DNA of 64,000 nt from Rubripirellula lacrimiformis (lineage in GTDB: Bacteria; Planctomycetota; Planctomycetia; Pirellulales; Pirellulaceae): contig NZ_CP036525.1 in NCBI RefSeq assembly GCF_007741535.1, positions 5,890,001-5,954,000 on the forward strand, read 5' to 3'. How positions within the stretch are numbered: position 1 is the stretch's first letter; every line of letters begins with the position of its first letter. This document shows positions 1 to 64,000 of the stretch, one piece after another. A program made the translations under genes and the position numbers. The notes below the pieces were generated by a model. It was not told the origin of the DNA. It was given only the letters and a program-made list of their open reading frames with translations, and made no database searches.

Positions 1-2
1 CG

Positions 3-155
3 ACCATTGAAGTGCGTCGATGGGGTCGAATATCGACCAATCGTGTGACGTTTGATCATTTCGGCTTCGAAACGCTTGTCCATTTGCCCCACAAAGCGCA
101 GAATCCGAACCGCAAGGAGTCGACGCCTTCCCATTTCGCACTCACGCAGCGGTAA
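3..155 (+). CDS. C-terminal end of a gene entering from the left (partial)
   Basis: An open frame runs from the window edge to a TAA at 153-155, giving about 50 residues with reasonable codon use and a C-terminus ending in FALTQR. The next gene starts only a few bases downstream on the same strand, which fits a genuine gene end in an operon. No motif is recognisable in the visible part, so no function can be given. The only support is that the frame is open and that the downstream gene is tightly spaced; it could be a chance frame. Confidence 0.35.
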   Translation, partial: TIEVRRWGRISTNRVTFDHFGFETLVHLPHKAQNPNRKESTPSHFALTQR

Positions 156-159
156 GATC

Positions 160-525
160 ATGATCATGGATGTTCGCAAGCTAAGTCCCGGCGATTGGGT
201 GATTTACCGGAAACAAAAATCCAGTAAGTCGCCTGGCGAGCGCGCGATCGATGTCCGGCCCGCATCGGGCGGCGAGATGTATCACTACATGGTCGACAAG
301 TTTTGGGTCGTCGACGAAATTCTGGATCAGAATCAAATCCGCCTGCGGACGCGGCGAGGAAAACGACACACCGTCGACGCCGACGACCTGCGACTTCGCA
401 AACCAAGATTCTGGGAACGCTGGCTGTACCGCAGCCGTTTTGAAACCATCGAATCGACGCCCCCAGACGATTCGGACGATTCCCAGCCTGGTCCGCTTCC
501 ATCTGAACCCGCCCGCGACGAATGA
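160..525 (+). CDS. Conserved small hypothetical protein
   Basis: A protein of about 121 residues with a basic, aromatic N-terminal two thirds (LSPGDWVIYRKQK, KFWVVDEILD, FWERWLYRSRF) and a short acidic tail rich in Asp, Ser and Pro. The opening looks like a small beta-barrel of the kind that reads 'GDWV', but I do not recognise a named family. ATG codons occur at 160 and 166; an in-frame extension upstream to 52 is basic and unlike the rest, so I reject it. The stop overlaps the start of the following DUF2461 gene by four bases (ATGA), indicating translational coupling. Function unknown. Confidence 0.6.
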   Translation: MIMDVRKLSPGDWVIYRKQKSSKSPGERAIDVRPASGGEMYHYMVDKFWVVDEILDQNQIRLRTRRGKRHTVDADDLRLRKPRFWERWLYRSRFETIESTPPDDSDDSQPGPLPSEPARDE

Positions 526-1208
526 CCGATCCGATCCTGTCTGCGAAGCTATTCAAGTTTTTGCGTGCCCTGCGTCGCAACAACAATCGCGAGTGGTTCA
601 ACGAAAACAAACCTCGCTATGAACAAGACGTTCGCCAGCCGGCGATCGAATTGGTGCGAAGGCTCGAAAAGCCACTGGCGTCGGCCGCCCCAATGCTTGG
701 CGTCATCGCCAAGGGGCATGGCGGATCGGTGATGCGGATCTACCGCGACACACGTTTCAGCAAAGACAAGACGCCCTACAAGGTCAACGTCGGCATCTCG
801 ATTCGACACCAAGCCGATTCCAATATTCATTCGCCGGGCATCTATCTGAACCTGGCCCCAGGCGACTGTTTTTTGGGCGCCGGGCTCTGGCAACCACCGT
901 CGAACCAATTGGCTGCGATTCGTGCGGCGATCGACGAATCCCCGAAAGATTGGATCCGCGCACGTGACCAAAAACGATTCCGGGAATCCTTCACCTTGGT
1001 CGGTTCCAGCCTGAAAACGGCTCCGCGCGATTACCCCAAAGACCACCCGATGATCGAAGATCTTCGTCGCAAGGATTTCATGGGGGTTGCGCCGTTGACC
1101 GAGGAACAGATGACCGGCCCCGATGCGGTCGCGGCCATCATCGACAAGATCAAAAATGCCAAACCATGGATGACGTTCCTGTGTGATGCCGTCGGTGTTC
1201 CCTACTGA
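522..1208 (+). CDS. DUF2461 / TIGR02453 family protein
   Basis: A 228-residue protein matching the DUF2461 family along its full length. The N-terminus has FLRALRRNNNREWFNENKPRY, and the centre has the family hallmark of an Arg-Asp-rich stretch (IYRDTRFSKDKTPYK) followed by GIYLNLAPGDCFLGAGLW. The usual length of this family is about 220 residues, so it appears complete. The biochemical role of the family is not established. The start overlaps the upstream stop by four bases, so the two are probably one operon. No signal peptide or membrane segment is visible; a cytoplasmic location is inferred. Confidence 0.85.
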   Translation: MTDPILSAKLFKFLRALRRNNNREWFNENKPRYEQDVRQPAIELVRRLEKPLASAAPMLGVIAKGHGGSVMRIYRDTRFSKDKTPYKVNVGISIRHQADSNIHSPGIYLNLAPGDCFLGAGLWQPPSNQLAAIRAAIDESPKDWIRARDQKRFRESFTLVGSSLKTAPRDYPKDHPMIEDLRRKDFMGVAPLTEEQMTGPDAVAAIIDKIKNAKPWMTFLCDAVGVPY

Positions 1209-1223
1209 GGTGGCGATCAACGA

Positions 1224-3038
1224 ATGACAGCGCCATCCACACACCGCGAGACTCGACTGTTCTGTTTGGCCGTTGCCGCATCCATCACCATGACAATGAT
1301 GGTGGGTGTATCGGCCATGGGATTGTGGCCCCAGACTTCGGCTGGGCACATCACCGCTGTGGCGATCGAGTCGATCGCCCTGTTGATGCCAATCGCATGG
1401 CTCGGCTGCTACGGCGGCGTGTGGATGCTGCGGTTCGGCGCACTGCTCTGCGGCCTAGCGCCGATGCTTTGGATCACCGACACCTTTCTGTGGCGATGGA
1501 CGGGTCATCATCTATGGTCCAGCGCGATGGGCCACGTGGCGACCGACCTGCGTGACGGGCTGATCGGTTACCTGTCGCCAAACATCGCATGGGGGATCGC
1601 TAGCCTGGGCGGTTGGTACGCCGCTTGGATTGCGTTGGCGGTGTGGGTCGATCGATACGTCGCTAAACGCGTCGATGCCAGGTGGCCACCGCGGACGGTT
1701 GGCTGGACCGCCGGGACGGCGACGGCGATCGCATGGTGCGTGGTGGGGATCGGAATCCCGCCCGCCGAACTTGCCGGCCGCAGCAGCCCGTTGGTGTCGC
1801 TGCGAATCCGCAGCATCGAATCGGATGCTCCGCGGCGACCGCAAACCACCGCCAGCAATCCGCCCACACCCCATCTCGATGTCCCCACATCTGATGCCGA
1901 CACCCAGCGCATGTCATCCGCCATCCAGCGGCGTGAAATCCAACAGCGGATCCTTTCAACGACATCCAGTTGCACCGGAGCCGACTGTCCCGACGTGTTG
2001 ATCATCGTGGCCGAATCATTTCGACCCGAACTGGTATCCGCCGATGGCACACCTCACCTTTGGCAGCTGGCACAGCAGGGGATTTGGTGTCGTCAACATT
2101 TCAGCGGCGGCAATGCGACCAACCACGGCATGTTCAGCTTGGTCAGCGGGCTGGAGGCGATCTGGCACTCTCGTCCGGTGCGTTTCACCCCGCCACTGAA
2201 TCGGCTGTTCCGGTTGGCGGGTTACGAAGTCGGTTTCTTTGCCGGACACGATGACTGGCGCACGTTCCGGATGGACGGCTACATCGACAGCCAACACTAC
2301 GATCGATTCGAAACCCAGCCACACGACTCTTTGGCCTCGGACCGGCAAGCGACGATACGAGCGTCGGAGTTCCTGCGGCGTGACCCACAGTCGCCACGCC
2401 GCCCCCGGCTGGCACTGCTGTACCTCTACGCCACGCATGCGACCTTCGACAGCTACCCCGAGGACCGACACTTCTCACCAGCCGCCGACGATCGCTTCCC
2501 GATTCCGTACCCACCGCGAGATCGCTTGGAAGTCTGGAATCGCTATCGCAATGCGGCCGTCACCGTCGATCGTTTCATCGGCGCAATCGCGACCGACCGC
2601 GTGGGCGCCGACGAGTGCGTGATCGTGGTCACCGGTGACCATGGCGAAGCATTTTTGGAAGACGGCACGATCGGTCACGGCACTCGGCTATCGCCACAGC
2701 AGAACATGACGCCCGCCATCATTCGCATCCCCACCGCAAGCCCGCGAATCATCGATGCCCCCACGATGCACGCCGACATCCTGCCCACCGTACTGCAGGC
2801 CTGTGGGATCACGGTCAACAACCCGTCTGCGATGGACGGCATCGCCTTGCAAGACGCATCGAACCAATCCCTACGAGAGCGAGTGCTGGTGACACGCAAC
2901 TATTTCGACGACGAAGTCGCGGTGATCCAAGGCGATGCATCGATGGATACCAGAGCAAACGTATCGTTGACCGACGCCAAGTTCGAAGGCCAGGGCAACG
3001 CATGGTCCGACTGGCTAAAGTCGCGCTTCCCAAAATGA
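1224..3038 (+). CDS. Membrane sulfatase-fold enzyme, YejM/LTA-synthase-like
   Basis: A 604-residue protein with about five hydrophobic segments in residues 10-180, a polar linker, and a sulfatase/alkaline-phosphatase-superfamily domain from about residue 255. Visible metal and catalytic elements are VLIIVAESFRPEL (Glu264), the nucleophile region SGGNATNHGMF (Thr299), and VVTGDHGEAF with a following GHGT. This topology is that of lipoteichoic acid synthases and of the Gram-negative YejM/PbgA (LapC) protein; the GNxT-xxGxF spacing is closer to YejM. The reaction may be phosphoglycerol or phosphoethanolamine transfer onto envelope glycans or lipids, or the domain may be regulatory as in YejM; sequence alone does not decide. 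It starts 16 bases after the DUF2461 gene with GAGG upstream. Confidence 0.8.
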   Translation: MTAPSTHRETRLFCLAVAASITMTMMVGVSAMGLWPQTSAGHITAVAIESIALLMPIAWLGCYGGVWMLRFGALLCGLAPMLWITDTFLWRWTGHHLWSSAMGHVATDLRDGLIGYLSPNIAWGIASLGGWYAAWIALAVWVDRYVAKRVDARWPPRTVGWTAGTATAIAWCVVGIGIPPAELAGRSSPLVSLRIRSIESDAPRRPQTTASNPPTPHLDVPTSDADTQRMSSAIQRREIQQRILSTTSSCTGADCPDVLIIVAESFRPELVSADGTPHLWQLAQQGIWCRQHFSGGNATNHGMFSLVSGLEAIWHSRPVRFTPPLNRLFRLAGYEVGFFAGHDDWRTFRMDGYIDSQHYDRFETQPHDSLASDRQATIRASEFLRRDPQSPRRPRLALLYLYATHATFDSYPEDRHFSPAADDRFPIPYPPRDRLEVWNRYRNAAVTVDRFIGAIATDRVGADECVIVVTGDHGEAFLEDGTIGHGTRLSPQQNMTPAIIRIPTASPRIIDAPTMHADILPTVLQACGITVNNPSAMDGIALQDASNQSLRERVLVTRNYFDDEVAVIQGDASMDTRANVSLTDAKFEGQGNAWSDWLKSRFPK

Positions 3039-3079
3039 ATCGCTAACAGCAGCGTCCCCCATCCCCACCGTTCGTAGTA

Positions 3080-3093
3080 CCGGCTTCAGCCGG
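3080..3093. repeat. Short GC-rich hairpin between convergent genes
   Basis: CCGGC-TTCA-GCCGG forms a perfect five-base-pair stem with a four-base loop. It lies between the convergent ends of the sulfatase-fold gene and rnpA. There is no T-run on either side, so it is not a textbook terminator. It may be a copy of a short intergenic repeat element. Confidence 0.4.
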
Positions 3094-3142
3094 ATCCAAC
3101 CAACAACCCACGAACCGTCCACGACAGACAGTCGTGCGCACT

Positions 3143-3508
3143 CTACTTGGGTTGGCCGATTCGCTTGACGGCTTTGGTGGCCAATCGCGGGACGGACTTT
3201 TTGATTTCAGCCCAACTTGGCTTGGCGTCTTTTTTCGGACGGACGACGAAGTCATGTCCGGTCGGCAGTTTGTCCTGCTGCAGGCGAAACGATTCGCGGA
3301 TCCAACGCTTCCACCGATTCCGCGCGACCGCGTTGCCTGTCTTCTTGGGGATGGTGACTCCCAAACGCGGCGGGGAACCTTCGGACGACTGAATCGCAAA
3401 CAGCACCAACACGCCGTCGGCCGCGCATGAACCACGCCGTAGGGCGAGCGTGAATTCGGCCGGCTTTCGCACTCGCTGTTGCTTGCCGAAGGTGTAGCGA
3501 ATCGTCAT
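3143..3508 (-). CDS. rnpA: Ribonuclease P protein component
   Basis: A 121-residue basic protein, the normal length for RnpA. It has the family signature RNRWKRWIRESFR (the RNR motif that contacts the catalytic RNA), preceded by LGVTIPKKTGNAVA, and an N-terminal region with KPAEFTLALRRG. It helps the RNA subunit remove 5' leaders from pre-tRNA. The ATG shares one base with the stop of the upstream dnaJ-like gene (TGATG), so the two are co-translated. In most bacteria rnpA follows rpmH; here rpmH is absent from the neighbourhood and rnpA is coupled to a chaperone gene. Confidence 0.95.
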   Translation of the reverse strand: MTIRYTFGKQQRVRKPAEFTLALRRGSCAADGVLVLFAIQSSEGSPPRLGVTIPKKTGNAVARNRWKRWIRESFRLQQDKLPTGHDFVVRPKKDAKPSWAEIKKSVPRLATKAVKRIGQPK

Positions 3509-4482
3509 CAGAACGAAAGATCTTCGCGCAACACCATCGGATTCCGCTCGGCAAATTCTTCGATCAGCTTTTTCGATTCATCGTCGATCGATTCAGGAAC
3601 CTCGATCTGGACCACAACAAACAGGTCACCGACCGAATCGTCACGGTTCTTGACGCCTAGTCCCTTCAATCGCAATCGACGTCCGCTGCTGGTGCCGGCT
3701 GGAATCGTGACTGCCACCGTCCCGCTGGGCGTGGGAACATCGACCTTGGCCCCCAACACGGCTTCGGCGACCGAGACCGGCACATCGACTTCTAGATTTC
3801 GCCCTTTGCGACGGAAATGTGGGTGGTCCATGACCTTGATCAGCAGGATCAGGTCACCGGTAGGTCCGCCGTTTGGCGACGGCCCGCCACGCTCGCGCAG
3901 CCGGATTTTCGAACCGGTTTCCACGCCAGGCGGAATCGTCACAGCGATTTTTTCGTTCGATTCGCCCGTCTGGAGATAGAACTCGGTCTTTCCACCGCGG
4001 ACAGCGACTTCCAGCGGCAGATCAAGTTCGTGCCGGATGGTCGCACCGGGCTGTGGGGCAACCTGTCGAGGGGCGCCGCGTTGGGGACCTCGTTGTGGCC
4101 CCGCTCCGCCGCCCATCATCTGTTCGAAAAAGTCTGAAAAACCGTTGAACTGGGCGTCGCCACCACCGCCACGTCCGCGGTTGCCGAAAATCTGCTCCAT
4201 ATCCAGACCTTCGAAACCGGCCGAACCGCCCGATCCGGGCTGATATCCGGTGCCGCGTATTTTTTCGAAATCGGCGCCATACCGGTCATAGGCGGCGCGC
4301 TTTTCGTCATCGCTGAGCACGTCGTAAGCTTCTTGGATGCGTTTAAACGCCTCGTGAGCCTTCTTATCGTCCGGGTTTTGGTCCGGATGATGCTTAACGG
4401 CTAGCTTGCGATGAGCTTTTTTGATTTCGTCCTTCGTCGCGGTGCGAGAAACACCCAAGGTTTGATAAAGATCTTCGGCCAC
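3508..4482 (-). CDS. J-domain chaperone, DnaJ/CbpA class without zinc finger
   Basis: A 324-residue protein. Residues 1-70 form a J domain with the HPD motif at 32-34, which stimulates DnaK ATPase. A Gly-rich segment follows (about residues 80-145, including QRGPQRG), then a DnaJ C-terminal substrate-binding region with [17 protein letters not shown] and a second repeat ending in [10 protein letters not shown]. The four CxxCxGxG zinc-binding repeats of classical DnaJ are absent, so it belongs to the CbpA/class B type. It is in a minus-strand run with tilS 128 bases upstream and overlaps rnpA by one base downstream. Cytoplasmic co-chaperone. Confidence 0.93.
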
Positions 4483-4610
4483 GGAGTTGAGCGTCTGGGG
4501 ATCTAGGGGAGACGGAAGTGCACAGGATTGCCGACCGCCAAGTTGGCAGATTCAGCATTGGAAGGATAGCCTGAGCAAACCGCGAACCAGTCCGTCCGAA
4601 GATGGGGAGA

Positions 4611-5798
4611 TCACGCTTGCGTCCGGGCGATCCGGATGGGGTTGCCGGGCTGGACTTCGACCTGGCCGGGCAGCACAAACCGCTGGCTTTCACGGCCGGC
4701 GACCGTTTCGGCCAGACGAACCCAGTGGGCCCTTTTCATCGGCCCGCGGGCCCATCCTTGGCGGTCCCATAGCCGTTGCAGAGCTGCGGTCACGACGGCC
4801 GCATCCGTCTGGCTATCCGCTTCGATCACCACCGCTGGCCCCCCGGAAAAATGTTGTTCCAGCCAGCGATCGGCCAGCGATTCGACCAATCGTCGCCAAT
4901 CACGCTGTGCTTCTATGGCGCGCCCGATCGCCTTGTCGGCAGCCGGATACCGGGTACGGACCAGCGGGATCAGTTCATTTCGAATCCAATTTCGCTGGTA
5001 ATCACTGTTTTGGTTCGATGCATCTTCCCGCCATGACTGCCCCATCGCTCGCAGTGCATCCCGGATCGATTGGCGGTCGACTTCGATCAGGGGGCGAGCA
5101 ATCACCAGGTCGTCGCCAACACTGCGAAACGGAGGAATCCCCGCCAATCCCGTCGGCCCCGTGCCTCGCATCAAGTGATGCAGCACCGTTTCGACGTTGT
5201 CGTCGGCCGAATGCCCCAGCGCGATGTAGCGCGCACCGGCCTGTTTGGCTGTCCGCGTCAGAAAATCAATCCGCACCGCCCGTAGGCTGGCTTCGTCAGA
5301 GATCAGCTGGGCCGGACGGTCATCAGCAGCCAGGGTCGCACAGTCGCCCAATCCCGCAGAAACGCTTGGGGCGGCAACGCCTGGGGATCGGCCGGCGATG
5401 AAGTCGACCCCCAGACGACCGGCCAGTTCACGAACCGACTGCTCATCACGATCGGATTGATCCCCCCGCAGACCATGGTTGAAGTGGGCGGCGATCAGGA
5501 ACCCGCGAGCTCCGCCGGACTGGTTGCCAACGGAACCACTGGGGACGGATCCGCCGGGTACGGAACCACTAGTCGCTGAACCACTTCGCGTCGAATCCGG
5601 AAGCTCCGCCCGCGCCCGATCCCCCCAAGCGACCGAATGCCCGGGCGGTCCGCCGACCGATGCTGCGATCTGGGCCAGCGAACACAACAGTGCCACGCTG
5701 TCCGCCCCGCCGCTGCACCCCACCACCACTCCGACGTCGGCCCAGCGTGCCGGGGGCCAGGATGCATGAATCGAACGAATCAGGGACGCGTTGGGCAC
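4611..5798 (-). CDS. tilS: tRNA(Ile)-lysidine synthase
   Basis: Converts the wobble cytidine of the CAU-anticodon tRNA(Ile) to lysidine using ATP and lysine. The PP-loop ATP site reads GCSGGADSVALL near the N-terminus; further family segments are FNHGLRGDQSDRDEQ, ALGHSADDNVETVLHHLMRGTG and EDASNQNSDYQRNWIRNELIPL. I choose a GTG at 5798 with GGA ten bases upstream because an extension back to a TTG at 5885 adds a Cys-rich leader unlike the family. Residues after the PP-loop contain a Ser/Gly/Pro loop encoded by degenerate 15-bp repeats (5516-5590), unusual for TilS. The C-terminal domain is short. About 395 residues. Confidence 0.9.
   Translation of the reverse strand: MPNASLIRSIHASWPPARWADVGVVVGCSGGADSVALLCSLAQIAASVGGPPGHSVAWGDRARAELPDSTRSGSATSGSVPGGSVPSGSVGNQSGGARGFLIAAHFNHGLRGDQSDRDEQSVRELAGRLGVDFIAGRSPGVAAPSVSAGLGDCATLAADDRPAQLISDEASLRAVRIDFLTRTAKQAGARYIALGHSADDNVETVLHHLMRGTGPTGLAGIPPFRSVGDDLVIARPLIEVDRQSIRDALRAMGQSWREDASNQNSDYQRNWIRNELIPLVRTRYPAADKAIGRAIEAQRDWRRLVESLADRWLEQHFSGGPAVVIEADSQTDAAVVTAALQRLWDRQGWARGPMKRAHWVRLAETVAGRESQRFVLPGQVEVQPGNPIRIARTQA
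5516..5590 (-). repeat. Degenerate 15-bp tandem repeat inside tilS
   Basis: Five 15-base units beginning CGGA or CTGA follow one another: 5516, 5531, 5546, 5561 and 5576. The units at 5531 and 5561 share their first ten bases (CGGAACCACT). On the coding strand they specify five-residue units rich in Ser, Gly, Val and Pro, forming a loop absent from usual TilS proteins. Confidence 0.75.
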
Positions 5799-6415
5799 GA
5801 AATCATCCGGGGAACTGGAACGGGCGATGGGGCGGATGCTGGGCTGGCCCCAGGCAACGCAGCAGGATCTGGCGAGGCAGCACAATCGGCAACCCCGGCG
5901 GCAGCAGACGACTTATTAAGATCCCCGTTGTTTCGCCGGGCGTAGCGAGGTGGTAATCTTTGGAACCCCGCCTGCAGGATCCATTATCCGTGGCTGAGGG
6001 AACGTAGATATCCCCAAGATTAACACCCCCACCGGACAACAGAACCAGCCGTTGTACGTTGGCGATGCGATTGAAATTCGGCGAACTTGTTTTCGCCGCT
6101 TGCTTTTCGGTTTCCGCTTTACCCACCCGTCCGGGCCACGCATGCGTCGTGTTCCCCGGTGAATTCGTCAGAGTCTTTCGTCGATGTGGTTTTTCTTCAT
6201 TTCGATCATCCGAGCACTTCGACCGTGGCTGGTATTTGACCGCCCGGCGTTGCGATTGATTGCGATGGCAAACGCCTTCGGATGGAAACATCGGCACGAC
6301 GACACGCCATTGGGCGATGATTTGGTAGTTCAAGCAGGATCCGGCACGCACCTTAGTCGCCGCGCGATAAACGTCGACGGATGGTTTTCGAGTTCTCGAT
6401 TTCGAGGACCCACCC
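5799..6415. other. Non-coding gap between tilS and rny
   Basis: This 617-base stretch separates the divergent tilS and rny genes. The frames crossing it are short or have composition unlike the neighbours, and none carries a recognisable motif. It must hold the promoters of both genes. The notable content is the long hairpin at 5927-6040. A GC-rich inverted repeat (CCCGGCG at 5894-5900 and CGCCGGG at 5934-5940) overlaps its left arm and would be an alternative pairing. The part nearest rny (6040-6415) shows nothing I can name and may be a long leader. Confidence 0.6.
5927..6040 (+). ncRNA. Candidate structured RNA, long imperfect hairpin
   Basis: Complementary arms pair in register over 114 nt: GTTGT (5927-5931) with ACAAC (6036-6040); GGTGG (5949-5953) with CCACC (6029-6033); TAATCTT (5954-5960) with AAGATTA (6016-6022); GG (5962-5963) with CC (6014-6015). 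The interior can form a GGAT/ATCC hairpin flanked by CCT/AGG. A rod with internal bubbles resembles 6S-type RNAs or a leader element, but I found no conserved primary motif of 6S, SRP, tmRNA or a known riboswitch. The strand is assumed to be that of rny. Confidence 0.3.
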
Positions 6416-7975
6416 ATGAATACCGCAATTGCACTTTACTGCCTGATTTCCTTCCTAGTGGGAATCGGCGTTACGTTCGGACTTTTCAAAGCCGGCGATA
6501 AAAAGCGAAACGAGAAAGCCCAGGTCGAAGCCGATCGTTTCCTGGCCGACGCACGCGTTCAGGCTGAAAATCACCGTAGCGAACTGTTATTGGCCGCCAA
6601 AGAATCGGCCCTGCTGGTCAAAGCCTCGGCCGAAGAAGAACTCGCGTCGGGACGCAAGTCGCAACTGATCCGCGAACAGAAACTGGACCGCCGCGACGAA
6701 CTGCTGCACCAGCAAGAGGACGCGTTGCGCAAGCAGCAACGCGGACTCGAAAGCAGCCAGACCCGTCTCGCCGCTCAGATGAAATCCGTTTCGGATCAAC
6801 GCATCCAGCTGGACCAGACCCTGAAACAGCAACAAGAGATCCTGGAAAAGGCCAGCGGGATGTCGCGCGCCGAAGCGACTGAAAAGTTGATGGCGTCGCT
6901 GGAACAAGACCTCGAACACGAACGCGGTTCGGTGCTACTGCGGCACAAGAAAACGCTTTCGGAAGTGGTCAATGCGCAGGCCCGAGTCATCCTGCTGACG
7001 GCCATCCAACGCTACTCGTCGGCCCATACCGCGGAATCGACCACCAGCACCGTCGATGTGCCGACCGACGACATGAAGGGCCGGATCATCGGACGCGAAG
7101 GACGAAACATCCGCGCCTTCGAAAAAGCGACCGGCGTCGACGTGATCATCGATGACACACCCGGCGTCGTCATCGTCAGCGGCTTTGATCCTGTGCGGCG
7201 AGAAATCGCTCGCCAATCGCTGGGGGCTCTGATCGCCGATGGCCGGATCCACCCGTCCAAGATCGAAGAGGTCGTCGAAGAAACGACGAAAAAGATCGAA
7301 GACTTCATCATGCAGAAAGGTCGCGAGGCGGCTGACGAAGTCAATGTGCCGGGACTGCACGACAAGATCATCCGTATGCTGGGACGGCTGCATTTCCGCA
7401 CCTCGTACAGCCAAAACGTGCTGCGTCACAGCGTCGAAGTCGCCTTCATCTCGGGCATGGTTGCCGAAATGATCGGCATGGACGGCGACCTGGCTCGGCG
7501 CTGTGGGCTGCTGCACGACATCGGCAAAGCAGCGGACCACGAACTCGAAGGCGGTCACCCCAAGATCGGCGCCGACATGCTGCGGCGAAATGGCGAAGGC
7601 CCCGAAGTCGTGCACGCCGCGCTGGGCCATCACGACGAAATCGTCACCGAACATCCCTACACGATGTTGGTGGCAACCGGCGACGCGTGCAGCGCCAGCC
7701 GCCCCGGTGCTCGCCGCGAATCGCTGGAACGCTACGTCAAACGAATGGAAGAATTGGAATCGATCGCCACTCGTTTCGATGGCGTCCGACAAGCCTTCGC
7801 AATCAGTGCCGGCCGCGAACTGCGAGTGATCGTGGCCAGCGAACGGACCACCGACGAAGAAGCGGCACGTATCTGTCACGACATCGCCAAAGCCTTCGAA
7901 TCCGAATTGACCTACCCGGGGGAAATCAAGGTCACCGTTGTCCGCGAAAGCCGATTCATCGAAACGGCCAAATAG
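6416..7975 (+). CDS. rny: Ribonuclease Y
   Basis: A 519-residue membrane-anchored endoribonuclease that starts decay of many mRNAs. Residues 1-25 form a single transmembrane helix; residues 30-190 are a long charged coiled coil; a KH RNA-binding domain follows with [15 protein letters not shown]; the HD phosphohydrolase domain has [11 protein letters not shown] and [12 protein letters not shown] (His-Asp near residue 366), with a distal GHHD. The length and order match the family. It starts at an ATG preceded by GAGGAC. It is a single gene with non-coding DNA on both sides. Confidence 0.97.
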
Positions 7976-8405
7976 ACCAACGGATTTCAGCGGCCAGTCG
8001 GTTCCGTTTCTGGGGTGCCGCGTTCGTCGTTCCGCCACCCCCAAACCCCGGTCGGCCTTGGCACCCTCTACCTCCACCGCCCTCGATCTGCGATCGACCG
8101 GTGGTCCACCGGCCATCATGCCCCCCGGCCCGAAACCGTTTTCGCGGGTCTGCCCCAGACAGTACTTCACCGAAAATTCACAATCGGCCGGCGGCAAAGA
8201 AACGCCCCGATGAACACGATTCGTTAGGCCGTTTTGCCTTTGGGAAGGCATCTCGCCGGGCCGACCAGCACTGTTGGCGTTCCGCCCATGCGGCCAGATA
8301 ATATCGCCACCGGTGGGACCAGATCCGCCGTCGGATCGCTGCGGACATCAAGTCTGTTCCATCCGTCCTGATCACAAACATTCGTCTTGTTCGGAGAACG
8401 TGTTG
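7976..8405. other. Intergenic region between rny and pstS
   Basis: 430 bases without a convincing gene. It holds a small TGCCTT-TGGG-AAGGCA hairpin (8235-8250) that lacks a T-run and might weakly end rny transcription, and a promoter candidate at 8274-8302. A C-rich stretch around 8030-8080 has no assignable role. I looked for tandem PhoB-box-like direct repeats upstream of pstS and saw none that convinced me. Confidence 0.55.
8274..8302 (+). promoter_or_regulatory. Candidate sigma-70-type promoter of the pst genes
   Basis: TTGGCG at 8274-8279 and GATAAT at 8297-8302 are separated by 17 bases. The -10 box matches consensus at five of six positions and the -35 at four. Transcription from it would give a leader of roughly 95 bases before pstS. 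Confidence 0.4.
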
Positions 8406-9464
8406 ATGAAATCCCGTCATCCCATCGCAACCGTCGCTGTCATGGCCGCAGTCGTCCTGTTGATTGGCTGCGATTCGTCGCCCAAGAGCGACCCAGCCAC
8501 GTCCGCCGGCGGCAGCCCCGCATCCACTTTGGTCGGTGACATCAAAATCGACGGCAGCAGCACGGTCCAACCGATCAGCGATGCGATCCGCGAAGGCTTC
8601 ATCAAGATTCACCCAGGCGTCAAAGTATCGGTGGGCGGCGAAGGCACCGGCAACGGGTTCAAAGAGTTCTACGGCAAGGCCACCGACATCTCCGACGCCT
8701 CGCGTCCGATCAAGGTTGGCGAGTACGAGAAATGCGAAGCCGCGGGCGTCGAATTCGTCGAACTGGCGATCGCCTACGACGGGCTAACGATTGTGGTGAA
8801 CCCACAAAATGACTGGGTCCAATCGCTCAGCATCGAACAGCTGCAAAAGATTTTCAATGGCGACAGTGCTGCGAAGAAGTGGAGCGACGTGGACCCCAGC
8901 TGGCCTGACCAAGAAATCAAAATTTTCTCGCCCGGCACCGGATCGGGAACCTACGACTATTTCAAGGAAGTGGTTGCCGAGGACGACACGCTGCGTGGCG
9001 ACATGACCTTGAACGAAGACGATAACGTGCTGGTCCAAGGCGTGGCTGGCAATAAGTTTTCGATCGGTTTCTTCGGCGTCGCTTACTATGCTCAGAATTC
9101 CGAGATCCTAAGGGCTGTTCCTGTCATCAACCCAGAGATCGACGAACCCGTGCTGCCGACCAGCGATAACATCGCATCGGGAAAGTACGCTCCGTTTAGT
9201 CGTCCGCTGTTCATCTATGTCAGTGCCGAATCGCTGAACCGCGCCGAAGTACAAACCTTTGTCGAGTTTTATCTAGAGAACGTTTCGACTCTATGTGCCG
9301 AGGGCAAGGTCGACTACGTTCAACTGCCCGAGTCCATCTTCGAACGAACGCTACAGAACTTCGACGCAGTGGCCACAGGAACTCACTTTGTCGATGCCCA
9401 AGGGCAAAGCCGAAAGGGTTCGTTCGCCGAGTTGTTCACCGACAAAAACTTGAACTCAAAGTAA
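8406..9464 (+). CDS. pstS: Phosphate ABC transporter, phosphate-binding lipoprotein
   Basis: About 352 residues. The N-terminus is a lipoprotein signal with lipobox LLIGC, so the mature protein is lipid-anchored outside the cytoplasmic membrane. The PBP domain begins DGSSTVQPISDAI and includes GGEGTGNGFKEF, DISDASRPI and SPGTGSGTYDYF, which contain the phosphate-contacting Ser, Thr and Asp residues of the PstS family. I choose the ATG at 8406 because GGAG lies ten bases upstream and the signal peptide begins there; the longer frame to 8274 is leader. First gene of pstSCAB-phoU, with pstC four bases after its stop. Phosphate limitation probably induces it, by analogy. Confidence 0.95.
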   Translation: MKSRHPIATVAVMAAVVLLIGCDSSPKSDPATSAGGSPASTLVGDIKIDGSSTVQPISDAIREGFIKIHPGVKVSVGGEGTGNGFKEFYGKATDISDASRPIKVGEYEKCEAAGVEFVELAIAYDGLTIVVNPQNDWVQSLSIEQLQKIFNGDSAAKKWSDVDPSWPDQEIKIFSPGTGSGTYDYFKEVVAEDDTLRGDMTLNEDDNVLVQGVAGNKFSIGFFGVAYYAQNSEILRAVPVINPEIDEPVLPTSDNIASGKYAPFSRPLFIYVSAESLNRAEVQTFVEFYLENVSTLCAEGKVDYVQLPESIFERTLQNFDAVATGTHFVDAQGQSRKGSFAELFTDKNLNSK

Positions 9465-9468
9465 GTCC

Positions 9469-10434
9469 ATGTCATCGCGCTTGGCATCGTCGCTTCCGGC
9501 AGCCCTGCAAAAACGCAATTTCCGATCGACCGCCGCTAGCGAATTTCGCGAGCGGTGTGTTGTCGTGCTGTTAGCCGCGTGTGGATTGACGACGGTGCTG
9601 ATCACCGTTTGCATCGTCGGGATGCTGATCAGCCAGAGCTGGAACTTTTTCCAAAGCGAACATGTTTCGATTGGCGAATTTTTCACCGGCACACAGTGGA
9701 CGGCGCTGCAGAGCCGGGATTTAGCGGACGCCAAGTTCGGCATTTGGCCGCTGCTAAGCGGGACGCTGCGTGTCACGATGATCGCCATGCTGATCGCGTT
9801 GCCGTTGGGATTGATCACCGCGATTTTCCTATCGGAATTCGCCAGTCACCGAGTCCGCAGCTTCCTGAAACCAACATTGGAAATCATTGCCGGGATCCCG
9901 ACGGTGGTGTTGGGCTACTTTGCAATCCTGGTGATCAGCCCATCGCTGCAATGGGTCACCGGCGGTGCGTTCGACACCTTCAACGCGACCAGTGCCGGAA
10001 TTGCTGTCGGAATTCTATGTCTGCCGATGGTCTGCAGTTTGTCCGAAGACGCGATGCGTGCGGTGCCGATGGCGCTTCGCGATGGCGCCTACGGACTGGG
10101 TTGCACGCCATTTGAAACCGCAGTCAAAGTCGTCGTACCGTCGGCGCTGTCGGGGATCATCTCTGCGTTCTTGTTAGCGTTCAGCCGGGCCATCGGCGAA
10201 ACCATGGTCGTCGCGTTGGCGGCCGGTACACGCGCGACCGCCACCTTGGACCCACGCGAACAGTCACAAACGATGACTGGATTTATCGTCGAAATGATCA
10301 AGAGCGAAAACGAATACGGCACGGTCCAGTACTACAGCCTGTACGCGGTCGCGATCACCTTGTTTGCGATCACGTTTGGCATGACGGTGTTGGGACAGAT
10401 CATTCGACGACGTTTCCAGGAAAACTACTCGTGA
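9469..10434 (+). CDS. pstC: Phosphate ABC transporter permease PstC
   Basis: A 321-residue membrane protein with six hydrophobic segments. The first is at residues 30-55; the periplasmic loop has FFTGTQWTAL, and the permease core has IAGIPTVVLGYFAIL and the cytoplasmic coupling loop ALRDGAYGLGCTPFETAVKVVVPSALSGI that touches the ATPase. The slightly extended N-terminal tail (about 28 residues) is hydrophilic. It forms the transmembrane channel together with PstA. It starts four bases after pstS and its stop overlaps the GTG of pstA (GTGA). Confidence 0.94.
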   Translation: MSSRLASSLPAALQKRNFRSTAASEFRERCVVVLLAACGLTTVLITVCIVGMLISQSWNFFQSEHVSIGEFFTGTQWTALQSRDLADAKFGIWPLLSGTLRVTMIAMLIALPLGLITAIFLSEFASHRVRSFLKPTLEIIAGIPTVVLGYFAILVISPSLQWVTGGAFDTFNATSAGIAVGILCLPMVCSLSEDAMRAVPMALRDGAYGLGCTPFETAVKVVVPSALSGIISAFLLAFSRAIGETMVVALAAGTRATATLDPREQSQTMTGFIVEMIKSENEYGTVQYYSLYAVAITLFAITFGMTVLGQIIRRRFQENYS

Positions 10435-11723
10435 ACCAGCCATCGAATCCTGAAATCCCGCCGGCCACTGCATTCCATCCCAACGGTCCCAAGCCTGCGA
10501 CAATCCCGGCTGCGCTGGCGTCCGACGACGAAGTCCAAACAGCGTCCAACACGCGAAAACGCAAACGACTTAGCCGTTGGTTCTATGTTCTATGCGTCGC
10601 GATCGCGTCGATCAGCGTCGTCGTCTTGGTGGTGCTGTTGGTATCGATCGGGATCCAGGGTCACAGCAAAATTTCGCCGGACCTGGTCAACAACGCTCAC
10701 AGCGAACTGGAACCCGAACAATCCGGGATGCGACCGGCGGTCATCGGTTCGCTGCTGGTGTGCGGGATCTGCGCCTTGGCGGCACTGCCGCTGGGCATTG
10801 GAACGGCGATTTTCCTTGAAGAGTTCAAACCCACCCATTGGTGGCTTCGCAAACTGCACGGTTTTATCCAACTGAACATCGCCAACCTGGCCGGTGTGCC
10901 CTCGATTGTCTTTGGGCTGCTGGGGCTGACGGTGTTCGTGTACATGTTCAACCTGTTCGGGCAAATCCAGGTCAACAAACCAAGTGGTTTGGAACTCTTT
11001 GGCGTGCAACATTACTACCAAGTGTTGTCGCTGGAACCTGGGCAAACGATTCTGATTCCACAAACCGACATGGAACAGAAAACGATCACCATTGATCGCC
11101 CCATCCAGGGGATGGATGCCGACGGGAATCTTTTCGACATCGCCCGCTGGGATCGCAAGTCCGGCCCGAAACCGACCGACCGATCCGAGCGTCTACGCAC
11201 CGTCAAGGAAGGCGCCGTCGGCGGATCCTATTCGCAACGCGAGTGGTATTATTTTCGATTGCCATTCGGCAGAAGCTTTCTGGCGGCCGGATTGACGTTG
11301 TCGCTGGTCATCCTGCCCGTGATCATTATCTCGGCACAGGAAGCGTTGCGATCGGTTTCGCCATCACTTCGTGAAGCCGCATTGGGATTGGGCGCCACCA
11401 AGTGGCAGGCCACACGCGACGTCTGCCTACCGGCCGCACTGCCGGGAATCATGACAGGTGCAATTTTGGCAATCGGCCGTTCGATTGGCGAAGCAGCCCC
11501 CGTGCTGGTCGTTTTGGGCGCGGCGGTGGCCAAGAACGGTGGACCTGAAAATTTGATGGATTCCGCGGTTACCATGCCCGTCTTGATTTACAACTGGGCG
11601 GGACGGCCCCAAGATGTCTACCAGCAATTGGCGGCGGCCGCGATCATCGTTTTGCTGATCGTGTTGTTGGTGCTGAACTCCGTCGCCATTTACGTTCGCC
11701 AGAAAGTCCAATCGGCATCCTGA
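10431..11723 (+). CDS. pstA: Phosphate ABC transporter permease PstA with large insertion
   Basis: 430 residues, much longer than the usual PstA of around 290. It opens with a hydrophilic tail of about 45 residues rich in Pro, Asn and Thr, then a first transmembrane helix, and the permease core with [15 protein letters not shown]. Roughly 100 soluble residues containing [16 protein letters not shown] and [11 protein letters not shown] are inserted before the helix [17 protein letters not shown] and the coupling loop [28 protein letters not shown]. The extra segment should face the outside or periplasm and has no recognisable domain. It starts at GTG overlapping the pstC stop. Confidence 0.92.
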
Positions 11724-11794
11724 CACGGTGTTCCCAGAGCGTAAAATCGGCGTCCCGACCGAACACTTTTCTCTTCACTAGCAGCCTGATTCCC

Positions 11795-12691
11795 ATGTCC
11801 GCTGATCCATCGTCGCCCGGCCAATCAAGCTCGACGATCCATCCGACCGGACCGTCCAACAGCGATTCGCCGCAGATCCAGCCGAACGATCCCAAGCCAA
11901 CCAGCCAGGTTTCGCCTGGCCGGCCCGTTCGAGCGGACGAAACGCTGATCGAAATTGGTGGCCTGAATGCGTTCTATGGCGATTTCCAAGCGATCCATTC
12001 GCTAAGCATTAACATTCCACGAAACAAGGTGACCGCGTTCATCGGTCCCAGCGGTTGCGGCAAGAGCACGCTGCTGCGCTGGATCAACCGGATGAACGAT
12101 ACCGTTCCCAGCGCCCACGCATCGGGAACCTTGCGGATGGGGGAACTGGACATCCTGCACAAGTCGACCGATGTGGTCGCGCTGCGACGAAAGATCGGCA
12201 TCGTTTTCCAGAAGCCCAACCCGTTTCCCAAATCGATCTACGACAACGTCGCATTCGGTCCCCGATTGCACATGAAGTTAAGCAAAGCGGAACTGGACGA
12301 ATTGGTTCAGTGGTCGCTGGAAAAGGCGGCCGTGTGGGAAGAGGTCAAAGATCGGCTGCACAAACCAGCGTTGGGTCTTTCCGGTGGTCAACAACAACGC
12401 CTGTGTATCGCTCGCGCGATCGCGGTCGGTCCCAAGATCCTGTTGATGGACGAACCCTGCAGCGCGCTGGATCCGGCCAGCACGTTGGCGATCGAAGATC
12501 TGATGAATGAACTTCGCGATCAATACACGATCGTCATCGTCACGCACAACATGCAGCAAGCTTCTAGATGCAGTGACAAGACAGCGTTTTTCTTCGAAGG
12601 AAGACTGATCGAATTCGACGACACCGAACGCATCTTCACTCTGCCAACGCACCGTCAAACGGAAGACTACGTTCGCGGTCGCTTTGGTTAA
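11795..12691 (+). CDS. pstB: Phosphate ABC transporter ATP-binding protein
   Basis: A 298-residue ATPase that drives PstCA. The ATPase motifs are complete: Walker [10 protein letters not shown], signature LSGGQQQR, Walker [14 protein letters not shown] and switch histidine in [12 protein letters not shown]. The C-terminal [18 protein letters not shown] matches PstB. A Ser/Pro-rich N-terminal tail of about 45 residues precedes the first strand and is not usual. The gene begins 71 bases after pstA. The protein acts on the cytoplasmic face. Confidence 0.96.
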
Positions 12692-12814
12692 TCGACTGAG
12701 CGAAAAAGAAGAGTCCGCCCCCCCCATCCTCCCATCGTGTGCCAGGCCTCCCACAGCCCGCCTCGCTAAAAAAGGGGGCCCAATCCACCTCCCACTCATT
12801 TTCGGATGGTTGTC

Positions 12815-13501
12815 ATGACCAAACACCTAGAACGCGAACTCGAACTACTGCGTGTCGAATTGATCGAACAATTCGGGGTGGTCGAACAGATGATCCAGTT
12901 GGCGGTCCGGTCGTTGTCGGAACGTCGCACCGATCTTGCCGATCGCGTCATCGCCAGCGATTCGGAAGTGGACCAAACCGACATTCGAATCGAAGAGGAA
13001 TGCCTGAAACTGCTAGCCCTGCACCATCCGGTCGCGACCGACATGCGATGGCTGATCTGTGTGGTGAAGGTCAACGGCGAACTGGAACGGATGGCGGACC
13101 TAGCATGCAACATTGCTGAACGGGCCAAATCGCTGGATCTGTTCCCGCTGTTTCCGGTCCCCGAGGAAATGACCGAAATGGTGACCGTGACCAACGCGAT
13201 GGTGAAACTATCCTTGGACGCGTTCGTCGAACGAGACGCCGAGAAGGCTGCCGAGGCGATCCGAACGGACCACTTGGTCGACACCATGAACGGAGTGGTG
13301 ATTGACCAATTGCACGAAATCATGAAGACGGATCCGGACCAGATCGAACCCGGCGTTCACTGTTTCAGCGCGTCACGTCACCTAGAACGGATCGCGGACT
13401 TGGCCGAAAGCATTGCCGAGGACGTCATCTATTTGGTCAAAGGCGAAATCGTTCGACACAAACATGACCAGATTTTCAACTCGCCACAGATCGATCGATA
13501 G
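12815..13501 (+). CDS. phoU: Phosphate signalling protein PhoU
   Basis: About 228 residues, two repeated three-helix PhoU domains. The first carries the metal-cluster region DQTDIRIEEECLKLLALHHPVATDMR, the second SRHLERIADLAESIAEDV; these E/DxxxD elements are typical. PhoU links Pst transporter state to phosphate-sensor signalling and restrains uptake. An ATG three codons upstream (12806) is also possible; I prefer 12815 because family members begin close to HLERELELLRVEL. It follows pstB by 123 bases. No PhoR/PhoB pair is visible in the window. Confidence 0.93.
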   Translation: MTKHLERELELLRVELIEQFGVVEQMIQLAVRSLSERRTDLADRVIASDSEVDQTDIRIEEECLKLLALHHPVATDMRWLICVVKVNGELERMADLACNIAERAKSLDLFPLFPVPEEMTEMVTVTNAMVKLSLDAFVERDAEKAAEAIRTDHLVDTMNGVVIDQLHEIMKTDPDQIEPGVHCFSASRHLERIADLAESIAEDVIYLVKGEIVRHKHDQIFNSPQIDR

Positions 13502-13581
13502 CGACCAGCAGCAAACGAAGCGTCATTCCCCCAATAGCAGAGTCGCACGTAGCAGCGACGCACGTGCCGCGTCCCAAGGGA

Positions 13582-14472
13582 CTAGGCCATGATTTGGTAG
13601 GCACTAATCGCCACGATGGCACCGGACATCGCGCCGGCGACCACCACTCGCACGGTGGTCGACTTTGTATCGATCAGGCCGTCGACGACGCCGACGATGG
13701 CAGGCCCAAATAGCAACAGGCCGAACAACCATGTCGGATGTTCTTCGTAGCTGTAGAAACGTCCGGCGGCCACCAACCCGGCCGCAGAGGCCAACGTGGC
13801 CGGCGCGACCACCCAGGCTGGTATCCTTGCGAAGGCGATTCCTGCGATTGCGATCACCGCCGTCGCCACGATGATCGACATGGCCCATTCGGACAGGCTA
13901 GCGTAGGCCGACGCCGCCAGCGCCATCGGACCGCCCAGTGCTGCCAGCGCGATCAGCAGACTCCAACGACTGCCGCCCCGTTGGGACACCCGGTCAACGA
14001 TCCTGATATTGACCAGGCAACTGGCCAAGATTGCCATCATCCACGTTCGGTGGAAGGGAAAGGTATCGGCCCAAGATTCATCCGCCGGCATTGCCCGCAG
14101 CGCCGTGACGCCCGCCAACAATCCGGCCAGAATCCAATACTCTGGTTTCGATCGGACCTGGGGGGCCGTGGCGGCGATGCCCCACACCGTCCAAGCCAAC
14201 AGCGGCCAGACCGCTTGTCGCCAAGCATCCTCTGGCCACCATTGCCATCCCTGACGCATCGACATCGACACGGTCACCGCAGCCAACCAACCGATCGCAA
14301 TCACCGCCGCAGCGATCAACGAACGTGGTCGCAGAGGGCTGGTTGCATCGGCAATCCCGTTGGGGGCCGCCGATGTCCGCCCGCTGATCAGGGCCGCGAT
14401 GACACAAGCCACCAATCCGATCAACGCGGGGACGACGACATTGCCAACGACGATGGACTGTTCAAAGGTCAC
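13582..14472 (-). CDS. Polytopic membrane protein of unknown function
   Basis: 296 residues with about eight to nine hydrophobic helices spread over the length, many Ala, Trp and Val, and short loops such as SMRQGWQWWPEDAWRQ and RFYSYEEHPTW. I do not recognise a family. It begins with GTG (14472), with CGGAT upstream. It runs opposite to phoU and ends 80 bases from it, so it is convergent with the pst genes, and it is followed in the same direction by none; the YceI gene upstream on the same strand is 52 bases away, so co-transcription with YceI is possible. Confidence 0.75.
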   Translation of the reverse strand: MTFEQSIVVGNVVVPALIGLVACVIAALISGRTSAAPNGIADATSPLRPRSLIAAAVIAIGWLAAVTVSMSMRQGWQWWPEDAWRQAVWPLLAWTVWGIAATAPQVRSKPEYWILAGLLAGVTALRAMPADESWADTFPFHRTWMMAILASCLVNIRIVDRVSQRGGSRWSLLIALAALGGPMALAASAYASLSEWAMSIIVATAVIAIAGIAFARIPAWVVAPATLASAAGLVAAGRFYSYEEHPTWLFGLLLFGPAIVGVVDGLIDTKSTTVRVVVAGAMSGAIVAISAYQIMA

Positions 14473-14524
14473 GGACGATCCGAATGGTCAGAGGAACAAG
14501 GCAGCCAAGCTGGGAACTTCGGCG

Positions 14525-15088
14525 TTATCGCTTGAAGACCAGTTCGACTTCAATCTTGACTTCGTTGTTGACCTTTCCTTGCCCGTAAGTCATGCCCCAC
14601 TTGGTGCGATCGATTTCGAAGCTGCCGTCAAGTTCGACGAAGTCTTCGGTGATCGTCACATCCACAGGCACTTCGATGGCAACCTTTTTGCCCAACATCT
14701 CCATTTCGCCTTTGATCTTTGCTTTTGCCACCTTATCGACAGGCTTCTCTGAGACGATTTCGGACGATGCGAAAGTGATTTTGGGATACTTGCGAACGTC
14801 AAAGAAGTCAGCGTTTTTGAGGTGATTGGTCAACTTGTCATCATCCGACCACAAACTGGCGGCTTCGATGACAATCGTGATCGAACTGTTTTGAGGGTTT
14901 TCAAAATCGGCAAGCGAGTCGACCGTGAACTTTTTGAAACCGCCTTTGTGCTGACCATCCGACTTGCTGCCCACGAAATGGATCTTCGATTTACCGGGAA
15001 CCAATTCCAGTTCGGCAGCGGCGACAGGTTGGAACATGCCGACCAATGCCAAAGCACACATCAGGGAGCCGAGAATACGCATCTTCAT
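14525..15088 (-). CDS. YceI family secreted lipid-binding protein
   Basis: 187 residues. An N-terminal signal peptide (MRILGSLMCALALVGMFQPVAAA) is followed by the YceI lipocalin-like domain: AELELVPGKSKIHFVGSK, then NHLKNADFFDVRKYPKITF and TIKW-like FEIDRTKWGMTYGQGKVNNEVKIEVEL at the end. Family members bind isoprenoid chains such as quinone-like lipids in the periplasm; the ligand here is not known. I choose the ATG at 15088 because the 110 residues upstream in the open frame are low-information. It precedes the membrane protein gene on the same strand. Confidence 0.9.
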   Translation of the reverse strand: MKMRILGSLMCALALVGMFQPVAAAELELVPGKSKIHFVGSKSDGQHKGGFKKFTVDSLADFENPQNSSITIVIEAASLWSDDDKLTNHLKNADFFDVRKYPKITFASSEIVSEKPVDKVAKAKIKGEMEMLGKKVAIEVPVDVTITEDFVELDGSFEIDRTKWGMTYGQGKVNNEVKIEVELVFKR

Positions 15089-15451
15089 CTTTGTTTTTTC
15101 CGCAAGCAGGTGGAGGGAAGGAAGAAACCACCGCCACAGGGCCAGGCCCGTGACGGTGCGAAACAGGTGTTCAGGAACGGTTGGGGCGTTCACCCATTCG
15201 CCATTGGGGCCGACATTGGGGCGATCGCCCCCGCGCGAACGCGGGAACCGTCTGGCGACAATACGGCGAATCAACCGAACGAATCCCGGTGAACTGCTTC
15301 GCCGCAGCATTATATCCGCCCCGGCAATCGCCCGGGCACCGCAAGCCAACCGACGCCCTGGCCTGGGGGGGCGAATTGTCCAATTGGCGACATTCGCCGC
15401 ACCGCGTTCGTATTGACGCACGGACGCCGAAAACGGTATTGAACCGGGATC
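15089..15451. other. Intergenic region between divergent yceI-type gene and ferredoxin gene
   Basis: 363 bases between divergent genes. Open frames here are extensions or shadows of the neighbours and lack motifs. It presumably carries both promoters, but I see no strong -35/-10 pair, operator or hairpin that I would annotate. Confidence 0.5.
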
Positions 15452-17323
15452 ATGCAGATGGAAGAGTCAATCCCGGTGCGCCGTCCCGAGCGTTGGAGCC
15501 AACCAATGGACGCGTCGATTTGCGACGCGGACGTTTCCTGGCTGCGCTCTCGCGAGCCATTCGCCAGTATGAACGCGTCGTCGTTTCCGCGTTCGATGCC
15601 GCTCGATGGGATCCTGCGAAACGACACCCGACTGCACCGCTGCGAGCCTGGCGAAATCATTGTTCGCGAAGGCGATTACGGAAACAGCGCGTTCCTGGTC
15701 TTGGCTGGCAGCGCTGCGGTGGTCGTGCAGTCACTGTTGCCCGAACAGTTGGGCCGGACACCCGAAGAAAAATTATCGTGGACCGATGCGCTGCGTCGGT
15801 TCTTGAGTCGCAGCCGAGTGCCCGAATCCCGACGTCCCGACCAGGTGACCGCTGGCGGTGATGGGATCGATTCGGTCGGCACAGTGCGTCAGGTCGACGA
15901 TCGCCCGACACTGTTCTTGCAAGACTTTGATGGCGTCCTGCGAAACAGCGGCTCAGTTTCGCTGGGGCCGGGCGAGATGTTCGGCGAGGTCGCGGCAATG
16001 TATCGGTCGCCGAGATCCGCCACGGTCATCGCCGAAACAGAAGTCACCCTGCTGGAAATTCGTTGGCAAGGTCTGAAGATCCTTCGCCGCGATCAAGGAT
16101 TCGCCGATACCCTGGACCGCCACTATCGCCAAAACTGGTTGAAGGTCCACCTCAGCGAACTGCCGCTGCTAAGGCATGTTCCCGAGTCCAACTTGGTACG
16201 CATCGCCGACGCCACCCAAATGCACTCATTCGGGCGGATGGAATGGAATGCGGACTACAAAAAAACGCGGCAGTTGCCGGTTCAGGAACAGTTAGAATCC
16301 GAACCAATTGTTTCCGCCGAAGGGCGAGTGCCGACGGACTTGATCATCGTCCGCAGCGGGTTCGGACGGATGTCGCAATCGTTCGGCGCATCGGAACGCA
16401 CGACCGCCTACATGGGCAAAGGCCAGATCTTTGGGCTCGAGGAAATCGCGTTCAACATGTTGCGCCCCGAAACGGTTGCCCCCAAGGCGACTCAGCAATC
16501 GCTTCGCGCGATCGGATTCCTGGACGCATTGTTCATTCCCGCGGAAACGTTCGCCGAGGAAATCCTGCCTTACGTGCGGCGCAGCGAACTGCCCGATTCG
16601 GTAGCCCAGTGGATGGACGCGCCCAAAACAGCCCAAGAAACCGATCCCAATACCGTTCCCAAGGCGGGCGATCGCCGCGGGGATAGTCGCGGCCGTTCGG
16701 ATCGCCGCGGGGAACAACGGGCCGCCGACCAAGGCGGTGCGAACCCCCAACCTTCGCCAGACGCATCCGGTCAACAGTTTCAGCAAACCGGATTGCTGGA
16801 ATTCATCGTCCAAAATCGCGTCAACAATGGTCGCCAAGCAATGGTGATCGATCTGCACCGGTGCACCCGATGCGATGACTGTGTCAAAGCATGTGCGGCG
16901 ACTCATGACGGCAACCCGCGATTTGTCCGCCAAGGGGTCGCGCACGAACAACTGCAATTCGTCCAAGCGTGTATGCAGTGCAGCGATCCGGTTTGCATGA
17001 TCGGATGCCCCACCGGTTCGATCGCTCGCGATGAAGAAACCGGAGTGGTCCGGATTCACGAACCCATCTGCATCGGTTGCGGAACCTGTGCATCGTCGTG
17101 CCCTTACGAAAACATCCGGATGGCCGAGGTCGCTGACCCCCAAGGCCGTCCCTATACGGACATGCAAACCGGAAAGCCGATTCGCAAAGCGACCAAGTGC
17201 GACATGTGTCAGAGCCAGCCGACGGGACCGGCCTGCGTCGCAGCATGTCCGCACGACGCGTTGGTTCGCATTGACCTGACCCAATCCAAGCCGCTGCAAC
17301 AGTGGCTCGATCGACGGAGTTGA
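15452..17323 (+). CDS. Dual cyclic-nucleotide-domain / four-cluster ferredoxin fusion
   Basis: 623 residues. Residues about 60-205 form a cyclic-nucleotide-binding (CRP-like) domain with an intact phosphate-binding motif MFGEVAAMYRSPRSATV; residues about 230-375 form a second, more divergent one (GKGQIFGLEEIAF). A charged linker (395-445) leads to a ferredoxin module with 16 Cys in four groups: C471/474/477/481, C507/510/515/519, C540/543/546/550, C583/586/595/599, the pattern of HybA/DmsB-type subunits holding four [4Fe-4S] clusters. No Tat or Sec signal is visible, so it should be cytoplasmic. It is followed two bases later by the cytochrome b gene. The fusion suggests electron flow gated by a nucleotide or other ligand. 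Confidence 0.9.
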   Translation: MQMEESIPVRRPERWSQPMDASICDADVSWLRSREPFASMNASSFPRSMPLDGILRNDTRLHRCEPGEIIVREGDYGNSAFLVLAGSAAVVVQSLLPEQLGRTPEEKLSWTDALRRFLSRSRVPESRRPDQVTAGGDGIDSVGTVRQVDDRPTLFLQDFDGVLRNSGSVSLGPGEMFGEVAAMYRSPRSATVIAETEVTLLEIRWQGLKILRRDQGFADTLDRHYRQNWLKVHLSELPLLRHVPESNLVRIADATQMHSFGRMEWNADYKKTRQLPVQEQLESEPIVSAEGRVPTDLIIVRSGFGRMSQSFGASERTTAYMGKGQIFGLEEIAFNMLRPETVAPKATQQSLRAIGFLDALFIPAETFAEEILPYVRRSELPDSVAQWMDAPKTAQETDPNTVPKAGDRRGDSRGRSDRRGEQRAADQGGANPQPSPDASGQQFQQTGLLEFIVQNRVNNGRQAMVIDLHRCTRCDDCVKACAATHDGNPRFVRQGVAHEQLQFVQACMQCSDPVCMIGCPTGSIARDEETGVVRIHEPICIGCGTCASSCPYENIRMAEVADPQGRPYTDMQTGKPIRKATKCDMCQSQPTGPACVAACPHDALVRIDLTQSKPLQQWLDRRS

Positions 17324-17325
17324 CG

Positions 17326-18192
17326 ATGGCTAGTGTGACAACCAAAGACGCGGCTCAGGGGCTCGCTGGCAAATTCCAGCTAACGTTTCGAATGCGACGC
17401 AAAGTTTCGCTGATCGTGACCGCGATCGCGCTGGCCGTCGTGTACTGCATCGCACAGATCCAAGCCGGTCGCCTGGCGCACGCATCGTTCTTTACCGGAT
17501 TCACGGTACTGGCGTCGATCTTGCTGTTGGTGCTGTTGGGCGTTCGGCGGCGATTGCCGATTTTGCCGCTGGGCACGGTTGCCACATGGACCCAGATCCA
17601 CCTGTACATGGGATTGTTCGCGTTCGGCGTGTACGCGATGCATGTTCCGATGCTGGTCGCCGGTGGGATTTTCGAATCGGGACTATCGATCGTTTTCCTG
17701 TTGGTCACCTGCAGCGGTTTTTATGGCATCTACGCCAGCCGAACGTTGCCCAAACGATTGACCGCGGTCGACGGCCAGCACCGGTTCGACCACGTGGGTT
17801 GGCACCGCGCCCAAATTGCTAAGTCGGCGCGACAGTTACTCGACAACGTGCACGAACATTCGGGCATGCGAGTGCTAGGCAGCTTCTACACTCACTACTT
17901 GAACCCGTTCTTCGAGTCGCGGCCGTCGTTGGCCTATGTGATGATGCCGACCGGACTGCGACGGCGACGATTGCTGGGCGGGCTGAAAGAGTTGGATCGA
18001 TATTTGGAAGACGAAAGCCGCGGCACCGCAGGCCGACTGGCTGCCCTGGTTCGCCGCCGCGACGATCTGGACTACCAGTACGCGTTGCAACTCCGACTGC
18101 GACTGTGGGTGGTCGTGCACAGCGTGTTTTCGATCGCCTTGGTGGCGGCCGCACTGGTGCATGCCGTGATCGCATGGCGACACGCCGGATAG
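17326..18192 (+). CDS. Membrane cytochrome b-like protein, probable two hemes
   Basis: 288 residues with two hydrophobic helices near the start, two in the middle and one at the C-terminus. Two helices each have a His pair spaced by 14: QIHLYMGLFAFGVYAMH and VHSVFSIALVAAALVH. Four such histidines can ligate two stacked b hemes, as in the ferric reductase/NOX and related superfamilies. A soluble middle part of about 110 residues (160-260) has RRRRLLGGL and no cofactor motif. I choose the ATG at 17326 with GGAG upstream over an ATG inside the previous gene. Position between a cytoplasmic ferredoxin and an external multiheme cytochrome suggests it carries electrons across the membrane. Confidence 0.8.
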   Translation: MASVTTKDAAQGLAGKFQLTFRMRRKVSLIVTAIALAVVYCIAQIQAGRLAHASFFTGFTVLASILLLVLLGVRRRLPILPLGTVATWTQIHLYMGLFAFGVYAMHVPMLVAGGIFESGLSIVFLLVTCSGFYGIYASRTLPKRLTAVDGQHRFDHVGWHRAQIAKSARQLLDNVHEHSGMRVLGSFYTHYLNPFFESRPSLAYVMMPTGLRRRRLLGGLKELDRYLEDESRGTAGRLAALVRRRDDLDYQYALQLRLRLWVVVHSVFSIALVAAALVHAVIAWRHAG

Positions 18193-18276
18193 ATCCCTCC
18201 CCCAATTTGCCGCCCCGATTTACCGACCATGACCGACGTGACCGGGCCCCGAGCCTGGGTTTCATTGGAAAGTTAG

Positions 18277-20505
18277 ATGCGCCGCGAAGAAATACAGTTG
18301 CCCGATCCCCCCAACAACGACCGCCCCGGCGATCGTTGGATGTGCGGCCGCACCGACAGCCCCTGTGGCCGCGGCCCCGGTGGGAATGGACGCTGCACCA
18401 TGGCCGACGGGTGCAAACCCAAACGGACATGGCAAGGACGCCGGCACCAGATTGGAATCGTTGTCATCGCAATCTGCATTGCCGCTTTGGGATTCGTGGC
18501 CTGGCAACCGCTGCGGGCGACCGTGGTCAAACCGGGCGAATTGTCGACTCCGCACGCTCAAATCTTGTCGGGAACCATGGACTCGGGCCGCTGCGCCGCT
18601 TGTCACCCGCAAGCGTCGTCGTGGACGGATTGGTTTTCGTCCGCCGGCGGTTCCGAATTACAGACATCCTTGGTGTCGGGTTCCCAAACGTCCGCCGGGG
18701 GACATGCCGGAGTCACGCAAAGCGATCGATGTTTGGATTGCCACCACGCATCGATGGATCGGTCGACGGCCAAACTAGCCCACAACCTGCCCGCCGCGGT
18801 GCGAAGCGAACTGCGGCTCGCATCGCAACAGCGACACAGTTCGTCTTGGAAAAATTGGCTGCCGCCCGAAGCGGTCAACCAAGAAGACATTCAGTGCAGT
18901 GCGTGTCACCGCGAACACCGTGGCCCCAACGGCAATCTGACCGCGATGACCAACGATCAATGTCAAACCTGTCACAGCGATCGTTTCGATAGTTTCGCCA
19001 GCTCGCACCCCGCATGGACCGATTGGCCGTATGGGCGCGGTGGCCAAATCGCGTTCAACCACGCGACTCATCAAACCAAACACTTTCCCGAAACCATGAA
19101 AGATGGTTTGGCTGCTGATTTCGCGTGCAGCCATTGCCACGACAAAAATCATGCCGGCGAACTGAATCGATCGGTCAGTTACGAACGTTCATGCCAAAGC
19201 TGTCACGATCAGGGGCTTCGTATCGAAGCGGCTGCTGGCATCGATTGGGTGACGCTGCCCAGTTTGTCCCAGCCAGCCGCGGACGAACTAGCGATGGACC
19301 CACAGGGCGCGTGGCCGGAGGGTGCCACCGGTTTTTACGACGGACGCGTGACCCCTTGGATGGCCTTGATGATGCGGGCCGATCCATCGCTGACCGACGC
19401 GATGGCCAAGGTTCCCGATCACGATTTTTCAAAACTGGACGGATCACGCCGCGATGCCGTCGCCACGGCTGCGAAGATTGCCGCTGGCCACCGCGAAATC
19501 ATCCAAGCGATCAGCCGCAACGGCCAACAAGTGATCCTGGATCGATTGGCGGACAGCGGGATCGAAACCGAGACGCTGCGGTCACTGCTGCGCAGCCTGT
19601 CACCGCAATTGATCGAAGAAGCGGACCGACGATGGTTTACGTCCTCGCCGAACGATTCCGCATCGGCCGCCCGCACGTCGCCCATCCGGGCGGCAAAGTT
19701 TTTGATGAAACCGGACGACGACCTGTTGGATGGCGACCTGTTGGGTGGGGATGACGATCTAGCCGATGACAGTTTGATTGGCGGCAGCGATGTGCTGGAC
19801 TTAGGGTCGTTCTCTGATGATGAACTTGCTGGTGATCCGTTGGCGGATCCGCTGGGGATGGATCCTCTATCCGCAGCGCCGGCCTCGTCGGGCGATGGAC
19901 GTCCTTCGCCGCGATTTGACGCCGACCGAATGTTGCCAGCCGGAGGTTGGTATCGAGACGATCTGACGTACGCGATTCGCTACCGAGGCAATTCCCACGA
20001 GGACCCTGTTCTTCGCGCGACGATCGAATTGGCGTCTCAGTTGGCCCCCAGCGACCCAGCTCGCCAACAGATCCTGGAAAACCAAGCGGTCGCCGCCTGC
20101 GTGCGTTGCCACCCGGGCGCCGTTTCCCAAGACCGCCCGACGACGTGGACGACGCAGCCGCTGGTCGGGCGCCGGGGGGGATTCACCAAGTTCACGCATT
20201 CACCCCACCTGAACATCGCTGGTCTGTCCGACTGCCTTCACTGTCACCAGATCGATCCTGACTTTGGACAGGGTCCGATGGGATCGGGCGACGGTCCCCA
20301 AGACAGATCAGAGGGTGGCGGCGCAGGACTGAACCTGACGTCCGCCGCGGCGACCACAGTCAACGCTGGTGTGGGGCAAGCGATCCCAGCCCATGATTTT
20401 CTGCCGATGCAGATTGGGGACTGCGCCAGCTGCCACCGCCCGGACGCGGCCGGCGACGCATGTGTGAAATGCCACCGATATCACATCGATCCGGGGCTAC
20501 GCTAG
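18277..20505 (+). CDS. Membrane-anchored decaheme c-type cytochrome
   Basis: 742 residues. A hydrophobic anchor lies at about residues 59-76 (IGIVVIAICIAALGFVAW) after a 50-residue tail. Ten CxxCH heme-attachment motifs follow: Cys106, 152, 207, 229, 284, 306 in an N-terminal group of six, and Cys608, 653, 716, 729 in a C-terminal group of four. Between them are a helical part (330-460) and an Asp/Leu-rich acidic insert (479-531) encoded by 15-bp repeats. Extra conserved His in FNHATHQTKHF and FTKFTHSPHLN could be distal ligands. GGAAAG lies before the ATG. The protein should sit outside the cytoplasmic membrane and exchange electrons with the upstream cytochrome b. Confidence 0.92.
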   Translation: MRREEIQLPDPPNNDRPGDRWMCGRTDSPCGRGPGGNGRCTMADGCKPKRTWQGRRHQIGIVVIAICIAALGFVAWQPLRATVVKPGELSTPHAQILSGTMDSGRCAACHPQASSWTDWFSSAGGSELQTSLVSGSQTSAGGHAGVTQSDRCLDCHHASMDRSTAKLAHNLPAAVRSELRLASQQRHSSSWKNWLPPEAVNQEDIQCSACHREHRGPNGNLTAMTNDQCQTCHSDRFDSFASSHPAWTDWPYGRGGQIAFNHATHQTKHFPETMKDGLAADFACSHCHDKNHAGELNRSVSYERSCQSCHDQGLRIEAAAGIDWVTLPSLSQPAADELAMDPQGAWPEGATGFYDGRVTPWMALMMRADPSLTDAMAKVPDHDFSKLDGSRRDAVATAAKIAAGHREIIQAISRNGQQVILDRLADSGIETETLRSLLRSLSPQLIEEADRRWFTSSPNDSASAARTSPIRAAKFLMKPDDDLLDGDLLGGDDDLADDSLIGGSDVLDLGSFSDDELAGDPLADPLGMDPLSAAPASSGDGRPSPRFDADRMLPAGGWYRDDLTYAIRYRGNSHEDPVLRATIELASQLAPSDPARQQILENQAVAACVRCHPGAVSQDRPTTWTTQPLVGRRGGFTKFTHSPHLNIAGLSDCLHCHQIDPDFGQGPMGSGDGPQDRSEGGGAGLNLTSAAATTVNAGVGQAIPAHDFLPMQIGDCASCHRPDAAGDACVKCHRYHIDPGLR
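19720..19764 (+). repeat. 15-bp repeats encoding acidic insert of decaheme cytochrome
   Basis: Three in-frame 15-base units at 19720, 19735 and 19750 encode DLLDG, DLLGG and DDDLA; degenerate copies continue beyond (DDSLI, and DPLGM-DPLSA at about 19850-19880). The segment is rich in Asp and Leu and joins the six-heme and four-heme groups. Confidence 0.7.
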
Positions 20506-20521
20506 ATCCCCCCGACCGCGA

Positions 20522-20551
20522 GTCTGGCAATCTCGTGTCTGGCAATCTCGT
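20522..20551. repeat. Two perfect 15-bp direct repeats, intergenic
   Basis: GTCTGGCAATCTCGT occurs twice in a row (20522-20536 and 20537-20551), followed by a partial third copy beginning GTC. It lies just after the decaheme cytochrome stop. Confidence 0.85.
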
Positions 20552-20596
20552 GTCCCGCGATGTTCCGATTCCCGATGATGCCGACTGACTACTGCC

Positions 20597-20632
20597 GACT
20601 GACTACTGACTACTGACTACTGACTACTGACT
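20597..20632. repeat. 7-bp tandem repeat (GACTACT) microsatellite
   Basis: GACT is followed by four perfect GACTACT units and a final GACT; an imperfect copy precedes it (20583-20594). It lies between the cytochrome gene and the end of the yjbQ gene, in non-coding DNA, and ends four bases before the yjbQ stop codon. Confidence 0.9.
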
Positions 20633-20636
20633 TTCA

Positions 20637-21056
20637 CTAGGCTTCGCCCTGGACCGTCATGACGATTCGCCGGCTGCTAGCCCGATCACGGTGCTCGCAC
20701 AGGTAGATGCCCTGCCAAGTCCCCAATTGCAGCCGTCCGTCACCGATTGGAATCGTCACACTGGTGCCCATCATGGATGCTTTGACGTGGGCCGGCATGT
20801 CATCCGGGCCTTCCAAGGTGTGGACGTAGTTCAGATTCTCCGGCACCGCGTGGTTCATCGCGGTTTCGAAATCGATCCGGACGTCGGGATCCGCGTTCTC
20901 GTTGATCGTCAACGATGCGCTGGTGTGCTGGATAAAGACGTGCAGCAGTCCCACGCGCACCTGATTCAACTCGGGGATCGCGTCGACGACCGAACGTGTG
21001 ATCAGGTGAAATCCGCGGCGCGCAGCTGGCAAAGCCAGGGTTCGTTGTATCCACAT
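20637..21056 (-). CDS. YjbQ / UPF0047 family protein
   Basis: 139 residues, the full length of the YjbQ family. Typical segments are the N-terminal RGFHLITRSVVDAIPE, then HTSASLTINENADPDVRIDFE with conserved His and Asn-Glu-Asp, and GTWQGIYLCEHRDRASSRRI near the end with the metal-binding-type His. Some members have secondary thiamine-phosphate synthase activity; the in vivo role is unclear. I choose the ATG at 21056, since the longer frame to 21215 adds 53 residues not found in the family. Cytoplasmic. It points toward the cytochrome gene and ends beside a microsatellite. Confidence 0.88.
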   Translation of the reverse strand: MWIQRTLALPAARRGFHLITRSVVDAIPELNQVRVGLLHVFIQHTSASLTINENADPDVRIDFETAMNHAVPENLNYVHTLEGPDDMPAHVKASMMGTSVTIPIGDGRLQLGTWQGIYLCEHRDRASSRRIVMTVQGEA

Positions 21057-21627
21057 GGATGTTTCTCTTTGCGGGGATGGACCGGGTCTGTTTGCGGGGA
21101 TGATCCGGGCTTGGGTCCGAAAAGGTAAAGAGTCCACCTCGAACGCGACATACGAGAGATCGAAAAAGATGTTTTCGAAAAAAATTTCTGACGTTATCGG
21201 CGCCCTAAACGCCAAACTGAACGCTCCCTACCCAAGACTCCATCGATTCCCCCACCTGGCCTTTGCAAATAGCCCGACTTGACAGGATCCCCCCTTGACG
21301 AGATTGCATTCTCGCACTGCGAGGCCCGAAGGTGGATTTACTCCCCCTTGTCAAAAGTCGATCTTTCGAAATTCAAAAGACTCGTGAATCGTCGAGCCGG
21401 GTCGGACTTTCCGGCACACCTTCGCTGGGCGGATTTAGTGACGGCATTGCGGCTTTCCGTGGCTCGATGCACACACAAATTTCTTGACTCTTTGACGAAG
21501 ACGTCAATAATCAAGCCGTGAGTCAACACGACTGCCCACGGACAAGGGCGGAAAAACGAATCAAACGTGCGGCGACGATATCGGTTGGACCTTGTCGAAT
21601 GCCGCGCTGAATTTGGAAGAGCAGTAT
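21057..21627. other. Intergenic region with promoter and operator-like palindrome
   Basis: 571 bases between divergent yjbQ and a small gene. The first 400 bases show no gene: short frames such as one at 21279-21521 have no motif and begin at TTG without a ribosome site. The last 150 bases hold the promoter candidate at 21484-21511. Several TTGAC elements (21275, 21294) might be additional -35 boxes but lack good partners. Confidence 0.5.
21484..21511 (+). promoter_or_regulatory. Promoter with overlapping palindrome upstream of small conserved gene
   Basis: TTGACT (21484-21489) and AATAAT (21506-21511) are 16 bases apart, a good sigma-70-type pair. A perfect inverted repeat TTGACG-AAGA-CGTCAA (21492-21507) fills the spacer and touches the -10 box, a usual place for an operator. 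The start codon of the next gene is about 117 bases downstream. Confidence 0.45.
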
Positions 21628-21852
21628 ATGAGCCAGTGCAAGAACGTTTTCGAAGCGATCCTGCGTTACGGTCACGACGAAGATTTCGTGCCGAACGAAG
21701 AAAACGGATTCTCCGCTACCGACGCACCAGCGGGTAGCCCGGACAAGATCGAAGTTCTTCGCCGTCGAGTCGAATTGGGCCAACCACTTTGGCACACCAC
21801 CGACCGAGTCGATTACAGCGGACTGACCGGCGCCATTCGCCCTCGCGAGTAA
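21628..21852 (+). CDS. Small conserved hypothetical protein (74 residues)
   Basis: A 74-residue, mildly acidic, soluble protein. It begins MSQCKNVFEAILRYG, continues through an acidic middle, and has a distinctive C-terminal part RRRVELGQPLWHTTDRVDY. The ATG at 21628 has GGAAGA eight bases upstream; a start at 21592 is possible but has none. The gene is flanked by a promoter with a palindrome on the left and by a stem-loop and a strong terminator on the right, so it is a complete single-gene transcription unit. I do not recognise a family with known function. A small regulatory or binding protein is a guess. Confidence 0.75.
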   Translation: MSQCKNVFEAILRYGHDEDFVPNEENGFSATDAPAGSPDKIEVLRRRVELGQPLWHTTDRVDYSGLTGAIRPRE

Positions 21853-21877
21853 TCGTCACAGCGAGCAAACGATCGCC

Positions 21878-21903
21878 GTTTCAACCTCTCCCGCGGTTGA
21901 AAC
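21878..21903 (+). promoter_or_regulatory. Nine-base-pair stem-loop after the small gene
   Basis: GTTTCAACC (21878-21886) pairs perfectly with GGTTGAAAC (21895-21903) around an eight-base loop. There is no T-run directly after it. It lies between the small gene and its terminator and may stabilise the 3' end. Confidence 0.5.
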
Positions 21904-21920
21904 TGCAACCATGACCCAGC

Positions 21921-21946
21921 CCCGCAGTTTCGCTGCGGGTTTTTTA
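21921..21946 (+). terminator. Rho-independent terminator
   Basis: CCCGCAG (21921-21927), loop TTTCG, CTGCGGG (21933-21939) form a perfect seven-pair GC-rich stem followed by six T. It ends the small gene's transcript at 68 bases after the stop codon. Confidence 0.9.
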
Positions 21947-22097
21947 TTGGACAGACGCCTCGCCGCGAAATCAAACTCGCCCCCGCACACGACCCCGGCA
22001 TTCGGTGCCGCTACTCGGTGCTGCTACTCGGTGCCCCTATTGAACGCATCTGCGGCGTAGAACGCGTTCAGCAGTCTGGAGATCGCCAGACCCGCGA

Positions 22098-22973
22098 TCA
22101 GACGGTCGGTGACCAGACTTCGATCGAGCGTGCCCCGGGATCCGTCAAGCCGATCTTGGCGGCCATCCGAGACAGCTGGTTCAGGGATTCTCTGCCGACG
22201 TCCCCCAGATCGATCGTCCATTGGTTGACGTACAGATCGACGTGCTGCATCAACACATCGTCCGCCATTTCCTGGGCGTACTGACGCATTGTTTGGAGCG
22301 CGGATGCGGGATCTGCCATCGCAACCCGCAGCGAATCATGGATCACCGACTGGACCAACCCGATGATGTCGTCGCCGAGCGCGCGGTTGGCGACGATCCC
22401 CCCCAGCGGCAAGGGCGAATCGGTGGCCTGTTCCCAGCGGGTGCCCAGGTCCTCGACCAAGTGCAGTCCCTGATCGGCCCATGTGAACCGGCCCTCGTGT
22501 ATGCAGACCCCGAAATCGGCGGTGCCCTGAACCAATCGCGGCATGATGTCCGAGAACACGCAGTGCTGGGCTGGTACCGCGTCCGGATAGAACAGCGTGA
22601 ACAACAGCGCGGCGGTGGTGTGTTGCCCGGGACAAAGATTGATGCTGCCGAAGTCGCCGGGCGACCGCTGTGGTGACGCGGCCAGTAACAATGGGCCGAC
22701 ACCGAAGCCCAGGGCCGAACCGCTGGGCAACACGACGGTCGTGTCGGTCATCCGCAGGGCGGCGTGAAAGCTCGTTTTGGCGACGTCAAAATCACCGCGA
22801 AATAGCCGATCGTTCAACTGTTGAATGTCGATCAAGTCGATTTCAAAATTCAGCCCCCGCCAATCCACGCGTTGGTCGATCAGAGCCGAGAAAGCGAACG
22901 TGTCGTTGGGACAGGTCGAAATGCCCAAACGGATCGTTTGGCGACGGTCACCTGGTTGGGTCTCGGATGTCAT
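22098..22973 (-). CDS. mqnD: 1,4-dihydroxy-6-naphthoate synthase (futalosine route)
   Basis: 291 residues. MqnD converts cyclic de-hypoxanthine futalosine to 1,4-dihydroxy-6-naphthoate in menaquinone synthesis. The start has the family signature LGISTCPNDTFAF, with the substrate-binding-protein-like fold indicated by RGDFDVAKTSFHAAL, SGSALGFGVGPLL and FGVCIHEGRFTWADQGLHLVEDLG. It is 26 bases downstream of the mqnB gene on the same strand, so the two form an operon. mqnA and mqnC are not in the window. Confidence 0.92.
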   Translation of the reverse strand: MTSETQPGDRRQTIRLGISTCPNDTFAFSALIDQRVDWRGLNFEIDLIDIQQLNDRLFRGDFDVAKTSFHAALRMTDTTVVLPSGSALGFGVGPLLLAASPQRSPGDFGSINLCPGQHTTAALLFTLFYPDAVPAQHCVFSDIMPRLVQGTADFGVCIHEGRFTWADQGLHLVEDLGTRWEQATDSPLPLGGIVANRALGDDIIGLVQSVIHDSLRVAMADPASALQTMRQYAQEMADDVLMQHVDLYVNQWTIDLGDVGRESLNQLSRMAAKIGLTDPGARSIEVWSPTV

Positions 22974-22999
22974 GCTCGGAAATCACAGGCGGGGAACGA

Positions 23000-23686
23000 T
23001 CAGTTCGAAAGATTCGTGGGGTCAGGCAGAATCAGGTCAACGACCATCGTGGCGGCGGCAGCCAACGCGTCATCGATTTTCCAGTTCGCATGGTTACGAT
23101 CACCGGCCAGATTGGAAATCCCACGAACAATTCGCAGCGGCACCGCGGCTAGCGTGCAGGCCATCGCCACGGCGAACCCTTCCATATCCTCAGCCGCAGC
23201 GCCGGGAAACCGCGATCGTCGATTCTTTGCATCCTGGTCGCACGCCGACCCGTTGGGGACGGTCAACAAACGTCCGGCTGACGATTCGGATCCCTGGCCG
23301 CCGCAGTCCAACGCCAACGCATCGCCGATTGTAGGCAGCGATGGTTCGCCGCCGAACTGGGGCCACCCTAGCTTGGATGCGCTGACAAATCCGGGGCCGG
23401 CGCCGACACCAATCCCGTCGCACATCACCTCGTCGAATTGCCAACTGGTCCCCACCGGGCAGCGCCCCAAATCCAAGCTGCCGGCAATCCCCACCAACAG
23501 CACGCGGTCGGGTCGATGATCGGCAATCAAAGCGGCCGCCCGCGCTGCGGCAGCCACCGGTCCAAAGCCACACAACTGAAAGATGGGTGGCTGGATGGTT
23601 GCCAAACGTTGCTGCAAAGCCAGCTCGATGGGGTCCCGCAGCGAGCTCATCTCCATCGACGTCGGGACAAGAATGAGATCAGTCAC
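23000..23686 (-). CDS. mqnB: Futalosine hydrolase
   Basis: About 228 residues of the nucleoside phosphorylase superfamily. It cleaves futalosine to de-hypoxanthine futalosine plus hypoxanthine. Motifs: LILVPTSMEMS at the first strand, GFGPVAAAARAAALI, RVLLVGIAGSLD, and the substrate Glu in AAEDMEGFAVAMAC followed by RIVRGISNLAGDRN. I choose a GTG at 23686 because the first beta strand begins right after it; the longer frame to 23917 overlaps tsaD. No clear ribosome site is seen. It precedes mqnD and implies that this organism makes menaquinone by the futalosine route. Confidence 0.88.
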   Translation of the reverse strand: MTDLILVPTSMEMSSLRDPIELALQQRLATIQPPIFQLCGFGPVAAAARAAALIADHRPDRVLLVGIAGSLDLGRCPVGTSWQFDEVMCDGIGVGAGPGFVSASKLGWPQFGGEPSLPTIGDALALDCGGQGSESSAGRLLTVPNGSACDQDAKNRRSRFPGAAAEDMEGFAVAMACTLAAVPLRIVRGISNLAGDRNHANWKIDDALAAAATMVVDLILPDPTNLSN

Positions 23687-23808
23687 ATGGATTGGGATGG
23701 TTAGGAAGATCGAAATAGAGTGTTGCAACAAGACGTTGATGGACCAACGCCGAAGCGCTGGATCCGCCAACTCAAGCGTCCGCCGCCGGCTTGGGCAACG
23801 ACAGCCGA

Positions 23809-24831
23809 TCAAAAGCCGCGCTGCAGGCCTGGCGTGATGTCCAGGTCCAGGCTGGCAAACTGACCGCGACGAATTTTCTCTAGCGCGATCGCGCCCATCA
23901 CCGCGTTGTCGGTGCACAGATCCAACGGCGCGATCGTGATTTCGAATTCATGGCGTTTGGCCGCTGCGTCCAGTGACGACCTTAGGTATCCATTCGCTGC
24001 GACTCCGCCACCAACCACTAACCGGCGGACGTCGAACTTCGCAACCGCTCGCACAGATTTGGCCACCAACACATCCACGACGGCGGCTTCGAACGAAGCG
24101 CACAGATCCGACTTGGCGGCATCGGACAAGACAACCTTCGAAAAATCCTGCTGGCCTGGTCCCACGATCGCGTAACGAACCGCGGTCTTCAGCCCGCTGA
24201 AACTGAAATTGAAATGGTCTTCGTGAATCATCGACCGGGGGAACGCGTGAGCCTTTCGATTTCCCTGGGCCGCGAACTTGGACACCGCAGGACCGCCCGG
24301 AAACCCCAAGCTTAGCATCGCGGCGACTTTGTCGAAGGCTTCGCCCGCAGCGTCATCGATGGTGCCGCCTAAGTACTGCAGATCCAGCGGGCTAGTCAGG
24401 TGATACAAGCTGGTGTGACCGCCGCTGACGACCAGGCCCACGCAGGGATAGATCGGTTCGCTGCAAGCCAACTGGCACGCGTACAGGTGAGCGTGCAGAT
24501 GGTTGATCGCCACCAGGGGTTTCTGCCAGGCCAGCGCCAACGATTTGGCAGCGACGACGCCCACTAACAACGACCCGGCCAACCCGGGCCGATCGGCGAC
24601 GGCAATCGCCGCCAAGTCATCGGGGCCGACGCCCGCGGTTTGCATCGCGGTGTCGATGACCGGCAAGATCCGCTCTAGGTGCGCCCGTGCGGCCACTTCC
24701 GGCACCACACCGCGGAATTGCTCGTGCAATTTTTCCTGGGTCGCGATGCAGTCACCCAATACACGACCGTCGTCGTCAATCACCGCCGCAGCGGTTTCGT
24801 CGCAAGTCGATTCGATCGTCAAGATTGCCAT
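23809..24831 (-). CDS. tsaD: tRNA N6-adenosine threonylcarbamoyltransferase
   Basis: 340 residues, the normal TsaD length. It transfers the threonylcarbamoyl group to A37 of ANN-decoding tRNAs. Motifs: ILTIESTCDETAAAV at the start, the iron-binding pair HLHAHLY, LVVSGGHTSLY, and GGGVAANGYLR with later CTDNAVMGA. The ATG follows a weak ribosome site. mqnB lies 122 bases downstream on the same strand. Cytoplasmic. Confidence 0.96.
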   Translation of the reverse strand: MAILTIESTCDETAAAVIDDDGRVLGDCIATQEKLHEQFRGVVPEVAARAHLERILPVIDTAMQTAGVGPDDLAAIAVADRPGLAGSLLVGVVAAKSLALAWQKPLVAINHLHAHLYACQLACSEPIYPCVGLVVSGGHTSLYHLTSPLDLQYLGGTIDDAAGEAFDKVAAMLSLGFPGGPAVSKFAAQGNRKAHAFPRSMIHEDHFNFSFSGLKTAVRYAIVGPGQQDFSKVVLSDAAKSDLCASFEAAVVDVLVAKSVRAVAKFDVRRLVVGGGVAANGYLRSSLDAAAKRHEFEITIAPLDLCTDNAVMGAIALEKIRRGQFASLDLDITPGLQRGF

Positions 24832-24915
24832 GGTCAGAGCTTAACATCAGCCCCCAAATCATGGCGATACCACGCATCATCGCGGCAATCCATGATCGGG
24901 AATCCAATGATTGGT

Positions 24916-26325
24916 CTAGCCTTTGATCGATTCGTCAGACGATTTGCCGATGGCGTGAATTTCGAACCCGATCTTGGTCAGCTTGTCGCGATCCAGCAGA
25001 TTGCGTCCGTCGAACACAAATGCGGGGCGTTGCATCGAAGCGTAAACGCGATCGAAGTCCAACGATCGAAATTCGTCCCATTCGGTCAGAACGGCGATCG
25101 CATGGGCATCTTCGGCCGCCACGTATCCGTCGTGGACGATCGTGACGTTGTTCTCGATCAACTTCCGATCGATGTCGCTGATCTGTCCCTGAAGGTCCGA
25201 ACAGGCGACGGCCAAGTCATGACGAATCTGCGTCTCGGGGACGCGCGGATCATAAATGGTCAACCGAGCCCGTTCGCGAATCAGGTCCCGACATACGTAC
25301 AAGGCAGCCGATTCTCGCGTGTCGTTGGTGTCCTTTTTAAATGCAAACCCCAACACACCGATCTTTTTGTCGCTGACCGTGTTGAACATCGTCCGCACGA
25401 TGCGTTCGCTGAACCGGCGTTTTTGGTAGTCGTTCATGCTGACCACCTGTTCCCAGTACTGAGCCACTTCGCGGAGTCCAAAGTGTTCGCACAGGTAGAC
25501 CAGGTTCAGAATGTCTTTTTGGAAACAGCTTCCTCCGAAACCGACCGAAGCCTTCAGAAACTTGGGACCAATTCGCGAATCAGTACCGATCGCGCGAGCC
25601 ACCTCGTCGACGTCTGCGCCGGTGGCTTCGCATAGAGCCGAGATCGCGTTGATCGACGAGACCCGTTGGGCCAAGAACGCGTTGGCGGTCAGTTTCGACA
25701 GCTCGCTGCTCCACAGGTTGGTCGTCAGAATTCGCTCGCGAGGAATCCAGTTGGCGTAGATATCGACCAAGGTTTCGATGGCCTGCTTCGATTCGCCACC
25801 GATCAACACGCGGTCGGGATTCAACAGGTCATCGACAGCCGTCCCCTCGGCAAGAAATTCGGGGTTCGACAACACGTCGAAAGTCGCACCGTTGTCGGCG
25901 CTGCTAAGGATGCGTTTAACAGCCTCGGCCGTACGCACGGGCAGCGTCGATTTCTCGACCACGATCTTGTGGCCCGTCGAGACGCGAGCAATTTGGCGGG
26001 CGCACTTTTCAATGAATTCTAGATTGGCCGCCCGACCGGCACCCACGCCAAACGTCTTGGTCGGTGTGTTGACCGAAATGAAGATCATGTCCGATTCGGC
26101 GATCGCTTCGTCGACGCGTGTCGAGAAGGTCAGATTGCGTGGCAACGCCTCCGCCACGACGGCGTCCAGCCCGGGCTCGTAAACCGGCAAGCTGTCCGAA
26201 TTCCAAGCGTCGATGCGAGCTTGATTGAGGTCCACCACGTGGACCGAGATGTCAGGGCACTGTTTCGCGATCATGGCCATGGTAGGACCACCAACGTAAC
26301 CAGCACCGATGCAACAGATTTTCAT
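24916..26325 (-). CDS. UDP-glucose 6-dehydrogenase, animal-type
   Basis: 469 residues. It oxidises UDP-glucose to UDP-glucuronate with NAD. The NAD-binding start is [30 protein letters not shown] and [13 protein letters not shown] follow; the catalytic Cys is 267 in [13 protein letters not shown], and [12 protein letters not shown] binds the nucleotide sugar. Length and wording of motifs ([21 protein letters not shown]) resemble animal and plant UGDH more than the shorter bacterial Ugd/TuaD type. It supplies uronic acids for envelope polysaccharides. It is alone, with a 0.5 kb non-coding gap before the next gene. Confidence 0.95.
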
Positions 26326-26818
26326 AGAATCAACGAAGCGAGGGAATGAACGGAATCAAGGCCGGGGGGGGCATGCCAGATGATAGCGAATGACGAGCGT
26401 TTCGCTGACCGGGGGCGAATCGCGGTCCTGATCAACCGCCCGCCTGGCTTCCCCCCGGACGCCACGAATATCTGCATCCGTGGTCGCGGCGTCGGTCGCA
26501 TGCGTAACTCAAGTCCTTTTCAGCGAACAAGGGTTTCGGCACCGGGCAAATTTCACATGCTCGATATCCTGACCTAAGTTTTGACGGAAGGAAGCCAACC
26601 GCCACGATTTCGCCGCTGGCGAAGGATGCTGGCGAGCGCGCGTTCGGGTTGTGACGAATGAATCGTCTGCAACGTTCGCCGGTGGGATCCGACGATCGCC
26701 CAGCAGCGGAAACACGGCAAAACGGTCCGATTGGATCGGATCGCCGCGACCGAAGGCCCGCAGGTCTATCTGGCCGCCGACATCTGCCATTCATCGAAAT
26801 CCAACGAAGAAAATCTCC
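26326..26818. other. Long non-coding gap upstream of UGDH and lipoprotein genes
   Basis: 493 bases between divergent genes. A G-run (GGGGGGGG near 26364) and C-rich stretches occur. The frame of the lipoprotein gene stays open back to 26651 but reads as low-information sequence. A GGAAGGAAGCC motif at 26586-26596 recalls the SRP RNA loop but lacks matching arms. I see no gene or well-supported site here. Confidence 0.5.
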
Positions 26819-27325
26819 GTGAATATCTCATCGCAACATTCCACCCGATCGACGATCTGCCGCGCCGCTGTGTTGGCTGCCGTATCAGTGGTCCCGTTCG
26901 TGATGGGGTGCGGCGGCGATTCCGAGACACTCAATCGGATCCAACAAGTCGCCCAGAACGCCTCGGGCGTACGACCATCGCTGTCATCCAGCGATGCGGT
27001 GGACCAACAACAGAATCCCCGCTTCACCCGAACCAATTTTGTTGCGCCCTATCCGGATCGCGAGGATGCGTTCGTGTACCCGGGAATGGAGTCCGAATCG
27101 GCATCGCCAGATTCAGCGGTCACCTCCGTTGCCGATGTGCAGGTACTGGGTTTCGCCGAAACCGATCAGATCCGCGTCATGCTGCGATCCCGGTCCACCA
27201 CCCAGCCCATCGCGGTTGGCGGAAAGTTCGAAGGGATCGAAGTCGTGTCGATCACCCCACCGACCGTCGAGCTTAAAATTGGATCGTTGATTTGGAACGC
27301 GACCATGTTTGACAAATCTCGCTGA
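26819..27325 (+). CDS. Putative lipoprotein of unknown function
   Basis: 168 residues starting at a GTG. The N-terminus is a lipoprotein signal peptide: AVLAAVSVVPFVMGCGGDSE, with the lipobox Cys in FVMGC. The mature part has a flexible Ser/Gln-rich segment followed by a small beta domain with VQVLGFAETDQIRVML, VGGKFEGIEVVSITPPTVEL. The C-terminal half looks like a short pilus-assembly (PilP-like) or SH3-like fold because of its 'G-I-E-V' strand pattern and the ending ELKIGSLIWNATMF, but I cannot confirm that. Secreted and lipid-anchored by inference. Confidence 0.65.
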   Translation: MNISSQHSTRSTICRAAVLAAVSVVPFVMGCGGDSETLNRIQQVAQNASGVRPSLSSSDAVDQQQNPRFTRTNFVAPYPDREDAFVYPGMESESASPDSAVTSVADVQVLGFAETDQIRVMLRSRSTTQPIAVGGKFEGIEVVSITPPTVELKIGSLIWNATMFDKSR

Positions 27326-27488
27326 TGGATCGGACGAATCGCATCGTCTGGACTGGTGGGCGGATCTCCATTGGCACACGGTGATTCTGTTTGCGGCGAT
27401 CCCGGCCACCGCGATTCTTATTCATCGGTTTGAGCGTCTTTGTCAAAACGAGGCTGCGAGTGCCGTTTCGTCAACAATCTTTGCTTAG
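27309..27488 (+). CDS. Possible small membrane protein
   Basis: A frame from TTG at 27309, overlapping the lipoprotein's end by 17 bases, encodes about 59 residues with one hydrophobic stretch (HTVILFAAIPATAILIH) preceded by HRLDWWADLHW and ending in a short polar tail. Composition is protein-like and the stop is followed by non-coding DNA. There is no clear ribosome site and no recognised family, so this may be a chance frame. Confidence 0.25.
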   Translation: MTNLADGSDESHRLDWWADLHWHTVILFAAIPATAILIHRFERLCQNEAASAVSSTIFA

Positions 27489-27598
27489 CCAGCAGGTTCA
27501 ATCTCATTGATTCTGCTATCGTGTGGCACGCCGCGGGGCCCGACGTTGGGGTTTGATCCACGGCAGTTTCTTGTCGCCGATCAGCGAAGTAGGTTTGG

Positions 27599-28702
27599 AT
27601 GAGTGAGTCGATTTGTCGTTGGGGATTCTTGGGTACCGCCGCGATCTCTCGCAAAGTCTGGAAAGCGGTTCGAGTCAGTGGCAATGGCCGTGTGGCTGCG
27701 GTCGCCAGTCGGTCCGAACCGCGAGCCCAAGCGTACATCGACCAATGTTCCGCCGAAGTTCCACAGATCGAACCGGTGACGGCGGTGGGATCGTACCAGG
27801 CACTGCTGGAAAACGATGACATTGATGCCGTCTACATCCCGCTGCCCACAGGCCTGCGGAAAGAATGGGTGATCGCGGCCGCCAAAGCGGGCAAGCATGT
27901 GTTGTGCGAAAAGCCAGCCGCCGTGCACAGCGACGATGCCAAAGCGATGATCGACGCTTGCAATGACGCCGGCGTCCAGTTCATGGATGGTGTGATGTTT
28001 GATCACAGCGCCCGGATGAACGAGATTCAACGCTTGCTACGTGACGAATCACCGATCGGCCAACTGCGACGAATCCACAGCCACTTTTCCTTCGCTGGCG
28101 ACGAATCGTTCCAAAAGTCCAACATTCGAACCGATGCGAAACTGGAACCGCATGGATCGCTGGGGGACCTGGGTTGGTACTGCATCCGATTCACGCTTCG
28201 TGCACTGAATCTTCAAATGCCGACCCACGTCTCCGGTCAAACACTGACCGGCCTTCGCGGCAGCGAATCGGAATCCGAAGTACCGGGTGAATTTGTCGGC
28301 GAGATGCGTTTTGCCGATGGCTTGTCGGCGTCGTTTTACTGTTCGTTCCTGTCGGCCAATCAACAGACGGCAACGATTTCGGGCCAGGATGGTTACCTGA
28401 CCGTCGACGACTTCGTGCTGCCGCTCTACAGCGGCGAATCCCAGTGGGCGACGCACCATCATGAACTAGCAGTCGACAATTGTCGCTGGAACTTTTCTCG
28501 GCACACGCGAGGTGCATCGGTCCCCGAATTCGCATCCGGTGAATCCAATTCACAGGAGGTAAACATGGTGCGCACGATGGCCCAGATTGCGTTATCCGGG
28601 AAGACCGACCCGATGTATCCCGAACTGACGATCAAGACTCAGCAGATCCTGGACGCCTGCCGCCGCAGCGATGCCAAGGGCGGACAGTTGGTCGCGGTCT
28701 GA
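27599..28702 (+). CDS. Gfo/Idh/MocA family oxidoreductase
   Basis: 367 residues with an N-terminal NAD(P)-binding Rossmann domain (WGFLGTAAISRKV; YIPLPTGLRKEWVIAAAKAGKHVLCEKP, with the family's catalytic Lys of EKP) and a C-terminal substrate domain beginning FMDGVMFDHS and including GDLGWYCIRFTL. These are the marks of the dehydrogenase group that acts on sugars, inositols or dihydrodiols; the substrate cannot be read. The start codon ATG at 27599 has GTAGG upstream. It precedes the SSS symporter by 94 bases on the same strand, so import and oxidation of a sugar-like substrate may be linked. Confidence 0.9.
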   Translation: MSESICRWGFLGTAAISRKVWKAVRVSGNGRVAAVASRSEPRAQAYIDQCSAEVPQIEPVTAVGSYQALLENDDIDAVYIPLPTGLRKEWVIAAAKAGKHVLCEKPAAVHSDDAKAMIDACNDAGVQFMDGVMFDHSARMNEIQRLLRDESPIGQLRRIHSHFSFAGDESFQKSNIRTDAKLEPHGSLGDLGWYCIRFTLRALNLQMPTHVSGQTLTGLRGSESESEVPGEFVGEMRFADGLSASFYCSFLSANQQTATISGQDGYLTVDDFVLPLYSGESQWATHHHELAVDNCRWNFSRHTRGASVPEFASGESNSQEVNMVRTMAQIALSGKTDPMYPELTIKTQQILDACRRSDAKGGQLVAV

Positions 28703-28796
28703 TCGAGTCGTTTGGCGATTTTTTCATCCCCTGGTCGCCCGCCCGCCTTCTGCCCGCCTCCCTACTTCGAACCTTCGCCGAATCGAGCCATCCCCG

Positions 28797-30560
28797 ATGT
28801 TGACCCTCGTCTCGTTCATCTTTTTCACCGCATTGGTCGGTGTGTTGACTTACCTGTTGGTGCGAGGCAAGGAAAGCGAATCTAGCGACGGATACTTTCT
28901 GGCTGGGCGGTCCCTGACCGCTGGTGTGATCGCCGGGTCATTGCTGTTGACGAATTTGTCGACCGAGCAATTGGTCGGGCTCAACGGCGCCGCCTTCGGG
29001 GACGGTTTGGCAGTGATGGCATGGGAAGTGATTGCCGGCTTGTCGTTGGTGGTGATGGCGTTGTTCTTTTTGCCCCGTTATCTGGCCCGCGGGATCACGA
29101 CGATTCCACAGTTCCTGGCGGGTCGATTCAATGAAACGACCGAGTCGATCACGAATGCGATTTTCATCTTGGCGTACGCGGCCATCCTGCTGCCGATCAT
29201 CCTGTACACCGGTGCCCGTGGACTCAGCGGGATCTTGGACCTGCACGAACTGACGGGCATCCAGAACGACCAAACCATTTTGTGGATGGTGGTTTGGATG
29301 ATTGGCATCATTGGATCGATCTACGCGGTGTTTGGCGGACTGCGAACCGTGGCGATCAGCGATACGATCAACGGTTTTGGTCTGTTGGTAGGCGGTGCCA
29401 TGATCGCGTACCTAGGGCTTCAGTGGGTGGGCGACGGAGACGCGTTGAACGGTTGGACGACGATGCGTGATGCGGAACCCAAGCGATTCAGTTCGCTGGG
29501 TGATGCGGATTCATCGGTACCTTGGCCGACTCTGTTCACCGGCGTGTTGCTGTTGAACATGTTTTACTGGACCACCAACCAACAGATCATCCAGCGAACG
29601 TTCGCCGCCAAGACTCTGGCCGAAGGCCAAAAGGGTGTCTTGTTGGCAGCCGGGTTGAAAGTGTTTGCACCACTGATTTTGGTTTTGCCAGGCATGATGG
29701 CCTATCACTTGGACACCAAGGGCGAACTGTTTTCAGCCGATCGAGTTCAGGTGATGGCGAGCGAAGCTCGTGCCGCCTTCGATGCCTTGGCCGACGCAGA
29801 ACGTTCCGCTGCCCTGGCCGCCGAAGACGCTTCGATCGATGAAGAGGTCGCGATCGAAAACTGGGTCTCGGCAACGGTCCAAAGCCAAAAGAAAGATCAG
29901 TCCTATGGTTCGCTGGTCCGCCAAGTGCTGCCCAAACCGTTGACCGGATTTTTTGCTGCGGTGATGGTCGGCGCAATCCTTAGCTCGTTCAACTCGGCGC
30001 TCAACGCGACAGCCACGCTATTCAGCCTGGGGATTTATCGTCGCTACATCCGTCCCACCGCCGACGAAACCGCGGTCGTTCGCAGCGGACGCGTGTTCGG
30101 CACCCTGATCGCGATTGTCGCGATGTGCGTCGCCCCGATGCTGGCTGGCCAAGACAGCATCTTTGGGTACCTACAGAAGATGAACGGGCTGTACTTCATT
30201 CCGATTTTTGCGGTCGTGCTGGTCGGAATGCTGGATCGTCGGGTGCCAGCATGGATCGCCAACGTGGCCTTGGTCGCAGGATTCGCAGCGATCGCGTTGG
30301 GATATTTTGCGTTCGGCGACTGGATGAAACAGGTCGAACTTCACGAATTTCACTTCCTGGGAATCGTCTTCGTTTCGCTCGTGATCCTGATGGAGATCGT
30401 CGCCTTCACCAGCCCCAGGGTGATCCCAGAGGGTGCTTTGCCGGATAATGACGAATCTTTGTCGCCGATTCCAATGACCCGGTGGCCGTTGGCGGGACCG
30501 GTGGGGGCCGGTTTGGCGATCGCCGTTTTGCTGATTTATGGGTACTTTGCAGTGATATAG
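28797..30560 (+). CDS. Sodium:solute symporter (SSS) family transporter
   Basis: 587 residues with about 14 hydrophobic helices. SSS motifs: DGYFLAGRSLTAGVIAGSLLLTNLSTEQLVGLNG, GGLRTVAISDTINGF and NSALNATATLFSLGIY, the last containing the sodium-site region. Similar to the vSGLT/sugar branch. A soluble segment of about 60 residues, Ala/Glu-rich (EARAAFDALADAERSAALA), sits after MMAYHLDTKGELFS. The ATG at 28797 begins directly before the first helix; a longer frame from 28671 overlaps the previous gene. It follows the Gfo/Idh oxidoreductase, so a sugar or polyol is the likely substrate. Confidence 0.9.
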   Translation: MLTLVSFIFFTALVGVLTYLLVRGKESESSDGYFLAGRSLTAGVIAGSLLLTNLSTEQLVGLNGAAFGDGLAVMAWEVIAGLSLVVMALFFLPRYLARGITTIPQFLAGRFNETTESITNAIFILAYAAILLPIILYTGARGLSGILDLHELTGIQNDQTILWMVVWMIGIIGSIYAVFGGLRTVAISDTINGFGLLVGGAMIAYLGLQWVGDGDALNGWTTMRDAEPKRFSSLGDADSSVPWPTLFTGVLLLNMFYWTTNQQIIQRTFAAKTLAEGQKGVLLAAGLKVFAPLILVLPGMMAYHLDTKGELFSADRVQVMASEARAAFDALADAERSAALAAEDASIDEEVAIENWVSATVQSQKKDQSYGSLVRQVLPKPLTGFFAAVMVGAILSSFNSALNATATLFSLGIYRRYIRPTADETAVVRSGRVFGTLIAIVAMCVAPMLAGQDSIFGYLQKMNGLYFIPIFAVVLVGMLDRRVPAWIANVALVAGFAAIALGYFAFGDWMKQVELHEFHFLGIVFVSLVILMEIVAFTSPRVIPEGALPDNDESLSPIPMTRWPLAGPVGAGLAIAVLLIYGYFAVI

Positions 30561-30742
30561 GGGGCGAGTGCCTCTATATTGGAAGCGATTGACGCAGGCA
30601 CCGTCGGTGCCAGAATTCGCAAATGGTGCGATTTTCCGGTGTTGGCGTCGTCATTCCGATCACGTTCGCGGCTGTCGATTCGGTACAATCGACGACTTGT
30701 CGGTTCGATCGAGTTCGCTTCCTTTAGGCTGACCCCACCCCC

Positions 30743-33700
30743 ATGCCTGACTTTTTCCAGCGTGACGACGAAACGCCGCTGAAGCGACAAGCCGATCGAG
30801 AAACGCACGGCGACAGCCATCGCGCAGCGCCGCCGTGGAAAGAAGGCGACCGGCTAGGCGGATTTGTGCTGGAACGCCTGCTCGGTTCGGGCAGCAGCGG
30901 TTTCGTCTACCGAGTGCTGGAAATCGATACCGGCGCCCGGTTCGCGCTGAAGGTGCTGCGGCAGGGCGACCCCAACAATCTGCTGCGAAACCGGTTGGGT
31001 TTTCGCCGAATGATGCAGATCGATCACCCCAATTTGGTTCGTGTCGATCGGATCTACAAACTGGGCATCCACACCGCTTTGGCGATGGAAGAAGTCGACG
31101 GGGTCACCTTCGTCCAAGCCATCCGCCAACTGAAGGCACTGCCACGCGAAGAAGCCTTTGCTCGTCTGCTGGACCTGATGCGAGACTTCGCTGCCGGCCT
31201 ATCGGTCATGCATGCAGCAGGCTTTGTTCATCGTGACATCAAACCCCAAAACCTGATGGTCGATTCCGCCGGTCGCGGACGGGTCATCGACTATGGCTTG
31301 GTCGACGTATTCGAGTTTGATCAAGGCAGCGCCGAGATCGGAAGCTTTATCCTCGGCACGCCCCATTATCTGGCCCCCGAAGTGATCTACCGGCAAAGCT
31401 ATTTGCCCGCGGGCGATATTTTTGCATTGGGAATCGTGATGTTGGAATCGCTGCAGGCGATCGCCAGCGGAACCCGAGCACACGAAGACGCCCCCCACGC
31501 CGACGGCAACCACGCGGCCAACAGCGACATCCAGAATGACCGCGGTGCCAGCAACCGGGATAGCAACGACCCAAGTTCCAATACGCCGCGTGACGAAAGT
31601 TCGCAGCAGCGACCATCGCAGCAGCGACCATCGCAGCGGGGAAATTCGCAAAACGGGGACCAGGGCGTTCCCCCGATCGGCGAATCACTTCCCGAACGTG
31701 ACCCTGGGACTCCGGGACTGAAACGCAACGAAGCTTCGCGGATCGATGCCGAATTGATTTTGCATGCGCTGGACAACTTGAACGAGCATGTTCCCGAGGT
31801 GATCAGTGACACGTGTCGGCAAATGCTGGACCGGCAACCTTCGGAACGACCGACCGCGATGCGTTTAGCACGACTTGGTTTGCCCCCCAAAGTCAGCTTG
31901 CCCGCCTACGGACACCAACCCCTGATCGGCCGCGACGAAACGCTCAGTGACGTCGTCCAATGGGTCGATTCGATCTTTGCCGGCGGTGTCTCTCGAATCC
32001 ACATCACCGGCCCGTCGGGGATCGGCAAGACAAGATTTTTGGATGAAGTGATCGCGTACATTGAATCCAAGAATTGGGGTCAGGTCTTCCGAGGCCGATG
32101 CCGCCAACGCGAAGATTCAGCGCTGCAAGCTTTCGAACAGATCTGCGATGCAATCGCGAACCGTTACATGTGCGGTGACCGTGATCGCATCCAACTGGAC
32201 TCGGTCAGCTATGGATTGCTTGCGGGGATCTTTCCCGTGCTGGGCACGATGATGGAAAGCCGGCTGGATCTGCCGCCGCTGCGATGCGAATCACCACGCC
32301 GTGCTTCGCTGCAGGCTGTGATTCGAATGAGCCATCAACTGCAAGCCGTCGGGCCGCTGTTCATCGTGATCGATGACGCCCAGTGGGCAGACCGCGATAG
32401 TCTGAATGTGCTAGACCGTTTGCAGACCAGTACCAGTGAAGTCGGCATGGGGGTGATCACGATATCGCGAGAACCCGTCGACCTGCAGAGTGTGATCGCC
32501 GACAAATCGATCACCTTGGGCCCCATCGATCAATCGCATTCGATGGACTGTCTGCGACGCTCGGCCCAGCGTTGGGCGATCCCCATTACCGAACAAGCGT
32601 TGTCGGATTTGGCGGATGCGGCAAGCGGCAGCCCGTTGCGGTTGCTTGAATTGGCCAACGAATTTCGTCCCGGCGGTGCGTTTTCGGAATTGGACTTTGA
32701 CACCGATCCGGATTGCTCGGTCACCGAAATGGCCAGCATCAATCAGCTTTGGCGGAGCCGGTGTGAACGACTGAGCGACGACGCCAAACAAGTCCTGTTG
32801 TACGTGGTGACCGCGGGCGGCCGAGTATCGATGGCTCAGTTGGGCGAATTGACCGGCCAGCACGATGACGTCGACGCCGCCGTTACCGAATTGGCTCGCC
32901 TGCGTTTGATCATCGACGATGCAACCGGTGGCGAATGCATCTCGATCTTCCACGATCGGTTTGCCGAGCAAGTGATTTCGTCACTCGGCGACGCAAGCAT
33001 CCGCGGCGCCAATGAGGCTTGGGCTTCGCTGTTGGTCCGAATGGACAATCCCGAAAGCCTAGCGGCCCGAATCGCAGGGCACTGGTTTGCCGCTGGACAT
33101 CCCGGCCGAGCAATCTCGCACGCAATCTTGGCAGCCGAAGACGCCGAACGCCGAATCGCTAAATCAGAAGCGGCAAGATGGCATTCGCTGGTGATCGACC
33201 ATGTTACCGGCAACGAAAAAACCCACCACATTCGCCAGGCCGCACGCTGTTACCACGAAGCTGACATCTTGGGCGAAGCGGCTCGATACTACCAATTGCT
33301 TGCGGACTTCGTGGAACCGCACGAACAGTTTGAATGCCGGTTGGCCGCGACAACGTTACTTGTACGCTGCGGACGCTTTGCGCGGGTTCGCGAACAGCTT
33401 GGCGAACTTGCGGTGACCCTGGGTCTGCCTCGTCCCAAATCGGCTTGGCGAGCGAAATTGTCGCTGATCTATCAGATGATGCGAGCCAAAATGCAGCAAG
33501 GCACTTTGGCAGAATCCTTGCTGGCGATGGATCCGGCGTCTTTGGATTTGGCCACCAATCCGCCAACGCCCCCCAAATCGACCTCGCAAACAACGACGGC
33601 CAAACTTAAAAAACCCGACTCAAATCAACCGGACTCGGGGTCGATCGATTCGGGCCAACTCGATTCGCGGCGAATCAGTGCGGGCAACGGCAATCCAAAA

Positions 33701-34921
33701 TCAGGGATCGCTGGTTTGCCCACGATGGGGCCGGCATACTCACCATCGGATTCTGAAAAGCATCGTCGGCAACAGCAGCGGTTCGAACTGTGCGCGGCCT
33801 TGGTACGACCGATCAGCATGTTCGACACCCTCTATGCAACAGAACTTAGCTTCGCCGCCGCCAATTTGGCGCGACGGATGGGTAACTTCCAACAGCGCAT
33901 GCATGTCGCCGTGGGCGAGGCGGTCATGGAGTGTTACGACAAGACTCCCCGACGGGGCGAATGTCTGGGGACTCTGCTGCGACTGCTTCCGCTGGCCACC
34001 CGATCCAAAGACCCCATGGTGATGGGCGACGTTTGGGCCGGGCTAACCTTCACGCACTTTTTGTCCTGTCGCTGGGACCAGACGCAGCAACCACTGTCGT
34101 CCAGTGTCGACAATTACCAAAAACTCGATTCGCCACGCGGTTTCGAAATTGCGCACATTCGATGGGTCCAACTGTGGTCGAATTGGCACCTGGGTCAATG
34201 GAGCGAAATGCAGTTGTTGAGCGAGGTGATGTTTGACGAAGCGATTCAGCAGCGTGATTTGCTGCAACAACAGATCACCATCGGCGGGCTGGGCGGCAAC
34301 ACCTGGCTTGCTCAGGATCGGTCCGAACGATTGTCGCACCTGCGCGAAAAAGCTTCCGATCCACAGGAAATGGGCTCGGGCGGGATCCTGTATTTCTTGG
34401 CCGATCTCAGCGAAGTGAACCAAGTGCTGTACGAAGGCCGATGGCAGCAAGCCTGGGAAATGTACGAGTCATGTCAGCAACGAAATTTCCCGATGCCATG
34501 CGGCCGGCTGCAGGTGTTTCGCATCAGCTGTGATTCCACCGGGGCCTTGATTGCACTGCATTGCCGCAGCCAAGATCCGTCGATCCAGTGGACCAATCGG
34601 ATCGTCAAACGAATCGCCACTCTGCGCAGCGAACAACTCCGCTACAGTCGCGTGTTGGCGAACTTCTATGACGGGCTGCTGTGCTGGCAACAGGCAAACG
34701 AAGACTCGGACCCACAGCAGCTTTCCCAAGCGGTCGATTACCTGACCCAGGCCCAGAACGAGGCTGCCGAAGCTCATCTGCGGCCGATCCAGTTGGCCGC
34801 AGCGGACAAATTGGCGGAAATCGAAACCGGCAACTCTCTGCACCTGTTGGCCGACCGGATGCGGGAACAGGGCGTGGTTGCCCCAGAGAAGCTTCGTCGG
34901 CTATATACGCTGGACGAATGA
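30743..34921 (+). CDS. Ser/Thr protein kinase fused to AAA-type ATPase and helical repeats
   Basis: 1392 residues. Kinase domain: Gly loop LLGSGSSGFVYRV (47-59), Lys70 in FALK, catalytic HRDIKPQN (163-170), DYG (183-185) in place of DFG, and APE (211-213). A Gln/Ser/Pro-rich insert (about 250-330) splits off the last kinase helices. From about 390 a STAND/AAA-type ATPase follows: Walker A GPSGIGKT (423-430), Walker B FIVIDDAQWAD (540-550). The second half (about 780-1392) is helical and TPR-like with another repeat-encoded linker (about 955-1000). This is the PknK/MalT-like architecture, in which the ATPase and repeats sense a ligand and the kinase reports it. No membrane helix seen. A -10-like TACAAT is at 30684. 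Confidence 0.9.
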   Translation: MPDFFQRDDETPLKRQADRETHGDSHRAAPPWKEGDRLGGFVLERLLGSGSSGFVYRVLEIDTGARFALKVLRQGDPNNLLRNRLGFRRMMQIDHPNLVRVDRIYKLGIHTALAMEEVDGVTFVQAIRQLKALPREEAFARLLDLMRDFAAGLSVMHAAGFVHRDIKPQNLMVDSAGRGRVIDYGLVDVFEFDQGSAEIGSFILGTPHYLAPEVIYRQSYLPAGDIFALGIVMLESLQAIASGTRAHEDAPHADGNHAANSDIQNDRGASNRDSNDPSSNTPRDESSQQRPSQQRPSQRGNSQNGDQGVPPIGESLPERDPGTPGLKRNEASRIDAELILHALDNLNEHVPEVISDTCRQMLDRQPSERPTAMRLARLGLPPKVSLPAYGHQPLIGRDETLSDVVQWVDSIFAGGVSRIHITGPSGIGKTRFLDEVIAYIESKNWGQVFRGRCRQREDSALQAFEQICDAIANRYMCGDRDRIQLDSVSYGLLAGIFPVLGTMMESRLDLPPLRCESPRRASLQAVIRMSHQLQAVGPLFIVIDDAQWADRDSLNVLDRLQTSTSEVGMGVITISREPVDLQSVIADKSITLGPIDQSHSMDCLRRSAQRWAIPITEQALSDLADAASGSPLRLLELANEFRPGGAFSELDFDTDPDCSVTEMASINQLWRSRCERLSDDAKQVLLYVVTAGGRVSMAQLGELTGQHDDVDAAVTELARLRLIIDDATGGECISIFHDRFAEQVISSLGDASIRGANEAWASLLVRMDNPESLAARIAGHWFAAGHPGRAISHAILAAEDAERRIAKSEAARWHSLVIDHVTGNEKTHHIRQAARCYHEADILGEAARYYQLLADFVEPHEQFECRLAATTLLVRCGRFARVREQLGELAVTLGLPRPKSAWRAKLSLIYQMMRAKMQQGTLAESLLAMDPASLDLATNPPTPPKSTSQTTTAKLKKPDSNQPDSGSIDSGQLDSRRISAGNGNPKSGIAGLPTMGPAYSPSDSEKHRRQQQRFELCAALVRPISMFDTLYATELSFAAANLARRMGNFQQRMHVAVGEAVMECYDKTPRRGECLGTLLRLLPLATRSKDPMVMGDVWAGLTFTHFLSCRWDQTQQPLSSSVDNYQKLDSPRGFEIAHIRWVQLWSNWHLGQWSEMQLLSEVMFDEAIQQRDLLQQQITIGGLGGNTWLAQDRSERLSHLREKASDPQEMGSGGILYFLADLSEVNQVLYEGRWQQAWEMYESCQQRNFPMPCGRLQVFRISCDSTGALIALHCRSQDPSIQWTNRIVKRIATLRSEQLRYSRVLANFYDGLLCWQQANEDSDPQQLSQAVDYLTQAQNEAAEAHLRPIQLAAADKLAEIETGNSLHLLADRMREQGVVAPEKLRRLYTLDE
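31601..31640 (+). repeat. 15-bp repeats in first kinase linker
   Basis: Two perfect 15-base units TCGCAGCAGCGACCA (31601-31615, 31616-31630) and a partial third copy encode SQQRP-SQQRP-SQRG in the disordered insert of the kinase. Confidence 0.85.
33617..33676 (+). repeat. Degenerate 15-bp repeats in second kinase linker
   Basis: Four in-frame 15-base units starting GACTC or GATTC (33617, 33632, 33647, 33662) encode DSNQP, DSGSI, DSGQL and DSRRI. Confidence 0.75.
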
Positions 34922-34958
34922 CCTTCGCCGGCGGACACTCCCCTTGCCGCCACACTTT

Positions 34959-34980
34959 CAGGTTCGGTAGCCTGAACCTG
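34959..34980. promoter_or_regulatory. Intergenic hairpin between kinase and SUKH-like gene
   Basis: CAGGTTC (34959-34965) pairs with GAACCTG (34974-34980) around an eight-base loop. No T-run follows. It may be a weak terminator, a processing site or an operator for the following gene. Confidence 0.4.
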
Positions 34981-34990
34981 TCGCCCGCCG

Positions 34991-36493
34991 ATGTCCCGTG
35001 GCACGATGATTGCGGCAATTCGGTGGCGACGATCACCGACACGTCCCTGGATCCCTTCGAAACGACCGTATAAGTTGACTGACCTGGCTGGTTCTGCATC
35101 GAATTCCCCTGTTCCCGTCGGCCAGCTTGCCGATCGGTACGGGATTGAATTGGCACCGTCGCTAGCCGATTGGTTCGAAAGCGATCAATGGCAGCAGACC
35201 GGACGCCAAGAATATCACGCCGCCGTCACGCCCGGCGAGTTACTGGCGGATGCTCCCGAACCAATTTGGCCGGGACTGATGAATGCCAGCCTGTTGCCGC
35301 TGATCAGCAATCGTAGCGGCGATTGGATCTGCGGAGTCGTCGACGAAAACAGCCAAATCAGCCGTTTGGTGCAGTGGTATCACGGCGGCGGCGATTGGAT
35401 CCTGTGGGGAAATGGGTTGCCCGAAGCGATCGCGTTTGATCGCCTGCAATCCCGTCTGCCTGGCCCCAGACGCCGACATGCGATCCCGGCGGAAGATCCC
35501 GGTGCACCCCCAATAACTGTTGCCCCATCCCAAGCGGATCGATTAGCGACGGCCGATCCAGAAAACGCGGCCTCGAAAAACACGGCCTCGAAAAACACGG
35601 ATCTCGAAAACACCGACCCGTGGATTGAATGGGCGACGCAATATCTGCCCCCTTCGGTCGCCGAGGTTTTGCGATCCGAGTCCACGCTGGATCCGGGACA
35701 GTTGGCCGGGTGCTTGATCGACGCTCACGTTGCCGAGACTGCGGTGCGCTGCGAACTGATTCAAGACGCTTTGCAATTGTCGGTTTTTTCAGCGCTGCCA
35801 CGATCTGTCGTCGAGAAATTCTCCAGCGACAGTGATCAAATCAGCCGTTGGTCGCTGCAGCACGATTCGATCCCACCGGACGTCCGCCAAGCGATCACCG
35901 AAGCGTTCAACTGCGCGGGGAACACTGCGGCAGACGCCCCCTTTGAACAAGATTGGGATGCAGCCGAAACCCAGGCTGTCGCGGTGACGCAGTTGACCCC
36001 CGACATCGCATGGGGATGGGACATCAGCGGACTAGCGGCACTGCGCCGAGGTGACCGATCGGTGGCGAGAGATCGTTTTCTACGAGGGATCGAGTGTTCG
36101 GTTTTTTCGGACCAATCCATCCGGCTTCAGACGCACGGGACAGTCCGGATTGCCGCCAAGTTTTCCGCGGCGATGTTGGCCGAATCGTTCCCAGAAACCG
36201 TGGCTGAATCGCCCTACCTGCAAGCGCTTTGCGAGCCGAATTTGATGCGACGCAGCGATCGCGTCAGCAAACATTGGTGGCAACTTGCGGAAACCGCATT
36301 TGACGAAGGCGACTTTGCCGAAGCCCACCGGTGCTACGTTGCCGCCGGTTGGGACGTGGGCATGCGGCCGATCACAGCGTTCGCGGACCTGTTGGACCGG
36401 ATTGCCGAAAGTGCCGATCGATCCAAGCAAACCGGACGATCCGCATTGGCCCGTGTCCACCGCGGATGTTTGCAAGATCGATACGGGACGTAG
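34991..36493 (+). CDS. SUKH (SMI1/KNR4)-like protein with helical C-terminal part
   Basis: Up to 500 residues. The N-terminal region after about residue 40 (YGIELAPSLADWFESDQW, then WPGLMNASLLPLISNRSGDWICGVV and GGGDWILWGNGLPEAIAFD) has the arrangement of SMI1/KNR4 or SUKH domains, which bind partner proteins and occur in toxin immunity and regulatory proteins. A repeat-encoded Asn/Lys/Thr linker (about 190-208) leads to a helical region with TPR-like units (DISGLAALRRGDRSVARDRFLRG, AETAFDEGDFAEAHRCYVAAG). The first 28 residues are basic and may not be real: a TTG at 35075 is an alternative start. It follows the kinase-ATPase gene by 69 bases and may be its partner. Confidence 0.6.
   Translation: MSRGTMIAAIRWRRSPTRPWIPSKRPYKLTDLAGSASNSPVPVGQLADRYGIELAPSLADWFESDQWQQTGRQEYHAAVTPGELLADAPEPIWPGLMNASLLPLISNRSGDWICGVVDENSQISRLVQWYHGGGDWILWGNGLPEAIAFDRLQSRLPGPRRRHAIPAEDPGAPPITVAPSQADRLATADPENAASKNTASKNTDLENTDPWIEWATQYLPPSVAEVLRSESTLDPGQLAGCLIDAHVAETAVRCELIQDALQLSVFSALPRSVVEKFSSDSDQISRWSLQHDSIPPDVRQAITEAFNCAGNTAADAPFEQDWDAAETQAVAVTQLTPDIAWGWDISGLAALRRGDRSVARDRFLRGIECSVFSDQSIRLQTHGTVRIAAKFSAAMLAESFPETVAESPYLQALCEPNLMRRSDRVSKHWWQLAETAFDEGDFAEAHRCYVAAGWDVGMRPITAFADLLDRIAESADRSKQTGRSALARVHRGCLQDRYGT
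35556..35615 (+). repeat. 15-bp tandem repeats in SUKH-like gene
   Basis: Four 15-base units at 35556, 35571, 35586 and 35601; the middle two (CCTCGAAAAACACGG) are identical. They encode a repeated SKNTA-like linker. Confidence 0.85.
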
Positions 36494-36521
36494 GACCGCG
36501 GGTGTCGCAGTTGCTGGTCCG

Positions 36522-38195
36522 CTATCCGACGTTTTCCCCCATCCGGGCCGCCAATTTCTTAAGCGTGTCGCTGGCGTCACCGGGCATCAATTTGGCCTGG
36601 ATCAGATGCGGCGATTGGGGATCCATCCATGCCGCATCCAGCGCTTCGTCGTATTGGTCTTCGGTTTCGACAACGTAACTTTTCCCGCGTCCGTAGACCT
36701 TCATCAGTTCGCTGTAGTTCCATTGGTGCACTTCGTTGTACTTCCAATCGCCTTCGTGCAGAAAACGCTCGGTTCCGTATCCGTGGTTGTCCAACAGAAT
36801 CACGATCGGATGGTGGCCTTCGCGGATCAGTGTGCTGAGCTCTTGGCCCGTCATCTGGAACGCTCCGTCGCCAACCAGCACCACGATCCGGTGATCCGGC
36901 CGCGCCGTGGCGGCGCCGAGTGCTGCGGGGACGCTAAAGCCCATCGACGTGTAGTAAGCCGGGCTTAAGAATTCGCCACGATCGTGAATGGTCAACTCCG
37001 TCGCCGCGAACAACGAATCGCCAACATCTGCGATCACGATCGTATTGGCATCCAATCGTTCATTCAGACGCTGCATCATGCGGCTGGTGCGAAGCGGATG
37101 TTCGCCACCAAAATCGTTCACCAGGGCGTCCCGGTCGGATCCCATCCCTGAACCAATGGAATCCGGGATCGCGCGAGAACGAGACCGTGGTGCCGCGTCG
37201 ATCAGCCCTTCGATGAACGGTTTCAATTCGACATTGTGGTAGTGATGATGCGAAACCCGCAGCGATTCGCTGGTGGCATAAACGCATCGATCCGGATTCA
37301 GCTTGGCGCTGTAAATCCCCAAATTGATATCACTTAGGAACGCCCCCAGCAGCAACACCAGATCGCTGTCTTCGACAAACCGGGTGACATCGGCATCACC
37401 GATCGCGCCTTCGTAGAGGCCCACAAACTGAGGATGCTTTTCGCTGACGACACTTTTGCCAAGCATGGTCGTCGCGATCGGAATCCCAGTCACCTCGGCC
37501 AACCGAATCAATTCGTCCTGCAAACCGAAGCGGTGCATCTCGACTCCCGCCACGATCACGGGTCGGGCGGCCGAAGTGATCCGCTGGATCGTTTCGCGCA
37601 CCGCTTCGGCGGTCGCCATGGGATCATGCGTCCGCGGGGCACCGGCGAATCCATGGGCGACCGCCGGTACCACATGCACCATGTCCCGTGGCAACTCCAG
37701 ATAGACCGGCCGCTTGAATCGATCACAGGCATCCAACACCCGATCGATTTCCGCAAAGGCCGTCAGCGGATCGTTCAGTTCGGCGCCGGCGATCGTAAAC
37801 TTTTCGAACACTTCGATCTGAGTCCGGAAGTCACGGACCATGTGGTGCAACAGAGCCCCCACCGAACGTTCTCTTAGCCCCGGCGAACCCGAAATGACCA
37901 CCACGGGTGATTTTTCCGCGTAGGCACCCGCGATGGAATTGCAAACGCTTAGACCGCCAACACAGTACGTCACGCAGACCGCCCCCATCCCGCGGATGCG
38001 AGCGTAGGCATCGGCTGCGAACCCAGCACAGTCTTCACGCGTGCAGCCCACAACGTTGATGGGACTGCGTTCCAACTGGCTATAGAAAGACAGGACATAG
38101 TCCCCGGGGATCCCGAAGACGTCGTCGATCCCGTAGTCAGCAAGCCGCTGGATCAGGTAGCCGCCGATTGCGAGACTTTCAGACGGTTTCCTCAT
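36522..38195 (-). CDS. Thiamine-diphosphate decarboxylase (pyruvate/indolepyruvate decarboxylase type)
   Basis: 557 residues with three TPP-enzyme domains. Visible: VFGIPGDYVL at the start, catalytic-type Glu54 in CTREDCAGFAADAYAR, and the His pair 117-118 in GALLHHMVRDF, the mark of the pyruvate, indolepyruvate and phenylpyruvate decarboxylases. The cofactor motif is GDGAFQMTGQE with NHGYGTERFLHEG. It would convert a 2-keto acid to an aldehyde without oxidation. Which keto acid is used cannot be read from sequence. Convergent with the SUKH-like gene, 28 bases between stops; the FHA gene lies 60 bases upstream on the same strand. Confidence 0.88.
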   Translation of the reverse strand: MRKPSESLAIGGYLIQRLADYGIDDVFGIPGDYVLSFYSQLERSPINVVGCTREDCAGFAADAYARIRGMGAVCVTYCVGGLSVCNSIAGAYAEKSPVVVISGSPGLRERSVGALLHHMVRDFRTQIEVFEKFTIAGAELNDPLTAFAEIDRVLDACDRFKRPVYLELPRDMVHVVPAVAHGFAGAPRTHDPMATAEAVRETIQRITSAARPVIVAGVEMHRFGLQDELIRLAEVTGIPIATTMLGKSVVSEKHPQFVGLYEGAIGDADVTRFVEDSDLVLLLGAFLSDINLGIYSAKLNPDRCVYATSESLRVSHHHYHNVELKPFIEGLIDAAPRSRSRAIPDSIGSGMGSDRDALVNDFGGEHPLRTSRMMQRLNERLDANTIVIADVGDSLFAATELTIHDRGEFLSPAYYTSMGFSVPAALGAATARPDHRIVVLVGDGAFQMTGQELSTLIREGHHPIVILLDNHGYGTERFLHEGDWKYNEVHQWNYSELMKVYGRGKSYVVETEDQYDEALDAAWMDPQSPHLIQAKLMPGDASDTLKKLAARMGENVG

Positions 38196-38255
38196 CAGAC
38201 GATTCCTCCGTTGGCAAAACCAACCGCGGCGTCAAACGAACCGTGACGTCCGCGA

Positions 38256-38714
38256 TCAGTCGAGTGACTCTCGATTGCTTTTGGGCTTGTTGGTGCCGTC
38301 TCGCCGACTTAGACCGGCTCGGTCCATCAGCGAACTTTTCATCAATTCGTCCATGTAATCATCGTCGGCCGGCGGCGGCCCAAAGGCACCCAGCTTCTGC
38401 GGCTCGTATTCAACGATATAGTGATGACGGGCGATCGACAATTTGCAGTTCGGGTCCAAGCGTTTGCGGACGACCGAACGATCATCGACTTTGATGCCAT
38501 TTCGGCTGTTCAAGTCACGGACGAACCAATAGCCATTTTCCAACGTCATTCGACAATGCTGTGTCGACACGTTGGGAAATTTCAACTGGATATCGGACTC
38601 GCCACGTCGACCGATCAACAGACGATCTTTGATCAACGGGATCGGATCACCACCCCCGATCGGGGTTAATTGGCCAAAGGGGCCGGCGTAATCGTGTAAT
38701 TCTTCGGTTGGCAC
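38256..38714 (-). CDS. FHA domain protein
   Basis: About 152 residues. The forkhead-associated domain is clear: LIGRRGESDIQLKFPNVSTQHCRM, then GYWFVRDLNSRNGIKVDDRSV, with the phosphothreonine-binding Arg, Ser and Asn residues (GR, SxxH, SRNG). A Pro/Asp tail with DDDYMDELMKSSL follows. I prefer the GTG at 38714, with GAGAA upstream; a TTG at 38759 would add 15 residues. FHA proteins read threonine phosphorylation and often partner Ser/Thr kinases; the kinase-ATPase 3 kb away is a possible source of the mark. Confidence 0.85.
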   Translation of the reverse strand: MPTEELHDYAGPFGQLTPIGGGDPIPLIKDRLLIGRRGESDIQLKFPNVSTQHCRMTLENGYWFVRDLNSRNGIKVDDRSVVRKRLDPNCKLSIARHHYIVEYEPQKLGAFGPPPADDDYMDELMKSSLMDRAGLSRRDGTNKPKSNRESLD

Positions 38715-38778
38715 GTTCGATTCTCGATAATGGAATAAAAAAGTTCGGAACCATGTCAAACAGTCTTTATTTTACTGC

Positions 38779-39930
38779 TTGGCTAACCGTTTTGCCCCCA
38801 CCTTTTTGACCTTACTCCCCCAATTGGCAGCTGTTGTCGTGCATCTTGAACCGGATTTTGACGCTCCTGAGGCTTGGATCAGTGAGGGATTGCCCTTCAA
38901 TGCCTTCGGAAAGACACTCCGTCGCCGTTTTGGTGGCCGGATCCAACGGGTCAGCATCGATGCCGGATTCACCTGCCCCAATGTCGACGGCGCGGTGACG
39001 CGGGGGGGCTGCAATTTTTGCGACAACCGATCATTCAGCCCATCGCGTCGCGTTCGGCTGCAACAAGTGCACCAACAACTGACCTCTGGAATCGTAACGG
39101 TTCGCGAGCGTTACAGCAAAGTTGCCGGGTTCATTGCCTACTTTCAACCGGCCACCAACACCTACGCCCCGGTGGAACAGCTTCGGGAAGTCTACGAACT
39201 GGCCCTGTCGATCAATGATCAGCCCGAATTCCATGACCTGATCGTCGGAATGGCAATCGGCACACGGCCGGACTGCGTCCCCGAATCCGTGCTGGCGCTG
39301 ATCGAAGAATTGGCGGCCAAATCCTATGTATCGCTGGAATTCGGGATGCAGACGATTCACGACGATGGGCTGCGATGGATGAATCGCGCCCATACGCATG
39401 CCGACATGATCAACGCCATCGACCGCAGCCGGGGACGCGGGTTCGAAATGTGCGGCCACGTCATCCTGGGCATCCCCGGTGAAACGCATGCGATGATGAT
39501 GGAAACGGCGACCGAGGTCGGTCGATTGGGTTTTGATGCGATCAAGCTGCACAATCTGTATGCCGTGCGGGGAACCCCGCTGGGGGATCAAGTGCTCGCC
39601 GGCCAGATCGAGATGATGGGGCGACAGGACTATGTCCAAACGGTCGTCGATTTTCTGGAACGAATCCCACCATCGGTGGTGGTCGAACGGATCAGCGGTG
39701 ACGCCCCATCGGACTTCCTGATCGAACCGAAATGGTGTTTAGAGAAGTCGTCTTTGCGGCTGGACATCGAGGGTGAATTCGCCAAACGGGGCAGCCGCCA
39801 AGGCAGCCACTTTGTCGCACCCGATCAGCCACCGTCGGACCGCCCGGTGCCATCCGACCAAACACCGGATTCGATTCGTCAGATGATCGAAAAACGCGGG
39901 CGTTTGCCGGTTTTGAAGATGGAACCCTAG
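38779..39930 (+). CDS. Radical SAM protein, TIGR01212 / YhcC family
   Basis: Up to 383 residues. The radical SAM cluster motif is in SIDAGFTCPNVDGAVTRGGCNFCDN, in which the three Cys have the longer spacing characteristic of this family. Later parts: YFQPATNTYAPVEQLRE, GTRPDCVPESVLALIEEL, EFGMQTIHDDGL and CGHVILGIPGET are as in YhcC. The substrate of the family is not established. The start is uncertain: a TTG at 38779 or a GTG at 38839 are options, neither with a good ribosome site. It is divergent from the FHA gene with only 64 bases between them. Confidence 0.85.
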   Translation: MANRFAPTFLTLLPQLAAVVVHLEPDFDAPEAWISEGLPFNAFGKTLRRRFGGRIQRVSIDAGFTCPNVDGAVTRGGCNFCDNRSFSPSRRVRLQQVHQQLTSGIVTVRERYSKVAGFIAYFQPATNTYAPVEQLREVYELALSINDQPEFHDLIVGMAIGTRPDCVPESVLALIEELAAKSYVSLEFGMQTIHDDGLRWMNRAHTHADMINAIDRSRGRGFEMCGHVILGIPGETHAMMMETATEVGRLGFDAIKLHNLYAVRGTPLGDQVLAGQIEMMGRQDYVQTVVDFLERIPPSVVVERISGDAPSDFLIEPKWCLEKSSLRLDIEGEFAKRGSRQGSHFVAPDQPPSDRPVPSDQTPDSIRQMIEKRGRLPVLKMEP

Positions 39931-40063
39931 CCACGACATTCCACCCGAAAAACCAGATCCCCCATCGCGATTTGCCGCTCTTCACGGTAGGCTTAAACGT
40001 TGTGCAGGACTGCATTTAAGCGGAAAATTTTGCGGCCACGGCTTCAACGGATATCCATTCAAA

Positions 40064-40579
40064 ATGGCACGCGTCGGAATTGTTTTTGGTCTTCTGTTGT
40101 GCGGACTTTCCGCATTGGGGATGTGCGCCACGGTCAACAAAAATCCGATTCAATTCGTGCCGCTGATGCTCGGCATCCCGATCTTGTTTTGTGGTGTGGT
40201 CGGCCTGAACCCGCACCGTCGACGAATTGCGATGAATACCGCTTGCGTGGTGGCTTTGCTAGGGATGATCACGGGGATCGCCAACGCGATCATCTGGACC
40301 GCAGCCGATGCCGGCAACAAGCCGATCGCGTGGCGTCTGAACACCGGCATCACGGTGCTTTGTGGCATCGTATTCATCGTTGGCGTGATCGCGTTTCAGC
40401 GTGACCGCAAACGTCGGCAAGCACTCTCACTGGCTGGTCTGGTGGATGGCGCAAAATCGATTCCGACGTCACTGTCGCGAGTCGATTTGGCGTCGCGTGA
40501 CAGCCTGTCTGCTGAACGGCCATCGCATGCGGCGGGCCGCAGTGATCCATCCAATTCTGTGACGTCACGTCGCTCATGA
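40064..40579 (+). CDS. Small membrane protein of unknown function
   Basis: 171 residues with four hydrophobic segments (FGLLLCGLSALGMCA, FVPLMLGIPILFCGVVGL, ACVVALLGMITGIANAII and GITVLCGIVFIVGVIAF) and a soluble Ser/Arg-rich tail. No family recognised. The stop overlaps the start of the next gene (ATGA), so it is co-translated with the zinc-site protein that follows. The C-terminal tail probably faces the cytoplasm. Confidence 0.7.
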   Translation: MARVGIVFGLLLCGLSALGMCATVNKNPIQFVPLMLGIPILFCGVVGLNPHRRRIAMNTACVVALLGMITGIANAIIWTAADAGNKPIAWRLNTGITVLCGIVFIVGVIAFQRDRKRRQALSLAGLVDGAKSIPTSLSRVDLASRDSLSAERPSHAAGRSDPSNSVTSRRS

Positions 40580-40983
40580 CGAATACAGACCGTTCCGTCG
40601 ACGACCTGCTACAGTCGTTTGCACCCGAGGACCCGTTGCGTGGGCGAGTGCACCTTGTGCTAACGGCCATTCCCGAAGAAGTCCAAATTGACTTTCTGCG
40701 CGATCCCCGCTTCAGCATCACCAAACTGCATTTCGAAGGCGGATTTGGTACCAAGCTTTACATCGCCTTTCCGTCTCCCGACGGGACCGGCAGCCGATGT
40801 GTGGCTTTGAAACCGCGACTGTCGGATTGTGCCGAACCGTTTGGCCTGTACATCATCGCCCACGAATTGGCGCATGCCTATTTGCGGAACGGGCCCTGGG
40901 GCGACGTCGCCGACCCCGAAGACGCGGCCGACGCATTGGCGGCACACTGGGGATTCCCCAAACCGATCGATATCCGTTGGTGA
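40576..40983 (+). CDS. Small zincin-like protein with HExxH motif
   Basis: 135 residues. The zinc-protease motif HELAH is at 96-100 in IIAHELAHAYLRNG, followed by DPEDAADALAAHWGF, which can supply an acidic third ligand (Glu115 or Asp119) as in many minimal metallopeptidases. The N-terminal part (RVHLVLTAIPEEVQIDFL) is unlike known catalytic domains. No signal peptide. Whether it is active or only zinc binding is open. It overlaps by four bases the stop of the small membrane protein, suggesting that the two function together. Confidence 0.75.
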   Translation: MTNTDRSVDDLLQSFAPEDPLRGRVHLVLTAIPEEVQIDFLRDPRFSITKLHFEGGFGTKLYIAFPSPDGTGSRCVALKPRLSDCAEPFGLYIIAHELAHAYLRNGPWGDVADPEDAADALAAHWGFPKPIDIRW

Positions 40984-41085
40984 ACCGATCTCTGGATCGG
41001 ATGTCCCATCAACCATACGACCATCGCAGCGGGGGCCAGCGAGAACCGCCGGTTGCACATCCGGGTGATCAACGATCAGGACGCA

Positions 41086-41856
41086 TCAGACAAAGAACCA
41101 CAGCGAGATCGGGGTTCCATCGGCGTCCATGAAGTACCCGCTTAGGAAATAAGCCGCCATCAAAATGGCCCCGTTGGTCGCAGCGTGCAGGACGATCACC
41201 GCGAAGAGATCCTTGCGGTAATAGAACCAAAGATTGGTTAGCACCGCCCACGGCAGCATCACCCAAGCTTCCCATAATTGGTGAGTCATCAGGAACACAG
41301 CAACCACAACGATGAAACTGCGCAGCGAATACCGCCCAATCGGTACCTCGCGAAAGTCGGGCGGCGTGTCATCCCCTGCGGCCGGATCCGCGTCATACAC
41401 ATCGGCAAAACGCATCAGAAAACTTCGCATGAACAGTTCTTCCATCCATGGCGTCACGATCGCGAAACCAAGCATCCGAACGGCCAACACCAGCCACACC
41501 CCACTGGCCCCCGCCATCATCGGATCCATTCCCACGCTTTCCCCCGCTGGACGCAACTGCGGAAACAGGACATAGGGAGCCATCCACATGGCTGCCAACC
41601 CGATGCCAACCAAAACATCGCCCCCGATCATCCAATGGAACCGGATTTGGATCTCCCGGTAGCATCCTCTTGCCGCGAAATAGATCAGGACGATCAACGG
41701 TACGGCCACTCGCACCACCAACATCACCGCCGCACTGACACCGGTCACATAGGCCGACGCTTCGACCAGCAACAGAAACGAAAGGATCGGAAGCAGGTAA
41801 GGCCAAACACCCTGATCTCTTGTGCTGGTGTTGGCCAACGTTTCTGGTTCGTTCAA
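41086..41856 (-). CDS. CPBP / CAAX-type intramembrane protease family protein
   Basis: 256 residues, about seven hydrophobic segments. The Abi/CPBP motifs are present: EELFMR (EExxxR) in TPWMEELFMRSFLMRF, a His in FLMTHQLWEAW, and the third in IVLHAATN. The pattern and length match the CAAX prenyl protease-related group found beside exosortase systems, but no exosortase or PEP-CTERM protein is seen in this window. It is 60 bases upstream of nothing on its strand except the heme-binding propeller gene end; orientation suggests separate transcription. Confidence 0.85.
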   Translation of the reverse strand: MNEPETLANTSTRDQGVWPYLLPILSFLLLVEASAYVTGVSAAVMLVVRVAVPLIVLIYFAARGCYREIQIRFHWMIGGDVLVGIGLAAMWMAPYVLFPQLRPAGESVGMDPMMAGASGVWLVLAVRMLGFAIVTPWMEELFMRSFLMRFADVYDADPAAGDDTPPDFREVPIGRYSLRSFIVVVAVFLMTHQLWEAWVMLPWAVLTNLWFYYRKDLFAVIVLHAATNGAILMAAYFLSGYFMDADGTPISLWFFV

Positions 41857-41916
41857 TGCTCGCTCGCGGTAAAAGACGAATATCGGCTGTCGGAAACCGC
41901 GATGGTCGCGGGGGAT

Positions 41917-44900
41917 TTACTGAGAAACATAAGCGATCAAATCCCGAATTTGGTCGTCCGTCATGTCTGCCAGCAACCCGGTCGGCATCAGCGACGTCTT
42001 GATCGCTTGCATGTCTTCGATTCTGTCGCGTGGGATCGTGGTCATCTGATTGTCGGCATTGCGAATCGTGACGGACTGTCCATCCGCGGCCGCGATCATC
42101 CCGTTGATCGCCCGCCCATCTTCCGTCAAAACCATATAGGACTGAAACCCTTCCCGGATCTCTAGGTTGGGTTGAATGATTGCGATCAACCAGAACGGGA
42201 TATCGCCGCGAGAATAACCGTCCAGTGGCGGTCCAACCTTCAGCCCATCCCCAAACAGCTGGTGACAGGTCCCGCACTTCTTTTGGAAGTGCAATTTCCC
42301 TGCGTCTGCGTTGCCGGGCTTCTCTGCCAGAATCTTCCGCAGCCGTTTCATTTCGGCCACGGCTTCGGCGCCGGTCGACGCAATGTCCGGGCCAAACGCT
42401 TGCTCGACCGCAGCCACGATTTCGGGCCCCTGATAGGACCGCAGTTGCTGTACCACATCCGTCGGAACCTGATCACGACGCAACCGCCACTGGTTCAATT
42501 CGGTCAGCATCACCATGGCCCAATTTGGACGTGACGCCAAGACACGGCAAGCCGCTGCGCGCAACCCGTGTTCCTCGGAAATGCGGCTACCAAAGCTTTG
42601 CACCAACGCATTGGCGATCGAGACGTCTTCGAATCGCCCCAGCGCCGAAATCGCGACTCGCTGCAAAGCCGGCGTCACTCCGTTCTGTCCCGTTGCCAGA
42701 CGCAGCAATGCACCGGAGGTGGTATCATCACCGACCTGCCCCAAAGTTTCTGCGATTGTCATGCGGATTCCCAGATCCGTCTTCGGATCCAACAGCGCCT
42801 TGATGGCGTTCGCACTCGCATCCGGAATCCCCTGACGCAGCGCCAACACCAAACCGGAATCGCCTAGCTGCTGCTGGTAATCCGCAATCGCCTTGGCCAG
42901 TGCATCGGGAAGCGGCGGCAGCGAACCACCTTGAAAAGCGGCGTTCAGACCACGCATCAACACCGCTCGGGCAGCATCGTCCGGTGCCGTCTGCCAATAC
43001 GTCGCACAAAAGCTCAGGTCCTCTGGCTTGGCCGCGGATGCATATCGCTGAATCAATCGGTCCGCCAAATGGTTGCGGAACATCGGACGCTGCCAAAGCA
43101 GATCGTCTTCAATGAATCCGGCAACCGCATTTCGATCGGCCGCTTGAGCTTCCAATGCCCACCAGATCATCAGCGGCATATGCGGATCGTCGATATCTTC
43201 GTCGTGGTTGATCAACGCCCGAATGATCGGCAGCGCAGCGCCGGCATCCAAACGCTTGGCTGTCGCCGCAAGCTGGCTGCGGACTTGAACATCGTCTTCC
43301 GATTCAGCCATCGAAGCCAGTTGGGGATGCCCTACGTGCATGTCCCCCAGCAACCGCACCGTCAAGCGACGGATGTCGGGGTGGGAATGGGCCAGCCACT
43401 TGCTGGCCCGATCGGGGGTCAGTTGCTGCATCGCAGCCAATGCCCACAACCCTTCCAAAAAACCTTCGTCGACTCGCTGAATCAAAGTGGGGATGGCTGC
43501 CGATTCGTTTCGCCATCCCAGTTCCAACACGGCCCGGTGACGAACCCATTTGTTGGGATGGTCAAACAGTTCGATCAGCTTGTCGACTGTTATCGCATGC
43601 AAGTCACCGATGTCATACTTGCCCGCTTGGTCGGTCGGTTGGATTCGATAGATCCGTCCGCTTTCCTTGTGCCAGTCGTCGATCGGGCTGACATGCGAAA
43701 GCCGCGTGTCGTACCAATCCGCCACGTACACGGATCCATCCGGGCCGACTTCGCAGTGCACAGGCCGAAACCAACGATCATCGGTTTCCACCAAATTCGG
43801 CAAATCCTCGGTTCGATAGGTGGAACCGTCACGATTCAACCGGCTGTTCCAAATCAAATTATGCAGCGAATTGGGGGCAATGATGGTTCCCGCATACTGG
43901 TCCGGCAGCAGCCCACCTTCGTAGATAGAAAACGCCTGTGGAAAACGTCGGCCGTCCCCTTCGAACCGCATCGGGGGAAAGAAACCGAATGCATAAGGAT
44001 TGCTAAGCGGTCCGTGTTTGCCCCAGTTCTTTTCACTGTAGCTGCCCTGCGGAAAGTACCACCCGCGAGTGTTCCCGCCGTTGGTTCCGGTCAACACTTG
44101 TCCGCGCGAATCAATTTCTAGCGAAAACGTGTTGCCACCGCCTTCGGCAAAGACTTCGAAGACCTTCGTCGGCGGATGGTACCGCCACACGCATTGCCCT
44201 TCGAATCGAACTCCCTTGGTGACCGCCGAACTGACATCACACGTGGTCGTGCTGCCGTTTGCACCGTACAACCATCCATCCGGCCCGAATCGCAAACTGT
44301 TAGCGACCGAGTGGGTATCCTGCAGCCCGAATCCAGACAAATGAACCTCCGGTGCAGAGTCCGGAACATCGTCGCCATCGGCGTCGGGGTAGAACAAAAG
44401 ATACGGTGGATTCAAAACCCAAATTCCGCCGCGTCCAATCGCAACGGATGTCGCAATGTTTAGCCCGGTGATGACGTCCTTTTGGGAATCGTATCGACCG
44501 TCGCCATCGGTATCCGTATGGACGGTGATCTTGTCGGCCCCCGGGGTCCCGATTGGTGGTGGATCAGGCACCCGATCAAACACCGCTCGCAAGTGTTGAT
44601 CGTAACGAACGATCTTCAGGCCAGCGGGAAACTGGTACTGTCGATAGTGCACCACCCACATTCGGCCGCGTGAATCGAACGATACGAACAGCGGCTGGGA
44701 CACATCGGGTTCGGCCGCCACCAGTTCCATCTGCAGGCCATCGACGACACGAAATTTCGTCACCGCGACGTCGGCTGGTGTTGGCTGCGATCCGTCCGCC
44801 ATCACCCCTCGACCGGCAAAGGTCTGGATGATCTCGGCGACCTTATCGTTCGCCGCACGCGAAGTATCGGGTTGTTGTGCCGGCGCCGAAATCAGGGCGG

Positions 44901-44943
44901 ACAACGAAATCATTAGCGTCAGTGTTAGTCGTTGCATGTTCAT
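41917..44943 (-). CDS. PVC-type heme-binding protein: propeller, HEAT repeats, cytochrome c
   Basis: 1008 residues. The N-terminus has a signal peptide (LTLTLMISLSALISAPAQ). Residues about 40-420 form the 'membrane-bound dehydrogenase' beta-propeller (VAAEPDVSQPLFVSFDSRGRMWV, DTHSVANSLRFGPDGWLY, GPDGSVYVADWYD). Residues about 430-860 are HEAT-like helical repeats (VRHRAVLELGWR, RRLTVRLLGDM). A C-terminal cytochrome c-like domain has one CxxCH in KKCGTCHQLFGDGLKVGPPLDG. This architecture is widespread in planctomycetes and verrucomicrobia and is thought to oxidise sugars or alcohols outside the membrane; the substrate is unknown. The open frame extends upstream to 45291 but the signal peptide fixes the start. 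Confidence 0.92.
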   Translation of the reverse strand: MNMQRLTLTLMISLSALISAPAQQPDTSRAANDKVAEIIQTFAGRGVMADGSQPTPADVAVTKFRVVDGLQMELVAAEPDVSQPLFVSFDSRGRMWVVHYRQYQFPAGLKIVRYDQHLRAVFDRVPDPPPIGTPGADKITVHTDTDGDGRYDSQKDVITGLNIATSVAIGRGGIWVLNPPYLLFYPDADGDDVPDSAPEVHLSGFGLQDTHSVANSLRFGPDGWLYGANGSTTTCDVSSAVTKGVRFEGQCVWRYHPPTKVFEVFAEGGGNTFSLEIDSRGQVLTGTNGGNTRGWYFPQGSYSEKNWGKHGPLSNPYAFGFFPPMRFEGDGRRFPQAFSIYEGGLLPDQYAGTIIAPNSLHNLIWNSRLNRDGSTYRTEDLPNLVETDDRWFRPVHCEVGPDGSVYVADWYDTRLSHVSPIDDWHKESGRIYRIQPTDQAGKYDIGDLHAITVDKLIELFDHPNKWVRHRAVLELGWRNESAAIPTLIQRVDEGFLEGLWALAAMQQLTPDRASKWLAHSHPDIRRLTVRLLGDMHVGHPQLASMAESEDDVQVRSQLAATAKRLDAGAALPIIRALINHDEDIDDPHMPLMIWWALEAQAADRNAVAGFIEDDLLWQRPMFRNHLADRLIQRYASAAKPEDLSFCATYWQTAPDDAARAVLMRGLNAAFQGGSLPPLPDALAKAIADYQQQLGDSGLVLALRQGIPDASANAIKALLDPKTDLGIRMTIAETLGQVGDDTTSGALLRLATGQNGVTPALQRVAISALGRFEDVSIANALVQSFGSRISEEHGLRAAACRVLASRPNWAMVMLTELNQWRLRRDQVPTDVVQQLRSYQGPEIVAAVEQAFGPDIASTGAEAVAEMKRLRKILAEKPGNADAGKLHFQKKCGTCHQLFGDGLKVGPPLDGYSRGDIPFWLIAIIQPNLEIREGFQSYMVLTEDGRAINGMIAAADGQSVTIRNADNQMTTIPRDRIEDMQAIKTSLMPTGLLADMTDDQIRDLIAYVSQ

Positions 44944-45050
44944 GCACGACAATTTAATCCATCCGACGGGGGCTTGCCTGGACGATCGTTTGGACAGCGA
45001 TGTCAAACGGACATTTCCGTCGCAAAACAGCGTGATCACGCCAGCAACAC

Positions 45051-45659
45051 TTACCCCAACTGGGCAATCATTCGCATCATGGCTGGAACAAAGGATCGCA
45101 GGGCGCGAGACCGGTGGCTGAGGGCTCGCTTGACCGTCAGATCCAATTCGCCAAAGGTTCGATGGTATTCGGGGATGATGAACAGAGGGTCGTAGCCGAA
45201 TCCAGCACCACCGCTTCGGGCGTGGGCGATTCGTCCACCGCAAGTTCCATTGGCTTCTAGTTGAACATTGCCTTGGGGGTCCGACAGACATAGATAGCAG
45301 TTGAACTTTGCACTGCGTTTTTCGTCCGGGACACCATCCAGTTCGCGAAGCAGCTTTTCGTTGTTGGCTTCGTCATCGCCATGTTCACCGGCATAGCGAG
45401 CCGAGTGGACACCGGGATCCCCCTTCAACGCGTCGACCGTCAAACCGCTGTCTTCGGCCAACACCCAGCGATTCAGATGGATGGCTTGCTGGGTGGCTTT
45501 CAGGGCCGCGTTCTCGGTGAACGTGGCCCCGGTTTCCTCCACGTCGATGGCCCCTTCGATTTCGGCCAGCGACGTCAGTTGGATACGGTCGGCGGGTAAC
45601 AACAAACGTAATTCGACAAGTTTCTTTGCGTTGTGAGTCCCCAAGACCAAATCAAACAT
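45051..45659 (-). CDS. rdgB: dITP/XTP pyrophosphatase (Ham1/RdgB)
   Basis: 202 residues, normal length. It removes non-canonical purine triphosphates. Motifs: LGTHNAKKLVELR at the start, TFTENAALKATQQA, VLAEDSGLTVDALKGDPGVHSARYAG, GAGFGYDPLFIIPEYHRTFGEL and SHRSRALRSF. The start is only two bases after the upstream gene's stop, so it is in an operon with the secreted protein. Cytoplasmic. Confidence 0.95.
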   Translation of the reverse strand: MFDLVLGTHNAKKLVELRLLLPADRIQLTSLAEIEGAIDVEETGATFTENAALKATQQAIHLNRWVLAEDSGLTVDALKGDPGVHSARYAGEHGDDEANNEKLLRELDGVPDEKRSAKFNCYLCLSDPQGNVQLEANGTCGGRIAHARSGGAGFGYDPLFIIPEYHRTFGELDLTVKRALSHRSRALRSFVPAMMRMIAQLG

Positions 45660-45661
45660 CG

Positions 45662-46786
45662 TTATCGCATTCCCAAGGCAGCCCCATAGAGGCTTCGTTT
45701 CGAAAGTTTAGGCACGGCAATCGCGGTCGGTTGCACGTCAAACGGTACCATGCCGACGTTGTTGCCGGCCACGCCGTTGGTTCCCACGGGAACCTGACTG
45801 GCCAATGCCCGATCGACGTTCAAAGCACTGTACTTTTTCATCAGCGATTCGATCTGCGGATCGTATTGGAATCCGCCACCGGGCAACTGTCGGCCCAGCG
45901 TATCAAAGCTGCCAACGGTGACTAGGGACTTGTCACGATCATGAAACTGATAGGCTTCGACACCCTTGCTGCGAAGCTGGGCACACATCTTTGCGGCCGA
46001 CTGTGCGTACTTGTCCATCCGGTTGGCACTCGGTTCGAACTTTGTGCTTTTCTTGCCCTCGATGGTTGCGACGCCTTGGAACGTTTTCACCACGACAGTG
46101 AACTTTCCATCGCAATCGAGCAACGAATGATTCAGCCCATCGTTCAACTGGTGAACAAAGGAATCCACCGTCGGCGATGCGAAATACTCTTCGGGCAGCA
46201 TCGGGTTCCGTGTCAGGAACGCGCCCGCCATCGGCCCCTTGGGGCTATTGCCGCGGGATCGTTTCCACTTGTTGGCCAATGCTTTGACGGTCGTCACCGG
46301 GGTCGATGCATCCGTTTCGGCGGCCATTTCGTTCGGGTCTTGCAGCACCTTTGGCTTGGCGGTTTTGATCCGCACCAAATCACGCTCGATGCCTGGGTGT
46401 TCGGCGCTGTCGTATTCACCCACCAAGACGGCGTAGGCTTCGTACTGGTACGAATTGGCGTAGCGAACCTTCCGCGAGGTTTGTTGGTCAAAAGCGACCG
46501 TGCCGGTGAAGTCAAATTTTTCGTTGTAGATGAAGGCCGGCAGCCCCAATTCAGTACGAATTTCCAGAGCCAACTTCTGAGCCCGGGCCTTGGAACCTTC
46601 CCCCACCAAGGTGGACGCCAAGATCAACCAAGGACCATCTTCCTCGGTCAGCTCGTACATCTTCGAAGCATCCGCTTCGACGTTATTGGTACGGCTGAAC
46701 ATACGAAGAAAGCTGGGTGGATCCGCAATGGCCGAACCGGCGACCGACAGAACCAGGGCAAGCGAAAGGAGCGATCGTTGATACAT
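45662..46786 (-). CDS. Secreted protein of unknown function
   Basis: 374 residues with a signal peptide (SLLSLALVLSVAGSAIA). The mature part has a DPPSFLRMFSRTNNV start, then LTEEDGPWLILASTLVGEGSKARAQKLALEIRT, which has the look of a SPOR-like domain used to bind denuded peptidoglycan or other repeats (GPWLILAST...A...A). The C-terminal half has FHDRDKSLVTVGSFDTLGRQLP, again SPOR-like. I cannot name a family with certainty. It ends two bases before rdgB and begins 117 bases after the third HtrA-like gene. Confidence 0.7.
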   Translation of the reverse strand: MYQRSLLSLALVLSVAGSAIADPPSFLRMFSRTNNVEADASKMYELTEEDGPWLILASTLVGEGSKARAQKLALEIRTELGLPAFIYNEKFDFTGTVAFDQQTSRKVRYANSYQYEAYAVLVGEYDSAEHPGIERDLVRIKTAKPKVLQDPNEMAAETDASTPVTTVKALANKWKRSRGNSPKGPMAGAFLTRNPMLPEEYFASPTVDSFVHQLNDGLNHSLLDCDGKFTVVVKTFQGVATIEGKKSTKFEPSANRMDKYAQSAAKMCAQLRSKGVEAYQFHDRDKSLVTVGSFDTLGRQLPGGGFQYDPQIESLMKKYSALNVDRALASQVPVGTNGVAGNNVGMVPFDVQPTAIAVPKLSKRSLYGAALGMR

Positions 46787-46903
46787 GGCGACTAATTTCC
46801 GTGCGACAGACGCGAGTGTTGTGGCCCGAAACCGCCGGGCACAATGTCGGCTTTAACAAAAATCGCCAAGATTCCGAAAGATCGGATCCCGAAGGATCAG
46901 AAC

Positions 46904-48925
46904 TTAGATTGCCTGCAATCGGCGAACCCACGCCAAAACGCCCGCCTGATCGACACCGCCGCCGCGAATGATCGGATAGCCCGCTTTTTCGATTGTTTGC
47001 GCCCAACCCGGCAGATCCGTGGGTTCGTCCACCGGCATCATCATCTGCAACGACGCCGACGGCTCGTTTTCACGCATCCGAACCGCGGGTGGACGCGTTT
47101 TCGCTGATATGGCGACCCCAAAGAAAACCTTGCTTTGCGAAATCGATGCCGCCAATGCCATCGAATCGGCTGCGGTCGCGTCGGCCCCCGATACAGCGCC
47201 GGCCGCACCGACGGCCACCGCTTTGGGATGGATCGGTGCCTTTTTCATCATCGCCGCGGCAAAGTTTGCGACAATTTCCAGTTCCTTGGGCTGCCATTTT
47301 CCCTGGTCTTCCGGCGCGATCGCACACACCACGACGCCCGATCTTTCGGCCGCAGCTTGCCACTTTTGGACAGCTCCGGCAGGTGTCCCTTCGCCCGGCC
47401 CCAACAACAAGATCATCAATCCCAGATCACGAACCGATTCCTGATCACCGCCTTCCTGATCACCACCTTCCTGGTCACCATCCTGAGAAAGACGCGGTGC
47501 CACGAAGTGCGCCACGTTGCCAGATTCGGGCAGCTTCATCTCGGCATCGATCCATCGATCGTCATTGGAATCCCAGCCTGCCGGTGACTGATTTCGCATT
47601 TTGCCCGCGATGCTTTCGGGAGTCACAGAAGCGTCCAGTGTTTCGTCACCTCGTCGAAAACGAATCGGGATCGCGGTGTCGGGAACCGCCGAAATCATTT
47701 GATGCCGAAGCGCATCGGTCGACGCGATTTCAGCATCACCGATCTGCAGAATCACGTCGTCCAATTCCAATACTTTTGCTGCAGGAGAACCCGGCAAAAT
47801 CCCGCTCACGACCACCGCGCTATCGGCGGTCTGATTGGCGACGATTCCCAGTCGTTGGGGCTGTAGCGGTGGAATGGTGTCCGCCAAAGTCACATCGAAG
47901 TTCATCGATTGGCCATCGCGATCGATGCCAATTTGGACCGTTTCCCCGGCATCAAAACTGCCCAGCACCTGACGAATCTGTTGGTGCCGTTGGACGCTGA
48001 TTTGGTTCACTGCCGTCACCCGGTCACCGGCACGAATCCCAGCGGCTTCGGCGGGCGATCGACTGCGAACGGCTGCGATTTCGGTGCCGGTATCGTTCAA
48101 ATCTTGGCTGGTGGAAACGATGCCCAGCAACCCTTTTTGGATGGTCTGTCCCGCTTTCAATCGATCCAGTTTCGCCGCGATCACTTCGGTTGGAATCGCG
48201 AACGCGATTCCCGAATCGTACCAATCGGTCGGGTTTTCGGCGCCACCCTCGGCCACGGCCGGGATGATGACTCCCAAGACATTGCCATACAGATCGATCA
48301 ACGCACCGCCGTACAGCGACGCGGAAACGCGTGCATCGGTCTGCAGTGCGATCCCGTCCAAACGACCTTGGGCGCTCAAGATCCCGGTGCTGACCATCGG
48401 CGAAACGTCGGCGCCGTACCGGCCGACCGCGATCGTGGTTTGTCCGACGGTTCCCGCCGCACCCGAATCCAGCTTGATCGCCGCTACCGGGGCCGAAGAC
48501 TTAAATTTCAACAACACCAAATCGCGGTGCTGGTCCTTGGCGACGACCTGCGCAGTTTCTCGCTGACCGTTGCCCAGCACCACCAGGATACTGGCGGCCG
48601 GTTTCATCGCGACGATCTGCGATGCGATGACATACACCTGGTCCCCATCGACGTCGACGATCACACCGGATGTCGGCGCGTCTTGTTCGACTTCGCCTTG
48701 GCCACCTTCGCTGGTGCCAACGATTTCGATCATCACGACCGAAGGCAACACGTGATCCGCAGCGGCGCGGACCGCGGTCGCCATCGCCTGTTGAAATTCG
48801 GGGTCTGCAGCCCGGACGGGCGAAAGGAGCATCACGCTGGCAAGCACACCGGCGGCCAGGCATCGTGTGACCGCAGCGCGATGGTGGATCAGCGCAGACG
48901 CCGTTGATTGTTCACAGATCATCAT
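46904..48925 (-). CDS. HtrA-like protein with degenerate triad and two PDZ domains
   Basis: 673 residues: signal peptide (AAGVLASVMLLSPVRA), a trypsin-like domain, PDZ domains around residues 270-360 (RSRSPAEAAGIRAGDRVTAVN) and 370-450 (VVSGILPGSPAAKVLELDDVI), and a C-terminal extension of about 200 residues. Compared with DegP, the His position reads VIASQIVA, the Asp is kept (HRDLVLLK), and the Ser position reads SLYGGAL, so His and Ser are lost. It is probably a non-catalytic binding protein. The start overlaps by four bases (ATGA) the stop of the preceding HtrA-like gene. A repeat-encoded Asp/Gln/Gly linker lies near residue 485. Function unknown. Confidence 0.85.
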   Translation of the reverse strand: MMICEQSTASALIHHRAAVTRCLAAGVLASVMLLSPVRAADPEFQQAMATAVRAAADHVLPSVVMIEIVGTSEGGQGEVEQDAPTSGVIVDVDGDQVYVIASQIVAMKPAASILVVLGNGQRETAQVVAKDQHRDLVLLKFKSSAPVAAIKLDSGAAGTVGQTTIAVGRYGADVSPMVSTGILSAQGRLDGIALQTDARVSASLYGGALIDLYGNVLGVIIPAVAEGGAENPTDWYDSGIAFAIPTEVIAAKLDRLKAGQTIQKGLLGIVSTSQDLNDTGTEIAAVRSRSPAEAAGIRAGDRVTAVNQISVQRHQQIRQVLGSFDAGETVQIGIDRDGQSMNFDVTLADTIPPLQPQRLGIVANQTADSAVVVSGILPGSPAAKVLELDDVILQIGDAEIASTDALRHQMISAVPDTAIPIRFRRGDETLDASVTPESIAGKMRNQSPAGWDSNDDRWIDAEMKLPESGNVAHFVAPRLSQDGDQEGGDQEGGDQESVRDLGLMILLLGPGEGTPAGAVQKWQAAAERSGVVVCAIAPEDQGKWQPKELEIVANFAAAMMKKAPIHPKAVAVGAAGAVSGADATAADSMALAASISQSKVFFGVAISAKTRPPAVRMRENEPSASLQMMMPVDEPTDLPGWAQTIEKAGYPIIRGGGVDQAGVLAWVRRLQAI
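47441..47485 (-). repeat. 15-bp tandem repeats in HtrA-like linker
   Basis: Three 15-base units (47441, 47456, 47471), starting CTGATCACC or CTGGTCACC, encode a DQEGG-type linker in the C-terminal extension. Confidence 0.8.
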
Positions 48926-49938
48926 GGACGCAGTACCAAGTTCAAGATTTCGCTGTCGCGTTGGATCGTCAAATTCACATCATCACGGCGGTCGACCGTC
49001 CGCAGCAGTTTACGAAAACTTCGTTGGCTTTCGACGCGTGTTCCGTTGGCCAATAACACCAAGTCATCCGGTCGCAGCCCCGCACTTTGGGCCGCCGATC
49101 CGGCGACAACTTCATCGACGTAGGCGGGCGTGGATTCGAGAACATCGGGGACCATGACCATTCCCAAACTGGTGAAGTCATGCGACCGGTCGCGTGCAAG
49201 CATCGGTGTCGTATCCACCGGCGCGGTCGTTTTCCGGCCCGCAATGATGTCGCCGATTGTGCCGCGAAGCGCCGCCGCAGGGACGGCGTAATTCAGCCAC
49301 ACCCCGGTCGCCGTATCGCGTAGTTCTTTGCCAAGCATGCCGATCAGGTTGCCGCGGGCATCCACCAGCGCACCACCGGCTGCACCGGGGTTATTGGCGA
49401 TCAGGTCCAGGATCAAAACGTTGCCGCGATAGGGCGTCTTGAAGGTACCGCGACGAGCGTCCAATTTCGTGATCGACGCCACACTTCCCTGCATCACGCT
49501 GGCGGGTTCGTTGCCAGTGGCGATATTGAACAGATTGCTGATCGCGATCACGGGATCCCCCCAGTTCGCCGACGATTCGGATTCGACAGCAAAGTAGGGC
49601 AGGTCGGACGCATCGATTTTCAGAACGGCCAATTCCAATGCTGGTTCGAAACCAACGATCGTGGACTCGAAACGTCGCCCGTCATCCAATTGGACGATCG
49701 GATCCACGTCCAGCACATAGCTCCACGCGGTCGCAATGTGCCCATCGGGGGACACCAAAAAACCGCTCTGGTATGCCTCTAGCCCTTTCATACCGCCGGC
49801 GCCGTAAATCTTGACGACGCGGCGTTGGGCGTCGCGCGTCCAACTGCTTAGCGTGCCTTGGCTGGCCGCAGACAAACTGCCCACAACCACCATCATCGCG
49901 ATCAATGACAAACGGCCCATCAACATTCGTCCGATCAT
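48922..49938 (-). CDS. HtrA-like protein lacking all three catalytic residues, one PDZ
   Basis: 338 residues from the ATG at 49938. Signal peptide (GRLSLIAMMVVVGSLSAAS), trypsin-like domain, then a PDZ domain (STPAYVDEVVAGSAAQSAGLRPDDLVLLANG). At the three catalytic places it has HIATAWSYV (His lost), PALELAVLK (Asp replaced by Glu) and GAAGGAL (Ser replaced by Ala). It cannot be an ordinary serine protease. The start overlaps the previous stop and the end overlaps the next start, each by four bases. It may modulate the active upstream HtrA or hold its substrates. Confidence 0.85.
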   Translation of the reverse strand: MIGRMLMGRLSLIAMMVVVGSLSAASQGTLSSWTRDAQRRVVKIYGAGGMKGLEAYQSGFLVSPDGHIATAWSYVLDVDPIVQLDDGRRFESTIVGFEPALELAVLKIDASDLPYFAVESESSANWGDPVIAISNLFNIATGNEPASVMQGSVASITKLDARRGTFKTPYRGNVLILDLIANNPGAAGGALVDARGNLIGMLGKELRDTATGVWLNYAVPAAALRGTIGDIIAGRKTTAPVDTTPMLARDRSHDFTSLGMVMVPDVLESTPAYVDEVVAGSAAQSAGLRPDDLVLLANGTRVESQRSFRKLLRTVDRRDDVNLTIQRDSEILNLVLRP

Positions 49939-51785
49939 GGTTGTTCCTTTGGCTGGGCGTTGGCGTCCGATGACGGAACCGATTTCCATGAACTGACTTT
50001 CACTCGCAATACCGACTCGGTCCCATAGCGCAGGTCCAGGACAGACGGCATCGCAGCCGGATCCGAATCATCGCGAACCACCCACAGTTCGGCCGGATCC
50101 TGATCGCGATCCGCGAACACTTCCACCGCTTCGACGACTTGAGTTTCTGGATGATTGAGCCACCGCAGTTCTAGTTCACCATCGATCCCAACAACGCAAT
50201 CACGCAGGGGCCGCTGTCCGCCAAGCGGCATCGTGCCCCAGTAATAGGTGTCGCCAAACTTGCCGGGGCCAACCGCGATCATCCGTCGCCAACCATCCAA
50301 AGCTGGCAGGATTCCGGCGATCGATCGAATCGAGACGCCATCGTAGAGTTCGGATTTGGACGCAACCTGCATCGTTTGGTCACCCACGATCAGCGCCATT
50401 TTGTCGGCCGAAACATGAATTCGCACGGGCTTCGGATCGGCTTCGTCGGTTTCCCCTTCGATCACCCACGCGTCGGGTTCACCGTTGGTGGATTTCGATT
50501 CTGGTCGTTCCGAATCGCTGTCTTCGGCCAACGGAAACTGGCGACGCAGCGATTCGATGAATCGATTCTGTTGCACTTCGTTGAAATGATAATTGGCGTA
50601 GCCTTTGCGTTGTGTCAAACGCCGTTTGACCGAATCGGGAATGGCATCGGCTGTGCCACCATGCGGATCCGATTCTTCGCCATGCTCGGATTCGTCTTCG
50701 TCACCTTCGGCTGGTTTGGGTTTCTGGCGGGGCGGCGGAGGCGGCAGTGCGCCAGCCATCTTTTCCAGCAGTTCGTCCTGGGCATGGACGCTGGCCAGAC
50801 GCACCAGGGTGTCATGGTTGGTACCTTGGGATCGGTACTTGATCCCGACGCGCCAACCCGCGGGAAAAGTCGCCAACACGTTTTGGACGTCGTTGGCGGT
50901 TTGGACCAACCGGCCGTCGATTTCTAAAATCTCGGCGTCGTATCGCAAACCGCGGCGATACGCGTCACTGGATTCCAAGATATTGGTCACACGGACTCCG
51001 CCGTCGGGATCCGTCGCGACGGTGGCCCCCAGCGTTGCGTGGTCGACGATTCGACCGCTGTGCAAAACGCCCAAGAAATTCTTTGCTTGGTTGATTGAAA
51101 TCGCGTAGCCAACACCAACGTTCACTCGCCCTCGTTTTTCGAACGAACATCGCCCAACGATCCCGATCAATTTGCCCTCGGCATCGTAGATCGGTCCGCC
51201 CGAATTGCCCGGGTTGATCGACGCATCGGTTTGCAAACAGTCGCCGTATTCCAGCAGCGTACCGGATGGATACTGGTAACGACCGACGCCGCTAAGGATG
51301 CCATAGGTGACGGTGGGTTGAAGGTTGGTCGCCAACAAAAATGGATTGCCGATCACCATGCACCAATCGCCCGGCTGGGCCGACCGACTGCTGCCCATCG
51401 TCGCGGCTGGAAAATCAGTTCGGACTTCGCCATCCAACCCCAACAATTGAATCATCGCCAAATCGCCGACCGGATCGATGCCCACGATCACAGCGTCATA
51501 GACATTCCCGTCGCTCAGCCCGCATCGCATGAACGACCCGGCCGGACTGGTGACGTGAAAATTGGTCAGTGCGAATCCATCGGGCGAAATCAGCATGCCG
51601 CTGCCGCCACCACCGCCACCGGGGACGAACACGCTGACCGCCGACGGCATAGCGCGATCGATCGCGTCCATCCGTTGCTGTTCCGCTTCCGCCAAGACGG
51701 GCGAGATCGACAATGGACCATCGGCCGCCGCGGCGCCAACCATGCAGCACGCCGTGACCAGCGTCCACCAAAAACGATCATTCAA
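49935..51785 (-). CDS. HtrA-like serine protease, intact triad, PDZ and C-terminal extension
   Basis: 616 residues from a TTG at 51785 with GAGGAAA upstream; earlier in-frame codons are not supported. Signal peptide (RFWWTLVTACCMVGAAAADG), protease domain with ALTNFHVTSP (His), VGDLAMIQL (Asp) and INPGNSGGPIYD (Ser), then a PDZ domain (NILESSDAYRRGLRYDAEILEIDGRLV), a Pro/Glu-rich linker and about 230 residues of unknown fold with GKFGDTYYWGTMPLGGQRPLRDCVVGIDGEL. It acts in the periplasm-like space. It is the first of three coupled HtrA-like genes. It is the only one of the three with a complete triad. Confidence 0.88.
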   Translation of the reverse strand: MNDRFWWTLVTACCMVGAAAADGPLSISPVLAEAEQQRMDAIDRAMPSAVSVFVPGGGGGGSGMLISPDGFALTNFHVTSPAGSFMRCGLSDGNVYDAVIVGIDPVGDLAMIQLLGLDGEVRTDFPAATMGSSRSAQPGDWCMVIGNPFLLATNLQPTVTYGILSGVGRYQYPSGTLLEYGDCLQTDASINPGNSGGPIYDAEGKLIGIVGRCSFEKRGRVNVGVGYAISINQAKNFLGVLHSGRIVDHATLGATVATDPDGGVRVTNILESSDAYRRGLRYDAEILEIDGRLVQTANDVQNVLATFPAGWRVGIKYRSQGTNHDTLVRLASVHAQDELLEKMAGALPPPPPRQKPKPAEGDEDESEHGEESDPHGGTADAIPDSVKRRLTQRKGYANYHFNEVQQNRFIESLRRQFPLAEDSDSERPESKSTNGEPDAWVIEGETDEADPKPVRIHVSADKMALIVGDQTMQVASKSELYDGVSIRSIAGILPALDGWRRMIAVGPGKFGDTYYWGTMPLGGQRPLRDCVVGIDGELELRWLNHPETQVVEAVEVFADRDQDPAELWVVRDDSDPAAMPSVLDLRYGTESVLRVKVSSWKSVPSSDANAQPKEQP

Positions 51786-51987
51786 AACCAATTTCCTCGT
51801 GTCCCGAATTTTTCGGATGAACTGAAAACCAACTCGACCTGATGCCAACTGCCCTCGGCCCCAGTTTACCGTAGACAAGAACGTTTACGGCAGAGAAGAA
51901 CGTTGGTTCCAACAGAAAACAACGTTGGCTGCAGGAAAACCCGGCGTGTGACCGACCGGGCGATGCACACGTCGCCATGCCAAACAT

Positions 51988-53202
51988 CTACTTCAATAAT
52001 CGGGGACGGATGATCTGAACACGGTCGCCCAGATTGCCATCGTCGCCACTGTCGACTTGGATCATCAAACGCCTGGTTTCGCCCAGATCCAATTCGAATC
52101 CACGCGGCTGCGAGTCCGGCAACGCTTCTTCCCAGACCGTCTTACCATCCATCAAGATGCGGACCGTCACGGCTCCCACGGCGGCAACATCGGTGGATCG
52201 ACGGACCGCGCCGCTGAACTTTTCGAACCCGCTAGCGACACGGTATTCGACACGACCGCCGCCATCGATTTGCAAGTCCGAATCGCCGCTGGTCGTCGGA
52301 CCAAAGAATGCCATCGTCAGGTCGCTGCTGACTTTTGATGGAAAGAACGTTGCCATCGAAGCGCCGGCGGGTTTCTCGGTGGCCAGCAAGGTGATCCCGC
52401 TGCTGAATCGCATCGATTCCATTTGATCCAGGGGCAATTCGTGTTCGATTCCCGATGACAATTTCATCCGAATCGCTTCGCCCGGCATGCTGGGTTGCAG
52501 GGATGCGACGGCCCACACCGATCCGTAAACATCCGTGATGCGAATCTGTGCATCGTCAGCCACTTCGTTGCTGCCGCCAAAGATGACGCCTTCTAGCCGC
52601 TCGATGGGGGCGGCGACGGAATCACCATCCAGAGTGAAATTGACTTTGCTGTCCGCGATACCTTCGACGATTCCCGAAACCGGGTCCAGTTTGTCGCCCG
52701 GTCGCCGGATCACCATCACGTCGCCACGAGTTTCTTTCTGTACCAGCCCCAACCACTGGGCATCGGTGGTGGCTGCGGCGGCGCGAAAGCGAATCGATTT
52801 GACCTGACGGACGGGGACGCGGATCGTACGTTGCCGGCTAGGTTCGACGTCCAGCCCGGCGTCCGACAAAGAGACATCCTGGGCCGCCACCCGCGATCCA
52901 TCCAACAAAGTGACCTGATACCTCGGTCTGGTTTGCTCTTCGGTTTCGGCGGGCACGACCGACTGCAGATCCAGGAACGGAATCTCGCGATCCACCCCTT
53001 CGATGTCGATCGTCAACGATTGATCTTTGATCGCCCGCAGATCCCCCGACAAACGATCGCCTGAACTGGTCGTCACATCGATCGGCAGAACACTGACCAG
53101 GATCGCTAGCACGATTTGCCATCCAAACGACGTATTCCACGCGATGGCCGCGCAACCGGGGACAGCCGCTGCGGCCGAAAAGATTCCTATCATCGCGATC
53201 AA
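51988..53202 (-). CDS. Secreted NPCBM/NEW2 domain protein
   Basis: 404 residues beginning at TTG (53202) with GGGAGAG upstream. A hydrophobic signal (WQIVLAILVSVLPIDV) leads to small beta domains (GDRLSGDLRAIKDQSLTIDIEGVDREIPF; a repeat near GVIFGGSN) and a C-terminal NPCBM domain (VEYRVASGFEKFSGAVRRSTD, GAVTVRILMDGKTVWEE), a carbohydrate-binding-associated fold. The protein probably binds glycans or peptides at the envelope. It lies 202 bases upstream of the HtrA-like set on the same strand and may be in the same operon. Confidence 0.85.
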   Translation of the reverse strand: MIAMIGIFSAAAAVPGCAAIAWNTSFGWQIVLAILVSVLPIDVTTSSGDRLSGDLRAIKDQSLTIDIEGVDREIPFLDLQSVVPAETEEQTRPRYQVTLLDGSRVAAQDVSLSDAGLDVEPSRQRTIRVPVRQVKSIRFRAAAATTDAQWLGLVQKETRGDVMVIRRPGDKLDPVSGIVEGIADSKVNFTLDGDSVAAPIERLEGVIFGGSNEVADDAQIRITDVYGSVWAVASLQPSMPGEAIRMKLSSGIEHELPLDQMESMRFSSGITLLATEKPAGASMATFFPSKVSSDLTMAFFGPTTSGDSDLQIDGGGRVEYRVASGFEKFSGAVRRSTDVAAVGAVTVRILMDGKTVWEEALPDSQPRGFELDLGETRRLMIQVDSGDDGNLGDRVQIIRPRLLK

Positions 53203-53394
53203 TGCCAGCTCTCCCTACGGATCAAAGAATGACGGACCACCACGGGGTCGACCGTCGCCGCTGCATTCTAAGCCATTTTTTGATTTGCCGTAGCTTTGCT
53301 GGCCAATCCGGATGACCAATCGCTGGATCGGCCCCCGTTTGGCGATCGCCCGTCGCCCGCTCGCCTGATTCCGGTTGCCAGCTAGAATGTGCCC

Positions 53395-54003
53395 ATGACG
53401 CTTACCAGCCACGCCATTGTATTGCTGGCCAAGTTGTTCAGTGGGTTTACGGTCCGTTGGGTCGACTGCCAGCCGGACACTTGCCAGCGAATCTATTTCG
53501 CCAACCACACCAGCCACCTAGACGCTGTCGTGTTGTGGTCGGCGCTGCCACGTGAACTTCGCGCGGTCACGCGGCCGGTTGCGGCCAAAGACTATTGGTC
53601 CACCGGCTGGTTCAAACCGCATCTGGCCCGCAGTTTCAATGCATTGCTGGTCGATCGCAAAGAGATCAAGGTTCACAAGAGCCCGATCGACATCATGTTG
53701 AAACAGATGGGCGATGTCTATTCGCTGATCATGTTCCCCGAGGGCGGTCGTTCGTCGGGCGAAGCCGACATGACGGATTTCAAAAGTGGCCTGTTCTACA
53801 TGGCCAAAAAGCGGCCTGATTTGGAATTGGTGCCCGTCTATATCGACAATGTGAACCGGATTCTGCCGCGTGGCGAGGTTTTGCCCGTGCCGCTGCTGAG
53901 CTGCATCACGATTGGCCCCCCCATTTTCTTGGAAACCGGGGAACCGAAACACGATTTTCTGAGGCGGGCCCGGGCATCCGTCCAGCGGCTAAAAGATCTG
54001 TAG
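53395..54003 (+). CDS. 1-acyl-glycerol-3-phosphate acyltransferase family (PlsC-like)
   Basis: 202 residues. The catalytic NHTSHLD (HxxxxD motif) and FPEGGRSSGE are present; an N-terminal hydrophobic segment (HAIVLLAKLFSGFTV) may touch the membrane. It would add an acyl chain to lysophosphatidic acid or a similar acceptor. The ATG at 53395 is chosen; a GTG two codons upstream is also possible. Divergent from the NPCBM gene. The downstream membrane gene follows on the same strand. Confidence 0.9.
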   Translation: MTLTSHAIVLLAKLFSGFTVRWVDCQPDTCQRIYFANHTSHLDAVVLWSALPRELRAVTRPVAAKDYWSTGWFKPHLARSFNALLVDRKEIKVHKSPIDIMLKQMGDVYSLIMFPEGGRSSGEADMTDFKSGLFYMAKKRPDLELVPVYIDNVNRILPRGEVLPVPLLSCITIGPPIFLETGEPKHDFLRRARASVQRLKDL

Positions 54004-54165
54004 CAGCGAAAAATCGGCAACCGATCCGGTTCGCAGTCGGGGAAAGTGAACGGGAAAACGCAGCGATCAGAACCTTCCCTCCACTCGTCTCGTAGAAAAA
54101 CGCCGCGTGCGTTCTCATTTCGGCCAAGCTGCGTCTACCAGACCTACTGTTTCCCCATCGCTGCC

Positions 54166-55293
54166 ATGCCTGTCGACCGTGTCCCGTTGCTTGCCAGGCG
54201 TCTGGACCTCGTCCATCGCGATGCTGTTCCGTCGTGGGCAGTCCCGATCGGGGCCGTGGGCCAAACGCAAGTCAATTTGTCGTACGGTGTGTTCGTCGCC
54301 AGCAGCATCGTTTTGACAGCCGTGTTGATCGCCCAGGGCCAACCGGGCAACGCCGATCTGCCTCGCGCCGCGATGATCGGATCAGCGTTTTGGGTCGCAG
54401 GCTGGATCGCACAACTGCTTTGCCATACGTCTCTGGCATGGTGGATGGGGTTATCGGTTCCCTCGATCACGCTGGGTTTGGCGGGCGTGGAATCGGCCCC
54501 ACGCCGCTGGCCCGCCATGCAGACGCTTGTGATCACCGCCGGAACGATCGCGTCGCTAGTCGTGATGTCGGCGGCATTTCGATGGATCGGTGGCGGTTTT
54601 CAAATGCCGTCGCTGTCCCCGGTTTCCACTCCCCCGGTCGAAATCGCCCATGGCATGGGCACGCTGCCGTCCCTGGGGATGAAATCGGCAGACGCATTGT
54701 GGCGATCGGCTGCATGGCTGTGCGGGCTGCAAGTGATTTGGCAGCTGATCCCTTTGCCACGAAGCTTGGGACGCCAAAGTGTTGCCGCCCTGTTGGCGAT
54801 TTCTTCGCCGCGGTTGGAATTGGAAACGCGAATCCGATTGCTACGACAACTCTTGATCGTGTTCGCGATGCTGACCCTGGGCTTGGCGATGTGGGTGCTG
54901 TCGGGTGAATCCGGTCAACAGTTTCCAAGGTGGCCATTGCTGTTCGGCATCAGCGTGTTGTTATGGCTTTCGTCCCATCGGCCGGACGTCCGCATGCTGT
55001 TGGTGGGCATGACGACACCCCATGCGGGGGCAACGACCGGCAGCCACGACGACGGGCCGCAACCGGTGGGGGTGGTGAAACGATATCGTCAGCGATCCCA
55101 AGACCGCAAACGAATCGAGCGGTTGAAAGCGGTGATGGACAACGAACGCACCGAAGCCATCGATGCGGCGCGATTGGACGAGGTTTTGGAACGCCTGCAT
55201 GACGGCGGCCAAGCATCGCTTAGCGACGAGGACCGTGCGATCCTGGCGCGGGTCAGCCAGCAGCTTCGCAAAAATCGGCTCAACCCCTCTTAA
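54166..55293 (+). CDS. Membrane protein resembling a degenerate M50 (site-2) protease
   Basis: About 375 residues from the ATG at 54166 (a GTG at 54046 is an alternative). Several hydrophobic helices. In place of the M50 motif HELGHA it reads LLCHTSLAWWMGLSVPSITLGLAG, keeping one His and the following G-x-P/T-L-x-G pattern; in place of the NxxPxPPLDGGR motif it reads QLIPLPRSLGRQS, without the Asp. The C-terminal tail RLDEVLERLHDGGQASLSDEDRAIL matches the short domain found behind planctomycete rhomboid and M50 proteins. It is probably a pseudo-protease. Assignment is by pattern only and could be wrong. Confidence 0.6.
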   Translation: MPVDRVPLLARRLDLVHRDAVPSWAVPIGAVGQTQVNLSYGVFVASSIVLTAVLIAQGQPGNADLPRAAMIGSAFWVAGWIAQLLCHTSLAWWMGLSVPSITLGLAGVESAPRRWPAMQTLVITAGTIASLVVMSAAFRWIGGGFQMPSLSPVSTPPVEIAHGMGTLPSLGMKSADALWRSAAWLCGLQVIWQLIPLPRSLGRQSVAALLAISSPRLELETRIRLLRQLLIVFAMLTLGLAMWVLSGESGQQFPRWPLLFGISVLLWLSSHRPDVRMLLVGMTTPHAGATTGSHDDGPQPVGVVKRYRQRSQDRKRIERLKAVMDNERTEAIDAARLDEVLERLHDGGQASLSDEDRAILARVSQQLRKNRLNPS

Positions 55294-55505
55294 CCGACCG
55301 GATGTTAGTGCCGCGGGATTTGCGATCGTGATGGCCGATCCGATTGCAGCACCCCGGTGGGTGCAGTCCCAGCCCTCCGTCGCGGTTCCGCCGTCCTTGC
55401 CCCCCGCCGCGGTGTATGTTGAGGTAGAATCTGCCCCGTACTGCGCGAAGACGACCTTCGCAGCCTGCCATTCATCATCGCACACGCCATCGAGGGCCTC
55501 ACAGG

Positions 55506-57383
55506 ATGCGAAACCCGATTTTCGTTCTTATCCTTTTTCTTGCCGGAACTTTTCTGCTGGCAGTTCCCGGGTTCGGGGCAGAGGACGTTGCAGCCGCGGC
55601 CGCTGATTCGACAGGCACCACCGACTTGATCCCCGTGCTGCTGTTGGTGGTCGGCATCGCTTCGGTGCTGGGGATGATCATCGGACTGAAACTCAACGCG
55701 TTCCTGGCTTTGATCATTTCGGCGCTCGTCGTCAGCCTGGGTGTCGGCTTGGTCGATGGCCAAGACGCTGGCAGCCGCATGAACGCGGTGGTCAACGCCT
55801 TTGGGAATTCGGCAGGCGGCATCGGCATCGTGATTGCCATGGCAGCCATCATCGGCAAATGCATGCTAGACAGTGGTGCTGCCGACCGGGTCGTGCGCAG
55901 CGCGGTCAAGGTGACCGGCGAAAAGAAGGCCTCGTTGGGACTGATGTTCAGCGGATTCGTGCTGGCGATTCCCGTGTTCTTTGACACCGTTTTCTATCTG
56001 CTAGTTCCGCTTGCCCGCAGTCTGTATCGCCGCACCAATCGCAATTACCTGCGATACCTGATGGCGATCGCTACCGGCGGCGCGATCACTCACACATTGG
56101 TCCCACCAACGCCGGGGCCGCTGTTGGTATCGGCCATCCTGGGTGTCGATATCGGCATGATGATGCTGGTCGGCGTGATGGTCGCGATCCCAGCGGCCAT
56201 CGTCGGTCTGATTTTTTCGATCGTGATCGACAAACGGATGCCCATCGCCATGCGTTCGCTGGGGGGCGGAGAAGAAAAACACAAAGCGTTGATGGAACAC
56301 GATCTGCCGTCCCTTTGGGTCTCGCTATTGCCAGTCTTTTTGCCAGTCGTCTTGATTGGTGCTGGCACATTGGCAACGACGCTGGCCGATAACGAAGATC
56401 GCGCCCGAGTCGAGGTCGCAGACATCCAAGACTACGACCGGCTGGCAACCCTGATCTCCGATGCCCCCGCCGATTCACCCGCCGGACGGTTGGTCGCCAC
56501 CAAACAGCTGAGCGATGCGGATCGAGAACGGTTGAGCACCCCGGCTACAGACGACCAGTCCAAGGCTGAAGTCACCGAACTGTTGAACCACGCATTGTTG
56601 GGCGACGATCTGTACGACGAAACCGCCTATCTAGGAGTCCCGATTTCGAAGATCGCCAAGAACCTGCTGAGCGCCGACCAACTGCGGATGAAACCCATTG
56701 ATCGACGCCGCATGAACCGGGTGCTGTTGGAAGACGCCTACCCCAATCTGATCGCCGTGCACCAATGGGAATCGCCCGCCCGGAATTTGGCGAACCGGTT
56801 GGCACTGTGGAGCAACGCGAACTTTGCGCTTCTGTTGGCGGCGATCTGTGCGATGTTGACGTTGAAGTTCACCCGTTCGCTGTCATGGCGAGCACTGGGC
56901 GACGACGTCGAAGAATCATTGATGAGCGGCGGTGTGATTATTCTGATCACCGCGGCCGGCGGAGCCTTCGGCGCGATGCTGCAGGACACCAATATCAGCA
57001 CCACGATTCGCGAGTTCTTTTCGGGCCAAGACGCATCCGGCATCTCGCTGTTGGTCCTCGGCTGGGCCATCGCGGCAGTCTTGAAGGTCGCCCAAGGAAG
57101 CAGCACCGTGGCGATGATCATCGGTGCCGGCATGATGTCGGCGATCATTGGCGACAGTCGGCCTGATTACAACCTGGTCTATGTCGCGACTGCGGTCGGC
57201 ACCGGGTCATTGATGGGAAGCTGGATGAACGACAGTGGGTTCTGGGTGTTCACGAAGATGGGTGGATTGACCGAAAGCGAGTCTCTGAAGAGCTGGACGC
57301 CGCTGCTGGCCGTGCTGTCACTAACCGGACTGACGATGACCATCATCTTCAGCCAAGTGTTCCCCTTCCGAGGAAACCTGTGA
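55506..57383 (+). CDS. GntP-family permease with extra soluble segment
   Basis: 625 residues; ordinary GntP proteins are about 450. An N-terminal hydrophobic stretch (VLILFLAGTFLLAVPGFGA) precedes the usual core: IIGLKLNAFLALIISALVV, NAFGNSAGGIGIVIAMAAIIG and FVLAIPVFFDTVFYLLVPLA, ITHTLVPPTPGPLLVSAILGVD, then NDSGFWVFTKMGG. About 130 charged residues (ADIQDYDRLATLISDAP to LWSNANFAL) interrupt the middle and have no known fold. GntP members carry gluconate or related hydroxyacids with protons. The stop overlaps the next gene (GTGA). Confidence 0.9.
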   Translation: MRNPIFVLILFLAGTFLLAVPGFGAEDVAAAAADSTGTTDLIPVLLLVVGIASVLGMIIGLKLNAFLALIISALVVSLGVGLVDGQDAGSRMNAVVNAFGNSAGGIGIVIAMAAIIGKCMLDSGAADRVVRSAVKVTGEKKASLGLMFSGFVLAIPVFFDTVFYLLVPLARSLYRRTNRNYLRYLMAIATGGAITHTLVPPTPGPLLVSAILGVDIGMMMLVGVMVAIPAAIVGLIFSIVIDKRMPIAMRSLGGGEEKHKALMEHDLPSLWVSLLPVFLPVVLIGAGTLATTLADNEDRARVEVADIQDYDRLATLISDAPADSPAGRLVATKQLSDADRERLSTPATDDQSKAEVTELLNHALLGDDLYDETAYLGVPISKIAKNLLSADQLRMKPIDRRRMNRVLLEDAYPNLIAVHQWESPARNLANRLALWSNANFALLLAAICAMLTLKFTRSLSWRALGDDVEESLMSGGVIILITAAGGAFGAMLQDTNISTTIREFFSGQDASGISLLVLGWAIAAVLKVAQGSSTVAMIIGAGMMSAIIGDSRPDYNLVYVATAVGTGSLMGSWMNDSGFWVFTKMGGLTESESLKSWTPLLAVLSLTGLTMTIIFSQVFPFRGNL

Positions 57384-57652
57384 GCTTCCGATCGACCTCG
57401 GACGAACGCAGCAGCGTTTCGGCGGGCTGCGTTTTCGCACTTGGTTCAGCGTTGATCACGTCGCTGATGCTGTTCGTCAATGGTTCGCTGGTGATGGCGG
57501 TCATCAGCGCCATGCAGCGGTCCGGACCGGATTGGGCCAACCATGCCCAACTGTCCCAATTTTTGCTGTATACGTTGCCGGTTGTGCTAGTCGTGATTGA
57601 GTGGATGATGATCGACTACCTACGAACCCGATTCAGCCGACGCCGAAGTTAA
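57380..57652 (+). CDS. Small two-helix membrane protein
   Basis: 90 residues beginning at GTG that overlaps the GntP stop by four bases. Two hydrophobic helices (VFALGSALITSLMLFVNGSLVMAVI and FLLYTLPVVLVVIEWMMIDYL) and a basic C-terminus. No family recognised. The coupling to the permease suggests an accessory role, as small helices often stabilise transporters; this is inference only. Confidence 0.65.
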   Translation: MSFRSTSDERSSVSAGCVFALGSALITSLMLFVNGSLVMAVISAMQRSGPDWANHAQLSQFLLYTLPVVLVVIEWMMIDYLRTRFSRRRS

Positions 57653-57692
57653 CGCAGCGTTGGACCAACCGGAAAGATCGCGAAGACCAACC

Positions 57693-58373
57693 ATGCAACT
57701 GTACCTTGTTCGGCACGCCGAAAGCGAAAACAACGCGCGACCGGCCTATCTGCGAGTCGAGGATCCTGGGATCACGGCAGTCGGCCGCCTGCAGGCTCAG
57801 CACCTGGCCGATTGGGTTCGAACGATGGCGTTTGACCATCTGATCACCAGCCCGTTCCTTCGCACGCTGCAGACCACCCGTTACGTCACCGACGCGACCG
57901 GAGCCCCGGTGTCGATCTGGGACAATGTGTACGAACGTGGCGGTTGCTTTCGCGGACACGGTCCCGATGCAACCGAAGGCGGAATCGGGCTTGGGCGAAG
58001 CGGTGTGATCCGCCATGTCGTTGCCCAGGCCGATCGCTGCACCGTCGATTCGTCGATTGGCGAAGCAGGCTGGTGGGCCGGCAAGCCACGCGAAACAGAC
58101 GATGAAGCCGAGGTTCGTGCAACAACCGTGGTGCAACGCTTCGCGGAAACCTTTGGCGATTCACAAGACGTCGTGGTCGCGATCATCCACGCCGACCTGA
58201 AACGGGCGATGCTTCGCCACATGCTCGCTCCGGGCGCCGATGCCGGCCTGTTCGGAGCGCTTCGAAACGTGGGGGTCACCAAACTGGATTTCAGCGCCGG
58301 AACCTGGCAACTGGACTGGTTCAACTCCGTCACCCACCTGCCCAGCAAACTGATCACGGGCAACGAGAGCTAG
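57693..58373 (+). CDS. Histidine phosphatase family protein
   Basis: 226 residues with the RHG-type motif LYLVRHAESENN at the start, LITSPFLRTLQTTRYV, and a second His in VVVAIIHADLKRAML, the two catalytic His and Arg pattern of the phosphoglycerate mutase superfamily. The substrate is not clear; the length and divergent middle (GGCFRGHGPDATEGG) resemble small-molecule phosphatases of this group. The ATG at 57693 is chosen; GGAAAG lies upstream. Forty bases after the small membrane gene, so it could be in the same operon. Confidence 0.88.
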   Translation: MQLYLVRHAESENNARPAYLRVEDPGITAVGRLQAQHLADWVRTMAFDHLITSPFLRTLQTTRYVTDATGAPVSIWDNVYERGGCFRGHGPDATEGGIGLGRSGVIRHVVAQADRCTVDSSIGEAGWWAGKPRETDDEAEVRATTVVQRFAETFGDSQDVVVAIIHADLKRAMLRHMLAPGADAGLFGALRNVGVTKLDFSAGTWQLDWFNSVTHLPSKLITGNES

Positions 58374-58423
58374 GATCGTTGCCGGCGGACCAGCCCGGCT
58401 GGACAACCAACGGTCACCGCGAA

Positions 58424-59371
58424 CTAACGCAGCGATTTGCCAGCCATATCGACCAGCAGCGAATTCGAAACGCTGTTGCCAAAATCGTCAAAACGATCGA
58501 ACGTCCACACGACTTGTTTGTTCTTCGGATTCAGTTCCACCAACAACGGTTGTCCCGGACCGGCGTGACAGTTCCCGATCACGTAGTTCCCGTTTGGCAG
58601 TACCTCCAAGGTGGTCACCCAAGCGAATCGGATGTTGGGCAGATCGTTCTGTTGGATCTGCCATACGACTTCTTTTGCGGGCGTCACTTCGATCACCCCG
58701 TGTCCGTTGCCGGTACCAATCAGGGTGTTGCCGTTTGGCAAACGCAGGGCCGAAAACAGTCGATTGCCGTAGGCTTCGGGGCCGTGACCACCGGCCGGCT
58801 GACGACCGAACAGCGGGACTTCGTATTCCCAAACAACGTCGCCCGTTTCGCGGTCATATTCGCGAACCTTTCCGTCGGATTCGTGAGTCGCCAAATAGGT
58901 TCCCGCCGCCGTCGATCGGACCAATCGAGTATCGGTGTGGGCATCGCGGTGCTGGATGGTCAACGGGATCTGTTTTTGAATTTTCCCGTCGGCATCGACT
59001 TCGATGATCCGTGCGGCACCGGACTCGGCAATCATCGTATTGCCGTTTTCAAGTCGTTCAAAAGCGTGGACTTCGATCCGCGTGCCTTCGTTGCCACCGG
59101 CTTTGCCCGAGTCGTAGGACCATACGACTTGTTTTGAATCCGGGTTGATTTCGACCACTTTCGCGCGACCTTCGCGAGTCAAAATGTGACCGTTTTCAAG
59201 CAGATGGATATCGTGAATCCCGCCCCATTTCATTTCCCAGGTGATCGATCCATCAGCATCCACGATTGCCAATCGATCGTTGCCTTGCAGCAGCACATCG
59301 TGATCGGCACGAACCATCGAAGGAACCAGCAGCGCAGCGGCCGCAAAAGCGGCCAATATCGGTCGAATCAT
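58424..59371 (-). CDS. Secreted beta-propeller protein (PQQ/arylsulfotransferase-like repeats)
   Basis: 315 residues from the ATG at 59371, with a signal peptide (PILAAFAAAALLVPSMVRA). Repeated blades contain NGN followed by a hydrophobic pair: HLLENGHILT, RLENGNTMIAE, RLPNGNTLIGTGNGHG, VLPNGNYVIGNC, as in the PQQ-like and arylsulfotransferase propellers. No clear catalytic His can be named. It may bind or oxidise an unknown ligand outside the cell membrane. Convergent with the histidine phosphatase gene (50 bases apart). Confidence 0.8.
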   Translation of the reverse strand: MIRPILAAFAAAALLVPSMVRADHDVLLQGNDRLAIVDADGSITWEMKWGGIHDIHLLENGHILTREGRAKVVEINPDSKQVVWSYDSGKAGGNEGTRIEVHAFERLENGNTMIAESGAARIIEVDADGKIQKQIPLTIQHRDAHTDTRLVRSTAAGTYLATHESDGKVREYDRETGDVVWEYEVPLFGRQPAGGHGPEAYGNRLFSALRLPNGNTLIGTGNGHGVIEVTPAKEVVWQIQQNDLPNIRFAWVTTLEVLPNGNYVIGNCHAGPGQPLLVELNPKNKQVVWTFDRFDDFGNSVSNSLLVDMAGKSLR

Positions 59372-59676
59372 GAGAATCCAGCAACTTGGTACAGCGAGAA
59401 TCGGAGTGAAATCTACGAGCCCCAGTTTAGCCGCTGGCCGTTCGTGGCGATGCCCGCAAACGGATTGACCCATGTTTTGTTTTACCGCGCCTCGCCGGGA
59501 CCGAGTCCGGGCCATTACACTTGACCTTCGGTCGTTGTGTTATTTCCACCGCATCTTGTCCCCCATCGTCCTGGTTCCCACCGGTTCGGGGATTCGAAAC
59601 CCTGCATTTCGAGTTCAACAAGATCCGATTCGGTGCCGTCTGAACCCGTCGCTAGCCCGTTACGCTTTTTCGCTTC
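59372..59676. other. Intergenic region between propeller and AAA ATPase genes
   Basis: 305 bases between divergent genes. Frames crossing it are short. A GGTTCGGGGATTCGAAACCC segment near 59584 resembles a tRNA T-arm but has no matching acceptor stem, D arm or anticodon arm. No clear promoter or other site assigned. Confidence 0.45.
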
Positions 59677-61320
59677 ATGAATGACGTAGACGAATCTCGG
59701 TTGATCGGCATGCTTCGTCGCGTGATCCGTGATTGTGGAAAGCTGTACCAGCGATGTGGCAAGTGGATGGTCCGGCGTTATCCGACGATGATCGAAGGGG
59801 ATCCCAATGATTTCCTGGCGCTAATGGATGACCTGCACCGGGGACTGTTGGTCAAGGTCTACGTGACCGTTGTGCGCGCCGACGACCGCTGGACCGCGCC
59901 CGAGAAAAAAGTCGCTGCGGCGATGATCGAACACCTGTGGGGCCAAGAGTTCCACGGCAGCCAGCTGCGAGAAGCCGCCACCGGGCTGTTCTTGCAAGCC
60001 GACCAACTGACCTGGGAATCCCTGGTCGCCCCCTTCGTGCGCTACCAACCGCTGGCCGATAGCAAAGCACATGTCGAAACCATCGTGATGCGGTTGGCCA
60101 ACCTGGTCGCCAAGTGCGACGGACAGACAATGCCCGAGGAATCCGTCGCTCTGCACGCGCTGCAGCGTGACATCGACGCCGCGCTGCATCCGGCGAACCC
60201 GGATTCCACGCTGGCGCCGCTGTCCAATGGCAGCTCGGCATCAGCCCAGTCTCAACAGACGGCCCAACAACAAGCCTACGCCCAGTCCGGCGGCGCAGCG
60301 CCGAACGCCCTGTCGCAAGCCGATCGCGATGAACAGCTCCGGGCCGCGATGGTGGAACTGACGCTCCTGGTCGGGCTAGGCGGTGTGAAGTCGCGAGTGA
60401 AAAGCTACACCAATTTCCTTCGCCTGCAGCAACAGCGTCGCGACAAGGGTCTGTCGACGATGCCGATCAGTCTGCACATGACCTTTGTCGGTAACCCCGG
60501 AACCGGCAAGACCACAGTGGCTCGGATCGTCGGCCAAATCCTGGGCGCGCTGGGAACACTTTCCACGGGCCACGTCGTGGAAACCGATCGCAGTGGCCTG
60601 GTCGCCGACTATGCCGGTCAAACGGCAACCAAGACCAACAAACTTTGCGACTCGGCACGCGGCGGAGTGCTGTTCATCGACGAAGCCTACAGCTTGCTAG
60701 ACAAGTCGGGGGACGATGCCTACGGACGCGAGGCCATTCAGACGTTGCTGAAACGAATGGAAGACGACCGCGACAACCTGGCGGTCATCTTGGCAGGGTA
60801 CGGTAACGAGATGGACCAGATGATCCGATCCAACCCGGGCCTCGCTTCGCGGATCAACACCAAGGTTGAATTCGAAGACTATTCGCCGATCGAAATGAGT
60901 CGGATTTTCGAAACCATGTCGCGAGACAACGACTACGAACTGCCGGCCGATGCCCGACACCGATTGATGGTCGGACTGGACCACCTGTACGCCAAGCGAG
61001 ACGAACACTTCGGCAACGGCCGGCTCGTGCGAAACGCATTCGAAGACAGCGTCCGACGACTCGCAGACCGAATCGCCGACGTCACCGACCTAAGCGATGA
61101 CTTGCTGACGACCCTGAAGGCCGAAGACATCAGTTTGCCAGGCATCACGCAAGCCGAGCTAGCACGACTGATGGCCCGCCCCCATCAATTGAAAATGGAA
61201 TGCGAGGGCTGTGAACGAAGGATTCGGGTCAAGCCAGGATCGCTAGGCCAACGCGTCCGATGCGGAAAATGCGACTTCGTGCAAACCGCATCCTGGGCCG
61301 ACATCGAATTGACCAACTAG
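59677..61320 (+). CDS. AAA ATPase, SpoVK/CbbX type, with TerB-like N-terminus and zinc ribbon
   Basis: 547 residues. Residues about 40-170 are helical and TerB-like (RADDRWTAPEKKVAAAMIEHLWG; AKCDGQTMPEESVALHALQRDID). A Ser/Gln/Ala linker (180-215) leads to the ATPase: Walker A GNPGTGKTT (about 273-280), FIDEAYSLLDKSGDDAYGREA (Walker B and neighbours), VILAGYGNEMDQMI and SRINTKVEFEDYSPIEM, the SpoVK/CbbX set. The last 45 residues hold a CxxC-x15-CxxC zinc ribbon (MECEGCERR, VRCGKCDF). This type of ATPase remodels partner proteins as a hexamer; its client here is unknown. Three-part architecture is unusual. Confidence 0.88.
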   Translation: MNDVDESRLIGMLRRVIRDCGKLYQRCGKWMVRRYPTMIEGDPNDFLALMDDLHRGLLVKVYVTVVRADDRWTAPEKKVAAAMIEHLWGQEFHGSQLREAATGLFLQADQLTWESLVAPFVRYQPLADSKAHVETIVMRLANLVAKCDGQTMPEESVALHALQRDIDAALHPANPDSTLAPLSNGSSASAQSQQTAQQQAYAQSGGAAPNALSQADRDEQLRAAMVELTLLVGLGGVKSRVKSYTNFLRLQQQRRDKGLSTMPISLHMTFVGNPGTGKTTVARIVGQILGALGTLSTGHVVETDRSGLVADYAGQTATKTNKLCDSARGGVLFIDEAYSLLDKSGDDAYGREAIQTLLKRMEDDRDNLAVILAGYGNEMDQMIRSNPGLASRINTKVEFEDYSPIEMSRIFETMSRDNDYELPADARHRLMVGLDHLYAKRDEHFGNGRLVRNAFEDSVRRLADRIADVTDLSDDLLTTLKAEDISLPGITQAELARLMARPHQLKMECEGCERRIRVKPGSLGQRVRCGKCDFVQTASWADIELTN

Positions 61321-61376
61321 GCTTGGCAACGCTTAGCGACACGGCCACCTAGCCGTCGTGGGTTGGCTTACAACCG

Positions 61377-62783
61377 CTATTCGGGCTTTGGGCTCAGCAG
61401 GTCCAGCGCCGCGGCCGTCATGGTCAACACACTGGTTCGCAACGTCGGTTCGACGTCGGGGTAATAGGCGCTGCTGTGCAGCGACGGTGGTGGAACGCCT
61501 AACTTTTCAAACCGGTCCAATCGCGATTGGTTCACGCTGCCTAACTTGTACATCAAGATCGGCACTCCTTCGCGGCCATAGCGGCTGAAGTCTTCGCCCC
61601 CCATCGACGGTTGATTGGGCACCACATTTTCGGCTCCCAACACGCCAACGAACACTTGCCTTAAACGCCCGGCAAGTTCGGCGTCGTTTTCCAGCGACGG
61701 AGTTCCTTGGCTGAACACCAATTCGGGCGGTGGGGCGCCGTAGCTTTGTGCGATCGCGTTCGCCTTGCGGCGGATCGCTGCCAACACCTGTGCCCGGACT
61801 TCGTCGCCGTAGGTGCGGACTGTCAATTGAAGGTGGCAGGTATTGCCAATGATGTTGTGCTTGGTGCCGCCGGCGATGGCACCGACCGTGATCACCGCTG
61901 GATCGATTGGTTTGACTTCGCGGCTGACAATTGTCTGCAGCGCCATCACCAAATCCGCAGCCTGGACGATGGGGTCGATGGTCGTTTCCGGCGCCGCGCC
62001 ATGTCCGCCGCGCCCTTTCACATCGATATCGACGCTATCGACATTGGCTTGGGAATATCCGGGCAACACGGCCACCTGACCGGCCGCCGTATCACCAGCG
62101 ACGTGCAGAGCGACTGCAAAATCGGGTTTCGCAAACCGCGTGAACAGCCCGTCATCGATCATCGCCCTCGCGCCTTCGCCCTTTTCCTCGGCCGGTTGAG
62201 CGATCACCATCAATGTGCCTGACCAGTCATCGCGGTGGGTGGCCATGTAGCGAGCCACCGCAACCAAATTGGTCATGTGGATGTCGTGACCGCAAGCGTG
62301 CATCACGCCGGTCGATATCCCACCAGGAAGTGAGACCGTCTTGGTCGATGCATAGGGCAGCTGAGTCTGTTCGGTGACGGGCAACCCGTCCATGTCGCAG
62401 CGAAGCATCAGCGTCGGACCTTGTCCGTTTCGCAAGATGCCAACCACACCGCCACCACCGGCCGACGGATCCGGCCCGATACCCGTTGTGATTTCAAACC
62501 CTTCCTCACGCCACAGCCCGGCAATCAAGGCTGCTGTTTCGGTTTCCTGCCAAGACAGTTCCGGGTTCCGGTGCAACGTCTGGTAGGCCTGCAGAAGCCC
62601 CGGCAATTGCTGGTCGATCCAGTCGGCAATGTTGGCGGATGCCAATGTGGCGGGGGTCTGGACCGGCGGCGTTTCAGACGCCCGGTTGTCTGCCAAGTTC
62701 GGTTGCTGGGCGATTGCACACGGCAGGGCAGAAACCACCCCGCCAACGGCAACTAGGAATACTGCCGAGAGAGTTTTATGCAT
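61377..62783 (-). CDS. Secreted M20-family amidohydrolase
   Basis: 468 residues with a signal peptide (AVFLVAVGGVVSALPCAIAQ). The domain is M20D (IAA-amino acid / hippurate hydrolase-like): LHRNPELSWQETET, the metal region HACGHDIHM, PAEEKGEGARAMI and SMGGEDFSRYG with the distal ligand. It would hydrolyse N-acyl amino acids or small amides in the periplasm. Gene is 18 bases downstream of the alpha/beta-hydrolase-fold gene on the same strand, so the two are an operon. Confidence 0.92.
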   Translation of the reverse strand: MHKTLSAVFLVAVGGVVSALPCAIAQQPNLADNRASETPPVQTPATLASANIADWIDQQLPGLLQAYQTLHRNPELSWQETETAALIAGLWREEGFEITTGIGPDPSAGGGGVVGILRNGQGPTLMLRCDMDGLPVTEQTQLPYASTKTVSLPGGISTGVMHACGHDIHMTNLVAVARYMATHRDDWSGTLMVIAQPAEEKGEGARAMIDDGLFTRFAKPDFAVALHVAGDTAAGQVAVLPGYSQANVDSVDIDVKGRGGHGAAPETTIDPIVQAADLVMALQTIVSREVKPIDPAVITVGAIAGGTKHNIIGNTCHLQLTVRTYGDEVRAQVLAAIRRKANAIAQSYGAPPPELVFSQGTPSLENDAELAGRLRQVFVGVLGAENVVPNQPSMGGEDFSRYGREGVPILMYKLGSVNQSRLDRFEKLGVPPPSLHSSAYYPDVEPTLRTSVLTMTAAALDLLSPKPE

Positions 62784-62801
62784 GAAAGGTCAGTGCGAAA
62801 T

Positions 62802-63749
62802 CTAGTTCCGCTGGATCCAGGGATTGCCCTCGGTCGCGTTGACTTCGGACGTGATGAATTGGACGATATCGGGAATCACTTCGCTGACGTCATTGACCAA
62901 CGAATGTCCGCTCAGAGCGGTATCGACCATCTTACCCTCGAATCCGGTGACCGTGCCGCCTCCGGCACGCCGCTTGACGCCTTCCACTCGCTTGATGATG
63001 CGTTGGGCTTCACTGCCTTCGGGACTCTCTTTGCCCGCGACAACCATGATCGGCAACTGCAAAATCGTCGGCGACATCAACGCTTGGTCCAACGCGATCG
63101 ACTTGATCTGCTTTTCAGGCGAAATCAGCACCAGACCTTTGACGTCCTGGCCCTGCTTGTTGCTTCCGACGCTGGGAAAACTCCAGTCCCTAGCCGCCCA
63201 GTGAGTCGCCATCACGCAACCTTCGCGAATGCCGACGACGACCAAGGCATTCATGTTCAGGTTGCCCGCATCATTTTCCTCTTTCAAAAATCCCTTCGAT
63301 GTTTCCAAGTCCATCAAGATAATGGACTCGATATCACGCTTGCTCATTTGCGCGACGTTGAAGGTCTTCGTTTTGCCGCGGTAATTGTATTCTTTGCTAC
63401 CGCCGTGACCGCGGTAGTCGGGAACCAGCACCGCACAGCCGGCGTTTTTCAGCGCCATGACCAGCTTCAGATAGGGGCTAGCTTGCCCCTGCCATTCGTG
63501 AACGACCATCACCGTGACCGCTTCCTTGCCCTTGTCCGACGGAAAATAGAAGGCCCGCAGAGTGATACCGTCCTTGGTCTTCAGCGTCACCGGCCGTGGC
63601 TTCAGCTTGGGATCTTCCTTGGCCTTGGGCTTCTGAGCCAGTGCGGCCGACGAAAAGACGAACGCAAAGAGGAACAGCAGCCCCAACAACAGTTGGTGAC
63701 GTCGAGCCTGGATATCGTCCATGGTCCGTATCGCGGCAACCGATCGCAT
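62802..63749 (-). CDS. Secreted alpha/beta-hydrolase-fold protein without catalytic Ser
   Basis: 315 residues (or 306 from the ATG at 63722). Signal peptide (LLLGLLFLFAFVFSSAALA). The fold is suggested by VMVVHEWQGQASPYLKLVMAL, CAVLVPDYRGHGGS and PIMVVAGKESPEG. At the nucleophile elbow it reads VVVGIREGCVMA, so GxSxG is GIREG with Arg instead of Ser. A His in GHSLVNDV could be the old acid-base residue. The protein may bind rather than cleave its ligand. It precedes the M20 amidohydrolase gene by 18 bases. Confidence 0.75.
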   Translation of the reverse strand: MRSVAAIRTMDDIQARRHQLLLGLLFLFAFVFSSAALAQKPKAKEDPKLKPRPVTLKTKDGITLRAFYFPSDKGKEAVTVMVVHEWQGQASPYLKLVMALKNAGCAVLVPDYRGHGGSKEYNYRGKTKTFNVAQMSKRDIESIILMDLETSKGFLKEENDAGNLNMNALVVVGIREGCVMATHWAARDWSFPSVGSNKQGQDVKGLVLISPEKQIKSIALDQALMSPTILQLPIMVVAGKESPEGSEAQRIIKRVEGVKRRAGGGTVTGFEGKMVDTALSGHSLVNDVSEVIPDIVQFITSEVNATEGNPWIQRN

Positions 63750-64000
63750 GCATATTCCCTATTTGAGACGCCAATTCCCAGCCGTGGCTCAAAGTGCCAG
63801 CTGGTTAAAAATCTGGTCAGGCGCAGTCATCGACTGCTATCAAAAGGTTAGACGCGGAATGATCGCCGGTCAAATAAAGACGCTCAGATGGTCCATTTCT
63901 AAAGCGGATACGACGCGAAACCATTCGGACGTTGGCTTATACTGCTGTCCCTCCAAGTTTTCGGAATCCGATTCTGAAAGTCGGACCTCGGAATATTCTG
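63750..64000. other. Window-end intergenic region
   Basis: 251 bases upstream of the alpha/beta-hydrolase gene. No convincing gene begins here. A TATACT -10-like element lies near 63938 on the + strand, without a good -35, and may serve a gene outside the window. Confidence 0.4.

Follow-up and report, generated by a model that had tools for sequence, protein, structure and literature searches.

Gene organisation of the locus

The window analysed here, a stretch of 64,000 nucleotides from Rubripirellula lacrimiformis, carries three co-directional genes, which we designate P1, P2 and P3. Their parts and order are those given in a first-pass annotation, and the following features were located (PCC4 is the conduit class discussed below):

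15452-17323, + strand: P1, CNB-CNB-ferredoxin protein of 623 aa, assigned as the pfam13247-type Fe-S protein of PCC4 (Pfam, 16 Cys, Foldseek)
15599..16087, + strand: first cyclic-nucleotide-binding domain, CNB-A (approximate limits), split by an insertion
15980..16027, + strand: nucleotide cassette of CNB-A, FGEVAAMYRSPRSATV, residues 177-192, which aligns to PKG cassettes
16184..16579, + strand: CNB-B (approximate limits), with a degenerate cassette (G-L-x-E, no G-E...R)
16835..17275, + strand: ferredoxin domain with 16 Cys, predicted to hold four [4Fe-4S] clusters; best solved relative HycB3 (7qv7)
17326..18192, + strand: P2, diheme cytochrome b with five helices and a cytoplasmic helical domain (predicted topology), assigned as the PCC4 inner-membrane protein
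17587..17643, + strand: third helix of P2, W88-x3-H92-x13-H106
18106..18162, + strand: last helix of P2, W261-x3-H265-x13-H279
18277..20505, + strand: P3, N-terminally anchored decaheme cytochrome c of 742 aa with ten CxxCH
18343..18414, + strand: four-Cys segment of P3 ahead of the anchor, on the predicted cytosolic side

For P1, Pfam scored cNMP_binding at 72 bits over the whole protein, together with 4Fe-4S dicluster domains, and PF13247 at 37 bits (cut-off 26). Foldseek recovered a tandem CNB fold resembling PKA-R/PKG, HycB3 (7qv7) was the best match in the PDB, and the HydN, HybA and FdhB profiles also matched. In an alignment of 79 P1 proteins, window included and proteins shorter than 520 aa excluded, all 16 Cys (positions 471-599) were unchanged in every member, so that Pfam and the alignment together bear out the two CNB domains and 16 cluster Cys of the first-pass annotation. 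The structural model of P1 has a pLDDT of 69, with partly low confidence in the CNB-A insertion.

The two CNB domains differ in their state of preservation. When assessed for a PF00027 match plus a G-E...R cassette, CNB-A has both, whereas CNB-B does not: scored alone in a genome-wide scan it reaches 23.5 bits, below the Pfam cut-off of 27.5, and the canonical cassette residues are absent from it across the alignment of 79 P1 proteins. For the ligand pocket asked for in the first-pass annotation, the evidence lies in sequence and overall fold, and the CNB-A cassette is intact. Its G178, E179 and R185 are each present in 79/79 proteins and belong to the 8 of 156 positions without any variation; R188 is kept in 69 of the 79 proteins, is replaced by His in nine and by Leu in one, and does not rank with the 25 best-conserved positions of CNB-A.

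The open reading frame list places the start of P2 at GTG 17302, and the ATG at 17326 lies two bases past the P1 stop, as the first-pass annotation had it. P2 carries WX3HX13H at 88 and 261 and SGFYG at 130. Both H-x13-H pairs (H92/H106 and H265/H279) were unchanged in 29/29 proteins of one set and in 75/75 of a larger alignment limited to proteins of 250-329 aa, and two WX3HX13H motifs were present in 68/79 and SGXXG in 62/79 P2 proteins, counting the window and any partial ones. The placement of these His pairs, on which the earlier reading had been made to depend, is that of known diheme cytochromes b. An AF2 model (pLDDT 86) has helices compatible with five TM segments; in the hydropathy profile alone, TM segments three and four run together, so that four regions are visible. 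P2 of the window had no significant match among solved folds and no Pfam match to NOX/FRD (PF01794) above the curated cut-off, and 4 of 29 P2 proteins matched PF01794 at E up to 1 (best E 0.0021).

P3 has a single hydrophobic helix near its N terminus (roughly residues 57-80), in agreement with the anchored protein with ten CxxCH motifs described previously, and exactly ten motifs were found in 62 of 66 complete relatives. Cys 23, 30, 40 and 46, which the first-pass annotation did not mention, precede the anchor; their strict motif recurs in 45 of 73 relatives.

Conservation of the three-gene set

An earlier locus set comprised 50 places, from which 40 regions were taken; the other ten were the window itself, the paralogue L039, a second match in one taken locus and seven weak matches. 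The relatives reported below are the best 80 of 561 stretches, and counts out of 80 describe close relatives. Among the 69 of these that extend 3 kb or more past P1, 67 carried P2 and 65 carried both P2 and P3, so the expectation that the three genes are conserved together held. The exceptions were L109 and L154, with P1 but neither partner, and L092 and L098, without P3. Hosts of the set within these best 80 of 561 stretches belong to Planctomycetota, Verrucomicrobiota, proteobacteria and SAR324. Pairwise distances correlated across 66 loci (P1-P2, 0.90; P1-P3, 0.87; P2-P3, 0.84). At the level of sequence comparison, conservation of the gene set and of the ligand residues is far beyond chance.

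Genes encoded next to the set

Among the best 80 of 561 stretches, 39 loci have an NAD(P)H reductase in their flanks (upstream on the P1 strand in 33) and 38 have a tetraheme c554-like protein there (upstream on the P1 strand in 34); 35 have both. In the window, a tetraheme c and an upstream redox gene are not linked to the set and a single multiheme ORF is present; homologues of the reductase and of the tetraheme c are encoded elsewhere in the R. lacrimiformis genome. The earlier statement that no dehydrogenase subunit is adjacent holds for the window but not for many relatives. In L075, one polypeptide joins the cytochrome b and a FAD/NAD/2Fe-2S module.

The P1 type is present in 25 of 246 genomes of the phylum. 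With profiles built on alignments of the proteins beside P1, c554 was found in 23/25 genomes with this P1 type versus 8/221 without it, and the reductase in 20/25 versus 2/221 at a threshold of 1e-70, which was our choice, or 19/25 versus 0/221 at 1e-90. Fisher values were around 1e-22, but the test takes related genomes as independent, so it is the counts and not the p-values that carry weight.

Of the best 80 of 561 stretches, 12 encode a barrel-like protein, recognised by eye (the one scanned had no Pfam match), and 11 encode a pentaheme c. Neither a porin nor a pentaheme c was found in the window or the examined parts of the genome, bar a weak pentaheme match in L182. Since relatives add the reductase, the tetraheme c, the pentaheme c and the barrel-like protein, the "complete cytoplasm-to-exterior electron path" put forward for this locus stands as a cytoplasm-to-periplasm path, and the word "complete" is unsupported.

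Upstream of the set, 17 of the best 80 of 561 loci encode a class III cyclase, and all 17 match PF00211. Sixteen of these carry planctomycete names and the remaining one, L153 (SAR324), has another arrangement. Within the host class, a cyclase lies no more than about 3.5 kb from P1 in five of the seven P1-carrying genomes, four of the five being from one genus. No such linkage was seen in the 22 loci closest to the window (L085-L106; 18 with at least 3.5 kb upstream) or in the R. lacrimiformis genome, which encodes three PF00211 cyclases.

Relation to known systems

The first-pass annotation knew of no named system with this order of parts, a claim that is not borne out. The main text of He et al. 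2017 (PMC5566968) proposes a putative porin-cytochrome conduit, PCC4, whose subgroup II has an Fe-S (pfam13247) gene ahead of the one for the inner-membrane protein, 4-, 5- and 10-heme cytochromes, a porin and a redox gene, with Planctomycetes listed; the inner-membrane protein has five TM segments, two WX3HX13H and SGXXG. The five-TM P2, its motifs, the upstream Fe-S gene and the ten-heme c all have their counterparts here, although the window links only three of PCC4's parts. By motifs and gene content, we assign P1-P2-P3 as the inner-membrane core of PCC4 subgroup II. Neither "cyclic nucleotide" nor "Crp" occurs in the main text of that paper, and the tandem CNB domains predicted on the PCC4 Fe-S protein are a new observation.

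Other systems share single parts. As described in the same main text (PMC5566968), two H-x13-H helices bind two b hemes in NADPH oxidase/ferric reductase (FRD, PF01794). Like P2, these proteins have two such helices, and they are fed by a FAD/NAD(P)H domain; here, in contrast, electrons would pass to a multiheme c, and a CNB-bearing ferredoxin precedes the cytochrome b in most relatives seen. P1 resembles the multi-cluster ferredoxins of dehydrogenase complexes (HybA/FdnH/HycB type), whose partners are hydrogenase or formate dehydrogenase and which are not known to carry CNB domains. It shares the tandem CNB fold and the cassette with the PKA regulatory subunit and PKG, but has no kinase and only one canonical site of two. 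By their description, CbcL/MtrH/MtoC likewise join an inner-membrane part to multiheme c for extracellular electron transfer, but are single polypeptides, mostly with six TM segments, and quinone-linked; the word "ferredoxin" is absent from the main text of that source (PMC6295460).

Discussion

We lean, by a little, towards a cyclic-nucleotide-regulated transmembrane electron conduit with a PCC4-type inner-membrane core as the best reading of the locus. The conduit itself is well supported, and its gating by a cyclic nucleotide is plausible from the sequence. The four [4Fe-4S] clusters of P1 would exchange electrons with a donor or acceptor in the cytoplasm, probably NAD(P)H by way of the FAD/2Fe-2S reductase encoded elsewhere in the genome. 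If P1, P2 and P3 form a complex, electrons would go from these clusters to the P2 heme on the cytoplasmic side (H92/H265), then to the one on the periplasmic side (H106/H279) and on to the ten P3 hemes, and further periplasmic cytochromes, such as the tetraheme c554-like protein encoded elsewhere in the genome, may continue the path. Binding of a cyclic nucleotide to CNB-A would set the activity or docking of P1, and CNB-B may be a structural or altered partner.

The CNB domains could instead be structural or docking modules that place P1 on P2 or in a dimer, binding no ligand and leaving the conduit ungated. The degenerate CNB-B, the replacement of R188 in 10 of 79 proteins and the presence of a linked cyclase in only 17 of the best 80 of 561 loci, none of them among the 22 closest to the window, are consistent with this. 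However, G178, E179 and R185 never vary, R188 is mostly kept, and FHA domains added to P1 of four relatives look like signal input. We consider an ungated conduit possible, although we lean against it.

A second possibility, which we also regard as real but rather doubtful, concerns direction: donors outside the cell or in the periplasm, Fe(II) for example, would reduce P3, then P2, and the electrons would reach quinone or, through P1 and the reductase, NAD(P)+. PCC4 is drawn in this sense by He et al., from an extracellular donor to the quinone pool, in the main text of PMC5566968. The relatives in the best 80 of 561 stretches include a Mariprofundus MAG and Ferruginivarius, which also fits inward flow. 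The flanking NAD(P)H reductase and the existence of a paralogous NADH-dehydrogenase operon (NuoEF-type) suggest instead a supply of NAD(P)H, although both are reversible in principle; many genera hosting the conduit are heterotrophs, which we also count against inward flow.

That P1 is mainly a redox or nucleotide sensor and not an electron carrier is very improbable: CNB and FHA domains do characterise signalling proteins, but the Pfam scan finds no output domain in P1 of the window, its 16 cluster Cys are invariant and its gene is strongly linked to P2 and P3.

Returning to the cyclic-nucleotide-regulated conduit, we tentatively suggest, with confidence a little short of even, that it represents a widespread class of inner-membrane electron conduits in which a cyclic nucleotide switches the flux by acting on the protein itself. 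In some lineages the nucleotide would come from a cyclase encoded next door, and relatives would be switched through FHA (phosphopeptide-binding) domains, making the class a bacterial multiheme counterpart of the regulated NAD(P)H oxidase. Bacteria are generally held to regulate respiratory and extracellular electron flow through gene expression and the supply of substrate. Direct action of a second messenger on the ferredoxin supplying the conduit, if it occurs, could switch electron export or uptake within seconds. PCC4, defined by gene content in the main text of PMC5566968, gains two features that can be put to the test, a cytoplasmic partner in the NAD(P)H reductase and a means of control. 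If true, this would add a new type of target for cyclic nucleotide signalling in Planctomycetota, Verrucomicrobiota and others.

The three-gene core and its conservation

The core consists of three genes arranged head to tail:

15452–17323, plus strand: P1, a 623-aa protein with two cyclic-nucleotide-binding (CNB) domains, CNB-A and CNB-B, and a four-cluster ferredoxin domain
17326–18192, plus strand: P2, a membrane protein read as a diheme cytochrome b
18277–20505, plus strand: P3, a 742-aa decaheme cytochrome c with four Cys in its short N-terminus, a single hydrophobic anchor and ten CxxCH motifs

The predicted structure of P1 was of moderate quality (pLDDT 69). For P2, Pfam returned a single sub-threshold match (DUF4405), and the commonest weak matches in a set of 29 P2 proteins were cytochrome b561, DUF4405 and ferric reductase. 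The helices of its AF2 model (pLDDT 86) are compatible with five TM segments, the last of which is preceded by a helical domain. Applying the positive-inside rule, we infer that H92 and H265 sit close to the cytoplasmic side and H106 and H279 close to the periplasmic side, an arrangement in which two b hemes would span the membrane. Ahead of the P3 anchor we observed a Cys-rich segment (CG..PC..GP..G.C...C.P; 18343–18414) without a Pfam match in the window protein. It recurs in one or two copies in the N-termini of relatives' decaheme proteins, is missing from some, is predicted to face the cytosol, and is a possible extra metal site.

When named genomes were scanned with the P1 alignment, at least 590 pattern matches were obtained; at least 561 of them encode a relative, and the best 80 of 561 were retained. 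By record title, these came from Rhodopirellula, Rubripirellula, Stieleria, Roseiconus and further Pirellulales, as well as Verrucomicrobia (including Opitutae and Kiritimatiellae), Alpha- and Gammaproteobacteria, Mariprofundus, SAR324 and one Armatimonadetes MAG; many are MAGs, and single labels may be wrong. Within this set, P2 was present in 78/80 loci and P3 in 74/80; where the sequence extended 3 kb or more past P1 (69 loci), the counts were 67 and 65, respectively. The four exceptions held on a tblastn recheck of the locus sequences covered: L109 and L154 had neither P2 nor P3, and L092 and L098 had no P3. Two loci labelled Kiritimatiellae (L157) and Gammaproteobacteria (L163) had near-identical P1-P2-P3 scores and spacing, and one of them may be mis-binned. 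Of 149 genomes from the window's family, 74 had a P1 match at 1e-60; in 68 of these the match reached at least 1e-100, which corresponds to P1 from operons of the window's kind (type A).

The flanks look unrelated to the core. Divergent from P1 lies a YceI-like gene (14525–15241, minus strand; Pfam), which had no relative among the ORFs of the best 80 loci; judging from their translations, we take the other flanking genes to be a phosphate-transport operon, a PhoU-like gene and a YjbQ-like gene.

Is P1 gated by a ligand?

CNB-A contains FGEVAAMYRSPRSATV, and HMMER aligned FGEVAAMYRSPRSATV with PKG cassettes. G178, E179 and R185 were invariant in 79 P1 sequences; position 188 was Arg in 69, His in nine and Leu in one, and R188 fell outside the 25 most conserved of 156 positions compared. 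CNB-B has an invariant G328 and E331 in the same 79 sequences but lacks the G-E...R pattern; judged from sequence, conventional cyclic nucleotide binding by this domain is therefore unlikely. Foldseek, run on the P1 model, matched tandem CNB domains in PKA-R and PKG, with a best E of 2.6e-16.

A class III cyclase-domain protein was encoded upstream in 17 of the best 80 loci, all 17 confirmed by Pfam. In 16 it was divergent and 2.4–2.9 kb from P1; in L153 (SAR324) it shared the strand of P1, at a distance of 6.5 kb. A 246-genome sample included seven class genomes with type-A P1, and five of them (G048, G069, G152, G181 and G227; four from one genus) had a cyclase within about 3.5 kb of it. No cyclase lay within that distance in G137 or the window's own genome. 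Since 50/59 class genomes carry such cyclases, mostly one to three each, we calculate the chance of this proximity at <1% per genome. None of the 22 loci closest to the window (L085–L106) had an upstream cyclase; the upstream sequence spans 3.5 kb or more in 18 of these. FHA domains were found in P1 of L041, L043, L048 and L055, the four type-A P1 proteins picked for scanning for their extra sequence. Taken together, these observations favour regulation by signals.

Separately, around 21650–31049 of contig G216:C36, a 246-aa frame with a ferredoxin match adjoins a 1050-aa open frame that matches a class III cyclase; the region also has a cytochrome b-like match and is perhaps another cyclase–electron transfer linkage.

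Possible electron supply and exchangeable input modules

Of the best 80 loci, 39 encode an FAD/NAD(P)H/2Fe-2S reductase in their flanks: 33 upstream and on the same strand as P1, five upstream on the opposite strand and one downstream. In 38 loci the flanks encode a tetraheme c554-like protein; its gene lies upstream on the P1 strand in 34, usually immediately ahead of P1, and on the opposite strand in four. Both proteins occur in 35 loci. Across 246 phylum genomes, c554 was present in 23/25 with type-A P1 versus 8/221 without, and the reductase in 20/25 versus 2/221. The window's own genome encodes homologues of both: at 342 kb, a nearly full-length c554 match (454 bits) and, at 254.6 kb, a reductase match (325 bits) whose orthology is uncertain given its additional score of 159 bits with the PaaE family.

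The same genome carries a paralogous, NADH-type operon (type B; L039:2771–11242, equivalent to G000:C1 about 3397770–3406241) encoding cytochrome b, decaheme c, tetraheme c, a fused NuoE/NuoF protein and an 836-aa ferredoxin-CNB-CNB-ferredoxin, whose N-terminal ferredoxin part is NuoG-like by a sub-threshold Fer2_4 match. Both of its CNB domains keep the G-E...R pattern in the alignment, read by eye, and look canonical. The core is common to types A and B. L075 has a NOX-like one-chain variant, in which cytochrome b carries a fused FHA-FAD/NAD-2Fe-2S module (9758–12391, minus strand); decaheme c follows (7678–9750, minus strand), and no CNB-ferredoxin was found within the 19-kb L075 stretch. 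Cytochrome b and decaheme c therefore appear to form a fixed unit, combined with cytoplasmic input modules that can be exchanged.

Relation to PCC4

PCC4, a putative porin-cytochrome conduit, is described as a porin with periplasmic cytochromes of 4, 5 and 10 hemes and an inner-membrane protein with five TM segments, two WX3HX13H motifs and SGXXG (He et al, 2017; PMC5566968). In that description the tetraheme gene is preceded by redox genes and, in members of subgroup II, Planctomycetes among them, the gene for the inner-membrane protein is preceded by one for an Fe-S protein. Judged by gene content, order and motifs, we take the window core to be a PCC4 system. As in PCC4, some loci of P1 relatives carry a barrel-like protein (12 of the best 80) and a pentaheme c (11). 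The terms "cyclic nucleotide" and "Crp" do not occur in the main text of PMC5566968. Within the scope of that text, we therefore call the three genes a PCC4 core whose peripheral genes are dispersed, the putative sensory nature of its Fe-S subunit being the new point.
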